A stretch of 47,369 nt of DNA from an uncultured Clostridia bacterium (GTDB lineage: Bacteria; Bacillota; Clostridia; Christensenellales; UBA1750): the NCBI GenBank assembly GCA_944383925.1, contig CALWRM010000019.1, forward strand, positions 1 to 47,369, written 5' to 3'. Every line of letters starts with the position of its first letter. Position 1 is the stretch's first letter. Shown piece by piece: positions 1 through 47,369 of the stretch. Below the pieces are notes generated by a model, which was not told the origin of the DNA, ran no database searches, and saw only the letters and a list, made by a program, of their open reading frames with translations. Position numbers and translations under genes: made by a program.

Positions 1-894
1 GGGCGGCGGGGCGCAGAAGCGCACGCCGCGCCGGCTGCATAGCGCCTCGGCCTGCCTGCGCAAAAGGCAATTGCAGGCCACGCCCCCGGCCAGGCAGAAG
101 CTCCGGACGCCCGTTTGCTCCAGGGCCAGCTCCGCCTTTTCCAGCAGCTGGTCCACCACCGCCTGGCGGAAGGAGGCGGCGATGTCCTCCTGGCGCAGGC
201 AATGCCCCGCCCGCTCCTCCCGGGCCACGGCCTGCAACAGGGCCGTCTTCAGGCCGGAAAAGGAGTAATGGAGCCCCTCGGTCCTGGCCCTTGGCAGGGG
301 AAGCGCCTTGGGATCGCCCAGCTCGGCCAGGCGGTCAATGGAGGGGCCGCCCGGGTAGGGCAGTCCAAGCACCCGAGCCGCCTTGTCGAAGGCCTCGCCC
401 GCCGCATCGTCGCGCGTCTTGCCCAAGATGACGTGGCGGCCGTAGTCCTCCACCAACACCAGGTGGCTGTGGCCGCCGGACACCACCAGCGCCAGCAGCG
501 GCGGTTCCAGATCCTCGTGGCTGAGGAAGTTGGCGCAAATATGGCCCTCGATATGGTGCACGGCCACCAGAGGCTTGCCGGCCTGAAAGGCCAAGCCCTT
601 GGCATAGGACACGCCGCAAAGCAGCGCGCCCACCAGGCCCGGCCCATAGGTGACGGCGATACAATCGATTTCCTCCAGGCATAGGCCGGCCTGCTCCAAG
701 GCCGCGCGGGTCACCGGAACGACGGCCTCCACGTGGGCCCTGGAGGCGATCTCCGGCACCACGCCGCCGTAGAGGGCGTGGGTCTTTACCTGGGACAGGA
801 TTACGTTGGAAAGCACCTGCCGCCCACGGGTCACGGCGGCGGCCGTCTCGTCGCAGGAGCTTTCAATCGCAAGGATGGTCGGCTGTTTGTTCAT
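1..894 (-). CDS. tsaD: tRNA N6-adenosine threonylcarbamoyltransferase TsaD (3' end outside window)
   Basis: TsaD transfers the threonylcarbamoyl group from TC-AMP to A37 of ANN-decoding tRNAs, working in the cytoplasm with TsaB and TsaE. The reverse strand starts with MNKQPTILAIESSCDETAAA, the typical ASKHA-fold N-terminus. The metal-binding HxxxH motif is seen as HHIEGH at about residues 113-118, followed by VSGGHSHLV and the C-terminal CLAGGVACN motif. About 298 of the usual 330-350 residues are present; the gene runs off the left edge. Its ATG overlaps the stop of the upstream DUF1461 gene (ATGA), so it is the last visible gene of the secA-prfB operon and probably translationally coupled. 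Identification is certain. Confidence 0.97.
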   Translation of the reverse strand, partial: MNKQPTILAIESSCDETAAAVTRGRQVLSNVILSQVKTHALYGGVVPEIASRAHVEAVVPVTRAALEQAGLCLEEIDCIAVTYGPGLVGALLCGVSYAKGLAFQAGKPLVAVHHIEGHICANFLSHEDLEPPLLALVVSGGHSHLVLVEDYGRHVILGKTRDDAAGEAFDKAARVLGLPYPGGPSIDRLAELGDPKALPLPRARTEGLHYSFSGLKTALLQAVAREERAGHCLRQEDIAASFRQAVVDQLLEKAELALEQTGVRSFCLAGGVACNCLLRRQAEALCSRRGVRFCAPPP

Positions 895-2285
895 CTTCCA
901 GCGCCCTCTCCCCGGTCCTCATCCTGCGGATAGCCGCGCATCATCTCGTTCATGCGCGCCAGCAATTCCTCCACGGAGGGCGAATGCTCCTCGGCCAGCG
1001 GTGCGGACGGCGCGGGTGGAGCATCCGGCGCAGCGGGCGCGGCCGGGGCGGCCGGCGCGGCCGGCGCGGAAGGGGATTCCGCCTGGGGCTTGTCCGCCGG
1101 CGGTTGGACGCGCAGGTGGCGCAAGGCGGCCGCGTCGGTCAGGCCCGGCGCCTGCAGGGAAATCCTATCGCCCTGCTTCTCCATGGCCTGTACCAACATG
1201 CTCAGCTCGCCCTTGGCCGCGTGCACCCGAATGTCCAGGGGTTTTTCCGGATCGGGCACCAGCTCCAGGCCGTTTTCGGTCTCGAGGATGCGCAGGTCCA
1301 GCTTCATCTCCAGCCGCAGGTTGGTCTTGGCCGGCATGTCCGCAGCGGGCTTCTGGGTAGGGGGTTCTTGCTCGCTCGCCGTCGCGGCGGAGAGCGGCTC
1401 CGGCCGCGTGGGAGCGAAGGGCTTCTCGTCCGCCTCCACCTGGAGCTCCTCCAGCTCCTCGTCCTTCAGGCCCAAGCGTTGAAAGATCTCGTCCGCCGCC
1501 GGGCGCTCCTGGGAGCGCTCGCGGATCTGGTAGTAGCTTTCCCCGTCCCGGCCGCGGCGGGGGCGAAGCATCGGCTGGTCCTCCTGAGGGGGCGGGGTTT
1601 TGAAACAAAGGGCGCACACGAAGGCGGCCGCGCAGCTCAACAGCAAAAACCCGCCGAAAAAGCCCGCCAGCAGCAGCGCGCAATCGGAGAAGAAGGCCTG
1701 GGGCACCATCTTGATCATCACCGCATCCGAAGGCAGCATCCACAGATCGTTGCTGAAGAAGATGGTGTGGAAGATGTAGAAGGCTTTGGTGAAGTCCACC
1801 ACGAAGCACAGGGCGATGGCCCCAAAGACCAGCAGAAAGGAGCCTGCGCCGATCAAATAGCCGACGCACATGCGCCGCCCCCTGCGGGAACGGGCCGCCA
1901 GCACGATGGCCAGGGCCAGCAGCGCCCCGCCCAGCAGCAGGCTCACCACCAAGCCCCAGCGCCCAAGGCGCACCAGGGCGAGCACATCCACCATGTGGTC
2001 CTTTTCCCTCTGGGTAAAGACCTCGGTCCATTCCCCGTTGATCTGGGCCTGCATGTCCAGGTTGTCGCGCTTGCCGTTGAGGTAGTCCAGCACGCCCTCC
2101 GTGATGGACATGAGGTCCTCATAGCTGACGCCGATGTCCGCGGCGGCGTCGTACTTGGCGTACTCCACCTCATAAAAGCCATAGGCGTGGGTGAGGAAGA
2201 ACACGCCGCCAAGCAGGCTGGCAAGCAGCAGGAACCAGGCCGAAATCCCGGCCAGCCAAGCGCTGGTTCTGCCCAATGCGCGCAT
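891..2285 (-). CDS. DUF1461 / TIGR01906-type integral membrane protein with long cytoplasmic tail
   Basis: Function unknown. The first roughly 230 residues carry four hydrophobic segments (near residues 7-27, 107-130, 142-165 and 200-230). A soluble loop between the first two contains YEDLMSITEGVLDYL and the REKDHMVDV motif typical of the TIGR01906 family. After the last membrane segment there is an unusually long (about 220 residues) acidic, then Pro/Ala-rich tail with a run of PAAPAAPAAPAAPDAPPAP, probably cytoplasmic and disordered. I start at ATG 2285 because an AAGAAGGGGGG Shine-Dalgarno precedes it; a longer frame would run into prfB. The stop overlaps the tsaD start. The low-complexity tail is longer than I expect for this family. 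Confidence 0.8.
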   Translation of the reverse strand: MRALGRTSAWLAGISAWFLLLASLLGGVFFLTHAYGFYEVEYAKYDAAADIGVSYEDLMSITEGVLDYLNGKRDNLDMQAQINGEWTEVFTQREKDHMVDVLALVRLGRWGLVVSLLLGGALLALAIVLAARSRRGRRMCVGYLIGAGSFLLVFGAIALCFVVDFTKAFYIFHTIFFSNDLWMLPSDAVMIKMVPQAFFSDCALLLAGFFGGFLLLSCAAAFVCALCFKTPPPQEDQPMLRPRRGRDGESYYQIRERSQERPAADEIFQRLGLKDEELEELQVEADEKPFAPTRPEPLSAATASEQEPPTQKPAADMPAKTNLRLEMKLDLRILETENGLELVPDPEKPLDIRVHAAKGELSMLVQAMEKQGDRISLQAPGLTDAAALRHLRVQPPADKPQAESPSAPAAPAAPAAPAAPDAPPAPSAPLAEEHSPSVEELLARMNEMMRGYPQDEDRGEGAGR

Positions 2286-2334
2286 GGCGATCCCCCCTTC
2301 TTTATGTTCCAGCGTCCGTCCGAACAGGGACGGG

Positions 2335-3435
2335 CTATAGCATTTGCAGATAGGCGGTGATGAAGCCGTCCAGGTCCCCATCCATGACCGCGCTGGTGGA
2401 GCCCACCTCGTAGCCCGTGCGGTGGTCCTTCACCATGGAATAGGGGTGGAAGACATAGGATCGAATTTGGCTGCCCCATTCGATTTTCTTCAGCTCGCCC
2501 TTGATATCGCTCATCTTCTCCATGGCTTCCCGCTCCTTGACCTCGGCCAACCTGGCCTTGAGCATGCGCATGGCGGTTTCCCTGTTCTGGATCTGGCTTC
2601 TCTCGTTTTGGCACTGCACCACGATGCCCGTGGGCAGGTGGGTGATGCGCACGGCGGAGTCGGTGCGGTTGACGTGCTGGCCGCCCGCGCCGCCGGAGCG
2701 ATAGGTGTCGATGCGAAGATCGTCGTTGTTGATGACGATCTCGTTGTCGTCGTTCAGACAGGGCATGACATCCAGGAAGGCAAAGGAGGTGTGGCGCCTG
2801 GCCGCGGCGTCAAAGGGCGAAATGCGCACAAGCCGATGCACGCCCCGCTCCGCCTTGAGGTAGCCGTAGGCGTTTTCGCCCTTGACCTCGAAGGTGACGG
2901 ACTTGATGCCCGCCTCATCCCCTTCCAGGAAGTCCAGCTCCCGCAGCTGGAAGCCATGGCGCTCGCAGTACATTCGATACATTCGATACAGCATCTGCGT
3001 CCAGTCCTGGGCCTCGGTGCCGCCGGCGCCGGCGTGCAGGGAGAGGATGCAGTCGTTGGCGTCGTACTCGCCCTTGAGCAGGGTGGACAGGTGCAGCTCG
3101 CCGATCTTTTTCTCCAGCTGCTCCGCTTCCTGCTCGATCTCCGGCAGCAGGCTCGCGTCGTTTTCTTCATCGCACATGTCCATCAGCGTCTCCAGGTCCT
3201 CGATGCGGGCAAACAGAGCCTGCACGCCGTCCGTGCGGTCGGTGATGGTCTTGATGCGCATATTGACCTTCTGGGCCCGTTCCAGGTTGTTCCAGAAATC
3301 CGGGGCCTCCATCTCCCGATGGAGCTGGTCCAGCTCGTCGTGCAGCTGGTCGACGTTAAAGGCCGACGCCACGTCCGTCAGCTTGGCCTTGAGGCCGGCG
3401 GCCTGCTGCCTAAATTTTTCCAGTTCCGCAATCAT
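2335..3435 (-). CDS. prfB: Peptide chain release factor 2
   Basis: RF2 recognises UGA and UAA in the ribosomal A site and triggers hydrolysis of peptidyl-tRNA. The 366-residue product has the RF2 stop-codon recognition motif SPF at residues 206-208 and the catalytic GGQ at 251-253, within [18 protein letters not shown]. Many prfB genes carry an in-frame UGA near codon 25 that is bypassed by a programmed +1 frameshift. Here the N-terminal region reads straight through ([11 protein letters not shown], about residues 21-31) with no internal stop, so that autoregulation is absent. The start ATG overlaps the stop of the upstream HAD gene (ATGA). Function is certain. Confidence 0.97.
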
Positions 3436-4082
3436 CGCATATCCTCCAGCAGCTTGGGAAGTTCATAAAAGGAAGGCAGAAACCCCGTCCGTTGCTCGAT
3501 CTCCTGCGGGATGGGGCGGGTGCCGGTGACGCGCCAAACCCGGGCGCCGCTGGCCAGGCCCGCCAGCAGGCCGTTGCGCGAATCCTCAATGACCGCGCAC
3601 GCCTGCGGGGGCAGGCCAAGCTTCTCCGCCCCGCAGAGGAAGATGTCCGGCGCCGGCTTGGAGCGGGAGATGTCGCTGCCGCAAACGACGGCGTCGAAGC
3701 TATCCAAGAGGCCGGCAAGCTCCAGCCACTTCACCGCCTCGGAGCGGTTGGTGGACGTGCAAACGCACTGGCGGTATCCTTGGCCCCGAAGGGTGGCCAA
3801 GGCCTCGCGCACGCCCGGCAGCACGGGCACGCCGTTTTCCTGCATGTGCTTCCAGGTGAGCTCCGTCTCCAGGTCGATCATCTCATCCCCGTCCAAGCCG
3901 TATAGCTCCTGGCAAACGCGCTTGACGTTCTCGGCGTTGGTGCCCGTCGCCCGCTCGTAAAAGCTCTCGGTTACCTGCACGCCTTTCAGGGCGAAGGCCT
4001 TTCTCCAGGAGACTTCGTGCAGGCGCTCGGTATCCAAAAGGGTGCCGTCCATATCGTAGAGCACGCCCCGAATGTTTGGCAT
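3432..4082 (-). CDS. HAD-superfamily hydrolase (beta-phosphoglucomutase / sugar-phosphatase subfamily)
   Basis: A cytoplasmic HAD phosphohydrolase of 216 residues. Motif I is seen as DMDGTLLDTE (residues 10-19, nucleophile D10, acid D12), motif II as the Ser/Thr in CTSTN near 109-113, motif III as the lysine in SRSKPAPD near 140-147, and motif IV as IEDSRNG near 166-172. The alpha-helical cap sits between motifs I and II, as in beta-phosphoglucomutase-like phosphatases. The substrate cannot be told from the sequence. It starts 15 bases after secA ends and its stop overlaps prfB, so it belongs to the secA-prfB operon. Confidence 0.9.
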   Translation of the reverse strand: MPNIRGVLYDMDGTLLDTERLHEVSWRKAFALKGVQVTESFYERATGTNAENVKRVCQELYGLDGDEMIDLETELTWKHMQENGVPVLPGVREALATLRGQGYRQCVCTSTNRSEAVKWLELAGLLDSFDAVVCGSDISRSKPAPDIFLCGAEKLGLPPQACAVIEDSRNGLLAGLASGARVWRVTGTRPIPQEIEQRTGFLPSFYELPKLLEDMR

Positions 4083-4097
4083 GGCGCTATCTTCCCC

Positions 4098-6851
<2,754 letters not shown>

Positions 6852-6933
6852 GTTCGATTGATCCTCCAAATGCGTTCCGTTCCCTTGGGCCCAAGATCGC
6901 CAAGGGGATGGGAAACTTTTTGCTAACCAATTT

Positions 6934-6962
6934 ATTGTACCATTCTTGCACCATCTATTCAA
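6934..6962 (-). promoter_or_regulatory. sigma-A promoter for the secA operon
   Basis: Minus strand TTGAAT (6962-6957), 17-base spacer, TACAAT (6939-6934). It lies about 85 bases before the secA start codon and drives the secA-HAD-prfB-DUF1461-tsaD operon. Confidence 0.75.
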
Positions 6963-6977
6963 GGCAAAGCCCGTCTA

Positions 6978-6986
6978 TGGTATACT
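6978..6986 (+). promoter_or_regulatory. Possible extended -10 promoter for the membrane protein gene at 7069
   Basis: TGG followed by TATACT gives an extended -10 element; no convincing -35 hexamer is seen at 17 bases. It is back to back with the secA promoter. Confidence 0.4.
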
Positions 6987-7068
6987 GAAGCCATGTAAAA
7001 TCCTGCGTCCGCCTTGGAGAAGGGGACCCCTTCCAGGCTCTTGCTAGCAAAGGAGGCGATTTGAAAAG

Positions 7069-8934
7069 ATGGCCAATGCCCTGTGCGTGGCATATCTGCT
7101 TCTCTTTTTGTCCAGCGGGCTCGTCTATGCGGCGTTTTTGCCCGTCAAGCTTGCGTTCTTGCCCCGCGCGCTGCTGGGGCTGTGCTTCGGCTTGTTCTTG
7201 CTGATCTGGTTGCCCGCGCTCTATGCCTTCCTGCTGGGCTTTGCCCTGGCGGCCCAGCTGCTCGCCCTGGGCACCGCCATCTTGCCCGCGGCGCTGCTCT
7301 GCCTTTGGAAAAGGACGCCGCTCCAACGCCTGCGGCCGGCCGACCTGCCGGAGCTGAGGCGCTTGCTGTTCCAAACCCTGCCCATGCTCGCCCTGTGCGC
7401 CTGCCTGCTCTACACCCATGTGCTCCGCCCGCAGGACGGTTCCCTGCACACCGGCCAATCCTGCTACGGGGACATGGCCATGCATCTGGCCTTCATCACC
7501 TCCATCTCCCGCAACGCCAGCTTTCCGCCCCAGTACTCCATCCAGGTGGGCACGCAGATGGGCTATCCCTTTTTGTGCGACAGCGTCTCCTCCACCTTTC
7601 TCACCCTTGGGGGCAGCCTGCGCTTTGCCTATGTTCTGCCCATGCTTCCGGCCCTGTTCCTGGTGTTCGCCTGGTTCTATCTGCTGATGCGCGAGATGCT
7701 CTCCTCTCCGCGCAGCGCCACGCTGGCCTTTGTGCTGTTCTTCGTGGGCGGCGGCTTTGGCTTTGTCTATTTCCTGGATGGGGCTGCGGCGGACACCAGC
7801 CTCTTCACCCGCCTCTTCACCTCCTTTTACGAGACGCCTACCAATCTGGTTTCGGAGAACATCTATTGGGTCAATCCCATCTGCGACATGCTGATTCCCC
7901 AGCGGGCGACGCTCTTTGGCTGGGCCGCGCTGCTGCCCTGCCTGTATCTGTTGCTGCGCGCAGGCATCCAGGGCCAAGCGGAGCTTTTCTGGCCCCTCGC
8001 CATTTTGGCTGGCGGCCTGCCCCTGCTGCACTCCCATTCCTTCATGGCCCTTGGGGTGATCTCCGCCAGCGTGTTCGCCTGGCAGCTGATCCGCCGTCCC
8101 TCCTGCTGGAAGGGGTTCCTGCTGTACGCGGGCTTGGCGGCGGCCTTGGCCCTGCCACAGCTGCTGTGCTTTACCTTTCGCCAGGCGGCCGGGGAGGGCT
8201 TTATCAGGCTAACGTGGAACTGGATCAACGAACAGGATCCCTATCTATGGTTCTATATCAAGAATTGGGGCCTGGTCTTCCTGCTGCTTCCCTTCGCCCT
8301 GCTCAACGCCCGGGGCAAGCGGGGGCTATTCCTCTGTTCCCTTCCCCTCTGGGTCCTGGTCGAATGCCTGGTGTTTCAACCCAACGCCTATGACAACAAC
8401 AAGCTGCTCTTCGTCTGCTATATGTTGGCCTGCGGGCTTGTGGCGGACTTCCTGCTCTTCCTCTACGATCGTTTGGCCTTCCTCCGGGGACGCCGCCTGG
8501 CCGCGGCGCTGACGCTGGCGACGATGACCATCTCCGGCTGGCTGACCATTGGCCGGGAAATCGTCTCGGACTACGAGCTGTTCTCCAGCCAGCAGGTGGA
8601 AGCGGCCGCCTTCGCCGCCACGTTGCCCACGGACGCGGTCCTGCTCACCGCCGACGAGCACAACAACGCCTTTGCCTCCCTCTCGGGGTTGACCATCGTC
8701 CAGGGATCGCCCTCCTACCTCTATTTCCATGGCGTGTACGACGAGGAAAGGGCCCAGGATGTGCTGCGCATGTACACCGAGCCGGGCGCCTTGGCGCAGC
8801 TTGGGCCCAAGTACGGCGTGACCCACGTGGTGCTCAGCAACCATGAGCTGGCCATGGGCGCCGACGAACGCCTGTTTGCGGACCTTCCGCTGCTCTATGA
8901 CAGCGGGGGCATCCGCATCTATAGCGTTTCCTAA
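7069..8934 (+). CDS. Polytopic membrane protein, probably a GT-C-type glycosyltransferase
   Basis: A 621-residue protein with roughly a dozen hydrophobic segments. After four or five N-terminal membrane helices comes an extracytoplasmic stretch with YGDMAMHLAFITSIS (about residues 135-150) and MGYPFLCDS. An Asp followed by a His in the first large loop is the arrangement seen in GT-C glycosyltransferases, which take lipid-linked sugars at the outer membrane face. A soluble C-terminal domain (about residues 500-621) follows the last helix. AGGAGG at 7051-7056 precedes the ATG, somewhat far at 12 bases. Nothing shows the donor or acceptor; cell-envelope polymer glycosylation is a guess. Not in an operon with hpf: 185 bases separate them. 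Confidence 0.65.
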   Translation: MANALCVAYLLLFLSSGLVYAAFLPVKLAFLPRALLGLCFGLFLLIWLPALYAFLLGFALAAQLLALGTAILPAALLCLWKRTPLQRLRPADLPELRRLLFQTLPMLALCACLLYTHVLRPQDGSLHTGQSCYGDMAMHLAFITSISRNASFPPQYSIQVGTQMGYPFLCDSVSSTFLTLGGSLRFAYVLPMLPALFLVFAWFYLLMREMLSSPRSATLAFVLFFVGGGFGFVYFLDGAAADTSLFTRLFTSFYETPTNLVSENIYWVNPICDMLIPQRATLFGWAALLPCLYLLLRAGIQGQAELFWPLAILAGGLPLLHSHSFMALGVISASVFAWQLIRRPSCWKGFLLYAGLAAALALPQLLCFTFRQAAGEGFIRLTWNWINEQDPYLWFYIKNWGLVFLLLPFALLNARGKRGLFLCSLPLWVLVECLVFQPNAYDNNKLLFVCYMLACGLVADFLLFLYDRLAFLRGRRLAAALTLATMTISGWLTIGREIVSDYELFSSQQVEAAAFAATLPTDAVLLTADEHNNAFASLSGLTIVQGSPSYLYFHGVYDEERAQDVLRMYTEPGALAQLGPKYGVTHVVLSNHELAMGADERLFADLPLLYDSGGIRIYSVS

Positions 8935-8972
8935 CAAAGTGGCCTTCCATGTAAAGATTTGTCTTTCCGCCG

Positions 8973-9002
8973 GCAGGAAAACGCCCCTTGCTTCTCGAAT
9001 TG
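8973..9002 (+). promoter_or_regulatory. Candidate sigma-H-like promoter for hpf
   Basis: GCAGGAAAA at 8973-8981 resembles the -35 box of sigma-H promoters (RnAGGAwWW), and GAAT at 8997-9000 sits at the expected distance for the -10 box (RnnGAATww); the R position is C here. B. subtilis hpf (yvyD) is known to have a sigma-H promoter, which makes the match meaningful. Confidence 0.4.
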
Positions 9003-9119
9003 CTTATAACATCAGAAGAGATCAAACGAAGCGCCCAGCTGCCTCGTTTTGATGATAAACAGCCCAATGGGGCTGGCCCGCAAGCCGCTCCCCCCTTGGG
9101 CAGCAAGGAGGATTTGATC

Positions 9120-9644
9120 ATGCGCATCCAAATCACGGGCAGAAACATTGCCATTTCGGATCCAATTGCGAAATATGTGAACAAGCGGGTGGGCAAGTTT
9201 GACCGGCTGTTTGGCGACGATGTGGAGGCGCAGGTGCGCCTGAGCATCGACCGCTACCGCCAAATCTGCGAGGTCACCATCCCCCTGCGCGGCGTTACCC
9301 TGCGCGCGGAGGAAGCCACCAACGATATGTACACCTCCATCGACAACGTCATCGGCAAGCTGGAGCGGCAGATCCGCAAATACCGCACGCGCCTGGAGAA
9401 GCGCATGCGCCAGGATGCGGATACCGCGGAGGTGTACGAGGCTCCCTTCCAGGAGGCCGAGGCCGGCCAGCTGGTGCGCACCAAGCACTTCGCGTTGGAG
9501 CCCATGGATGTGGACAGCGCCATCGAGCAGATGGAGCTGCTGGGGCATAGCTTCTTCATGTTCAAGGATGAGCAAAGCGGAAGCATCCAGACCGTCTACA
9601 AGCGCACGGACGGCAATTATGGCCTGCTCATCCCCGATGATTAA
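9120..9644 (+). CDS. hpf: Ribosome hibernation promoting factor, long form
   Basis: Long HPF dimerises 70S ribosomes into inactive 100S particles in stationary phase. The 174-residue product begins MRIQITGRNIAISDPIAKYV, the beta-alpha-beta-beta-beta-alpha ribosome-binding domain (about 1-100). A charged linker follows, then the dimerisation domain (about 118-174) ending in VYKRTDGNYGLLIP. The start at 9120 is set by AGGAGG eight to ten bases upstream and by family alignment; 44 further codons upstream are open but do not match the family. It sits next to secA and prfB as in many Bacillota, but here it is divergent. A strong terminator follows. Confidence 0.96.
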   Translation: MRIQITGRNIAISDPIAKYVNKRVGKFDRLFGDDVEAQVRLSIDRYRQICEVTIPLRGVTLRAEEATNDMYTSIDNVIGKLERQIRKYRTRLEKRMRQDADTAEVYEAPFQEAEAGQLVRTKHFALEPMDVDSAIEQMELLGHSFFMFKDEQSGSIQTVYKRTDGNYGLLIPDD

Positions 9645-9680
9645 GGCATAAGGGCCCGGCCCGTACTTTCGGCGCAATAA

Positions 9681-9715
9681 GGCCGCCGTACCCCATTTGG
9701 GGTGCGGCGGCCTTT
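9681..9715 (+). terminator. Rho-independent terminator of hpf
   Basis: A 14-base stem (9681-9694 with 9699-9712, one G-T pair), ATTT loop, then TTT. Lies 37 bases after the hpf stop. Confidence 0.85.
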
Positions 9716-9866
9716 GCTTGCGGTTGGCTTCGCCTCCATGGCGGCAAGCTCGGCGCTGCTAAGATTTTCCCTCCGCACCAGGGTGTCGCCGGACCTTTCC
9801 TGTCATGCTTTTTGTTCCCGACACATAACACTTAAGGATCGAACTTGTTGATGGGAGGCGGGAGCC

Positions 9867-10724
9867 ATGCGCAAGGGGAAGGCGGCGGCCTTGGCGGCGG
9901 CGCTCCTTCTCTGCCTGTGGGCCGCCCTGCTGGTGTTCCAGGCGGAACCGGCCTTTGAGGACCTGGAGGGGCATGGCTCTGTGGTCCTTCCGGTGATCAT
10001 GTACCACTCCATCCTCAAGGATCCATCCAGGCAAGGGCCGTATGTGCTCTCCCCTAGCCAGCTGGAGAAGGACCTGCAGTATTTGCAGGAAAAGGGGTAT
10101 GAAAGCGTGAGCGTCGCCCAGCTGCTGGACTATGTGCACGATCCCTTTGCCACCCTGCCGGAAAAGCCCGTGCTGCTCACCTTTGACGACGGCTTTTACA
10201 ACAACTACGTCTATGCCTTCCCCCTTCTGGAGCAATACGACATGAAGGCCGTCGTCTCCATCATCGGCCTGCACTCCGACGGCGTGACCGGTCTAGAGCC
10301 GCTCAACCCCACGTTCGATCACCTGGGCTGGGCGCAAATGGAGGAGATGCTCGATTCCGGCCGGGTGGAGTTGGGAAACCATTCCTACAATCTGCACACC
10401 ATCGACGCAAAGCGCATCGCTTCTACCCGCAGGCGGGGAGAAAGCTTAGAAAACTATAAGGAAGTTTTCTGCCAGGACGCCCGCAAAACCCAGGCGTTGT
10501 TTGAGGAACACCTGGGCTGGACAACGCCCATTTATGCCTATCCCTATGGCCTCATCAGCGTAGAATCCTTGGATTTTCTCGAAGAAATGGGGTATTCCGT
10601 ATCCTTTTCTTGCGCCGAAGGCCTCAATACCCTCTCCAAAGGCCAAAGCCTTCAGCTGCTCAAGCGCTATAACCGGCCCTCCGGTATCGGCAGCGAACGC
10701 TTTTTTTCTCAAATCTTGCCATAA
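9867..10724 (+). CDS. Polysaccharide deacetylase (NodB-type), membrane-anchored or secreted
   Basis: A 285-residue CE4-family deacetylase that removes N- or O-acetyl groups from a cell-wall or surface polysaccharide outside the membrane. An uncleaved signal or anchor is seen at residues 1-25 (KGKAAALAAALLLCLWAALL). Motif 1 is TFDDGF (catalytic base D107, metal ligand D108). Motif 2 is HSYNLH at 172-177 (both metal-binding His). A C-terminal AYPYG loop completes the active site. IMYHSI near residue 44 is typical of this branch. The start follows GGGAGG closely. Transcribed alone; the AT-rich intergenic region after it holds a candidate small RNA. Substrate (peptidoglycan or another polymer) is not evident. 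Confidence 0.9.
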   Translation: MRKGKAAALAAALLLCLWAALLVFQAEPAFEDLEGHGSVVLPVIMYHSILKDPSRQGPYVLSPSQLEKDLQYLQEKGYESVSVAQLLDYVHDPFATLPEKPVLLTFDDGFYNNYVYAFPLLEQYDMKAVVSIIGLHSDGVTGLEPLNPTFDHLGWAQMEEMLDSGRVELGNHSYNLHTIDAKRIASTRRRGESLENYKEVFCQDARKTQALFEEHLGWTTPIYAYPYGLISVESLDFLEEMGYSVSFSCAEGLNTLSKGQSLQLLKRYNRPSGIGSERFFSQILP

Positions 10725-10930
10725 AGAAGGGGGAAATTTGCACGGCCGTATTTTTGCACGGATTCCTGCATAATATTATTATTATAGTATATATAATTTG
10801 TTCATATAAATAACCACATTTTCATAACTATTTGCCCCAACAACAATCTCCTCCATTTTCCCTACTTCACGTTTGCGCAGCTTATGCGCTCCATAACCGG
10901 CAAAACATCCGGAAAAGGTTTGAAATAGGC

Positions 10931-10976
10931 AAAAAAATCCCCCATCTTCCTGCCCGATGTAGCAGTGAAGATGGGG
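10931..10976 (-). terminator. Rho-independent terminator of the candidate small RNA
   Basis: CCCCATCTTC (10976-10967) pairs with GAAGATGGGG (10949-10940) across a 17-base loop, then GATTTTTTT on the minus strand. On the plus strand no T-run follows, so it acts only leftward. Confidence 0.75.
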
Positions 10977-11015
10977 TAGCGGGGGGGTGGCTCAATAAAG
11001 ACCGTTTCACAGAAC
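10931..11015 (-). ncRNA. Candidate C-rich small RNA, about 85 nt
   Basis: Between the deacetylase and the SpoVB-like gene a complete small transcription unit is visible on the minus strand with no plausible reading frame. A consensus promoter (11049-11022) predicts a start near 11015. The transcript carries an unpaired CCACCCCCCCGCUACCCC tract (about 10992-10975). A 10-base hairpin (CCCCAUCUUC pairing with GAAGAUGGGG) follows, then U7. The C-rich tract is complementary to G-rich Shine-Dalgarno sequences, as in RsaE-type and other C-rich regulators of Bacillota. I do not recognise it as 6S, SRP, tmRNA or RNase P RNA. That it is a regulatory RNA is inference; promoter, tract and terminator are seen directly. 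Confidence 0.65.
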
Positions 11016-11021
11016 GATATT

Positions 11022-11049
11022 ATTATACCAAACGACAGAGATTTGTCAA
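11022..11049 (-). promoter_or_regulatory. Consensus sigma-A promoter of the candidate small RNA
   Basis: Minus strand TTGACA (11049-11044), 16-base spacer, TATAAT (11027-11022). Both hexamers are perfect, one of the strongest promoters in the window, yet no gene follows on that strand for more than 1.2 kb. Confidence 0.8.
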
Positions 11050-11064
11050 TCCCTTTTTGCGAAA

Positions 11065-11092
11065 AAATTTTCGGAAAACCGTTTCATAAAAT
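11065..11092 (+). promoter_or_regulatory. Candidate sigma-E-like promoter for the spoVB-like gene
   Basis: AAATTT (11065-11070), 14-base spacer, CATAAAAT (11085-11092) resembles mother-cell sigma-E promoters. spoVB of B. subtilis is sigma-E dependent, which fits. It lies back to back with the small RNA promoter. Confidence 0.45.
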
Positions 11093-11146
11093 GGAATCGA
11101 ACAAATCTATCGGCCTGATTCGTATCTGAAAGGAGGTCTACTCCCG

Positions 11147-12625
11147 ATGGCGCGCAAATCCACGCTGCGGCAGGTAGCGGCGCTCTCCTCCTCTTCCTTT
11201 GTTCTGCGGGCCATGGGCATGGCTTTTCGGATCTATTTGGGCCAACGCATGGGCACGGCCGGCCTGGGCCTCAACCAGCTGGTCATGTCCGTCTATATGT
11301 TCGCCACGCTGATCTGCTCCCAAGGCCTGTCCTCCGCGGTGCTTCGGCTCTGCGCCGAGAGGCCATCCTGCGCCAAGGCCATCGCCCTTCGGGCCAGCCG
11401 CATGGCCGCCTTGCTGGGCCTTGCGCTGGGCGCGGCCATGTTCTTTGGCGCTTTGCCCTTGAGCCGCGGCCCCTTGGAAGCCGAAAGCCTGCTCCCGCTC
11501 CGGCTTCTGGCGCCGGCCCTGCCCTTAACGGCGGTTTCTTCCTGCCTTCGCGGCTACTTTCTGAGCCAAAGCCAGGTCCCGAAGGTCACGGCTTGCCAGT
11601 TTCTCGAGCAGATCTTCCGCATCCTGCTTGCCATCCTCCTTTTGGAGAGCCATCGGGGGGCGGACGTGTACACCCTATGCTGCTTGCAGCTGCTGGCCAT
11701 GACCATCGGCGAGCTGGTCTCCCTCGCCTGCTACGCCCTCTTCTTCCTGCGCGCCCCCAAGGACGGCGCAAGCCCGCCGCCTGGCGTCTCCGGCAAGCTT
11801 TGCCGCATTGCGTTGCCCATCCTGCTGGCCACCTTGGTGCAATCCGGCATGCAGACCGTGGAGAACTTGCTCATTCCGCCTTTGCTTCGGCTTTCCGGCT
11901 CCAAGAGCGCGCTAGAGGAGTATGGCCTGCTTTCCGGCATGGTGATGCCCGTGCTCTTCTTTCCGGCCGCCATCCCCTCGGCCATCCTCACGGTGCAGCT
12001 TCCCGCGGCCGTGCGCCTCACCGCCCAGGGCAAGAAGGACTCCCTCCGGGCCCACCTGCGCAAAAGCCTGGGCGTTTCCATCGGGTTTTCCCTGTTCTGC
12101 GCCGCCCTGTTCTGCGGCCTAGCCCAGCCTTTGATGCAGACCCTGTATCACAACGAGGATGCGGGTTCCCTGCTCTTCCTGTTGGCGCCCCTGCTGCCCG
12201 CCCTGTATTTGGACCGCCTGGCGGACGGCCTGCTCAAATCCCTTGGCCGCCAAAGAGCCGCTCTATGGATGGAGCTGGGCGACTCCCTGCTGCGCCTGGG
12301 GCTGCTCTTCGTCCTGGTCCCGCGCCTGGGCCTGCACGGCCTGCTGGTCATCACCGCCGTCAGCGCCTGCGCGGGCTGCCTTTGCCGCATGAAGTGCCTG
12401 TTGCGCGCCTGCGGCTGCGGAAAGGGCGCGCTGTTGCGCAGCGCCCTGGGCTGTACGCCCAGCGTGTTGGGCGGGGCCGCCGCCCTGCTGGTTTGCCTGC
12501 TCTGCTCCTCCCTTCCCCTCCCCGCCTATGCCGCCGGCCTGCTGGGCCTGACGGCCGGCAGCCTGAGCTTTTTCCTGCTCTACTGCCTGGGGTTCCTACT
12601 CGCCCGCGGCCGGACATGCGCCTAG
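11147..12625 (+). CDS. SpoVB-like polysaccharide flippase (MVF/MOP superfamily)
   Basis: A 492-residue membrane protein with about 14 hydrophobic segments, beginning MARKSTLRQVAALSSSSFVL. The pattern of paired six-helix lobes and the conserved FRIYLGQRMGTAGLGL early segment place it with the stage V sporulation protein B and MurJ-like lipid-linked oligosaccharide flippases. In spore formers such proteins move cell-wall or cortex precursors across the membrane during engulfment. AAAGGAGG precedes the ATG. A sigma-E-like promoter upstream supports sporulation use. It could instead serve another polysaccharide pathway, since several paralogs exist in most Clostridia. Single-gene unit ended by a strong GC-rich hairpin. 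Confidence 0.8.
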   Translation: MARKSTLRQVAALSSSSFVLRAMGMAFRIYLGQRMGTAGLGLNQLVMSVYMFATLICSQGLSSAVLRLCAERPSCAKAIALRASRMAALLGLALGAAMFFGALPLSRGPLEAESLLPLRLLAPALPLTAVSSCLRGYFLSQSQVPKVTACQFLEQIFRILLAILLLESHRGADVYTLCCLQLLAMTIGELVSLACYALFFLRAPKDGASPPPGVSGKLCRIALPILLATLVQSGMQTVENLLIPPLLRLSGSKSALEEYGLLSGMVMPVLFFPAAIPSAILTVQLPAAVRLTAQGKKDSLRAHLRKSLGVSIGFSLFCAALFCGLAQPLMQTLYHNEDAGSLLFLLAPLLPALYLDRLADGLLKSLGRQRAALWMELGDSLLRLGLLFVLVPRLGLHGLLVITAVSACAGCLCRMKCLLRACGCGKGALLRSALGCTPSVLGGAAALLVCLLCSSLPLPAYAAGLLGLTAGSLSFFLLYCLGFLLARGRTCA

Positions 12626-12744
12626 GAACGGCGCTTAAATGGCAGGCTTTTCGGCTGGGCAGCGGCGCCATGCCCTTCTCGCTCCACCGGGCGAGCGCCT
12701 GCCTCCATCCGGCCAAGCGCCCGGAACCGGCGTCAATGCGACGA

Positions 12745-12775
12745 GGCCCCCGCCCGGTGAACCCGGGCGGGGGCC
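12745..12775. terminator. GC-rich hairpin between convergent genes
   Basis: A 13-base perfect stem (12745-12757 with 12763-12775) between the convergent flippase and zapA genes. Only TTCT follows on the plus strand, so the U-tract is weak; probably a shared terminator. Confidence 0.55.
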
Positions 12776-12793
12776 TTCTACGCGGTCGCGGAG

Positions 12794-13099
12794 CTATGCC
12801 TTTGTCTCCCGACCCGACTGCTTCTTTTCCTTTTCCAGAGCGCGCAGGGCGCGCTGGAGCTCCAGCATCTCCCGACGCAGGGCGGCCATGTCGTCCTTGG
12901 CCTTGAACAGCTCGTCGGCGATGTTGATGGCCGTCAGCGTGGCTAGGCGTTGTTCTCCCATGCGGCCAAGGTACTCGATTTCCTCCATGCGCCTGGACAC
13001 ATACTGGGCCACGCGCTGCATGTATTCCGGGGTTTCGGCGCCCAAAATGGTATACTCCAGGCCGTGCACGCGCACCACAGCCCTGTTCTTCTCTGCCAA
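12794..13099 (-). CDS. zapA: Cell division protein ZapA
   Basis: ZapA bundles FtsZ protofilaments and stabilises the Z ring. The 101-residue product has the globular N-terminal domain (VRVHGLEYTILGAETPEYMQ, about 9-28) and the family motif ATLTAINIADELFKAKD near 53-69. A C-terminal coiled-coil helix (about 65-101, rich in Arg, Glu and Leu) gives the tetramer. The start codon is TTG at 13099, chosen because AGGAGG lies nine bases before it and no ATG gives the full N-terminal strand. It lies downstream of pheT with its own promoter inside the pheT 3' end, a common gene order in Bacillota. Confidence 0.93.
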   Translation of the reverse strand: MAEKNRAVVRVHGLEYTILGAETPEYMQRVAQYVSRRMEEIEYLGRMGEQRLATLTAINIADELFKAKDDMAALRREMLELQRALRALEKEKKQSGRETKA

Positions 13100-13131
13100 A
13101 GAGCCACGCCTCCTTTCGCGTCCTTGTCTCT

Positions 13132-13160
13132 AGTATAGACAAAAACCGTCAGGAACGCAA
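13132..13160 (-). promoter_or_regulatory. Promoter for zapA, inside the end of pheT
   Basis: Minus strand TTGCGT (13160-13155), 17-base spacer, TATACT (13137-13132). It overlaps the last codons of pheT. Confidence 0.6.
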
Positions 13161-15548
13161 CACGGCATTGAATTTTGCCTTCGCCATTTCCAGGCACTTG
13201 TCGAAGATGGCGTTGATTTCCGCGTCGGTGAGGGTGCGGTCCTCGGCCTGCAGCATCAGGGAGATGGCCACGGATTTCTGGCCCTTGGCGATCGGGTGGC
13301 CGCGGTAGATATCAAACAGGCGCGCCTCCTGGCACAGCTTGCCGGCGCAGCGCTTGAGCTCCTCCAGCAGCTCGCCCACGGCCACGGATTCGTCCATCAC
13401 CAGCGCCATATCCCTTTGCACCATGGGGAAGCGCGCGGGGGCCTTGATCTTGCCCACGAGCCCGCTCAGGCGATCCAGCGCCTCCAGGTCCAGCTCGGCC
13501 ACATAGGCCTCGCCCTCCAGAGCGAAGCGCTCCGCCACGTCGGGATGCGCCTGGCCGAGCACCGCGATGACCTGACCGTCCGCCACCGCCTGGGCCGCGC
13601 GGCCGGGGTGCAGATAGGCGGCGGAGCTGCGCTCAAAGCGCACGCCCTCCAGGCCGAAGCGCTCGAAGATGGTCTCCACCAAACCCTTGAGCCGGTAGAA
13701 GTCCATGCCGCCGCCATAGGCGCCCAGGCAAAGGCTCGGCCGCTCCTCAGGCTGTTCGGTCAAGGGCAGCGCCTTTGGCAGGAAGCGCACGCCCAGCTCG
13801 AAGCAGCCAAAGGCCGCGCGGGAACGGCTGTAATTGATGCCCATGGTGTTGAGCAGCGAGGGGATGAGGGTGGTGCGCATGATGGAATAGTCCTCGCCGA
13901 TGGGGTTGAGGATGCGGGCCGCCTTGCGCTCGGGAGCGTCCTGGGGCAGGCGCAGCCAATCCAGCCACTTGGGGCTGATGAAGGAATAGCTGATGGTCTC
14001 ATACAGTCCAAAGCCCAGCAGCATCGGCCGCAGCAGGCTGTTGCGCTCCAGGGTAGCGTTCAGGCGGCCGCCCTTGACCTCGCCGCGCAGGCTCGTTTCG
14101 GGAATGTTGTCATAGCCGTACAGGCGCAGGACCTCCTCGGCGATGTCCGCGCCGCTGTGGATATCCTGGCGGTGCACCGGCGGGGTACAGAGCAGGCAAT
14201 CGCCGCTGATCGTTGTGCGGATGCACAGCTTCTCCAGGATGGCGACCATCTCCTCGGGGGGCACGTCGATGCCCATGAGGGTTTGCACATAGCCGACGGG
14301 GGCCTTGACCAGCTCCTCGGGCTTGGGGTTGGGATAGATATCGATCACGCCGTCCACGACCTCGCCGGCGCCCAGCTCCTGCACGAGCTGCACGGCCCGA
14401 TCCAAGGCCAGGCGAACCAGCTTTTCGTTGACCCCATGCTCGAAACGGCCCTGCGCCTCGGTGCGCAGGCCCAGCGCCCGGCCGGTCTGGCGGATGGAGG
14501 CGCCGTCGAAGCAAGCGGACTCAAAGAGGACCAGCTTGGTGTTTTCGGTGATTTCCGACCCCTCGCCGCCCATGACGCCCGCCAGGCCCGTGGCGCCGCT
14601 CTCATCGGCGATGACCAGCATCTCCGGGCTTAGCTGGCGATCCTTGCCGTCCAGGGTGCGCAGCTGTTTGGTCTCCCCGGCCTTGCGCACGATGATGTGC
14701 CTGCCCGCCACGGAATCCAAATCGAAGGCGTGCATGGGCTGGCCCATCTCCAGCATGACGAAGTTGGTGATGTCCACGATGTTGTTGATGGGGCGCACGC
14801 CCGCCGCATGCAGGAACTGGCGCATCCACAGCGGGGAGGGCTCGATCTTGATGTTCTTGACCACGCGCGCGCAATACCGGCGGCAGAGGGTTTCGTCCTC
14901 CACGTCGATGCGCACATGCTCGTTCACATCGCCCTGCATGGGCGCAAGCTGCACCTTCAGCTCCTTCATCGTTCCGCCCGCGGCGGCCGCGGATTCATAG
15001 GCCAGGCCGAGAACGGACAGGCAGTCGGGCCGGTTGGCCAGGATCTCGAAGTCCACCACCTGCTCGTCCAAGCCGAGCACCGGCTTGATGTCCTCGCCGA
15101 TGGTCGGTTCGCCCTGCAGGATCAGCAGGCCGTGGTCCGTATTGGAGGGATAGACCTCCTGGGGCACCCCAAGCTCCTCGCCGGAACACATCATGCCGTT
15201 GGAAACGACGCCGCGCAGCTTGCCCTTCTTGATCTTGACGCCCCCGGGCAGGTGGGACCCGTCCAGGGCCACGGGCACATAGTCGCCCGCCTGCATGTTG
15301 TTTGCGCCGGTCACGATCTGCACCGGTTCCTCCTGGCCAACGTCCACCTGGCAGATGGACAGGTGGTCGGAGTCGGGGTGCTTGACCACCTCCAAAATGC
15401 GGCCGACAACCACCTTGTCGATTTCCGCGCCGAGGTCCTTGACGTCCTCCACGGCGTTGCCGGCCATGATCATGCTCTTGGCATAGGCCTGCACGTCCGG
15501 GTTGTCCAGGGTGATGTATTCTTGAAGCCACTTCATGGGCAACAGCAT
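13149..15548 (-). CDS. pheT: Phenylalanine--tRNA ligase beta subunit
   Basis: The beta subunit of the cytoplasmic alpha2-beta2 PheRS, which binds tRNA-Phe and edits Tyr-tRNA-Phe. The 799-residue length is normal. In order there are an N-terminal OB-fold tRNA-binding domain (about 40-150, with HPDSDHLSIC), the B3/B4 editing domain (about 210-390, with NNIVDITNFVMLEMGQPMHA), the B5 domain, a catalytic-like core (RPMLLGFGLYETISYSF), and a C-terminal anticodon-binding FDX-ACB domain ending MAKAKFNAVLRS. It begins six bases after the pheS stop and is co-transcribed behind the T-box leader. Confidence 0.98.
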   Translation of the reverse strand: MLLPMKWLQEYITLDNPDVQAYAKSMIMAGNAVEDVKDLGAEIDKVVVGRILEVVKHPDSDHLSICQVDVGQEEPVQIVTGANNMQAGDYVPVALDGSHLPGGVKIKKGKLRGVVSNGMMCSGEELGVPQEVYPSNTDHGLLILQGEPTIGEDIKPVLGLDEQVVDFEILANRPDCLSVLGLAYESAAAAGGTMKELKVQLAPMQGDVNEHVRIDVEDETLCRRYCARVVKNIKIEPSPLWMRQFLHAAGVRPINNIVDITNFVMLEMGQPMHAFDLDSVAGRHIIVRKAGETKQLRTLDGKDRQLSPEMLVIADESGATGLAGVMGGEGSEITENTKLVLFESACFDGASIRQTGRALGLRTEAQGRFEHGVNEKLVRLALDRAVQLVQELGAGEVVDGVIDIYPNPKPEELVKAPVGYVQTLMGIDVPPEEMVAILEKLCIRTTISGDCLLCTPPVHRQDIHSGADIAEEVLRLYGYDNIPETSLRGEVKGGRLNATLERNSLLRPMLLGFGLYETISYSFISPKWLDWLRLPQDAPERKAARILNPIGEDYSIMRTTLIPSLLNTMGINYSRSRAAFGCFELGVRFLPKALPLTEQPEERPSLCLGAYGGGMDFYRLKGLVETIFERFGLEGVRFERSSAAYLHPGRAAQAVADGQVIAVLGQAHPDVAERFALEGEAYVAELDLEALDRLSGLVGKIKAPARFPMVQRDMALVMDESVAVGELLEELKRCAGKLCQEARLFDIYRGHPIAKGQKSVAISLMLQAEDRTLTDAEINAIFDKCLEMAKAKFNAVLRS

Positions 15549-15554
15549 AAACTC

Positions 15555-16586
15555 CTACCTCCCTTTGCCGAATTGCTGCAAGAACCTTGCGTCGTTTTCG
15601 TAGAGCAGACGCATGTCCGGAATGTTGTACTTCAAGATGGCCACGCGCTCGATGCCGATGCCAAAGGCAAAGCCCGTGTACCTGTTGGGATCGATGCCGC
15701 ACATTTCCAGCACATGGGGGTTTACCATGCCGGCGCCCAGCACCTCGATCCAGCCGGTCCCCTTGCAGGTGGGGCAGCCCTTGCCCTTGCAGGCGGCGCA
15801 GGAAACGTCCACCTCGGCGGAAGGTTCCGTGAAGGGGAAGAAGGAGGGACGGAAGCGCACCTTGACGCCCTCACCGTACATGGCGGTGGCAAAGCTGGCC
15901 AGCGTGCCCTTCAGGTCCGCCATGGTCACGCCCTCGTCCACCACCAGGCCCTCGCACTGGCTAAAGACGGGGCTGTGGGTGGCGTCCACCTCGTCAGCCC
16001 GATAGACGCGGCCGGGGCAGATGATGCGGATGGGCGGCCTTTGGGAGAGCATGGTCCTGGCCTGCACGGGCGAGGTGTGGGTGCGCAGCAGGATGTTCTC
16101 GCTAAAATAGAGGGTGTCCTGGGCATCCCTGGCCGGATGGTTCTTGGGCAGGTTCATCAGCTCGAAGTTGAAATGATCCAGCTCGATCTCCGGTCCTTCC
16201 ACCACGGAAAAGCCCAGACCCACAAAGGTTTTCACGATCTTGTTCATGGTGGCGGTGATGGGATGCTCCACCCCAAGCTCGGGGCGAAGGCCCGGGATGC
16301 TAACGTCCAACGTCTCGTCCTTGAGCCTTTGCTCCTTTTCCCTCTCGCGGATCTCCTGGGCCTTGTTGTCCAGCGCTTCTTCCAGCCGCTGGCGCAGCTG
16401 GTTCACCTTCTGGCCGAAGGCGGGCCTTTCCTCGGGCTTCAGGGAGCCCATGGTGCGCATGATGGCCGTCAGCTCGCCCTTTCTGCCCAGGACGGCGACG
16501 CGGAGCTGCTCCACCTGCTGCCCATCCTTGGCCTCCTGCAGCTTTTGCAGCAGTCCGTCGCGGATTTCGTCCAGCCTGTTCTGCAT
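15555..16586 (-). CDS. pheS: Phenylalanine--tRNA ligase alpha subunit
   Basis: The catalytic subunit of PheRS. The 343-residue product starts MQNRLDEIRDGLLQKLQEAK (N-terminal coiled coil). It carries class II motif 2 near ICPGRVYRADEVDATHSP and motif 3 near FAFGIGIERVAILKY. A Cys-rich patch CAACKGKGCPTCKGTG (about 250-265) is present, as in several Bacillota PheS. ATG 16586 is chosen because AGGAGGAGG lies ten bases upstream; an open stretch before it overlaps the T-box terminator. First gene of the pheST operon. Confidence 0.98.
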   Translation of the reverse strand: MQNRLDEIRDGLLQKLQEAKDGQQVEQLRVAVLGRKGELTAIMRTMGSLKPEERPAFGQKVNQLRQRLEEALDNKAQEIREREKEQRLKDETLDVSIPGLRPELGVEHPITATMNKIVKTFVGLGFSVVEGPEIELDHFNFELMNLPKNHPARDAQDTLYFSENILLRTHTSPVQARTMLSQRPPIRIICPGRVYRADEVDATHSPVFSQCEGLVVDEGVTMADLKGTLASFATAMYGEGVKVRFRPSFFPFTEPSAEVDVSCAACKGKGCPTCKGTGWIEVLGAGMVNPHVLEMCGIDPNRYTGFAFGIGIERVAILKYNIPDMRLLYENDARFLQQFGKGR

Positions 16587-16625
16587 ACGAATGTTCCTCC
16601 TCCTTGTTTTGCGCCGCAAAGAAAC

Positions 16626-16885
16626 ATAAAACCCGCGCCCCATCTAAAGGGCGCGGGTTGTTGCGCGCGGTACCACCTATAGTTTGCCGGCCCGGCGCTT
16701 GCCGAAGAACCGACACGCCGAGTGGGCCTCTTTGCGCTGTATGGGGCGCGCCCCTTCCCGGCTCCGGCACGTGAAATTCGGCTCCCTTTCCCCATGGCAA
16801 GGCCGCTCCCAGCCCAGTGACGGCCTCTCTCTTGCCCCACGGATCGCGGAAAAGGGCTTACTGCTGCGTCCATCCCCGCCGATTG
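16626..16885 (-). ncRNA. T-box leader (tRNA-Phe sensing) of pheST
   Basis: The leader senses uncharged tRNA-Phe and lets transcription continue. The core T-box AGGTGGTACCGCG is at 16679-16667 on the minus strand. It is followed by a terminator hairpin of 11 base pairs (16659-16649 with 16640-16630) and a T-run. Stem I occupies the promoter-proximal part, with an AGUA element near 16865-16855. The likely specifier is UUC (16775-16773) followed by A, matching phenylalanine and the downstream genes. Stem I pairing was judged by eye only. Confidence 0.92.
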
Positions 16886-16891
16886 CATACC

Positions 16892-16920
16892 ATCATAGCA
16901 TGTTGCCGGGGGCTCTGCAA
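16892..16920 (-). promoter_or_regulatory. Promoter of the pheST T-box operon
   Basis: Minus strand TTGCAG (16920-16915), 17-base spacer, TATGAT (16897-16892), just upstream of the T-box stem I. Confidence 0.75.
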
Positions 16921-16957
16921 GCGGGCCGCCGCATTTAATACAATCTTTACCCGTCTC

Positions 16958-17407
16958 CTAGAAGGGGTTGGGCGGCGTCGCGGGGTCTTGGGCGGCCTTG
17001 TCCTGCTGCGCGGGTTCCTCCTCGCCGTCCATGAACAGGCGCTTGACATCCTCCAGCAGCACGGGGGCCAGCTCCACCAGGCGGTCGATGTAGGTCTCGT
17101 GCTGGGCGGGCAGCATCTTCACCTGGCCCTTGCCCACAATCAGGAACCCCAAGGGGCACACGCTTACCCCCGCGCCCGTGCCGCCGGCAAAGGGCAGCAC
17201 GCCGCTGGACAGGGCGGGCGGCTGGGGTTTGGGGCTTGTCTCGTACTCGCCGCCGCCGGCCACAAAGCCGAAGCTGACCTTGGAGATGGGGATGATGGTG
17301 GACCCATCGGGCGTTTGCACCGCGTCGCCCACCACCGTGTTCACGTCCACCATTTCCCGCAGATTTTCCATGGTGGTGCCCATGATGGATTCAATTGGAT
17401 GCGCCAT
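16958..17407 (-). CDS. gerW: GerW/YtfJ family spore protein
   Basis: A 149-residue protein of the GerW (YtfJ) family, needed in Bacillus for spore germination in response to L-alanine. The N-terminus MAHPIESIMGTTMENLREMV and the core VVGDAVQTPDGSTIIPISKV with GTGAGVSVCPLGFLIV are the family signature. The tail is acidic and Pro/Ala-rich. Its ATG overlaps the TAA of the upstream DUF2953 gene by one base, the same pairing as ytfI-ytfJ in Bacillus, so the two are translationally coupled. Its presence argues for a spore-forming organism. Confidence 0.92.
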   Translation of the reverse strand: MAHPIESIMGTTMENLREMVDVNTVVGDAVQTPDGSTIIPISKVSFGFVAGGGEYETSPKPQPPALSSGVLPFAGGTGAGVSVCPLGFLIVGKGQVKMLPAQHETYIDRLVELAPVLLEDVKRLFMDGEEEPAQQDKAAQDPATPPNPF

Positions 17408-17970
17408 TAGGTCTTCGCTCCCTTCCGTTTCCTAAATATGGCGTGGAACGCCGCTACCATACTATGCCCAGTGGAAACGGCGATCATGCAGGAAAGCTGG
17501 AAGGAAAACGCCGAGCCCCTGAAGTTTGGCGTGACCAAAACCCTGGGATGTAAGCTCGGGTTTTTTGCGCGAAGCATGGCGCCGAGGGTGGAGCCGGCCA
17601 AGAGAAACGCGCCGCAGGCCTTGGCCGTCAGCGCCGCCTCGCCCGCAAAACCCAGCAGCAGACAACAGGAGAGCTCGCGCACGCGGCAGCGGCGCAACAG
17701 CTGGCGTCCAAACCTCTTCATCCACGGCTTCGCGCCCCGCTTTCCCCTTGGGAAGCTCCTTTCCTTGCCAAGGACGTAGAGCCTGGCGCGGTGGCCGCCG
17801 CCTTCCAGGCGCAGCGTCCAGACGATGGGCAGCCGTATCCAACCATCCAGCAGCTCCAGCCGCAGCCGCAGCGCCAACTCCGGCCCAGCCGCCATCGCCC
17901 GCAGTTCCAGGCGGTTTTTCGAGCCAAGGACCAACAGCAGCAAGAAGGCCGCGCTGCAAACCCAAACCAT
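17407..17970 (-). CDS. DUF2953 protein (YtfI-like), single membrane anchor
   Basis: A 187-residue protein with an N-terminal hydrophobic helix (VWVCSAAFLLLLVLG, about 2-16), a beta-strand-rich basic middle, and further hydrophobic segments near 105-130. It matches DUF2953 in its position directly upstream of gerW and in size, the same order as ytfI-ytfJ. The biochemical role is unknown; linkage suggests a spore-related function. Three to four bases separate a GGGGAGG element from the ATG. Many Arg residues give it an unusual basic composition, partly a GC-content effect. Confidence 0.7.
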   Translation of the reverse strand: MVWVCSAAFLLLLVLGSKNRLELRAMAAGPELALRLRLELLDGWIRLPIVWTLRLEGGGHRARLYVLGKERSFPRGKRGAKPWMKRFGRQLLRRCRVRELSCCLLLGFAGEAALTAKACGAFLLAGSTLGAMLRAKNPSLHPRVLVTPNFRGSAFSFQLSCMIAVSTGHSMVAAFHAIFRKRKGAKT

Positions 17971-18041
17971 GCGCCTCCCCCCTTCCCTGCTCAGTATGCC
18001 CTGTGGCAGAAAAAACCATGTGGGGGCGGGCGCGGCAGGTT

Positions 18042-18083
18042 CAACAAAGGGCCGCCCGCAGAGAAGCGGGCGGCCCTTTGTTG
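18042..18083 (-). terminator. Perfect 18-bp hairpin ending the MFS-SH3 operon
   Basis: Arms 18042-18059 and 18066-18083 are perfectly complementary with a six-base loop, two bases after the stop of the SH3-like gene. The following T content is low but includes TTTGTTG. Confidence 0.7.
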
Positions 18084-18085
18084 GC

Positions 18086-18880
18086 TTATCTTTTCCTTCT
18101 TGGCAGGAAGACCGCCAACATCACCGCGAGCGTGACCAGCACCACCCCGCCCACCAGACAGATGGGCAGCAGATAGCGCTGCAGCAGCGACGAAGAGGCG
18201 ATGCTCCCCTCCAGCTCATCGGGCTGGAGCAGGTCCGGCTCCGGGGTGGGCGTCACCGGCAGGTCCTCCTGCGACGGGTCGCTCAGGCAGATCCAGACGT
18301 CCCGGATACCGTAATAATAGGCGCAGTTACCCCATTCCCGGCCGTCCCCGTCGGTATAGATGCCGGAAACCTCCAGCTCCTCCCCGTCCATCTCCTGTGT
18401 GCTCAGCGTATACACGATTTCGCCAGAACCCGGGTAGGCCCAAAACAGCAGCGCGCCGTCCACCTCCTCCAGGTACAGCGTCCGGGTTTGATCGCTGATC
18501 TGCCCGGCATGTTCCTCCCGGAAGGCCTGGCTATCGTACTTCAGGCGCATCCAGTCCATGGGTACCCAACCGTTATGCGCGTTGTCCGGCTCCACCAAGC
18601 CCCACTGCCGACCGTTCAATTCATAAAGGAAATACACGGTCACCGCCTGGTCCTCCTCCAAATGGCAGTTGCCCTCTCGACCTTCGGGTTCATCCCACAG
18701 GTACAGCCCGCCGGCCACGGCAGGCAGATACTGCCTGCCAAGGTATTGGCATTGTTCCTGGTTCTTCCAATAAAAGTCGTTGTCCGGCTCCCAGATGACG
18801 TCCGCCCGCGCAGCCGATGGAAGGCAGGCGAACAGCGCGAGCAATAGCAGCGCAACCAGGCGTTTTTGAAGCGCGTTCAT
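18086..18880 (-). CDS. Secreted SH3-like protein with C-terminal membrane anchor
   Basis: A 264-residue envelope protein. A Sec signal peptide (MNALQKRLVALLLLALFACL, cleavage near SAARA-DV) is followed by a region with an SH3b-like pattern: YLPAVAGGLYLWDEPEG, then AVTVYFLYELNGRQWGLVE and GWVPMDWMRL. A Pro/Glu-rich stretch near 215-235 leads to one membrane helix (about 237-258) and a short basic tail, LPRRKR. Such proteins usually sit on the outer membrane face and bind wall polymers; the exact role is unknown. ATG 18880 is chosen for the GGAGG seven bases upstream and the signal peptide. Last gene of an operon with the two membrane proteins upstream. Confidence 0.75.
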   Translation of the reverse strand: MNALQKRLVALLLLALFACLPSAARADVIWEPDNDFYWKNQEQCQYLGRQYLPAVAGGLYLWDEPEGREGNCHLEEDQAVTVYFLYELNGRQWGLVEPDNAHNGWVPMDWMRLKYDSQAFREEHAGQISDQTRTLYLEEVDGALLFWAYPGSGEIVYTLSTQEMDGEELEVSGIYTDGDGREWGNCAYYYGIRDVWICLSDPSQEDLPVTPTPEPDLLQPDELEGSIASSSLLQRYLLPICLVGGVVLVTLAVMLAVFLPRRKR

Positions 18881-18918
18881 GGAAAAACCTCCGTTCTTCT
18901 TCCTTTTTTCCCATATCC

Positions 18919-19266
18919 TTATAACAGCCAGGAGATCCATCGCCCCACCCCATAGGAAAACAGGTTCGCCGCCAGGGATAGCAGGAAGGGCCTTCGCAAG
19001 CCTTGGCCAAAGGCCTTCAGGCAGAGTCCCTCCACGGCCACGGCCAGGGCTTCCAGCAACAAAGTGGCGGCCCAAAGGAGGGCGGGAAACCGCAGCGATG
19101 CCAGACGGTGCAACAGGACCACAGCCGGGTTTGTAAGCAGGTTCACCAGCAGGCAGAGCAGGTAATTGCGCCCGCCCCGCACCCCGAGCATCCCATAGGC
19201 CACCAGCTCCAATCCCAGGGTCAACAACAGGGAAAGGGCCATGGCGCTCAGGAGGCTTTCGATCAT
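18919..19266 (-). CDS. Small polytopic membrane protein
   Basis: A 115-residue, very hydrophobic protein with about four predicted helices (near 5-27, 33-52, 58-78 and 95-114), carrying the short motif LVNLLTNPAVV. I do not recognise a named family with certainty. Its ATG overlaps the stop of the MFS gene (ATGA) and it is 38 bases from the SH3-like gene, so the three genes form one unit. It may act with the SH3-like envelope protein; this is inference from position only. Confidence 0.7.
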   Translation of the reverse strand: MIESLLSAMALSLLLTLGLELVAYGMLGVRGGRNYLLCLLVNLLTNPAVVLLHRLASLRFPALLWAATLLLEALAVAVEGLCLKAFGQGLRRPFLLSLAANLFSYGVGRWISWLL

Positions 19267-20276
19267 GCCCCAGCCCGCCTCCCAAGTCCCAGCCACAGCA
19301 GGCCGAGCGACAGCAGCGCAACCCCTGCTAAAGCCCAAGGCCCAAGCCCTCCCGCCCCAAGATAGGAGGGCAAAAACCCGAGGAACAGGGCAAAGGTCAG
19401 CGTTCCAAAGCCAAAGCCCTTCAGCTGGGGCAGGGCCTTGGCCAACGCCCAGAGGGTGATGGGCATGGTCATGTTGAAGGCCAGCACCGCCGCAAGGCCC
19501 GGCAGGGGCCAATCGGAGAAAAGAAACAGCAGCGCCGCCGCTCCCAGGGAGAACAGGCTCGCCCGCCAGGCGCCCAGTCGGTCCGCCAGAAACCCGCCGG
19601 CGGCCTTGCCCAAGGCGGTGCAAAGCGTCAGGGCCAGGCCAAGCCCCGCCGCCGAGCGCCAGGGCAGGTCCAGCCCCATGCCCACCAGGGAGCGCAGGAC
19701 CACCACGGAAAACAGGCAAAGCCCCGAGAGCGCGATTCCGCCCGCCGGCCAGGCGCTGGGCCAGGGCGCGTTGCCGCTTCGAAAGCCCGTCCGGGCCCGC
19801 CCGCAAAGGAAGGGCAGGGCCAAGCCCGCCGCGAGCAGCGCGGCCGCCGGCCAGGCTCCAAGCCGCGCGTCGGGCCGTAGCAGGCTGCCGAAATACAGCC
19901 CGAGCGCGCCCGGGGAGACGAAGACGCCCAAGGGCGCGCAGCGCTCCCGGCTGTCGTTGAGCACATCCAACCCGCCGCCTAGGTGGAACAGGGCGTTCCC
20001 AACCCCAGCGCAAACGGCCATGGGCAAGCCGCGCAGCAAAAAGGCCGCCGACGTGAGCAAAAGACCCAATCCGGCCAAGGCCGCGTTGCGGTTGAGACGG
20101 TCGGCCAGCAATCCCAGGGGCATTTGCAGGGCAAAGGCGCAGAAGTTATACACGAGCAGCTGCTCCGCGCCGCCCATCCGGCCCGCCAGGGTGGAGAACA
20201 GCAGGTACGCGCAGGAAAAATCCACCAGAAAGTGACAAACGGCATAGGCGGCCGTCCGCGCCCATAGGTTCCTCAT
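19263..20276 (-). CDS. MFS-type transporter
   Basis: A 337-residue membrane protein with about 10-11 helices, somewhat short for the 12-helix major facilitator superfamily. A loop between helices 2 and 3 reads GLLADRLNRNAALAG, the MFS motif A pattern (G-x-x-x-D-R-x-x-R), and its repeat in the second half reads GGFLADRLGAWRASL. The substrate is not predictable. ATG 20276 is the only good start in the frame and has AGGAAGG directly before it and GGGAGG further upstream. It is the first of three overlapping or closely spaced genes and may be read through from the FAD dehydrogenase 80 bases upstream. Confidence 0.8.
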   Translation of the reverse strand: MRNLWARTAAYAVCHFLVDFSCAYLLFSTLAGRMGGAEQLLVYNFCAFALQMPLGLLADRLNRNAALAGLGLLLTSAAFLLRGLPMAVCAGVGNALFHLGGGLDVLNDSRERCAPLGVFVSPGALGLYFGSLLRPDARLGAWPAAALLAAGLALPFLCGRARTGFRSGNAPWPSAWPAGGIALSGLCLFSVVVLRSLVGMGLDLPWRSAAGLGLALTLCTALGKAAGGFLADRLGAWRASLFSLGAAALLFLFSDWPLPGLAAVLAFNMTMPITLWALAKALPQLKGFGFGTLTFALFLGFLPSYLGAGGLGPWALAGVALLSLGLLWLGLGRRAGA

Positions 20277-20356
20277 CCTTCCTGTCCGCCTCCCGCTGCC
20301 TTTGTATTCCTCTCTTTGGACGTGCCCAACGGGCCCTGGGTTCCTGCATTTCTTCC

Positions 20357-21754
20357 TTATTTTTCCCCTGCGAGCCGCCTTGCCATGTGCACGCCCATGG
20401 CGGAGGCCATCATCAATCCCCGCGTCCATCCGGAGCTATCTCCCAGGCAGTGCAGGCCTTCCACGGAACTGTTGAGCCCCTCGTCCATGAGCACCCGGTT
20501 GGAATAAAACTTGATCTCCGGCGCGTACAGCAGGGTTTCCTCGCCGGCAAAGCCCGGCACGATTTCATCCACCGCCTGGATGAAGTTGAGGATGTTCACC
20601 ATGGTCCGGTAGGGCAAGGCCGAGCCGATGTCTCCGGCCACGGCGTCCGGCAGGGTGGGCGTGACGTTGGAGCGCTGTAGCTCGTGGGGCCAGGTGCGCT
20701 TGCCGGAGAGGATGTCCCCGTATCGCTGCACGAGGATGCGGCCGTCGCCCAACAGGTTGGTCAGCTGGCCCACCTTCTTGGCAAAGGCGATGGGGTCATC
20801 GAAGGGATCCCGAAAATGATGGGAACAGAGGATGGCCAGGTTGGTGTTGTCGGACTTCTTCTCCTTATAGGAGTGCCCGTTGACCACGGCCAGGCCGCCG
20901 TCGTAGTTTTCCTGGCTCACGTAGCCGCCGGGGTTTTGGCAAAAGGTGCGGACCTTGTTCTCAAAGGGTTTCGGATAGCCGATGAGCTTGGATTCATAGA
21001 GCACGTTGTTCACCCGCTCCATCACCTCGTTACGCACCTCCACCCGGACGCCGATGTCCACGACGCCGGCTTCTCGCCGGATGCCATGCTTGCGGCATTG
21101 GTCCTCCAGCCAATCCGCCCCGCGGCGGCCAACGCTCACCACCGTTCGCCCCGCGCGCAGCTCTTCCACGACGCCGTCCTTGCGCCGCACGCGAGCGCCC
21201 AGGCAACGGCCGTTTTCCACCAACAGGTCCTGGCAGTCGCAGGCAAAGTCGATCTGCACCCCGGCCTCCAGCAGCGCCCGCTCGATGCGCAGATACACCT
21301 CCTGGGCCTTTTCCGTTCCAAGATGGCGGATTGGGCAGTCCACCAGCTTTAGGCCGGAGACGATGGCCCGTCTGCGGATCTCCTTGACCGCCTCGGGATT
21401 GCCCAAACCCTCCACATGCCGGTCCGCGCCGAAGCGCAGGTATACCTGGTCCGCATAATCGATCAGCCTTTGCGTCTCCTCGCCGCCGATGAGCTCCGGC
21501 AGGTCGCCGCCCACCTCCCGGCTGAGGGAAAGCTTCCCGTCGGAAAAGGCGCCGGCGCCCGAAAAGCCCGTGGTGATGTGGCAATTGGGCTGGCAATGCA
21601 CGCAGCGGCCCGTCACCGCCTTTGGGCAGGCCCTTTTTTCCACGGGCAAACCCTTTTCCACCAGGCGCACGCTTTTCCCAGCGCCAAGCTTGACCAATTC
21701 CAGGGCGGTGAAGATGCCCGCAGGCCCCGCGCCAATGATGAGAACGTCCGTCAT
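20357..21754 (-). CDS. FAD-dependent dehydrogenase (COG2509 type)
   Basis: A 465-residue flavoprotein starting MTDVLIIGAGPAGIFTALEL, the Rossmann dinucleotide-binding motif GxGxxG. A Cys-rich stretch CPKAVTGRCVHCQPNCHI (near 45-62) followed by GFSGAGAFSDGKLSL is characteristic of COG2509 proteins. The second FAD motif CLGDSSGWTRGLMMASAMG is near the C-terminus. The physiological substrate of this family is unknown. GGGAGGAGG precedes the ATG. It is transcribed leftward from a promoter that overlaps no other element; the acetyltransferase gene is divergent. Confidence 0.88.
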   Translation of the reverse strand: MTDVLIIGAGPAGIFTALELVKLGAGKSVRLVEKGLPVEKRACPKAVTGRCVHCQPNCHITTGFSGAGAFSDGKLSLSREVGGDLPELIGGEETQRLIDYADQVYLRFGADRHVEGLGNPEAVKEIRRRAIVSGLKLVDCPIRHLGTEKAQEVYLRIERALLEAGVQIDFACDCQDLLVENGRCLGARVRRKDGVVEELRAGRTVVSVGRRGADWLEDQCRKHGIRREAGVVDIGVRVEVRNEVMERVNNVLYESKLIGYPKPFENKVRTFCQNPGGYVSQENYDGGLAVVNGHSYKEKKSDNTNLAILCSHHFRDPFDDPIAFAKKVGQLTNLLGDGRILVQRYGDILSGKRTWPHELQRSNVTPTLPDAVAGDIGSALPYRTMVNILNFIQAVDEIVPGFAGEETLLYAPEIKFYSNRVLMDEGLNSSVEGLHCLGDSSGWTRGLMMASAMGVHMARRLAGEK

Positions 21755-21809
21755 CGCTGTTCCTCCTCCCTGTGGGGCAAGCGCGCCGGTGCGCGCCCTT
21801 CCTATTCGT

Positions 21810-21838
21810 ATGGTATCAAGCGTTTCCAAGGCTGTCAA
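21810..21838 (-). promoter_or_regulatory. Promoter of the FAD dehydrogenase gene
   Basis: Minus strand TTGACA (21838-21833), 17-base spacer, TACCAT (21815-21810). Confidence 0.65.
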
Positions 21839-21857
21839 CCGGGGCCGCTTTTCCCGC

Positions 21858-21886
21858 TTGTGCCCAATATTTTACCATGGTATACT
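21858..21886 (+). promoter_or_regulatory. Promoter of the acetyltransferase-glycyl radical enzyme operon
   Basis: TTGTGC (21858-21863), 17-base spacer, TATACT (21881-21886), about 80 bases before the acetyltransferase start. Confidence 0.65.
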
Positions 21887-21964
21887 GTGGGTGAATCGGC
21901 GCTGCGGGCCTTGCGTCCGCATGCGGAGGCAACATTTATACAGAAAGAGAGGCTTTTCGTCCAC

Positions 21965-23158
21965 ATGATCATTCGCAAAATAACGGCCGAGGAGCTCGAC
22001 GCCTTCGAGCGCGTGCAGGCGGTCTGCTTCACCTTTCCCATGAAGGAAGAAAAGCGGGAGGAGCCGCCCAAGCTGCCGGAAAACGGCGACTACTGGGGGT
22101 CCTTCACGGACGAGGGCGTGTTCCAGGGCGGCATGATCGCCAACCACTATCTTTGCCGCGTCGGCGGCGCCCAGCACAAGATGGCGGGCATCGGCGGCGT
22201 CACCACCTTGCCGGAGTTCCGCCGCGGCGGCGCCATCCGCGCCATCTTTCGGGAGATGTTCCAGGACCTGAAGTCCAAGGGCTTCGTGCTCAGCGGGCTT
22301 TATCCCTTCTCCCACGCCTTTTACCGCAAGTTCGGCTACGAAATCAGCTACACCATCGATTATTACCGGCTGCCCGTTTCCGAGCTGCTGGGCTACCCCC
22401 AGCCCAAGAGCGCCTACATGGCCGTGGCATCCGAGCGTCTGGACCAGGTGCGCGCCATCTACGAGGCCTTTTGCCAGGAGCGCAGCCTGACCCTGGCCCG
22501 TCCCCGTGACGAGGACTGGAAGCAGGTGTGGTCCGGCGACCCCTATAAGGAAAGAAAATACCGCTACATCCTCTACAACGACCAGGACCAGCCCTGCGCC
22601 TACGTCTGCTTCTTCGTAAATTGGAAGGAGTGGGAAAAGGAGCCCCGCACCCTGGATGTGCGCGAGCTGTGCTTTATCGACAAGCCCTCCCTCTATCTGG
22701 CGCTGGGCTTCCTCTCCCGCTTCCATCCCCACTACAACAACGTCAACCTGCTTCTCCCCTCCGACGTCTACTTCACAGCCCTGCACAAAAACCCCTACGA
22801 GGTGGACCCCAATCCCGGTCACAACTACATGATGCGCATCCTCGACGTGCCCGCCTTCCTGGATAAGCTGGATTGCCCCGAGGGCGCGGGCTGTGTGACC
22901 TTGGAACTGCGCGACGATTTTCTGCCCGAAAACGCGGGGATGTACACCATCCGCTGGGATGGCGGCAAGCTGTGCAGCCAGCGGGGCGGCCAGGACCCGG
23001 ACATCCGCCTGGACCAAACCTCCCTCACCCAGCTGGCCATGGGCTTTATGCCCATCGACCGCCTGCGCTTCCGCCAGGATGTGGAGCTGATCCGCAACAA
23101 GTCGCAGATCGACGCCCTGTTCCCCCAGCGCGCCCTGTTCGTGGGCGACCGCTACTAG
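21965..23158 (+). CDS. Eis-like GNAT N-acetyltransferase with SCP2-like C-terminal domain
   Basis: A 397-residue protein of the Eis/COG4552 type. The first GNAT domain (about 1-150) has the acetyl-CoA loop GGVTTLPEFRRGGAIRAIF and the FSHAFYRKFGYE segment. A second, degenerate GNAT domain follows. The C-terminal part (about 300-397) has the SCP2-like fold seen in Eis, with TLELRDDFLPENAG and a terminal LALFVGDRY-like end (FVGDRY). Characterised Eis proteins acetylate amines of aminoglycosides or proteins, but the substrate here is unknown. ATG 21965 follows AAGAGAGG; longer frames overlap the divergent promoter. It ends three bases before the glycyl radical activase, so it is first in that operon. 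Confidence 0.88.
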   Translation: MIIRKITAEELDAFERVQAVCFTFPMKEEKREEPPKLPENGDYWGSFTDEGVFQGGMIANHYLCRVGGAQHKMAGIGGVTTLPEFRRGGAIRAIFREMFQDLKSKGFVLSGLYPFSHAFYRKFGYEISYTIDYYRLPVSELLGYPQPKSAYMAVASERLDQVRAIYEAFCQERSLTLARPRDEDWKQVWSGDPYKERKYRYILYNDQDQPCAYVCFFVNWKEWEKEPRTLDVRELCFIDKPSLYLALGFLSRFHPHYNNVNLLLPSDVYFTALHKNPYEVDPNPGHNYMMRILDVPAFLDKLDCPEGAGCVTLELRDDFLPENAGMYTIRWDGGKLCSQRGGQDPDIRLDQTSLTQLAMGFMPIDRLRFRQDVELIRNKSQIDALFPQRALFVGDRY

Positions 23159-23161
23159 GCC

Positions 23162-23998
23162 ATGAAGGGCTTGGTCTTTCACGTAGAGGAGTTTGCCGTC
23201 TTCGACGGTCCTGGTTTGCGCACGGCCGTGTTTCTGAAGGGGTGTCCCCTGCGTTGCAACTGGTGCCACAACCCGGAGGGATTGGAAATGCGGGTACAGC
23301 GCCTGAAAAACGCGGAGCGCTGCACCCATTGCGGGGCTTGCGTGCGGGCCTGTCCCAACCCTGGACAGCCCTGCACCGCCTGCGGACGCTGTCTGCCCGC
23401 CTGCCGGCAGGGGCTTTTGAGCCTCAGCGGCGAGTGGATGGAGGCCTCGGAGCTGGCCGGACGGCTGCTCCGCAACCGCGCCCTGCTGCAAGGGGTGAGC
23501 TTCACCGGCGGCGAGGCCCTGTTGCAGCCGGATTTTATGCTGGAAACCATCTCCCTGTTGGACGGCCTGCACTGCCTGGTGGAGACCTGCGGCCACGTGC
23601 CTTCAAGGGATTTTCGCCGGGTCTGCGCCGCCCTGGATATGGTCTATTTCGACGTCAAGCTGGCCGACAGCCAGCAGCATCGCCGCTACACGGGCCAGGG
23701 CAACGAGCTGATTCTGGAAAACCTGGCCTGGCTCAAGCGCGAGGGGCCGCCCTTCGTGGCGCGCGTGCCCCTGATTCCCGGCGTCAACGACGGGGCGGAC
23801 AACCTCGAGGCCACCGCCGCGCTGCTGGAGGGCGCCCCCAGGCTGTTGCGGGTGGAGCTTTTGCCCTACAACAAGAACGCCGGGGCCAAATACTCGCTGC
23901 TTTCCCTGGCATACCGGCCCTCCTTTGACGAAAGCCGGCCCATAAACGCCGACGTCGCTCCCTTTACCCGGCACGGATTGGAGGCAAGAGTGCTATGA
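23162..23998 (+). CDS. Glycyl radical enzyme activase (radical SAM)
   Basis: A 278-residue radical SAM enzyme that makes the glycyl radical on its partner enzyme. The N-terminus has the SAM-binding [4Fe-4S] motif CPLRCNWC (C28, C32, C35) and the family sequence VFDGPGLRTAVFLKGC. An insert (about 54-80) with CTHCGACVRACP and CTACGRCLPAC holds two more ferredoxin-like clusters, as in activases of glycerol dehydratase and related enzymes but not PFL. SFTGGEALLQPDF is the conserved GGE motif. Its stop overlaps the start of the enzyme gene (ATGA), giving one-to-one coupling. Confidence 0.95.
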   Translation: MKGLVFHVEEFAVFDGPGLRTAVFLKGCPLRCNWCHNPEGLEMRVQRLKNAERCTHCGACVRACPNPGQPCTACGRCLPACRQGLLSLSGEWMEASELAGRLLRNRALLQGVSFTGGEALLQPDFMLETISLLDGLHCLVETCGHVPSRDFRRVCAALDMVYFDVKLADSQQHRRYTGQGNELILENLAWLKREGPPFVARVPLIPGVNDGADNLEATAALLEGAPRLLRVELLPYNKNAGAKYSLLSLAYRPSFDESRPINADVAPFTRHGLEARVL

Positions 23999-26055
23999 CG
24001 GAAAACCTCAAAAGGCTGCTTGACTTTGTGCAGAGCGGACAAAACAAGGGCCAGCGCCGCGAGCTTAGCCCCGAGCGCTTCGCCCAGCTTCAGGAGGCCA
24101 TCGTGCAGGCCGGTCCCTCCCTGAGCCTGCGGGCGGCCAGGCGGCTTTCGCTGTTTCTGGCGGAGGAAACCACCCAGGCGCTTCCCTTCGAGCGCATCGT
24201 GGGCCGCCGAAGCCTGACCGTCTTTCCGGACATCTACCTGCCCGGCGAGCGGGAGGCGCTGCAAAGCGGCCACTACGTGCACGAGCAGGGCCGGGTCTGC
24301 AACATCTCCAGCGACTGGGGGGCCGTGCTGCGGGAAGGGCTCTGGCCCCGGCGCGAGCGCGCCCTGCAAACCCTGCGGGAGAACGGCCAGGCGGACGCCG
24401 ATTTTCTCCGCGCGGCCGTGGAAACCATCGACGCCGTCACGGCCTTTTGCGACCGCTGGGCGGACGCGCTGCACCAAAGCGGCCAGGCCGAGGCGGGCAA
24501 GGGCCTGCGCTTGGCCGTGCGCTGCGGCGCCCAGAGCTTCCGCGACGCCTTGCAGCTGTTCCGCCTGCTGCACTTTTGCCTGTGGGCCTCCAACGTCTAC
24601 CACAATACCGTCGGCCGCTTCGATCAGTACATGCTGCCCTTCCTCCAGGCGGACCTGGCCTGCGGCCTGCTGGACGAGGACGCGGCCCAGGATCTGCTGG
24701 AGGAGTTCTTCCTCAGCTTCAACCGGGACTCCGACCTATACCAGGGCATGCAGCAGGGGGACAACGGCCAGAGCCTGATGCTGGGCGGCTGCGATGCCGA
24801 CGGCGCCTGCGCGGTGAACCAGCTGACGGCCATGTGTCTTAAGGCCAGCCTACACCTGGGCCAGATCGATCCCAAGATCAACCTGCGCGTGGACAAGAAC
24901 ACCCCCCTTTCGCTGTATGAATTGGGCGCGCAGCTCACGCGCCAGGGCCTGGGCTTTCCCCAATACGCCAACGACGACGTGGTCATTCCGGGCCTGGTGC
25001 GCCTGGGCTATGCGCTGGAGGACGCGCGCAACTTCACCGTGGCCGCCTGCTGGGAGTTCATCATCCCCGGCGTGGCCATGGACATCCCCAACATCGCCGC
25101 CATGCCCTTGGCCGGCGTGGTGGACGGCTGCATTCGCCGGTGCTTGGCCGGCTGCCAGCGCTTTGAGGATCTGCTGCAGGATGTGCGCGAGGCCATCTTC
25201 CAAAAGGCCGACGAGCTCCTGGCCCCCCTCAGCCCCCTGTTCCTGGAGCCGGCGCCCTTCCAATCCGTGCTGATGGACGGCTGTCTGGAACGCGGACAGG
25301 ACATCTCCAAGGGCGCCAAGTACAACAACTACGGCGTGCATGGGACCGGCTTTTCCCAGGCCGTGGACCAGCTGCTGGCGGTCAAGGCGCTGGTGTTCGA
25401 GGGAGATCTTACCCCGGAGCGCCTGCTCCGCGGCATGGAGACCGCCTTTGCGGACGATGCGGAGCTGCTCTACACGCTGCGCAACAAGGCGCCCAAGCTT
25501 GGCCGGGACGAGGAGGCCCTGCCCTTGGCGGATGAACTCCTCGGCTACTTCGCCGACAGCCTGCGCGGCAGGACCAACGAGCGCGGCGGTTGCTTCCGGC
25601 CAGGCACAGGCTCGGCCATGTACTACCTATGGCACGCCGACGAGCTGGGCGCGCTGGCCGATGGCCGCCTGCCCGGCGAGCCGTTGGCTGCCAACTTCTC
25701 CCCCTCCCTGGCCCTCAAGGACGCGGGCCCCCTTTCGGTGCTTCGGGCCTTCGCCCGGCCCAAGGTGCTGGACACCATCAACGGCGGCCCGCTGACGCTG
25801 GAGCTGCACGACACTGTCTTCCGCGGCGAGGAAGGGCTCACCAAAGTGGCCATGCTGGTCAAGGGCTTCATCGACTTGGGCGGCCATCAGCTTCAGCTGA
25901 ACACCGTCAACCACGAGACCCTGCTGGACGCCCAGGCCCATCCGGAAAGGCATGAGAACCTGATCGTCCGCGTCTGGGGTTGGAGCGGCCGCTTCGTGCT
26001 GTTGGACAAGGCCTACCAGGACCAGATCATCGCGCGCACCGCCTACGGCCTGTAG
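23995..26055 (+). CDS. Glycyl radical enzyme of unknown substrate (PFL/glycerol dehydratase superfamily)
   Basis: An oxygen-sensitive cytoplasmic glycyl radical enzyme of 686 residues, clearly shorter than the usual 760-850. The N-terminal RVCNISSDWGAVLREGL (about 100-116) and the barrel segment NTVGRFDQYMLPFLQADL fit the superfamily. The thiyl cysteine is C352 within AACWEF; Cys-x-Glu (C352, E354) is the arrangement of dehydratase- and lyase-type members, not the Cys-Cys of true PFL. The radical glycine is G662 in RVWGWSGRF; the residue after it is Trp, where the family nearly always has Tyr (RVxGY). The substrate cannot be read from the sequence. The gene is coupled to its activase and followed by a serine hydrolase. 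Confidence 0.9.
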   Translation: MTENLKRLLDFVQSGQNKGQRRELSPERFAQLQEAIVQAGPSLSLRAARRLSLFLAEETTQALPFERIVGRRSLTVFPDIYLPGEREALQSGHYVHEQGRVCNISSDWGAVLREGLWPRRERALQTLRENGQADADFLRAAVETIDAVTAFCDRWADALHQSGQAEAGKGLRLAVRCGAQSFRDALQLFRLLHFCLWASNVYHNTVGRFDQYMLPFLQADLACGLLDEDAAQDLLEEFFLSFNRDSDLYQGMQQGDNGQSLMLGGCDADGACAVNQLTAMCLKASLHLGQIDPKINLRVDKNTPLSLYELGAQLTRQGLGFPQYANDDVVIPGLVRLGYALEDARNFTVAACWEFIIPGVAMDIPNIAAMPLAGVVDGCIRRCLAGCQRFEDLLQDVREAIFQKADELLAPLSPLFLEPAPFQSVLMDGCLERGQDISKGAKYNNYGVHGTGFSQAVDQLLAVKALVFEGDLTPERLLRGMETAFADDAELLYTLRNKAPKLGRDEEALPLADELLGYFADSLRGRTNERGGCFRPGTGSAMYYLWHADELGALADGRLPGEPLAANFSPSLALKDAGPLSVLRAFARPKVLDTINGGPLTLELHDTVFRGEEGLTKVAMLVKGFIDLGGHQLQLNTVNHETLLDAQAHPERHENLIVRVWGWSGRFVLLDKAYQDQIIARTAYGL

Positions 26056-26117
26056 TCCGCTTTTCCTCCATCCACCGCAGCGGCGCGCCCCTACACGACG
26101 AAAGAAGGTTGGTTTTC

Positions 26118-27299
26118 TTGAACTTTCAACCCATGAAGGACTTCATGAACGCCCTGACCGCCTGGATCTATCCGGGCAATTCCATCGTGGTGTACAAGGA
26201 CCACGAGGAGGTTTTCCGCTACCAGTCCGGCTTTGCCAACCTGGAAAAGGCCATCCCCATGGGCGGCGAGGAGCTGTTCAACATCTACTCCTGTTCCAAG
26301 GTGGCCACGGTTGTCAGCGCGTTGCAGCTATACGAACGGGGCCGCTTTCTCCTCTCCGATCCCTTGAGCGAGTTTTTTCCCGAGTATCGGGACATGTATG
26401 TGCGCGACGCCAAGGGCCGGGTGGAAAAGGCCGAAAACCCCATCACCCTGCGGCACCTGTTCACCATGACCGCGGGCTTTAGCTACGACATGAGCACCGC
26501 CGCCTTCCAGCGCGCCCGCGACCTGACCCAGGGCCGCATGGACACCCTGTCCGTCGTCCGCTGCCTGGCGGAGGATCCTCTCTCCTTCGAGCCGGGGTCC
26601 CATTGGCAGTACAGCCTCTGCCACGACGTGCTGGCGGCCGTGGTGGAGCTGATCTCCGGCATGCGCTTTTGCGATTATGTGCGCAAAAACATCTTCGAAC
26701 CCCTGGGCATGGCCGATAGCTATTACCACCTAACGCCCCAGCTGGAGGCGCGCATGGCCGAGCAATACACCTTCGTCACGGCCGACAGCGCGGGCCAGCG
26801 CCTGGAGGAGCTGCAAAGCGCCAAGCAGAGCGACCAGGGCGCGGTGCAAAACGTGGGCAAGTCCGCCAGCTACCGTCTGGGCAGCCAATACGACAGCGGC
26901 GGCGCGGGCATCATCACCAGCGTCTGCGATTATGCCAAGTTTGCCTGCGCGTTGGCCAACGGCGGCGTCGGCCCCAACGGCGAGAGGATTCTCAGCGCCG
27001 GCACCATCGAGCTGTTGCGCGCCAACCAGCTGGGGCCCGTCCAGCTGGAGGACTACAATTGGCCGCAGCTGGCCGGCTACGGCTATGGTCTTGGCGTGCG
27101 CACCATGATGGACCGCGCCCGCAGCGGGTCCAACGGCTCCGTGGGCGAATTCGGATGGGGCGGCGCCGCGGGCGCCAACGTGCTGGTGGACCCGGACAGG
27201 CATGTTTCCCTGTTCTTCGCCCAACACATGCTCAACCCCCACGAGGAGCACTACCAACCCAGGCTTCGCAACGTGCTCTACGCCTGCCTACAGGACTGA
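26118..27299 (+). CDS. Serine hydrolase of the class C beta-lactamase / EstB family
   Basis: A 393-residue protein with the beta-lactamase fold. The catalytic SxxK is S58-C-S-K61, and the Tyr motif is Y165-S-L (YSL, as in EstB esterases, where beta-lactamases have YxN). A third motif GEFGWGGAAGAN replaces KTG. No signal peptide is seen, so it is probably cytoplasmic and an esterase or amidase rather than a resistance enzyme. The start is TTG 26118, chosen because AGAAGG lies nine bases upstream, while ATG 26133 is 24 bases away. It follows the glycyl radical enzyme by 62 bases and shares its terminator; it may process the substrate or product of that enzyme (inference). Confidence 0.85.
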   Translation: MNFQPMKDFMNALTAWIYPGNSIVVYKDHEEVFRYQSGFANLEKAIPMGGEELFNIYSCSKVATVVSALQLYERGRFLLSDPLSEFFPEYRDMYVRDAKGRVEKAENPITLRHLFTMTAGFSYDMSTAAFQRARDLTQGRMDTLSVVRCLAEDPLSFEPGSHWQYSLCHDVLAAVVELISGMRFCDYVRKNIFEPLGMADSYYHLTPQLEARMAEQYTFVTADSAGQRLEELQSAKQSDQGAVQNVGKSASYRLGSQYDSGGAGIITSVCDYAKFACALANGGVGPNGERILSAGTIELLRANQLGPVQLEDYNWPQLAGYGYGLGVRTMMDRARSGSNGSVGEFGWGGAAGANVLVDPDRHVSLFFAQHMLNPHEEHYQPRLRNVLYACLQD

Positions 27300-27320
27300 C
27301 GGTTTTCGATCAACAAAAAA

Positions 27321-27345
27321 AGCAACGGGAGACCGTTGCTTTTTT
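27321..27345. terminator. Bidirectional terminator between convergent genes
   Basis: Eight-base stem AGCAACGG/CCGTTGCT (27321-27328, 27333-27340) with a GAGA loop, T-run on the plus side and A-run on the other, so it serves the serine hydrolase and the M42 peptidase genes. Confidence 0.9.
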
Positions 27346-27371
27346 GTTGTTTGTTCCTCGCCCTTGCCCCG

Positions 27372-28409
27372 CTACAGGGTCTTTGTGTCCTGCACGAAGG
27401 CTTCCAGCAGGCGGTAGGTGTTTTCCAGACCCTCCACATGGCCCCGCTCGTAGCCGTGGGAGGCGAAGACGCCGGGCCCGATCAGCGCATGGCGCAGGTT
27501 GTGCCCGGATGCAAGGGCGGCGTCCGCATCGGAGCCGTAGGCCGGGTAGAGGTCCACCGCATAGGCGATGCCCTTCTCCTCCGCCAACTCCCGCAGGCGG
27601 GCCGTCATCGCGTGGTTGTAGGGTCCCCTGGAGTCCTTGGCGCAGATGGAAACCATGGTCTCGTCGCAGCCGAGGTCCTCGCCCACGCAGCCCATGTCCA
27701 CGGAAAGGATGTCCACCGCGTCCTCCGGCAGGCCCGCGCAGGCGCCATGGCCGACCTCCTCATGTACGGTGAAGACCAGATACAGCTTGCGGCTGGGGGC
27801 AAGCGTTCCCTCGGCCACCGCCTTGGCCAGGCGCAGCAGGATGGCGCTGGAGGCCTTATCGTCCAGATGGCGGCTCTTGATGTAGCCGGAGGGGGTCAAC
27901 ACGGCGCGGGGATCCAGGCTCACAAAGCAGCCGGCGCCGATGGACAGGGCCTTGACCTCCTCAGCGCTGTGCAGGTTTTCGTCCAGCACCAACTCCAGGG
28001 TGGTATCGTCCCGTTTGACCTCGCCCACGCCCTTGTATACGTGGGAAGACGGCGTGGTTAGGTAAATGCAGCCGGTGTGCTCGCGGCCGTCCCAGCCGAA
28101 GACCTTGCAGTTTTCATTCTCGATGGCCGTCCAAGGATAGCCGCCGATCTGGGAAAGGCGCAGCCTGCCGTTTGGCTTGACCGAACGGACCATGGCGCCC
28201 AAGGTGTCCACATGGGCCGCCAGCACCAGGGGCGAGCCCTCCCCGCCCAGCTCGCAGACCACGTTTCCCTTGTGGGTGCGCCAGGGACGCAGGGACAGGC
28301 CCCTCAACAGCTCTTCCAGCAGCGCCGCCACCTTGTCGGTGTAGCCGGTCGGGCTCTCCGTGTTCAGAATCTTCATAAGGGTTTCTAGCATCCAGGCTTG
28401 GTCGTTCAT
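27372..28409 (-). CDS. M42 family metallo-aminopeptidase
   Basis: A cytoplasmic dinuclear-metal aminopeptidase of the M42 (glutamyl aminopeptidase / TET) family, 345 residues, usually forming dodecamers that trim peptides. Metal and catalytic residues are seen in LAAHVDTLGAM (His and catalytic Asp), RHLDDKAS (bridging Asp), VFTVHEEVGHG (Glu-Glu), SVDMG (Asp) and FASHGYERGH (His). Length and motif order are normal. It is transcribed alone, convergent with the serine hydrolase and divergent from rdgB. Confidence 0.95.
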   Translation of the reverse strand: MNDQAWMLETLMKILNTESPTGYTDKVAALLEELLRGLSLRPWRTHKGNVVCELGGEGSPLVLAAHVDTLGAMVRSVKPNGRLRLSQIGGYPWTAIENENCKVFGWDGREHTGCIYLTTPSSHVYKGVGEVKRDDTTLELVLDENLHSAEEVKALSIGAGCFVSLDPRAVLTPSGYIKSRHLDDKASSAILLRLAKAVAEGTLAPSRKLYLVFTVHEEVGHGACAGLPEDAVDILSVDMGCVGEDLGCDETMVSICAKDSRGPYNHAMTARLRELAEEKGIAYAVDLYPAYGSDADAALASGHNLRHALIGPGVFASHGYERGHVEGLENTYRLLEAFVQDTKTL

Positions 28410-28482
28410 ATACGTTCCCCCTTAGCGGTGGTTTTTCCCTAAGTATACACGCATGGGCGGAAAAATCCCATAAAACTTCCCT

Positions 28483-28510
28483 TTGCGATGAAGTCCCGCT
28501 GTGTTAAAAT
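28483..28510 (+). promoter_or_regulatory. Promoter of rdgB
   Basis: TTGCGA (28483-28488), 16-base spacer, TAAAAT (28505-28510). Confidence 0.55.
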
Positions 28511-28546
28511 ATGCCTATCCCCGTCTTGGAAAGGAGCTGAGGGCCC

Positions 28547-29140
28547 ATGCGCCTGCTCATCGCCAGCAACAGCCAGCACAAAATTCGCGAGATCCGTCAA
28601 ATCCTAGCCCCCTATTACCCCGATATCCAAGGGCTACGGGAAGCGGGGCTCGACATCGAGGTGGTCGAGGACGGCAACAGCTTTGCCGAAAACGCCTGGA
28701 AAAAGGCCTCTCAGGTCAGCCAGGCGACGGGCTTTGCCGCCTTGGCGGACGATTCGGGCCTGTGTGTGGACACCCTGGACGGCGCGCCCGGCATTTACTC
28801 GGCCAGATTCTCCGGCGTTCACGGCGACGACCAGGCCAACAACCGCCTTCTGCTGGAGCGGCTCGCCGGCAAACCCCGCCCCTGGACGGCCCGGTACGCC
28901 TGCGCCATCGCCCTCTGCCGCCCCGGCCTTCCCCCCATCCAGGTGGAAGCCTATTGCCAGGGCGAGATTCTGCCCGAGTATCGGGGCAACGGAGGCTTTG
29001 GCTATGACCCCTTGTTCCTGCCGGCCGGCTGCACGGAGACATTCGCGCAGATGGACGCGGCGCAAAAAAACCGCATCAGCCACCGAGCCAAGGCGCTGGC
29101 GCTGCTGTTGCAGGCGTTGGAAAGCGAGGCGCGCGCATGA
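28547..29140 (+). CDS. rdgB: XTP/dITP diphosphatase (RdgB/HAM1)
   Basis: Removes non-canonical purine nucleotides by hydrolysing ITP, dITP and XTP to monophosphates, protecting DNA and RNA. The 197-residue product has the family signature: MRLLIASNSQHKIREIRQIL at the N-terminus, NAWKKA, ADDSGLCVDTLDGAPGIYSA, and FGYDPLF with the final KNRISHRAKAL. GGAGCTGAGGGCCC precedes the ATG. Its stop overlaps the start of the phosphodiesterase gene (ATGA), an arrangement common in Clostridia. Confidence 0.97.
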   Translation: MRLLIASNSQHKIREIRQILAPYYPDIQGLREAGLDIEVVEDGNSFAENAWKKASQVSQATGFAALADDSGLCVDTLDGAPGIYSARFSGVHGDDQANNRLLLERLAGKPRPWTARYACAIALCRPGLPPIQVEAYCQGEILPEYRGNGGFGYDPLFLPAGCTETFAQMDAAQKNRISHRAKALALLLQALESEARA

Positions 29141-29613
29141 GGCTGTTGGTGGTCAGCGACACCCACGGCCGCCTGGATCGCATGGAGGACAGCATGCCCA
29201 TGTTGCGTGCCATGAAGGGCGACCTGCTGGTCCATCTGGGGGACCATGCCCGCGATGCGGAGCTGTTTGCAAAGCGGCTCTCCCTTCCCGTGGTGGCGCT
29301 TCCGGGAAACTGCGATTTTTGCCCGGGGAAGGAGCTGGAGCGGGTGTTGCCCTTTGGCGAAAAGCGCCTATTGCTCTGCCATGGCCATACCTTGGGGGTC
29401 AAGTCCGGCTTGGACCGGCTGTTGCGGCGCGCCAAGGCGTTGGGTTGCGACGCAGCCCTGTTCGGCCACACCCACCTGCCCCACCAAGCCGTGGAGGACG
29501 GCGTGCTGCTGCTCAATCCCGGATCCTTAGGCTACGCGCCCGACCGCGGATCGGGGCTTGGCATCGGCGTGCTGGAGCTGGAGGACGGGCAGCTGCGGGC
29601 CGCCCTGCTCTAG
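29137..29613 (+). CDS. YfcE-like metallophosphoesterase
   Basis: A 158-residue calcineurin-like phosphodiesterase of the YfcE/MJ0936 group. The metal-binding motifs appear in order: SDTHG (residues 8-12), HLGDHA, PGNCDF, CHGHT and FGHTHLPHQ, followed by NPGSLG. In vitro these hydrolyse phosphodiesters, but the physiological substrate is not known. The start overlaps the rdgB stop. It ends before the tRNA cluster promoter. Confidence 0.93.
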   Translation: MRLLVVSDTHGRLDRMEDSMPMLRAMKGDLLVHLGDHARDAELFAKRLSLPVVALPGNCDFCPGKELERVLPFGEKRLLLCHGHTLGVKSGLDRLLRRAKALGCDAALFGHTHLPHQAVEDGVLLLNPGSLGYAPDRGSGLGIGVLELEDGQLRAALL

Positions 29614-29642
29614 CCTGTCTCTTCTTTTTTCTGGAAAAAGGC

Positions 29643-29671
29643 TTGACAGCCTCCCCGTTTGAGAGTATAAT
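29643..29671 (+). promoter_or_regulatory. Perfect consensus promoter of the tRNA cluster
   Basis: TTGACA (29643-29648), 17-base spacer, TATAAT (29666-29671), about 38 bases before the first tRNA. Confidence 0.85.
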
Positions 29672-29709
29672 TTCATTCCGTCAGTGGGATTGCCGCCTGC
29701 GCCTTACAT

Positions 29710-29786
<77 letters not shown>

Positions 29787-29817
29787 ATATTCTCCGCGCT
29801 TTGGCTGGCGACAGTAT

Positions 29818-29895
29818 GGTGGATATAGCTCAGTTGGTTAGAGTGCCAGGTTGTGGCCCTGGAGGTCGTGGGTTCGAGCCCCACTATTCACCCCA
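29818..29895 (+). tRNA. tRNA-His (anticodon GTG), CCA encoded
   Basis: Anticodon loop TTGTGGC gives GTG. An extra G at 29818 (position -1) faces discriminator C73, the histidine identity element. Confidence 0.96.
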
Positions 29896-29971
29896 TTTTT
29901 TCTCGCCTTTCACGGCATGTCCCCCTTCTCTTTCCCCGCTTTGGGTTGCAGGGTGAATGGGCTTGCAGCGT

Positions 29972-30046
29972 TGGGGTGTCGCCAAGTGGTAAGGCACGGG
30001 ACTTTGACTCCCGCATTCGTAGGTTCGAGTCCTGCCACCCCAGCCA
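29972..30046 (+). tRNA. tRNA-Gln (anticodon TTG), CCA encoded
   Basis: Acceptor TGGGGTG/CACCCCA; anticodon loop CTTTGAC gives TTG. Confidence 0.96.
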
Positions 30047-30057
30047 TTCTTTCACAA

Positions 30058-30133
30058 GACCCATTAGCTCAGTTGGCAGAGCACTTGACTTTTAATCAAG
30101 GTGTCCGGAGTTCGAATCTCCGATGGGTCACCA
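30058..30133 (+). tRNA. tRNA-Lys (anticodon TTT), CCA encoded
   Basis: Acceptor GACCCAT/ATGGGTC; anticodon loop CTTTTAA gives TTT. Confidence 0.96.
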
Positions 30134-30156
30134 AGGTTTTTGTCCATTGGAGATAT

Positions 30157-30240
30157 GCGGGCGTGGCGGAATGGCAGACGCGCCAGACTTAGGATCTGGT
30201 GCCCTAGGGCGTATGAGTTCAAGTCTCTTCGCCCGCACCA
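30157..30240 (+). tRNA. tRNA-Leu (anticodon TAG), CCA encoded
   Basis: Acceptor GCGGGCG/CGCCCGC, a long variable arm (GCCCTAGGGCG region) and anticodon loop CTTAGGA, giving TAG. Confidence 0.95.
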
Positions 30241-30267
30241 ACCTCCCCAATGGTTTCTCCCTTAAAT

Positions 30268-30342
30268 GCGGTAGTAGCTCAGTGGTAGAGTGCCACCTTG
30301 CCAAGGTGGATGTCGCGAGTTCGAATCTCGTCTACCGCTCCA
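30268..30342 (+). tRNA. tRNA-Gly (anticodon GCC), CCA encoded
   Basis: Acceptor GCGGTAG/CTACCGC; anticodon loop TTGCCAA gives GCC. Confidence 0.96.
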
Positions 30343-30418
30343 CTCTTTTCTTGGGGTTCGGCCTTTGCCGGTGCGGCTTGGGATCGCCATGGTTGCCGGC
30401 GCCCGCAGGGCCACGCGC

Positions 30419-30492
30419 GCGGGTGTAGCTCAATGGTAGAGTTCCAGCCTTCCAAGCTGGCTGTGTGGGTTCGATTCCCATCACCCGCTCCA
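30419..30492 (+). tRNA. tRNA-Gly (anticodon TCC), CCA encoded
   Basis: Acceptor GCGGGTG/CACCCGC; anticodon loop CTTCCAA gives TCC. Confidence 0.96.
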
Positions 30493-30510
30493 TTTTTCCC
30501 CATCCTGTAT

Positions 30511-30586
30511 GGACCGCTAGCTCAGTTGGTAGAGCACCTGACTCTTAATCAGGGTGTCCAGGGTTCGAGTCCCTGGCGGTCCACCA
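30511..30586 (+). tRNA. tRNA-Lys (anticodon CTT), copy 1
   Basis: Acceptor GGACCGC/GCGGTCC; anticodon arm CCTGA CTCTTAA TCAGG gives CTT. Identical to copy 2. Confidence 0.96.
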
Positions 30587-30611
30587 AGCCATACTTCTCC
30601 TGTTTCTTCAT

Positions 30612-30687
30612 GGACCGCTAGCTCAGTTGGTAGAGCACCTGACTCTTAATCAGGGTGTCCAGGGTTCGAGTCCCTGGCGGTCCACCA
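30612..30687 (+). tRNA. tRNA-Lys (anticodon CTT), copy 2
   Basis: Same sequence as copy 1; a tandem duplication with short, different spacers. Confidence 0.96.
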
Positions 30688-30713
30688 GAAAAGGGGAAGT
30701 ATGGTTCTTCTAT

Positions 30714-30789
30714 GGACCGCTAGCTCAGCTGGTAGAGCACCCGACTCTTAATCAGGGTGTCCAGGGTTCGAGTCCCTGGCGGTCCACCA
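30714..30789 (+). tRNA. tRNA-Lys (anticodon CTT), copy 3, variant anticodon stem
   Basis: Differs from copies 1 and 2 by C for T in the D-loop and by C for T at position 29. The latter turns the T29-A41 pair into a C-A mismatch in the anticodon stem. The rest of the tRNA is intact. Confidence 0.93.
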
Positions 30790-30793
30790 CACC

Positions 30794-30830
30794 GTCGCGC
30801 CTTTTGCATTGGCCGCGGCGACTTTTTCTT
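30794..30830 (+). terminator. Terminator of the tRNA cluster
   Basis: GTCGC (30794-30798) pairs with GCGAC (30818-30822), extended imperfectly inward by GC-rich pairs, then TTTTTCTT. Five bases after the last tRNA. Confidence 0.7.
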
Positions 30831-30886
30831 TCTCCCCTTCCTCTTCGCCTTCTCTTAGGCGATGCCGGGGCTTGGCCGTTCAGCAA

Positions 30887-30938
30887 GCCGAACATCCCTG
30901 CCTTCCGTAAGGAAATGATGGATGTTCGGCCTTTGTTT
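30887..30938 (+). terminator. Second hairpin with T-rich tail after the tRNA cluster
   Basis: Eleven-base perfect stem GCCGAACATCC/GGATGTTCGGC (30887-30897, 30920-30930) with a small inner hairpin (CTTCC/GGAA) in the loop, then CTTTGTTTC. Either a back-up terminator for the tRNA operon or an attenuator before the methyltransferase gene. The rest of 30831-31020 shows only a small 7-bp hairpin at 30959-30979 and no gene. Confidence 0.55.
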
Positions 30939-31020
30939 CTTGGTTGCATCGGATATGCGCCTGCGTTCCTAGCGCAGGCTGGCCCTCCCTTTCTTTCCCC
31001 GACCAGAAGGAGACGGAACA

Positions 31021-31785
31021 ATGGAATTTCGAAAGGTCTTCGACACCATCCCCGAACAGTTCGACCGTTACCGCCCCAGGTACTGCCCGTCTTTATTCAA
31101 GGACCTGATCGATTACGCCAAGCTCGGGCCAGATAAATCCGTTCTGGAGCTGGGTCCCGGGACCGGCCAGGCCACCGAACCCATCCTCGCAACCGGCTGC
31201 GAATACTGGGCCATCGAGCTGGGCGAACACCTGGCCGAGATCCTGGCCCGCAAGTATGGCTCCAGAAATAACTTCACCCTGGTGGTGGACGACTTCATCC
31301 GCCACGACTTCGGTCCCAAGCGCTTTGACATGATCTATTCCGCCGCCACCATCCAGTGGATTCCCGAACAGATCGCTTTTTCCAAGACCTTTGCGCTGCT
31401 CAAGCCCGGGGGCATCCTTGCCATGATGCTCACTCGAAGCGAATATCAAACCCCGAACCCAGCCCTATACGCCGACATCCAGAAGGTGTATTCGGCCTAC
31501 TTCAAGCCGGACATCCCCTATCCACACGGCAAATTCCAGTATGAGAACGCTCCACGCTATGGATATACGGCCTTTGAGCGCCGGCAGTACCTGGGCAGGC
31601 GCGAAATGACGGCGGAAGAATACGTGGCCTATAGCGGCACCCATTGCGATCACCTGGTCATTCCTCAGCCCTATAGGAGCAAGTTTTTCGAAGGTCTTTA
31701 CAACGCGGTGAAGGCGGCGGGCAACCGGATCGTGTTTGAGGATACCCACGTGCTATATCTCGCCAAAAAGCCGTGCGCGCCGTAA
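31021..31785 (+). CDS. Class I SAM-dependent methyltransferase
   Basis: A 254-residue soluble methyltransferase. Motif I for SAM binding is VLELGPGTGQATEPI (about 41-55), with acidic residue in AIELGEHL for motif II, DFIRHDFG as motif III region and FDMIYSAATIQWI as motif IV; LLKPGGILAMM completes the Rossmann core. The C-terminal part (about 140-254) is rich in aromatic residues and probably selects the substrate, which cannot be named. GAAGGAGA precedes the ATG. It stands alone between the tRNA terminators and the MATE gene. Confidence 0.9.
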   Translation: MEFRKVFDTIPEQFDRYRPRYCPSLFKDLIDYAKLGPDKSVLELGPGTGQATEPILATGCEYWAIELGEHLAEILARKYGSRNNFTLVVDDFIRHDFGPKRFDMIYSAATIQWIPEQIAFSKTFALLKPGGILAMMLTRSEYQTPNPALYADIQKVYSAYFKPDIPYPHGKFQYENAPRYGYTAFERRQYLGRREMTAEEYVAYSGTHCDHLVIPQPYRSKFFEGLYNAVKAAGNRIVFEDTHVLYLAKKPCAP

Positions 31786-31908
31786 AACGCCGCCCTTCTT
31801 CGCTTCGGGCAGATCCGCCCGGCTCCCTGGGGAACTTGGGATTCGTCGGCCCTCTCCCTCGATTTAGACGCTGCGATTTCCTCCGCCGCAAGTTTCTCCC
31901 GCAGGGGC

Positions 31909-31938
31909 TTGACTAGCGCGGTCAAGCCATAGTATCCT
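31909..31938 (+). promoter_or_regulatory. Promoter of the MATE gene
   Basis: TTGACT (31909-31914), 18-base spacer, TATCCT (31933-31938), 45 bases before the start codon. Confidence 0.5.
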
Positions 31939-31982
31939 ATAAGGAGTGCGCTTTTTGCATAGATGCAAGCGAGGTGGATTGG

Positions 31983-33416
31983 ATGAACAGGACGATTTTG
32001 GGAGACAAGGCGTTTTATCGCTCGATCTTTGCCATTGGCCTTCCCGTGGCCTTTCAAAACCTGCTGGCCACCACAGCCAGCATGGTGGACACCATCATGC
32101 TGGGCGCCCAGGGGGAGCTGGCCGTGGCGGCGGTGGGCATCTGCTCGCAGTTTTCCTCGCTGATGTTCTCCGCCTACTTCGGCTTTACGAACGGGGGCAT
32201 GTTGTTCTTCGCCCAATATTGGGGCGCGAAGGACGAGGAGGGCATCTGCCGGGCCTACGGCGTAACCCAGGTCTTCATGATGCTGGTGGCGCTGTTGTTC
32301 GCGGGCGTATCCGTCCTTGCGCCGGAATTTGTGCTAAGCGTCTACACCGATAAGCCCAACATCCAGGCCATCGGCGTGGAATACCTGCGCATCACCGGCT
32401 GGAGCTATCCGCTCCAGGTGTTGGCCATGGCCATCAGCTCCCTGCTTCGCTCGACGGAAAAGGTCAAGCAGCCCCTCTACGCTTCCATCGTCAGCCTGTT
32501 GACCAACTGCCTGGTCAACTACCTGCTCATTTTCGGCAAGTTCGGCCTGCCCGCCATGGGCGCGCGCGGCGCGGCGGTGGGCACCGTGGTCAGCGCCATC
32601 GTCAACGTAGGCCTGCTCTACCTGCTGGCCGCGCGGGACGACCATTCCTTCGTGCTGCGCGTGGCCGACCAGTTCCGCTGGACCGCGGCCTTCGTGCGGC
32701 AATACCTGGCCAAGAGCCTCCCCATCATCGGCAACGAGCTGCTGTACGGCGTTGGCCAAATGCTCATCAACATCGTCATCGGCCGGCAGGATGAGGCCGG
32801 CATCGCGGCCATGGCCGCTTTCCGCGTGGTGGAGGGATTGATCTTCGCCTTCTTCGTCGGCCTGAGCAGCGCCAGCGGCGTCGTGGTGGGCAAGCAGATC
32901 GGCGCGGGCCAGCACGAGTCCGGTTTCCTGGACGCCAAGCGCTTCGCCCTGATTTGCCCGACCATCACCCTTTGCATCTGCCTGCTGCTGCTTCCCGTCC
33001 GCGGTCCCCTGCTCGGCCTGTTCGGCCTGGGCGAGACGGCGCTCTACTACGGCAAGTGGATGCTGCTGGTCTACGCGGTGGCCGGCACGGTGCGCACCTG
33101 CAATTACATGATGAACAACAACTTCCGCGCGGGGGGCGAGCCCGTCTTCGGCACGGTGCTGGAGATCAGCGGCCTGTTCCTGATCACGGTCCCCCTGACC
33201 TGGTGCGCCGGCATCGTGTGGCGCCTCCCCTTCCTGGCGGTCTTCTCCTTCATGTACATGGACGAATTCCTCCGCCTGTTCCTGGAGCTGTGGTATCTGC
33301 GCTCCGGCCGCTGGATCAAGCCGGTCACCGTGGAAGGGGCGGCCACGCTGGAAGCCTTCCGCGCTTCCTTGGCGCTGCGCCGCCATTCCAAGCGCCGACC
33401 CCAACAAAACGCCTAA
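31983..33416 (+). CDS. MATE family efflux transporter
   Basis: A 477-residue inner-membrane antiporter with about 12 hydrophobic segments in two six-helix halves; drives out drugs or metabolites with Na+ or H+. Early helix 1 FAIGLPVAFQNLLATTASMV and the following VDTIMLGAQGELAVAAVG fit the MATE signature, as does the second-half repeat near LPIIGNELLYGVGQM. I start at ATG 31983, for which GAGGTGG serves as Shine-Dalgarno; GTG 31974 would lie inside that element. Substrate is not predictable. A strong hairpin terminator follows. Confidence 0.92.
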   Translation: MNRTILGDKAFYRSIFAIGLPVAFQNLLATTASMVDTIMLGAQGELAVAAVGICSQFSSLMFSAYFGFTNGGMLFFAQYWGAKDEEGICRAYGVTQVFMMLVALLFAGVSVLAPEFVLSVYTDKPNIQAIGVEYLRITGWSYPLQVLAMAISSLLRSTEKVKQPLYASIVSLLTNCLVNYLLIFGKFGLPAMGARGAAVGTVVSAIVNVGLLYLLAARDDHSFVLRVADQFRWTAAFVRQYLAKSLPIIGNELLYGVGQMLINIVIGRQDEAGIAAMAAFRVVEGLIFAFFVGLSSASGVVVGKQIGAGQHESGFLDAKRFALICPTITLCICLLLLPVRGPLLGLFGLGETALYYGKWMLLVYAVAGTVRTCNYMMNNNFRAGGEPVFGTVLEISGLFLITVPLTWCAGIVWRLPFLAVFSFMYMDEFLRLFLELWYLRSGRWIKPVTVEGAATLEAFRASLALRRHSKRRPQQNA

Positions 33417-33423
33417 GCTTCCA

Positions 33424-33459
33424 AGGGCCGCCCGGAAAATCCCTCCGGACGGCCCTTTT
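33424..33459. terminator. Terminator after the MATE gene
   Basis: Stem AGGGCCG-CCGGA with TCCGG-CGGCCC, one mismatch, then TTTT. Lies between convergent MATE and GNAT genes. Confidence 0.85.
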
Positions 33460-33506
33460 GATCTGCGCATATCGCCGGCCCTTGGACCGGCCTCGCATTT
33501 GCAGCC

Positions 33507-34406
33507 TTAGCGTCCGCGGCGAACCCAGCGGACATAGCTTCGATAGGGTTGAAAGCCCAGGCCGTAATAGAACGGCTGGTCGGAACCCACGTACACGGCC
33601 TTCGCGCCCAGATCCGCCACCCGCCGGACGCCCTCCAGCACCGCCGCCCGGCCGAGGCCTTTTCTCCGATGGTCCGGATCCGTGGCCACGGGTTCCACCA
33701 CGGCAAAGTCCGTCCTGGCGTCGTACCAAAGGCCGGCAAAGGCGGCAAAGCTGCCGTCCGGCGCCTCGACGGCGATCTTGAGCTGCAAATTCTCATGGGG
33801 ATCTAGGCTTTGCGCATGGGTCTGGATCCAGGCCCTCTCCTCCTCGCTGGGGGCAAAAGGGCCCTCCCCGTTTTTCTCATGGTCAAAGCCCCTGTACAGC
33901 ACGCGAAGGTACTGGTAAAAATCCGGCCTTTCGGCCAGGCTGACGCAGCGGTATCCCTCGGGCAGGGGATTGTCAAAGGCGCCGCCGTCGGGAAAGAGCA
34001 CGGCCTCCCGCTCCACGCTCGGGGTGGCCCTATAGCCAAGGCCGGCGGCCTGGGCCTGGAACGTCTCGTCCCCTTCCGCGATGAGCAGGGCAAAGTGTTC
34101 GCTCGCCAACCTCTCCTGCGCATAGGCGATCATCTCCGGCCGCAGGCATTCATACCCCGGCCGTACCAGCAAAAAGATGTCGTCCAGGCTGCAATCAAAC
34201 AGGGCGGCCGCCACCAGCCGGCCCGCCTCCTCCCACAGGCCCATGCGGCCCACGTTTTCCCTTTGCAGGTAGCTGTGGGTCGCCATCCAAGCCCAGCGGG
34301 CGTAGGTATACCCCCGCAGCCCCTCTTCGGCCAGGAAATCGTACACGCGGAAATAATCCTCGGTGATCCCGGCCTGCGAGGTGTATGGCCGAAACCCTAT
34401 GTTCAT
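33507..34406 (-). CDS. GNAT family N-acetyltransferase
   Basis: A 299-residue protein with a degenerate N-terminal half and a C-terminal GNAT domain (about 140-299). The acetyl-CoA pyrophosphate loop is seen as DPDHRRKGLGRAAVLEG (about 241-257), preceded by the beta-4 strand FAVVEPVATD and followed by VYVGSDQPFYYGLGF, the usual beta-5/alpha-4 end. The acceptor amine is unknown. It starts MNIGFRPYTSQAGITEDYF. It is followed by the MATE gene on the other strand and lies 60 bases downstream of the MBL hydrolase on the same strand, so the two may be co-transcribed. Confidence 0.88.
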   Translation of the reverse strand: MNIGFRPYTSQAGITEDYFRVYDFLAEEGLRGYTYARWAWMATHSYLQRENVGRMGLWEEAGRLVAAALFDCSLDDIFLLVRPGYECLRPEMIAYAQERLASEHFALLIAEGDETFQAQAAGLGYRATPSVEREAVLFPDGGAFDNPLPEGYRCVSLAERPDFYQYLRVLYRGFDHEKNGEGPFAPSEEERAWIQTHAQSLDPHENLQLKIAVEAPDGSFAAFAGLWYDARTDFAVVEPVATDPDHRRKGLGRAAVLEGVRRVADLGAKAVYVGSDQPFYYGLGFQPYRSYVRWVRRGR

Positions 34407-34466
34407 TCTCCAATTCCTCCCAGGGGCCGCCGCGCCTTTCTCTGCGCCAGAGCTGCGGGACGGACC

Positions 34467-35204
34467 TTATAGCTTGTCCTTTGTGTAGAAGATGGAATCG
34501 TTTTCCCCAAACCTATGGTGATAGGCCACGCCGCCAAACCAGCTGCCCTGCTCGTCCCCCTCGCCGCCGGTGCGGATCAGGTCCTCGGCGCAGGCCTTCA
34601 GGCGGTCGATGTAGTCGGCCGGGGTGGTCTGCGTGCCATGGCCCATGGCCAGGCGGTCAAAGCGTTGGCGGTAGGGATCCAGGGCGTTGAGGCTATCCAG
34701 GAGGGTTTGGATGGAGGTGGAGTGGTCCAGCTGCATCCAAAGGGTGTGGCACATGCTGTCGCCCGTGAACAGGGTGCGACTCTGGTCGTCCAGCAGGCAG
34801 AGGCTGCCCGGCGTATGCCCCGCAAGGGCGATGGCCAGGAGCTTGCGGCCGCCAAGGTCGATGGTATCGCCCGGCTGGACGTCCTTCAGGGGGCAGGGCT
34901 TGGCGCCGTTTTCGGGCTGCTGCGCAAAGAAGGCGTCGTGAATGGGCCAATCCTTCTTGTTAAGGTAGGCCTCCTCAAAAAAGACGTTGCCAAAGACATG
35001 GTCCGGATGCCCATGGGTATTGAACACCACCAGGGGCTTGTCGGTGATCTGGCGAACGACGGCCTTGAGGTCCTCCTTGCCGTTGACTGTATCGATCACC
35101 AGGGCCTTCTCGGGGCCTTCCACCACATAGCAGGTGGCCTCGCCCGCGTCGTCGATGAGGGTGATGCCCTCGCCCAGCGGGTAGAACACGGCTCTTTGTT
35201 GCAT
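34467..35204 (-). CDS. MBL-fold metallo-hydrolase
   Basis: A 245-residue metallo-beta-lactamase-fold hydrolase. The dinuclear metal motif HxHxDH is H64-G-H66-P-D68-H69 in FNTHGHPDHVFG. Further ligands are in AGHTPGSLCL (His) and FTGDSMCH (Asp), and GHGTQTTP (His). Length and motif order fit glyoxalase II-like or generic MBL hydrolases; the substrate is unknown. ATG 35204 is chosen because GGAGGA lies six bases upstream. Divergent from the riboswitch-controlled genes to its right. Confidence 0.92.
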   Translation of the reverse strand: MQQRAVFYPLGEGITLIDDAGEATCYVVEGPEKALVIDTVNGKEDLKAVVRQITDKPLVVFNTHGHPDHVFGNVFFEEAYLNKKDWPIHDAFFAQQPENGAKPCPLKDVQPGDTIDLGGRKLLAIALAGHTPGSLCLLDDQSRTLFTGDSMCHTLWMQLDHSTSIQTLLDSLNALDPYRQRFDRLAMGHGTQTTPADYIDRLKACAEDLIRTGGEGDEQGSWFGGVAYHHRFGENDSIFYTKDKL

Positions 35205-35330
35205 TTTACTTCCTCCTTTTTCTTGGGTTTTTGTCCATATACCGATTATTTTAACATAGGCGGTCAAAGAATACCAGCCACTTTCCCGGGAGTGGCTCGT
35301 GGTCCTTTTCGGATTTGACGTGGGATTTCG

Positions 35331-35359
35331 TTGCAAAAGCTTCGCACAGGTGGTATATT
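35331..35359 (+). promoter_or_regulatory. Promoter of the riboswitch-oadB/oadG unit
   Basis: TTGCAA (35331-35336), 17-base spacer, TATATT (35354-35359). It predicts a start at about 35366, right at the 5' side of the riboswitch P1 stem. Confidence 0.75.
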
Positions 35360-35364
35360 GGTAA

Positions 35365-35504
35365 GGAAAAAGGGAGTAGCCTGCGCCCGCAAAGGGGCGT
35401 TGTGTGCGCGCGTCATCTCGGCAGGCGTTTTGCCGCCCGCGGCCACATGAAATGGCGAGACTTTTCCGGATCTCCGCGAGGCTTCTGGACAAGTCTCGCT
35501 TTTT
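35365..35504 (+). ncRNA. yybP-ykoY (Mn2+) riboswitch with intrinsic terminator
   Basis: The 5' end carries AAAAAGGGAGTAGC (35368-35380), the conserved GGGAGUAGC block of the yybP-ykoY aptamer. CGTCATCTCGGC (35411-35422) supplies the conserved CGUCA segment, and GGCGAGACTTTTCC (35454-35467) the closing segment. GGAAAAAG at 35365-35372 can pair with CTTTTCC at 35461-35467 to form P1. The alternative hairpin GCGAGACTT/AAGTCTCGC (35455-35463, 35491-35499) followed by TTTTT is a terminator. Because P1 and the terminator share CTT, Mn2+ binding should favour P1 and read-through. Known members control Mn2+ exporters and related transporters. The match was by eye. Confidence 0.75.
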
Positions 35505-35553
35505 ATAGATGCCCCAATCACACAGCGGACGCTGGAAAGGTGGTACCCACACT

Positions 35554-36690
35554 ATGGAATTGCTCTTTGGCGACCTCATGGCGCTTGGCCCCATGGACTG
35601 GGTGAAGATGATCGCCATGTGGATCATCGGCGGCCTGCTCATCTACCTGGCCATCAAGAAGGACATGGAGCCCTCCCTGCTGCTGCCCATGGGCTTTGGA
35701 GCCATTTTGGTCAACCTGCCCATGTCCGGCGCGATCACCCAGGTCATCAACGGGGTAACCGAGGAAGGCGCGCTGTCCGTGCTCTTCGACGCCGGCATCG
35801 CGAACGAACTCTTCCCCCTGTTGCTGTTCATCGGTATCGGCGCCATGATCGACTTTGGCCCCCTGTTGACCAACCCAAAGATGATGCTCTTTGGCGCGGC
35901 CGCCCAGTTCGGCATCTTCTTTACCCTATCCATGGCCGCGCTGCTGGGCTTTGACCTCAAGGATGCGGCCTCCATCGCCATCATCGGCGCGGCGGACGGC
36001 CCCACCTCCATCTTCGTTGCCAACTACTTCCAGAGCAACTACATCGGCGCCATCATCGTGGCCGCCTACTCCTACATGGCCCTGGTGCCCATCGTGCAGC
36101 CGCCCGTGATCCGGCTGATCACCACCAAGAAGGATCGCCTCATCCGCATGCCTTATGAGCAGAAGAGCGTCACCAAGACCACGCGCATCCTCTTCCCCAT
36201 CGTGGTCACGGCCATCGCCGGCCTGGTGGCTCCGCGCTCGGTGGCGCTGGTGGGCTTCCTGATGTTCGGCAACCTGCTGCGCGAGTGCGGCGTGCTCAAT
36301 TCCCTGTCCGAGACCGCGCAAAAGGTGCTCGCCAACCTCATCACCCTGTTCTTGGGCCTGACGGTGGCCGTCAGGATGCAGGCGGACATGTTCCTCAACC
36401 CCGAAACCCTCATGATCCTGGCCCTTGGTCTGGTCGCCTTCATCATGGATACCGTGGGCGGCGTGCTCTTTGCCAAGCTGATGAACCTCTTTTTCAAGAA
36501 GAAGGTCAATCCCATGGTGGGCGCGGCCGGCATCTCCGCCTTCCCCATGTCCTCCCGCGTGGTGCATAAGATGGGCCTGAAGGAAGACCCGCAGAACTTC
36601 CTGCTCATGCACGCGGCGGGCGCGAACGTGGCGGGACAAATCGCCTCCGTCATCGCTGGCGGCCTGATCATCAAGCTAATTGGCGGCTGA
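35554..36690 (+). CDS. Sodium-pumping decarboxylase beta-subunit homolog (OadB/GcdB/MmdB type)
   Basis: A 378-residue protein with about 9-11 membrane segments, similar in all parts to the beta subunit of oxaloacetate, glutaconyl-CoA and methylmalonyl-CoA decarboxylases, which couples decarboxylation to Na+ export. The conserved FIGIGAMIDFGPLLTNPK, IIGAADGPTSIFVANYFQ (carboxybiotin site region with key Asp) and NPMVGAAGISAFPMSSRV blocks are present. No carboxyltransferase alpha subunit or biotin carrier is within the window. It is governed by a Mn2+ riboswitch and followed 21 bases later by a small gamma-like gene. Either it works with an alpha subunit encoded elsewhere or the pair has a separate transport role (inference). 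Confidence 0.9.
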   Translation: MELLFGDLMALGPMDWVKMIAMWIIGGLLIYLAIKKDMEPSLLLPMGFGAILVNLPMSGAITQVINGVTEEGALSVLFDAGIANELFPLLLFIGIGAMIDFGPLLTNPKMMLFGAAAQFGIFFTLSMAALLGFDLKDAASIAIIGAADGPTSIFVANYFQSNYIGAIIVAAYSYMALVPIVQPPVIRLITTKKDRLIRMPYEQKSVTKTTRILFPIVVTAIAGLVAPRSVALVGFLMFGNLLRECGVLNSLSETAQKVLANLITLFLGLTVAVRMQADMFLNPETLMILALGLVAFIMDTVGGVLFAKLMNLFFKKKVNPMVGAAGISAFPMSSRVVHKMGLKEDPQNFLLMHAAGANVAGQIASVIAGGLIIKLIGG

Positions 36691-36711
36691 TTTTGGAAAG
36701 GAGCCATCCTC

Positions 36712-36855
36712 ATGCATATCGACGTTCAAGCTTTCCTGAGCACCTTGCCCACCATGGCCTATGGCATGGGCGGCATCTTCCTGGTGATCCTGGTCATCAT
36801 GGGGGTCATCTGGGTCTTCAACAAGGCCGGCGCGTCCAAGGCCGATAAGCAATAG
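36712..36855 (+). CDS. Small membrane protein, OadG-like (decarboxylase gamma subunit)
   Basis: A 47-residue protein, MHIDVQAFLSTLPTMAYGMG at the start, with one membrane helix (about 18-38, FLVILVIMGVIWVF) and a short basic tail ending SKADKQ. The GMG-x-F pattern before the helix is that of OAD gamma subunits, which assemble with the beta subunit and bind Zn2+. It is shorter than usual OadG (80-90 residues) and lacks the His-rich C-terminus. AAAGGAG lies ten bases before the ATG, and it follows the beta homolog by 21 bases. It has no stops or gaps. The gamma assignment rests on position plus the motif. Confidence 0.65.
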   Translation: MHIDVQAFLSTLPTMAYGMGGIFLVILVIMGVIWVFNKAGASKADKQ

Positions 36856-36859
36856 TTCA

Positions 36860-36916
36860 CCCAACCAAGAGGAGGCCGCCCCTTTCGGGGCGGCCTCCTC
36901 TTGGTTGGGCGCTTTT
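36860..36916. terminator. Very long perfect hairpin, bidirectional terminator
   Basis: Arms 36860-36882 and 36887-36909 are perfectly complementary over 23 bases with a TTTC loop, then CGCTTTTT. It separates the convergent oadG-like and proS genes. Confidence 0.85.
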
Positions 36917-36926
36917 TCCCTTCCCA

Positions 36927-38656
36927 TCAGCGGCGAGCGTTCAGCCTTTGCAGCTCCTCGCGCACCAGGGCCTCCACGAAATCCGCCGTCTGGTCCAGGG
37001 CGGGCTTTTCCTGTAGGCTCTTGTCCCGCTTGGACACCTCCGCCGTTCCGGCCTTCAGGCCCCTTGGGCTGATCACCACGCGCACGGGCACGCCGAGCAG
37101 GTCCGCGTCGGAGAACATCACGCCGGCGCTCACGGACCTGTCGTCCAGGAGCACCTCCAACCCCCTTGCCTCCAGCTGGCCGTACAGCGCGCGACAGGCC
37201 TGGGCCACCTCCGGCTGATCGGCCCGTAGGCCGCAGATATGCACCTGCCAGGGCGCGATGGAGATGGGCCAGATGGGGCCGTACTCGTCCCGGGAAACCT
37301 CGCAGACCGAGGCGGCCAGGCGGCCAAGGCCGATGCCATAGCAGCCCATGAGGGGGTTTTGAGGCTGCCGTCCTGGTCCACATAGCGCATGCCCATGGAG
37401 GCGGTGTATTTATCTCCCAGCTGGAAGATGTTGCCGACCTCGATGCCGCGGCGAATGTCCAGCGCCGCCTTGCCGCAGGCCGGGCAGACGCCTCCCTGCC
37501 TGGCCTTGGCCACGTCCACATACTCGATCCGGCCCACATCCCTGGCCAAACACAGGCCCGCGAGATGGCAATCCGGCTCGTTGGCGCCGGCCACCAGGTC
37601 CTCCAGGCCCTGCAGGGAGCTGTCGAACACCACCGCCACGCCCTCGGGCAGGCCCAGCGGCCCGCAGAAGCCCAGCGCCAAGGGCGCCTCCCCGTCCGGG
37701 AACGCGGCGGGGTGGATGTCGTAGCCCAAGTGGTTGCGCAGCTTGGTCTCGTTCACGTCCAGGTCCCCGCGCAGGAAGGCGATCACCACGCCGTCGTCCT
37801 GGTTGCGCTGATAGACGACGGCCTTGCAGGTTTGGGCGGGCGTGATCTGCAAAAAATCGCAGAGGGCTTCGATGGTCTTTACGCCGGGCGTGGCCAGCTT
37901 GGTCAGGGGTTTGGGCTCCGTGGGCTCGTTGCGCACCAAGCTGGGCGCCGCCTCCATGTTCGCCCGGTAGCCGCATTCCGGGCACAGCACGATGCTGTCC
38001 TCGCCCACCTCGGTGAGCAGCATGTATTCATGGGCGATTTTTCCACCCATCATACCCGAATCGGACTGCACGGCCACCACGTGGGGAAGGCCAACCCTGG
38101 CAAAGATGCGGTGGTAGGCATCGTAGCAGCGCCGGTAATAGGCCTCCAGATCCTCCTGGGAGGTGTGGAAGGAGTAGGCGTCCTTCATCGTAAACTCGCG
38201 CACGCGGATCAACCCGCCGCGGGTTCTGGGTTCGTCGCGGAACTTGGTTTGAATTTGATAGATCATGAAGGGGTACTGGGCGTAGGAGTCCGCCACATCC
38301 CTGGCCAGGTGCACGGCTGCCTCCTCATGGGTCATGCCCAGCACCATATCGCCGCCGGATCTGTCCTTGAAGCGCAGCAGCTCGCTGCCGATGGAGTCGT
38401 AGCGGCCGGATTCCTTCCAAAGCGAGGCGGGCATCGCGACGGGAAAGAGCACCTCCTGGCCGTCGATCGCGTCCATCTCCTCGCGGATGATGTTTTCAAT
38501 CTTGCGCAGGATGCGCTTGGCCGGAGGCAAGAGCGTGTAGATGCCGTTGCCCACCGCCTTGATGTAGCCTCCGCGGATCATCAGGGCCTGGCTCTGGATT
38601 TGGCAGTCCGCCGGCGTCTCCTTAAACCGTCTGGAAACGAGCTTGGATACTTCCAT
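36927..38656 (-). CDS. proS: Prolyl-tRNA synthetase, bacterial type, with single-base frameshift
   Basis: Charges tRNA-Pro and edits Ala-tRNA-Pro. The frame starting MEVSKLVSRRFKETPADCQI has class II motifs 1 and 2 (FRDEPRTRGGLIRVREFTMK) and the inserted YbaK-like editing domain (about 230-390). It reads correctly to DQDGSLKTP. Then the next codons give a non-ProS tail, while MGCYGIGLGRLAASVCE with motif 3 and the anticodon-binding domain to the end continue in the neighbouring frame (36927-37349). One extra C in the CCCCC run (minus strand of 37352-37356) restores a normal 576-residue enzyme. Since the gene is essential, a sequencing or assembly indel is most likely. Confidence 0.9.
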
Positions 38657-38780
38657 GGTTGTTGTCCATCCTCCTGCATGCAGCGTTGGCCGACGCGCCC
38701 CTTGGGTTGCGCGGCCGTTCTGCCCATAAACATACCCCGCCAAGGGCCGCGCTGTCAAGACCGTTGGCCGCCGCCCTCCC

Positions 38781-38808
38781 TTGACTTTCCCCCCGCCGCC
38801 GGTATAAT
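38781..38808 (+). promoter_or_regulatory. Promoter of csoR
   Basis: TTGACT (38781-38786), 16-base spacer, TATAAT (38803-38808), 34 bases before the csoR ATG. Confidence 0.7.
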
Positions 38809-38841
38809 GGAGGCATCCCCATATGGGTTCTGGAGGTCCCT

Positions 38842-39117
38842 ATGAAACAATGCATGGATTCCGATAACCTGCATCGCAGGCTCAAGAAGATCATCGGCCA
38901 GGTGCAGGCCATCGACCGCATGATCGACGAGGATATCCCCTGCGAGGACATTCTCTCCCAGCTCAACGCCGCAAAGGCCGCGCTCCACGGCTGCGGCAAG
39001 GTCATTCTCGAGGGGCACATCCGCCATTGCGTGCGCGACGGCTTGGAGCACGGAGACGCCGACAAGACCATCGAGAGCTTTACCAAGGCCGTGGAGCGCT
39101 TTTCCAACATGGGCTAG
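38842..39117 (+). CDS. csoR: CsoR-family copper-sensing repressor
   Basis: A 91-residue all-helical regulator of the CsoR/RcnR/FrmR family; apo-protein binds DNA and Cu(I) releases it. The metal-binding triad Cys-His-Cys is at C34, H59 and C63, the same spacing (25 and 4) as C36-H61-C65 in M. tuberculosis CsoR, so Cu(I) sensing is likely. The N-terminal helix IIGQVQAIDRMI and the LNAAKAALHGCGKVI segment fit the family. GGAGG precedes the ATG. It has its own promoter and terminator but lies directly upstream of the P1B ATPase, whose promoter contains a likely operator. Confidence 0.92.
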   Translation: MKQCMDSDNLHRRLKKIIGQVQAIDRMIDEDIPCEDILSQLNAAKAALHGCGKVILEGHIRHCVRDGLEHGDADKTIESFTKAVERFSNMG

Positions 39118-39138
39118 CGCCAGCGCGCCTCCACCCGC

Positions 39139-39169
39139 AAACGGCAGCCGGAAGGCTGCCGTTTGTTTT
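39139..39169 (+). terminator. Terminator of csoR
   Basis: Stem AAACGGCAGCC/GGCTGCCGTTT (39139-39149, 39154-39164), GGAA loop, then GTTTT. Confidence 0.9.
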
Positions 39170-39200
39170 CCATGACAAAGCCGCTTCCCCGCTCCAGCCC

Positions 39201-39233
39201 TTGACAACCCATACCCCTATATGTATAATGGGG
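39201..39233 (+). promoter_or_regulatory. Perfect consensus promoter of the P1B ATPase with overlapping CsoR-like operator
   Basis: TTGACA (39201-39206), 17-base spacer, TATAAT (39224-39229). The spacer and -10 carry ATACCCCTATATGTATAATGGGG (39211-39233), half-sites of the ATACCCC...GGGG kind bound by CsoR. Binding there would block RNA polymerase. That CsoR from the neighbouring gene acts here is inference. Confidence 0.65.
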
Positions 39234-39275
39234 GCGCACGCAGCCCTCGGCTGCTGGCGAAAGGAGGAGCGGATT

Positions 39276-41156
39276 TTGCGCAAATTCGTGAAGAACCTGG
39301 AACATTTGTTGGAGCTCGGCGGCACGAAGAAGGACGTCGCGCTGCTGTGCGTTTCCGGCGCGGCCCTGGTGCTCAGCCTGACCGGCCTCTCTCCCCTGCC
39401 CTTTGACCCCGCCTGGATCGCCATCGTGCTTTGCGGGCTGCCCATCCTATTGGAAGCCTTCATCGGCCTTGTCACCTCCTTCGACATCAAGGCGGATGTG
39501 CTGGTCTCCCTGGCCTTGATCGCCTCGGTGTGCATCGGCGAGGACTTTGCCGCGGGCGAGGTGGCCTTCATCATGCAGCTGGGGGCGCTGCTGGAGGATC
39601 TGACGGTGGCCAAGGCCCGCGCGGGCATCGAAAAGCTGGTGCACCTCACGCCCCAGACCGCCCGCATCGTCAACGACGGCCAGGAAAGCACGGTGCCCGT
39701 GGAGCAGGTGCGGGTTGGCGACGTGTTGCGCGTCCTGCCCGGCGAGGCCGTTCCGGTGGACGGCGTCATTCTCAGCGGCCAGACCTCGGTCAACCAGGCG
39801 GTGATGACGGGAGAATCCCTGCCCGTGGACAAGTCCGCCGGCGACGAGGTTTCCAGCGGCACGGTCAACCAGTTCGGCGCCTTTGAGATGCGGGCCACCA
39901 AGGTGGGCGAGGACAGTTCCATCCAGCGGATGGTGCGCCTGGTGCAGTCCGCGGATGCGGGCAAGGCCAAGATCGTGGGCCTTGCAGACCGCTGGGCCAC
40001 CTGGATCGTGGTCATCGCCCTCAGCTCCGCCGCGCTGACCTGGCTGATCAGCGGCCAGATCATCCGCGCCGTCACCATCCTGGTCGTCTTCTGCCCCTGC
40101 GCGCTGGTGCTCGCCACGCCGACGGCCATCATGGCGGCCATCGGCAACGCCACGCGCCACGGCTTTTTGGTGCGCGAGGGCGATGCGCTGGAGCGCTTGG
40201 CCAAGGTTTCCAAGCTGACCTTCGACAAAACCGGCACCCTCACCTACGGAACCCCGAAGGTGGTTCATGTGGAGAGCTTGAAAGGCGGCATCGATCCCAA
40301 GTCCCTGTACCGGCTATCCGCCTCCGCGGAGCAGCTGTCCGAACACCCGCTGGGCAAGGCCATCGTGCAGAGCTTCCGCCAGGAGGCGCAGGACGATTTG
40401 TGGAACGCGGAGGCCTTCCGCATGCTGCCCAGCAGGGGGGTGGCTGCGGTTGTGGACGGCAAGCGCGTGCTGGCCGGCAACAAGGAGCTGCTGGCCGAGG
40501 AGGGCATCCCCTTGGCCGAGGAGCTGGAGCTCACGGCCAAACACTACCTGGAACGGGGTTGCACCCTCACCTACGTGGCACTGGACGGCCGCTGCGCCGG
40601 CTACATCGCCCTATCGGACACCCTGCGCGAGGAAAGCCGCCACACCATCGACCGGCTGCAGGCCCTGGGCGTACAGCCCGTGTTGCTGACCGGCGACCAC
40701 GAAAGCGCCGCCAGCGCCATCGCCGAGCAGCTGCACATCCGGGAGGTCCACGCCAACTGCCTTCCCGAGGAGAAGCTGCGCCGCATCGCCGCCTACCAGG
40801 AGAATCAGGAGGACGTCTGCATGATCGGCGACGGCATCAACGACGCCCCCGCGCTGAAAAAGGCGAACGTGGGCATCGCCATGGGCGGCGTTGGCAGCGA
40901 CATCGCCATCGACGCCGCCGACATCGCGCTGGTCAACGACGACGTCAGCGAACTGCCGCACCTCATCGCCCTTTCCCGGCGCATGATGACCACCATCAAG
41001 TGGAACATGAGCTTTTCCATGCTTCTCAACTTCGTAGCCATCCTGTTGGCCATGATCGGCACCCTCAACCCCGTCGTCGGCGCGCTGGTGCACAACGCCG
41101 GTTCCGTGCTGGTGATCGCAAATTCCGCCCTTCTGCTCCAGTGGCGTCTGCGCTGA
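39276..41156 (+). CDS. Heavy-metal P1B-type ATPase (CPC type)
   Basis: A 626-residue metal-exporting ATPase with no N-terminal HMA domain. Signature parts: actuator TGES in VMTGESLPVDK, the transmembrane metal site CPC (C273-P-C275), the phosphorylated Asp D317 in FDKTGTLT, the nucleotide site SEHPLGKAI, and GDGINDAP. The last helix pair has HNAGSVLVIANS. CPC and the CsoR gene beside it suggest Cu(I) export, but the last motif differs from the copper MxxS type and another metal is possible. The start codon is TTG 39276 after AAAGGAGGAG; no ATG is suitable. Promoter with probable CsoR operator upstream. Confidence 0.9.
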   Translation: MRKFVKNLEHLLELGGTKKDVALLCVSGAALVLSLTGLSPLPFDPAWIAIVLCGLPILLEAFIGLVTSFDIKADVLVSLALIASVCIGEDFAAGEVAFIMQLGALLEDLTVAKARAGIEKLVHLTPQTARIVNDGQESTVPVEQVRVGDVLRVLPGEAVPVDGVILSGQTSVNQAVMTGESLPVDKSAGDEVSSGTVNQFGAFEMRATKVGEDSSIQRMVRLVQSADAGKAKIVGLADRWATWIVVIALSSAALTWLISGQIIRAVTILVVFCPCALVLATPTAIMAAIGNATRHGFLVREGDALERLAKVSKLTFDKTGTLTYGTPKVVHVESLKGGIDPKSLYRLSASAEQLSEHPLGKAIVQSFRQEAQDDLWNAEAFRMLPSRGVAAVVDGKRVLAGNKELLAEEGIPLAEELELTAKHYLERGCTLTYVALDGRCAGYIALSDTLREESRHTIDRLQALGVQPVLLTGDHESAASAIAEQLHIREVHANCLPEEKLRRIAAYQENQEDVCMIGDGINDAPALKKANVGIAMGGVGSDIAIDAADIALVNDDVSELPHLIALSRRMMTTIKWNMSFSMLLNFVAILLAMIGTLNPVVGALVHNAGSVLVIANSALLLQWRLR

Positions 41157-41176
41157 CCGTCCGCAAAAACCCAAGC

Positions 41177-41212
41177 GGGCCGCGAGGAAGCTCCTTCCCC
41201 GCGGCCCTTTTG
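41177..41212. terminator. Terminator after the P1B ATPase
   Basis: GGGCCGCG (41177-41184) pairs with CGCGGCCC (41200-41207), with an inner AGGAAG/CTTCC arm, then TTTTG. Placed between convergent genes. Confidence 0.8.
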
Positions 41213-41239
41213 CGCCCGTGTTTGTCCGCCCCGCTGCCT

Positions 41240-43336
41240 TTACGAGAAGCGGAGGGGCGCCCGCACCGTCTCCACATCGGCCAGCAAGGTCTTCTCCAGG
41301 GGAATGGCCAGCAGCCAGCCCCCTAGGTTTTCGCCGGTCGCCCGGCGCTCGATGCGCAGGTGCACGTTCAGGATTCCATCCCTCTTGACAACCCCCGTCA
41401 TCTCGGGCGAAAGCTCCTCTTCAAAGCCCGACACATACGCCAGCAGCAGCGCCTGCGTCTCAAAAAAGCCCTGGTCGTACAGGGCCGCTATCTCCGCAAA
41501 GCTGAGGGCGTCCGAAACGGAGCTCTCCAGATCCAGGTAGGCCGCCAGCCCCTCCTCCAGGCCGCGCAGCTCTTCCAGGCTCTCCACCAGCACGACGGGC
41601 TCGTGCTTCACCGCGCTGGTCGCCACCATGCAGCCTGGGTTTTGCTCATACAGAAAGGCCGCCGCCTCGCCCGAATAGCCCACGGGGCTGCGCTGCCAGC
41701 TCGAACCAAGCTCCAGCGCCACGGGATTGTCTCGATGCGCTTGTATGTAGTCCTCCACGCCGCCTTCCCGAATGTCGACGGCCTCCCCCAGGCCGTCGTT
41801 TGCCTGGAGGTAGATGTACATGGGCGTCCGGCTGGGACCGGCGCCGCCGATGGCCAGGGAAAACAGCTCGTCGATCCGGTAGATGCGGATGTACAGGCCG
41901 GAACCGGTCTCCACATAGGCGTAGCTTTCAAAGTCGGCCCAGCCCAGCTCCTGGCCCTTCTTCGACAGCTCGACCACGTTCTCCAGGCGCAGCGTCTCCC
42001 CCGCCTGGCCCGCCCGGGAGGCGGATAGGCCGCCGTCCTGCGCCTCGGGCGCGAAGCTGTTCTCGTAGATATCCAGAAATTGGGAGACGAAGGCCGCCTG
42101 TTCCAGCTCCTCCGGGGAGCCGGACACGGCCTGCGCGCCGCACCGCTTGTACGATAGATAATTCTCCTCCGTGATGGGATCCAGGCCGAATTCCCTCTGC
42201 ACCAACCCCAAGCCCTCGGCGTAAAGCTCCACGAAGGCGTCGAAGGCGGCCTGCGGGTCCTTGAAGACGGCGACGCCGTTGCGGTCCGCGCCGATGGCAA
42301 AGGCCGGGCTGATGGCCTCGAAGGCGTCCTTGTCCACGGATCCAACGCTGCCCTCCTGCCCGGGCTCATACTCGCGCACCCAGGGGTTGATCACCTTCGT
42401 TTCCTGCGGATCGGTCAGGAAGCAGAGGGCCGTCAGCGCGCAGGCGAGCAGCGCGAGCACGACGATCCACAGCGCGGGCTTGCGGTAGTCCAGCGCAGCC
42501 CGGATCCGCCGCCGAACGTCCAGCTCGCCGAAGGCCAGCGGACAGGCGACCGCCAGACGCCGGCCCGCGCTGCAATCCAGCAGGGCTTGGGTGTAGTCGG
42601 CCCGCTGGGCAGGTTCCAGCTTGCGGACCACCGACTCGTCGCAGGCGAGCTCGATGTCCCGGCACAGCAGCCAATACCCCAGCCACAGCAGCGGATGGAA
42701 CCAATACGCGGCCACCAGCAAAAAGCCCAGCGGCTTCCACCAATGGTCGCGGCGGCGGATATGGGCCCGCTCGTGGGCGAGCACATAGTCCCGAGTGGAC
42801 GCGTCCAGCCCAAAGGGAAGATATACCCGCGGGCGAAACACGCCCAACACGAAGGGGGAGCTCACCCTCTCGCTCTGAAAGACGCCCTCCTGCAAGCGCA
42901 CGGCCGTGCGCAGGCGTGCGCGCAGGCTGACGTAGCTAAGGCCCGCATAGCCGAGCAGCGCGCCCACGCCGGCGAGCCAGACCACCGCCAGCACCGCAGC
43001 CCAAACCTGCAAGGGATTGACGCTGTCGCCGGGATTTGGCGTAAAGGCCTGGCGGATTGCCGGGTTGACGATGCTGTTGAGCGCGTCGATGCCGCTGTGG
43101 ATGCTGGGCGACGGGTCCATCAGGATGTCGGGAGAGATGGTCTGGCTGCTCGGCAACAGGCTCCAGGCGCTTTGCCACGAAAACGGCCAGCAGAGCCGAA
43201 GGGCCACCAATCCCCAGAGCAGCACCATGGTCCACTTGGGCGCCCTGCGCAGGACCGCGCGCAGAAGCAGCACGGCCACGAGCAGCCAGCCCGCGGCGAT
43301 GCTTTGGTTCAGCGCCTGGATGAAGGCCTCAGCCAT
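41240..43336 (-). CDS. BlaR1/MecR1-like M56 membrane metallopeptidase
   Basis: A 698-residue membrane sensor protease. Three to four N-terminal helices (about 10-55 and 110-135) precede the cytoplasmic zinc protease domain with HERAH (H188, E189, H192) and ELACDESVV as the third-ligand region. A further membrane helix follows near 280-300. The extracytoplasmic C-terminal half (about 310-698) lacks the penicillin-binding SxxK fold of BlaR1, so the signal is probably not a beta-lactam. The start overlaps the blaI stop by eight bases. In this family the protease inactivates the BlaI-type repressor on induction. Confidence 0.88.
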   Translation of the reverse strand: MAEAFIQALNQSIAAGWLLVAVLLLRAVLRRAPKWTMVLLWGLVALRLCWPFSWQSAWSLLPSSQTISPDILMDPSPSIHSGIDALNSIVNPAIRQAFTPNPGDSVNPLQVWAAVLAVVWLAGVGALLGYAGLSYVSLRARLRTAVRLQEGVFQSERVSSPFVLGVFRPRVYLPFGLDASTRDYVLAHERAHIRRRDHWWKPLGFLLVAAYWFHPLLWLGYWLLCRDIELACDESVVRKLEPAQRADYTQALLDCSAGRRLAVACPLAFGELDVRRRIRAALDYRKPALWIVVLALLACALTALCFLTDPQETKVINPWVREYEPGQEGSVGSVDKDAFEAISPAFAIGADRNGVAVFKDPQAAFDAFVELYAEGLGLVQREFGLDPITEENYLSYKRCGAQAVSGSPEELEQAAFVSQFLDIYENSFAPEAQDGGLSASRAGQAGETLRLENVVELSKKGQELGWADFESYAYVETGSGLYIRIYRIDELFSLAIGGAGPSRTPMYIYLQANDGLGEAVDIREGGVEDYIQAHRDNPVALELGSSWQRSPVGYSGEAAAFLYEQNPGCMVATSAVKHEPVVLVESLEELRGLEEGLAAYLDLESSVSDALSFAEIAALYDQGFFETQALLLAYVSGFEEELSPEMTGVVKRDGILNVHLRIERRATGENLGGWLLAIPLEKTLLADVETVRAPLRFS

Positions 43337-43703
43337 GCTCCTCCTCCTCCCGAAAACGGTCGATCATCCTCTGCATCTCGTCCACCTCCGCCTTGGACAG
43401 CCGCTTCGTTCTGGCAAAGGCAGCGATGAAGGCCGGCAGGGATCCTCCGAATCTCTTCTCCACCAGCTCGTCGATCTCCGCCGCCTGCACCTGATCCTTG
43501 CTCACCAGGGAGGTCACGATGCTGTTCTCGTTCTTGACCACGCCCCGCTCGGAGAGGCGCTTGATCACGGTGTAGGTGGTGGTGGGCTTCCAGCCCAGGC
43601 GTTGGTTGCACAGCCGCACAAGCCGGCTGCTCTGAATGGGCTCCGTCTCCCAAAGGATCAGGCAAAACCGGTATTCGCTCTCAAACACCTTGGGGGTTTC
43701 CAT
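43329..43703 (-). CDS. BlaI/MecI/CopY-family repressor
   Basis: A 124-residue winged-helix repressor. The N-terminal wHTH has the family pattern LVRLCNQRLGWKPTTTYTVI KRL (about 28-50) with the wing RGVVKNENS. The C-terminal dimerisation helices (about 80-124) follow. It is coupled to the M56 protease gene (overlap of eight bases) and lies directly behind two identical inverted repeats that overlap its own promoter, so it is autoregulated. GTAGGAGG precedes the ATG. Whether the regulon includes antibiotic resistance is not visible. Confidence 0.93.
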   Translation of the reverse strand: METPKVFESEYRFCLILWETEPIQSSRLVRLCNQRLGWKPTTTYTVIKRLSERGVVKNENSIVTSLVSKDQVQAAEIDELVEKRFGGSLPAFIAAFARTKRLSKAEVDEMQRMIDRFREEEEHG

Positions 43704-43718
43704 GCACTCGCCTCCTAC

Positions 43719-43734
43719 ATCTAACGCATTAGAT
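43719..43734. promoter_or_regulatory. BlaI-type operator 1
   Basis: ATCTAACGCATTAGAT: inverted arms ATCTAA/TTAGAT around CGCA, between promoter and start codon. Confidence 0.75.
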
Positions 43735-43742
43735 CTAAGGCT

Positions 43743-43771
43743 AGTCTAACGCATTAGATTGACCGTGTCAA
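43743..43771 (-). promoter_or_regulatory. Promoter of the blaI-M56 operon
   Basis: Minus strand TTGACA (43771-43766), 17-base spacer, TAGACT (43748-43743). The spacer contains a BlaI-type operator. Confidence 0.75.
43745..43758. promoter_or_regulatory. BlaI-type operator 2
   Basis: TCTAACGCATTAGA, the same core as operator 1 with centres 25 bases apart, placed between the -35 and -10 boxes. Confidence 0.75.
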
Positions 43772-43896
43772 GCCCCTTTCCCCCTTCCGGCGAGGCCCAG
43801 GGCTTCGTCCGGCAGCCGGCGCGCGGTCCCTGGATTGCTTCGGGGGGTGCGGCGGCCTTGTTCGGGCTTGGCGGCGCTTTGCCGCAAAGCAAGACA

Positions 43897-43938
43897 AAAG
43901 CCCCGTCCCTTCTTCGGGGAAGGAACGGGGGCTTTTTG
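43897..43938. terminator. Bidirectional terminator hairpin
   Basis: AAAGCCCCGTCCCTTC pairs imperfectly with AAGGAACGGGGGCTTT, then TTTTG, just after the decayed SH3 gene on the minus strand. The stretch 43772-43896 shows no gene. Confidence 0.65.
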
Positions 43939-43943
43939 TTTCC

Positions 43944-44428
43944 TTAGGCTACATAGATCGAAGAGACATAGCCCATGCCGCCTTGGAACACGATCTTGTA
44001 CCAGCCATTTTGCACTTCCAACACCTCGATGGCGGTACCCATGGATAGCGTTCTCATCCTCTCATACAGCATGCCGGGCCCGACCGCACGTATAACGTCC
44101 AACAGATCACCGAATAGAGCGCGGCGGCGTCTAGGGAGGGTGTCTCTTCTTAGGGCTCGATGGTAACCATCACGCCGCTGATCGGTTTTATGGGCTGGAT
44201 CATCGAAAAAGGAAGCGTGAACTCCTCAATCATCGCCCCCACGATACAAAAATTCTTTGCATTTTAAGGAATCTGCGAAGGCTTGCTTTCTTGGTCACTG
44301 ATCCAAATCTCGCCGTCATTCAATGTCACTCTTCCTTCTGATCAGAAGGTCAAGTCCGCGTTTTTCCAAAAATACATCATCGGCGCCTCTAGGGTTCCGC
44401 TTTTGATCGTGACGCGAACACCGTCTGT
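43944..44428 (-). pseudogene. Decayed gene with C-terminal SH3b domain
   Basis: On the minus strand one reading frame keeps protein-like text across in-frame stops at 44344 (TGA), 44266 (TAA) and 44152 (TAA). It includes DGVRVTIKSGTLEAPMMYF, SEGRVTLNDGEIWISD, and MIEEFTLPFSMIQPIKPISG. It reaches WTLYVRSGP; the next base step shifts frame near 44074-44083, and the SH3b domain continues as GMLYERMRTLSMGTAIEVLE, NGWYKIVFQGGMGYVSS to a TAA at 43944. Missing one G/C there restores the SH3 text. Bacterial SH3 domains bind the cell wall, so this was probably a wall-associated protein. It could be called two or three short fragments instead. Confidence 0.6.
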
Positions 44429-44440
44429 CTAAACCTATAT

Positions 44441-44458
44441 ATAATGTATATACATTAT
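44441..44458. repeat. 18-bp perfect palindrome
   Basis: ATAATGTATATACATTAT reads the same on both strands. It lies just upstream of the decayed SH3-domain gene and may have been its operator or a site for a dimeric DNA-binding protein. Confidence 0.6.
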
Positions 44459-44955
44459 GCACCTATTTCTGTTCATTCTACAGGATAAACCAAACCCTTG
44501 GTGATAATTCCGTCCACTTCCATGATGTGTGCCTGCATTTTCGCCTCGCTGCTCGCGCATCTCCGTCTTCTTCCCCTCCGCAGTCTCCCCCCCAGCCGCA
44601 TACCCCGTCCATCTTGAACGCCCCTCCCCCGCGTGTATGGCCCACAGGGCGCCTTTGGCGCCTTGCAGGGCGCGGCCTTTCCCTCGGCCCGCAAACCGCC
44701 CCACACGGGCTTTTATCCACACAAAGTACCTACCTGCGGAACAGTACAACCGCGCTCTTGCCGAATGGGAGCGCTCGGTCAGGAAAAAGCGCAGGCCAGC
44801 CGGAAAAAAGCGGCATGCGCCGCCCAAAAAGGAACGCGTCCATGACCAGCTTAGAGCTTGCAGGGGAAGGTAGAAAGCAAAAGCGCAAAACCCGCGACAG
44901 AGCACGATCGCTTAACATGGAAAACAACGCCGCGGGCTTTCTGCGGTGCATGCAC
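44459..44955. other. Region without a credible gene
   Basis: No reading frame here has family features. The only protein-like bit is a minus-strand tail, MQAHIMEVDGIITKGLVY then PVE, ending at 44473, which may be another gene remnant. The rest is GC-rich and low in structure. Confidence 0.4.
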
Positions 44956-44991
44956 AAAAAACGCGCCCTGTGGCGTTATTCCATAGGGCGC
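44956..44991 (-). terminator. Terminator of the surface protein gene
   Basis: GCGCCCTATGG (44991-44981) pairs with CCACAGGGCGC (44973-44963), one G-T, then GTTTTTT on the minus strand. Confidence 0.85.
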
Positions 44992-45002
44992 ATTCTCCTA
45001 GG

Positions 45003-46231
45003 CTATTTGCTGTATTTTCTCTTGCGGCTGTAAAGGACGGTGCCGGTCAGGGCAATTCCCGCGGCCAGCATAACCGCAATCCAAAGAGCGACGTTGCTGT
45101 CATCCCCAGTTGGCGGGTTGGCTGCGTCTCCTTCATTCTTGTCCGGTTCCTGCGGCGTGGCGTCACCGCCGCTCTGATCCCCCTCTGTCTGTTCAACTCC
45201 GGCCAAGGCTTGCGCCGCCGTGATGGTGAACTCCGTGGTGGCCGTGTCGTTCTTCGAAACGATGGACAGGCTGTGCTTGCCCGCGCTCAGCGTCTGCAGA
45301 TACTCCGCGCGCAGGATGACCACGGTGCTGCCCTCCATTACTGTGTAGTTGGCATCGTCGAGATCCTTGCCGTCTACCTGAACCTTGATGAAATCGGAAT
45401 AATCTGCGCTAGAAGTAAAGCTCAGCCCATCTTTTGAGCCTTTCTGCCATGTGCCGTTGGCTCCCGCGATGATGACGGGGCCAACCGGCTTACCCGGTAT
45501 TGGCACAGCCGCAGTCTTTGTGGCGGTGTTGGCGGAAATTTTGGCGACGTGTACAGAAATAACAACGTCATAACACTCTTTCGTTATACCGTCCTCAACA
45601 ATATAGTAAGCCCCACCTTTTGAAACACTACCGATAGCTTCTATGATGTTCGCGCCTGTTGGGCGTGCAATCGACTCACCTATTTCATTTATAGTTTCAA
45701 CAACAAATCCATCATAATCGCTGCAATGCTCATCGATGATATCGATGGAGGTGCCTGAAAAAACGGAAGATGTATTTTCCTCGGTCGTTACCGTCCCGCT
45801 TCCCGAAATAAGCGCCTCGGCAACGGCGGCAGGGTCAGCCCAATCCAGATCCATGCCCTCATATTGGCCGTCACTTAAGAAAAGAAATCCCTTTTTATTA
45901 TCATCATCTTTTTCAAGTACCGGAATCAGCGATTTATAGGGCTCCGCAAGACCGTCCCTCACCCTGTCAAACAGTTGCACATTCCAGATACCATCTTTAG
46001 AATAGACATAGTGGAGCACAAAGTCCCCGCTCTTGTCCTTTACGGTCGCTGCGCAAATCTGACTGTCCGCGCCGGCGGTTACAGCGGCATTAGAGAATAC
46101 CGCTTTCACATGTGCTTTCGTAGGTAAGGCCCTTCCCGTTTCATTCGCAAACGCGGTTATGGGCTGCAGCCCGATCAGCAGGCAGAGGCCGAGCAGCATT
46201 GCCCCCAGCTTTCCCCCTGTTTTGCGTTCAT
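45003..46231 (-). CDS. Cell-surface protein with NPPTG-type sortase signal; signal peptide broken by a one-base frameshift
   Basis: A surface protein of about 409 residues if restored. The C-terminus has an X2/Ig-like domain (FTSSADYSDFIKVQVDG with YTVMEGSTVVILRAEYLQTL and AGKHSLSIVS), a Glu/Asp-rich stalk, then NPPTGD, a hydrophobic helix and RKRKYSK, a sortase-like sorting signal of an unusual type. ATG 46231 has a strong AGAGGAGG; its frame MNAKQGESWG leaves the gene. One more G in the run at 46213-46217 would give MNAKQGGKLGAMLLGLCLLI, a perfect signal peptide. Without that, translation could start only at ATG 46199 (398 residues), which lacks a Shine-Dalgarno. The N-terminal domain is unrecognised. 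Confidence 0.75.
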
Positions 46232-46325
46232 GTTACGTTTCCTCCTCTTAGCTCTATCAGAGCCGTGTTTTCAGCTCGTTTTCCGGCAGCTGTTCCATAC
46301 ATCCTGCCAGATAGTCCGCCGCGCG

Positions 46326-46568
46326 CTACCCGCCCTGCCGGGAAAGCCCCTCGCAGGGGGCGCTGCTCTCCACCGTCAGGACGGCGGCCGGCGGATGTTC
46401 GGATCCTGACAGCGTAGCTCCTCTTCTGCTTCCGTAAACGGTTACTCCGGTGGCGATGCCTCCGTTTTTCATTTTGTTATATTCGCTCTTTTTCGAATCC
46501 AAAACGTTATATAGCTCGTACAGTATCGGTTGCCTTGTGTATGGTAAACCTTGCTGAACCGAATTCAT
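46326..46568 (-). CDS. Small hypothetical protein
   Basis: An 80-residue frame beginning MNSVQQGLPYTRQPILYELY, preceded by GGAGG. The first half (to about residue 40, with DSKKSEYNKMKNGG) looks like real protein; the second half (SRRGATLSGSEHPPAAV) is GC-biased and doubtful, so the gene may be cut or shifted there. It overlaps the 3' end of the XRE gene by about 60 bases. I recognise no family. Its position after the regulator and near an IS end suggests mobile-element cargo. Confidence 0.35.
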   Translation of the reverse strand: MNSVQQGLPYTRQPILYELYNVLDSKKSEYNKMKNGGIATGVTVYGSRRGATLSGSEHPPAAVLTVESSAPCEGLSRQGG

Positions 46569-46881
46569 CCCATCGCCTCCTTTGTTCCATGTTTGTGACC
46601 TCATGCCCTCGCTTCATTGCTTTCACTTGCCGAAAATACGCCTTATATTCGTCCAGAAGCCTGTTACGGTCAATCCCCAGCGCATTTGCAAGTGCCACCG
46701 CTGTCTTGTACTTGATGGGGTGCCGGTCATTCTCGTACATAACCAACGTCGCGGGCACAATGCCAACCTTTTCCGCCAGTTCTCGTGTGGTGAGGCCCTG
46801 GAATGTCCAGTGATACTTCAAATATTGGCCTGGTGTGGTGCATTTATCATCGGTTTTGTAGTCAAAGGTCAAATGAATCAT
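46507..46881 (-). CDS. XRE-family helix-turn-helix regulator
   Basis: A 124-residue product from ATG 46881, chosen because TAGGGG lies about eight bases upstream and the homology begins at MIHLTFDYKTDDKCTTPGQY. The HTH is in the segment LTTRELAEKVGIVPATLVMY (about 29-48) with ENDRHPIKYKTAVALANALG following. Such regulators are typical of Clostridial conjugative or transposable elements, where they usually have a second HTH domain; here the product stops after DEYKAYFRQV plus a short tail, so it may be truncated. A longer frame upstream is not supported. Expressed from the region next to the IS end. Confidence 0.6.
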   Translation of the reverse strand: MIHLTFDYKTDDKCTTPGQYLKYHWTFQGLTTRELAEKVGIVPATLVMYENDRHPIKYKTAVALANALGIDRNRLLDEYKAYFRQVKAMKRGHEVTNMEQRRRWDEFGSARFTIHKATDTVRAI

Positions 46882-47140
46882 GATTTTGCCCCTAGAATAG
46901 AGGTAAATCCCTGTGTGATTGAGATTACTATCGGTAACACGATATCGTATTTGCAATTCCAGCTTGTATGCGATAAAAGATTTGCGTCGTTCATTTTGAA
47001 TAGCTTCCCCTTGCTCGGTTGTGCAGCTGGCGGCCCGCATTTCTATTTTTGCAAAGGGAGTTTTTCTTGTCCGCATGATCGACATTCGCCTTCTCCTAAA
47101 CCATTTCGCCTAGCGAGTGGTTTTCGGCATTCACAAAATA

Positions 47141-47169
47141 AAAATCCCCCGGCGGAGCCGGGGGTTTTT
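47141..47169. terminator. GC-rich hairpin near the IS200-like right end
   Basis: CCCCCGGC (47146-47153) pairs with GCCGGGGG (47157-47164) with a GGA loop, flanked by A-run and T-run, so it works both ways. It may also be the subterminal hairpin of the IS200-like right end. Confidence 0.65.
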
Positions 47170-47246
47170 CTTAAACGGGCAAAGCCCTCTGTTGCTGGCC
47201 ACGCGTCACGTCGCGTTGGTACGGTCTGTCACCTGCATGGAGCTTG

Positions 47247-47369
47247 TTACTTGCTGCCCGTAAACGGGCTTAGATATTTCCCATCGTCAGCTGTTCTCCT
47301 GCCCTGTCTTCTTCCAGCTGGTGCCGGATGTACTCCTCTATCTTCTTTGCATTCTTCCCCGCCGTGTCC
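47247..47369 (-). mobile_element. tnpA: C-terminal end of an IS200/IS605-type TnpA transposase (partial)
   Basis: The minus strand from the window edge reads DTAGKNAKKIEEYIRHQLEE then DRAGEQLTMG, the typical C-terminus of Y1 (tyrosine HUH) TnpA, which cuts and rejoins single-stranded IS ends. The frame then stops at 47272-47270, but one more G in GGG (47280-47282) would read KYLSPFTGSK to a TAA at 47247, the usual PFTG ending. So the gene end carries a one-base deletion. The start and catalytic His/Tyr lie outside the window. The right end of the element should lie between here and about 47100. Confidence 0.75.

Follow-up and report, generated by a model that had tools for sequence, protein, structure and literature searches.

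Background

Eliminases of the glycyl radical enzyme (GRE) superfamily have time and again proved to catalyse the decisive step of anaerobic pathways that had been overlooked, such as those of hydroxyproline, choline, isethionate and anhydro-sugars. The solved structures closest to the enzyme discussed here all belong to enzymes that cleave C-O bonds, either in diols or in anhydro-sugar phosphates. PflD and YbiW cleave 1,5-anhydromannitol- and 1,5-anhydroglucitol-6-phosphate (PMC12441222; PDB titles), and the eliminases as a class carry a conserved CxE motif (PMC7077986).

The locus

The window, that is, the whole stretch of 47,369 nucleotides that was analysed, comes from an anaerobic bacterium of gut type and holds an oxygen-sensitive GRE of this class as the third of four co-directional genes (Table 1). 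A sequence-only reading had placed these genes behind one promoter and one terminator. The four genes, their spacing (a 3-base gap between acetyltransferase and activase, an ATGA overlap between activase and GRE, and 62 bases between GRE and hydrolase), the CxE motif, the RVWGW loop and the terminator were all confirmed from the coordinates and by scan, whereas the promoter is plausible only: a scan upstream on the plus strand found no consensus sigma-70 site, and the proposed one is therefore unproven.

Table 1. Positions of the genes, signals and diagnostic residues in the window.
Feature	Position	Strand	Basis or remark
Plausible promoter	21858..21886	+	TTGTGC, 17 bases, extended -10 TGgTATACT (21878-21886); read from sequence
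Eis-like GNAT acetyltransferase, SCP2-like domain, 397 aa	21965..23158	+	ATG start at 21965; Pfam
Radical-SAM GRE activase, 278 aa	23162..23998	+	CX3CX2C and two ferredoxin-type clusters; TIGR02494
GRE, eliminase (CxE) type, RVWGW subfamily, 686 aa	23995..26055	+	PF02901 and PF01228
Asn103, barrel strand beta-1, at the site of glycerol dehydratase catalytic His164	24301..24303	+	Asn in 45/45 members having the column
Residues 245-260, DSDLYQGMQQGDNGQS, nearly invariant polar loop preceding beta-3	24727..24774	+	Invariant or nearly invariant columns; partly disordered in ligand-free model
Cys352-Trp353-Glu354, thiyl-radical Cys and CxE Glu	25048..25056	+	Invariant in subfamily alignment; aligns with Cys and Glu of glycerol dehydratase and PflD
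Arg659-Val-Trp661-Gly662-Trp663 radical loop (RVWGW 659-663)	25969..25983	+	Trp661, Gly662 and Trp663 each in 49/49 members
Serine hydrolase, class C beta-lactamase / family VIII esterase fold, 393 aa	26118..27299	+	TTG start; PF00144; SCSK, YSL
Intrinsic terminator	27316..27345	+	Scan: 13-pair stem, then T-rich tail

The first product combines Acetyltransf_9, Acetyltransf_17 and SCP2_2 domains (PF13527, PF17668 and PF13530) and reaches 60 bits against the Eis equivalog, whose cut-off is 576. The last matches Beta-lactamase PF00144 at 177 bits and the methyl acetate hydrolase AcmB at 128 bits (cut-off 550). The activase has Radical_SAM and Fer4 domains and scores above the TIGR02494 cut-off (220 bits against 174); motif reading finds CPLRCNWC at residue 28 together with a pair of ferredoxin-type Cys clusters. 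No regulator or transporter adjoins the activase-GRE unit in the window. In this genome, the cassette sits behind an unrelated acetyltransferase gene.

A discrete subfamily of eliminase-type GREs

The GRE matches the PFL-like domain PF02901 at 250 bits (cut-off 24) and Gly_radical PF01228 at 61 bits (cut-off 22). It has the barrel, the C-terminal radical domain, the Cys loop, the R-V-x-G-[YFW] loop and the cognate radical-SAM activase of the superfamily. Within the Cys loop, in the context VAACWEFIIPG, C352-W353-E354 supplies the CxE of the eliminases, so that the earlier use of this motif as a dehydratase- or lyase-like mark is borne out (PMC7077986) and the eliminase call holds. The AlphaFold2 model (pLDDT 90.7) aligns with solved GREs at VIA-align Z values of 38-40, which are tied and thus give no ranking among the eliminases. 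When the PDB was searched with the single sequence, glycerol dehydratase came first (259 bits), followed by PflD (240) and propanediol dehydratase (235); we consider this the fair ranking, as a profile search with alignment A1 is biased towards PflD by the five PflD-type rows in A1.

Scores against models of described enzymes were far lower than their cut-offs: 259 bits against 1109 for the PflD equivalog PRK09983, 236 against 1100 for HypD (NF043068), 161 against 1050 for CutC (TIGR04394), 195 and 177 against 1000 for the HpfG/HpsG sulfopropanediol dehydratases (NF048009, NF048011), and 277 against 678 for the PFL2/glycerol dehydratase subfamily (TIGR01774). Together with the tree and the PDB search, they place the enzyme outside all the characterised clusters tested, as had been expected from the sequence.

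The window GRE is not a lone oddity but a member of a discrete subfamily found in Clostridia and other gut-type phyla. The 49 sequences aligned are 40-62% identical to it, the next relatives being at about 33%, and in the tree the subfamily forms one clade (44 rows, support 100, stem 1.35). Near-invariant positions number 109. The W-G-W of the radical loop, the beta-1 catalytic-site Asn, where other GREs have His, Asp or Gln, and the loop QQGDNGQS vary little or not at all; C352 and G662 are invariant. The Trp after the radical Gly, to which the sequence-only reading had drawn attention, is thus real and conserved. Residues 250-258 have pLDDT below 50 in the ligand-free model. Equating residue 252 with Phe333 of glycerol dehydratase was rejected, given that two alignments put the 5-residue gap in different places and the model shows this loop as disordered. 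Carriers make up 20 of the 391 sampled genomes of the class Clostridia, and others occur in Verrucomicrobiota, Lentisphaeria, Kiritimatiellae, Planctomycetota and Spirochaetota. No function for the subfamily was found in the literature and databases searched, where RVWGW led to an unrelated paper only. Short GREs of an RVSGW type (L009, L013; 708-771 aa) share Cys-Trp-Glu and the Trp after the radical Gly, but they form a separate, likewise uncharacterised clade with Ser before the Gly.

A member of the activase family adjoins the GRE in 66 of 72 subfamily loci. This linkage and the subfamily placement both agree with the proposal that the GRE is divergent and has an activase of its own. Activase plus GRE is the best explanation of what constitutes the functional unit. 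The gene upstream of the GRE in L031 and L051 was considered as a divergent activase and rejected, being without a CX3CX2C motif.

Gene context in relatives

Beside subfamily GREs, a dedicated AraC or LacI regulator recurs. LacI genes lie within 3 kb of the GRE in 14 cases and farther away in one, and AraC genes in 26 and 10 cases, respectively, the near zone being 42% of the bases (binomial p of 5e-5 for LacI and 3e-4 for AraC, with loci counted as independent and kinship ignored). In two loci (L066 and L034), a CUT2 importer comprising a binding protein, two RbsC and RbsA is in one operon with LacI, activase and GRE, and in a third (L024) it is divergent from them. In the nearest relative in the tree (L023), a FucI-like isomerase and an FGGY kinase adjoin the LacI-activase-GRE genes; L034 has a FucI-like gene too. 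Other neighbours include GH127, GH2, GH3, GH43, GH94, trehalase and raffinose-synthase-type genes, and palindromes centred on AACGTT precede the unit in L021 and L038 (candidates AAATATTAACGTTAATATTT and TAACATTAACGTTATTGTTA). The neighbourhood in related genomes, which had been suggested as a check, therefore points to sugars.

Several observations speak against a sugar reading. The contexts are mixed, with no sugar gene common to all loci and with housekeeping genes next door in three (L029, L030 and L043). The unit in the window has neither regulator nor transporter next to it. Gut Clostridia commonly carry carbohydrate genes, and the compounds sensed by LacI and AraC proteins can be other than sugars. 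At the locus of a congener (L101), an FBA-PfkB-FucI-like operon adjoins the GRE, but in the window's genome that operon (L160) is not linked to the GRE; the linkage may therefore be due to chance, and the operon's standing as a partner is weakened.

None of the neighbours names a substrate. The closest solved relatives of the LacI protein are the PurR purine repressors, followed by general sugar regulators, and those of the CUT2 binding protein are various proteins of the ribose and monosaccharide types, with no decisive one among them. The kinase is nearest to xylulokinase, gluconate kinase, glycerol kinase and AI-2 kinase, which is unspecific, and the FucI-like protein had no match among solved structures.

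Proposed reaction

Since sugar-sensing switches and sugar importers stand beside the GRE in relatives, it probably removes water or a comparable group from a sugar or sugar alcohol. On balance, and with some reserve, we favour an inducible enzyme that carries out C-O elimination on a sugar or polyol. The type of substrate is suggested by the gene context, and the radical chemistry would follow by analogy with the eliminase class. Under anaerobic induction, the activase would place a radical on Gly662, which would pass it to Cys352. A polyhydroxylated substrate would be bound by the polar loop together with Glu354, Asn103 and His203, and the resulting thiyl radical may take a hydrogen atom from one of its C-H groups adjacent to a hydroxyl. 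The neighbouring carbon would then lose its hydroxyl or a ring or alkoxy oxygen, giving a deoxy-carbonyl product that could enter glycolysis. As substrate, a monosaccharide, a polyol or a close derivative from plant glycans is most likely, and in many lineages it would be sensed by the LacI or AraC regulator.

Alternative explanations

The enzyme could instead be an anhydro-sugar lyase like PflD and YbiW, opening the ring of an anhydro-alditol, free or as the 6-phosphate, by radical C-O cleavage to a 1-deoxyketose. PflD (E. coli 8yjo, S. dysgalactiae 8id0), a 1,5-anhydromannitol-6-phosphate lyase and thus active on a sugar derivative, is among the closest solved relatives, and it has the same full-length eliminase fold (Z 39.7, within the tied range; rmsd 2.8, 675 residues), CxE, its own activase and Gly at the beta-3 aromatic site, where glycerol dehydratase and YbiW have Tyr. 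However, PflD is only about 33% identical and some 80 residues longer, its radical loop is RVAGY (E. coli PflD and YbiW have Ala and Tyr at the sites of Trp661 and Trp663), and N103 and N366 replace a His and an Asp common to PflD and glycerol dehydratase. Moreover, PTS genes adjoin E. coli PflD, whereas the neighbours annotated in subfamily loci include none. We regard this reading as unlikely.

Cleavage of a C-N or C-S bond, or another substrate class as in CutC, HypD or IslA, seems quite unlikely. The eliminase fold supports both kinds of cleavage, the fold, CxE and activase are shared with CutC and IslA/HpsG, HypD is an eliminase too, and a few loci have non-sugar neighbours (HpaB-type in L025, an isochorismatase-GNAT fusion in L102). 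Nevertheless, the scores given above are far under the CutC, HypD, HpfG and HpsG cut-offs, the beta-1 residue is Asp or Gln in CutC and IslA/HpsG and His160 in HypD rather than Asn, and the substrate loop of HypD is different. No microcompartment or sulfonate genes were seen among the annotated neighbours of subfamily GREs, and amine or sulfonate genes do not recur there.

That the enzyme is a drifted small-diol dehydratase, for glycerol or 1,2-propanediol, is more doubtful still. B12-independent glycerol dehydratase is its best single-sequence PDB match, and this enzyme (C. butyricum, 1r8w) and propanediol dehydratase (5i2a, 9rco) share its CxE and fold (Z 39.0, within the tied range). His164, His281, Glu435 and Asp447, which we take to be the functional residues of glycerol dehydratase, correspond to Asn103, His203, Glu354 and Asn366, so that two are kept, but the two Asn replacements hold throughout the subfamily. 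The polar QQGDNGQS stands in place of the glycerol dehydratase loop, the radical Gly is flanked by Trp, and no diol-utilisation genes, such as microcompartment, Pdu or 1,3-propanediol genes, were seen among the annotated neighbours.

The remaining alternative treats all four genes as one pathway. In a congener, an acetyltransferase ortholog (65% identical) occupies the same syntenic position and is followed by a peptidase S51 gene and a GNAT fragment, with no activase, GRE or hydrolase. Among the other subfamily loci searched, an acetyltransferase beside the GRE was found only as one weak, distant match (L058) and a serine hydrolase not at all; in genomes of the family with both (G002, G005 and G008), hydrolase relatives and subfamily GRE are on different contigs. 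The hydrolase is a co-directional neighbour that is not conserved with the GRE, and the acetyltransferase is probably outside the function of the GRE. Two of the four grouped genes are thus probably chance neighbours, and of the associations proposed from sequence only that with the activase recurs. A pathway that acetylates an amine, passes it through the GRE and hydrolyses an ester or amide is consequently very improbable and largely refuted, despite the tight co-directional packing and single terminator.

Significance

The RVWGW subfamily is coherent and widely distributed, is accompanied by regulators of its own and has an unusual radical loop. Its function can be tested directly, as the regulators and transporters narrow the possible substrates to a short list, and the Trp-Gly-Trp loop is a natural variation with which to study how activases recognise the radical site. 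Within the favoured reading of a sugar or polyol eliminase, we tentatively raise a narrower possibility, namely an undescribed GRE reaction in which an unphosphorylated sugar or polyol, brought in by a CUT2 system or freed by glycosidases, undergoes radical C-O elimination upstream of an isomerase and kinase. If this were true, gut anaerobes would break down sugars by radical chemistry along a second branch that is independent of the PTS, and the enzyme in charge would have a tryptophan on either side of its radical glycine.

An RVWGW subfamily of glycyl radical enzymes

The glycyl radical enzyme (GRE) of the window, whose radical loop is RVWGW (residues 659-663), belongs to a new, sizeable and coherent variant within GREs. 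A scan of GTDB genomes found 48 loci with a GRE 40-62% identical to it, in most cases across its full length; below this subfamily, identity falls to about 33%, and these matches are PflD-type enzymes. In a tree of 61 GREs, 44 rows representing the subfamily are split off by one branch with a support of 100 and a stem of 1.35 changes per column, and the window GRE lies within a 13-row group whose support is likewise 100. The hosts are Clostridia, other Bacillota, Verrucomicrobiota, Lentisphaeria, Kiritimatiellae, Planctomycetota and Spirochaetota, with many members coming from herbivore gut metagenomes, and 20 of 391 genomes sampled evenly from the window's class carry a member. We found no description of an RVWGW GRE in the open-access literature searched.

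The sequence-only reading had called the enzyme divergent, and indeed it is not in a CHARACTERISED cluster, scoring far under every NCBIfam equivalog cut-off (HypD, 236 bits against 1100; CutC, 161 against 1050; HpfG, 195 against 1000; HpsG, 177 against 1000; PflD, 259 against 1109) and under the subfamily model TIGR01774 (277 against 678). By sequence, its top solved relatives are B12-independent glycerol dehydratase (GD; 259 bits), PflD (240) and propanediol dehydratase (235), while in structure comparison PflD, an Archaeoglobus GRE, GD and propanediol dehydratase are tied (Z 38-40, rmsd 2.8-2.9). The substrates of the radical lyases PflD and YbiW are 1,5-anhydromannitol-6-phosphate and 1,5-anhydroglucitol-6-phosphate, respectively (PMC12441222; PDB titles).

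Some irregular or separate GREs were also seen. One subfamily gene (G135:C13:40867-42822) has one in-frame TGA, either an assembly error or a pseudogene. At locus L065, a GRE-like 677-aa ORF (12078-14108), matching without the C-terminal radical domain, is followed by a separate 77-aa ORF (14164-14394) that is glycyl-radical-domain-like and 45% identical to the window's domain; this may be a split gene, a frameshift or a spare-part arrangement. The short GREs of L009 (G022:C32) and L013 (G007:C35), with loop RVSGW and GCWE, form a clade apart from the subfamily. The window's genome (G000) has a second divergent GRE of 731 aa on contig C90 (L159), with loop RVTGF and about 24% identity, and family members G004, G008 and G009 have GREs of about 730 aa at an identity similar to that of the C90 enzyme.

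Genes that accompany the enzyme

The four genes lie exactly where the sequence-only reading placed them, with the single terminator it proposed. Its promoter is plausible by eye, but a consensus scan gave no match there. Further downstream, at 29710-30789, ten tRNA genes stand in series, including three consecutive tRNA-Lys(ctt) copies.

Features in the window and in two other loci of its genome
Feature	Location	Strand	Remark
Plausible promoter, extended -10	window 21878-21886		read by eye
Eis-like acetyltransferase	window 21965-23158		identity supported by Pfam
Activase	window 23162-23998		identity supported by Pfam
GRE	window 23995-26055		identity supported by Pfam
Serine hydrolase, TTG start	window 26118-27299		identity supported by Pfam
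Intrinsic terminator, good	window 27316-27345		3' of serine hydrolase
Second GRE	L159:4397-6589	-	
Activase of second GRE	L159:6614-7657	-	
Divergent GntR/LacI-like regulator	L159:7808-8932	+	
Short-chain dehydrogenase	L159:8963-9679	+	
Class II aldolase, PfkB kinase and FucI-like isomerase genes	G000:C99, L160:1944-5246		same set as in G001

Among 72 subfamily loci, a few of which are one contig fetched twice, an activase of the same family adjoins the GRE in 66, and at least two of the other six are cut by a contig end. Thus, of the neighbours, the activase is conserved with the GRE and the acetyltransferase and hydrolase are not: neither recurs beside it in the loci searched, bar one weak acetyltransferase match (L058, opposite strand, 4.4 kb from the GRE). 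The most telling case is the congener G001, which has an acetyltransferase 65% identical to the window's in the same position, and both genomes share the downstream M42 peptidase, RdgB/HAM1-type and YfcE-type genes. In G001, however, the space between acetyltransferase and M42 gene is taken not by activase, GRE and hydrolase but by a gene for peptidase S51 and a short GNAT fragment; the GRE and activase that G001 does have are on a different contig. Given this synteny, the acetyltransferase gene looks resident, and activase-GRE, with or without the hydrolase, appears to be a cassette inserted downstream of it; the amine-acetylation step proposed earlier therefore has no basis left. At L102 (G002), the end of an isochorismatase-GNAT fusion gene (7669-8724) meets the start of a subfamily GRE; this acetyltransferase differs in type from the window's Eis-like one.

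Regulators of AraC type (with a cupin-like sensor, usually divergent) and of LacI type recur by the activase-GRE pair. With 42% of the bases being near and no correction for kinship, 26 AraC matches lie within 3 kb of the GRE against 10 beyond (binomial p 3e-4), and 14 LacI matches against 1 (p 5e-5). A Pfam tally agrees, with 12 AraC and 7 LacI among 131 near genes; both are unlisted for the 121 far genes, and so number at most one each there. The units of L021 and L038 each have an AACGTT-centred palindrome upstream, which in L021 is perfect over 20 bases.

Residues and predicted pocket

Trp661-Gly662-Trp663 is constant in every subfamily member aligned, whereas the E. coli enzymes PflD and YbiW carry Ala-Gly-Tyr there. 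Asn103 occupies the position of the beta-1 catalytic residue, which is His in HypD, Asp in CutC, Gln in IslA and likewise His in GD (1r9d); Asn366 replaces Asp447 of GD. The Asp245-Ser260 stretch, DSDLYQGMQQGDNGQS, is nearly invariant across the subfamily and forms a loop from beta-2 to beta-3, a region bearing substrate-contacting residues in other eliminases (PMC7077986, PMC8473560), although residue pairing inside it is uncertain because a 5-residue gap differs between two alignments. In the AlphaFold model (mean pLDDT 90.7), residues 250-258 fall below 50, as would be expected for a loop that orders on ligand. Given Asn103, Asn366 and this loop, the pocket is predicted to offer an unusual wealth of hydrogen-bonding groups, as would suit a polyhydroxylated substrate.

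Sugar genes and a probable reaction

Sugar genes adjoin several units. For instance, one operon in L066 runs from a binding protein through two RbsC permeases and RbsA to LacI-activase-GRE; L034 combines a FucI-like isomerase, binding protein, two RbsC, RbsA, activase, GRE and LacI; in L024 such an importer is divergent from LacI-GRE-activase; and in L023, nearest to the window GRE in the tree, a FucI-like isomerase and an FGGY kinase adjoin LacI-activase-GRE. GH127 is close to the unit in L028, L038 and L049, and further loci have GH2, GH3, GH43, GH94, trehalase- or raffinose-synthase-type, aldose epimerase or PfkB kinase genes nearby. In G001, the GRE unit is convergent with genes for a class II aldolase, a PfkB kinase and a FucI-like isomerase. 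Against a sugar reading, this set is unlinked to the GRE in the window's genome, no one sugar gene is universal across the subfamily loci, some of these have just housekeeping genes adjoining, and the window has no local regulator or transporter by the unit.

That this is an eliminase-type GRE with its activase is established, as are its conserved residues and gene context, and we infer that its substrate is a sugar, a polyol or a near derivative. The Gly662 radical would generate a thiyl on Cys352, which would abstract a hydrogen next to a hydroxyl held by Glu354; the oxygen on the neighbouring position would then be eliminated, and the deoxy-carbonyl product may enter central metabolism. The GRE may prove to catalyse a new radical sugar-cleaving reaction.
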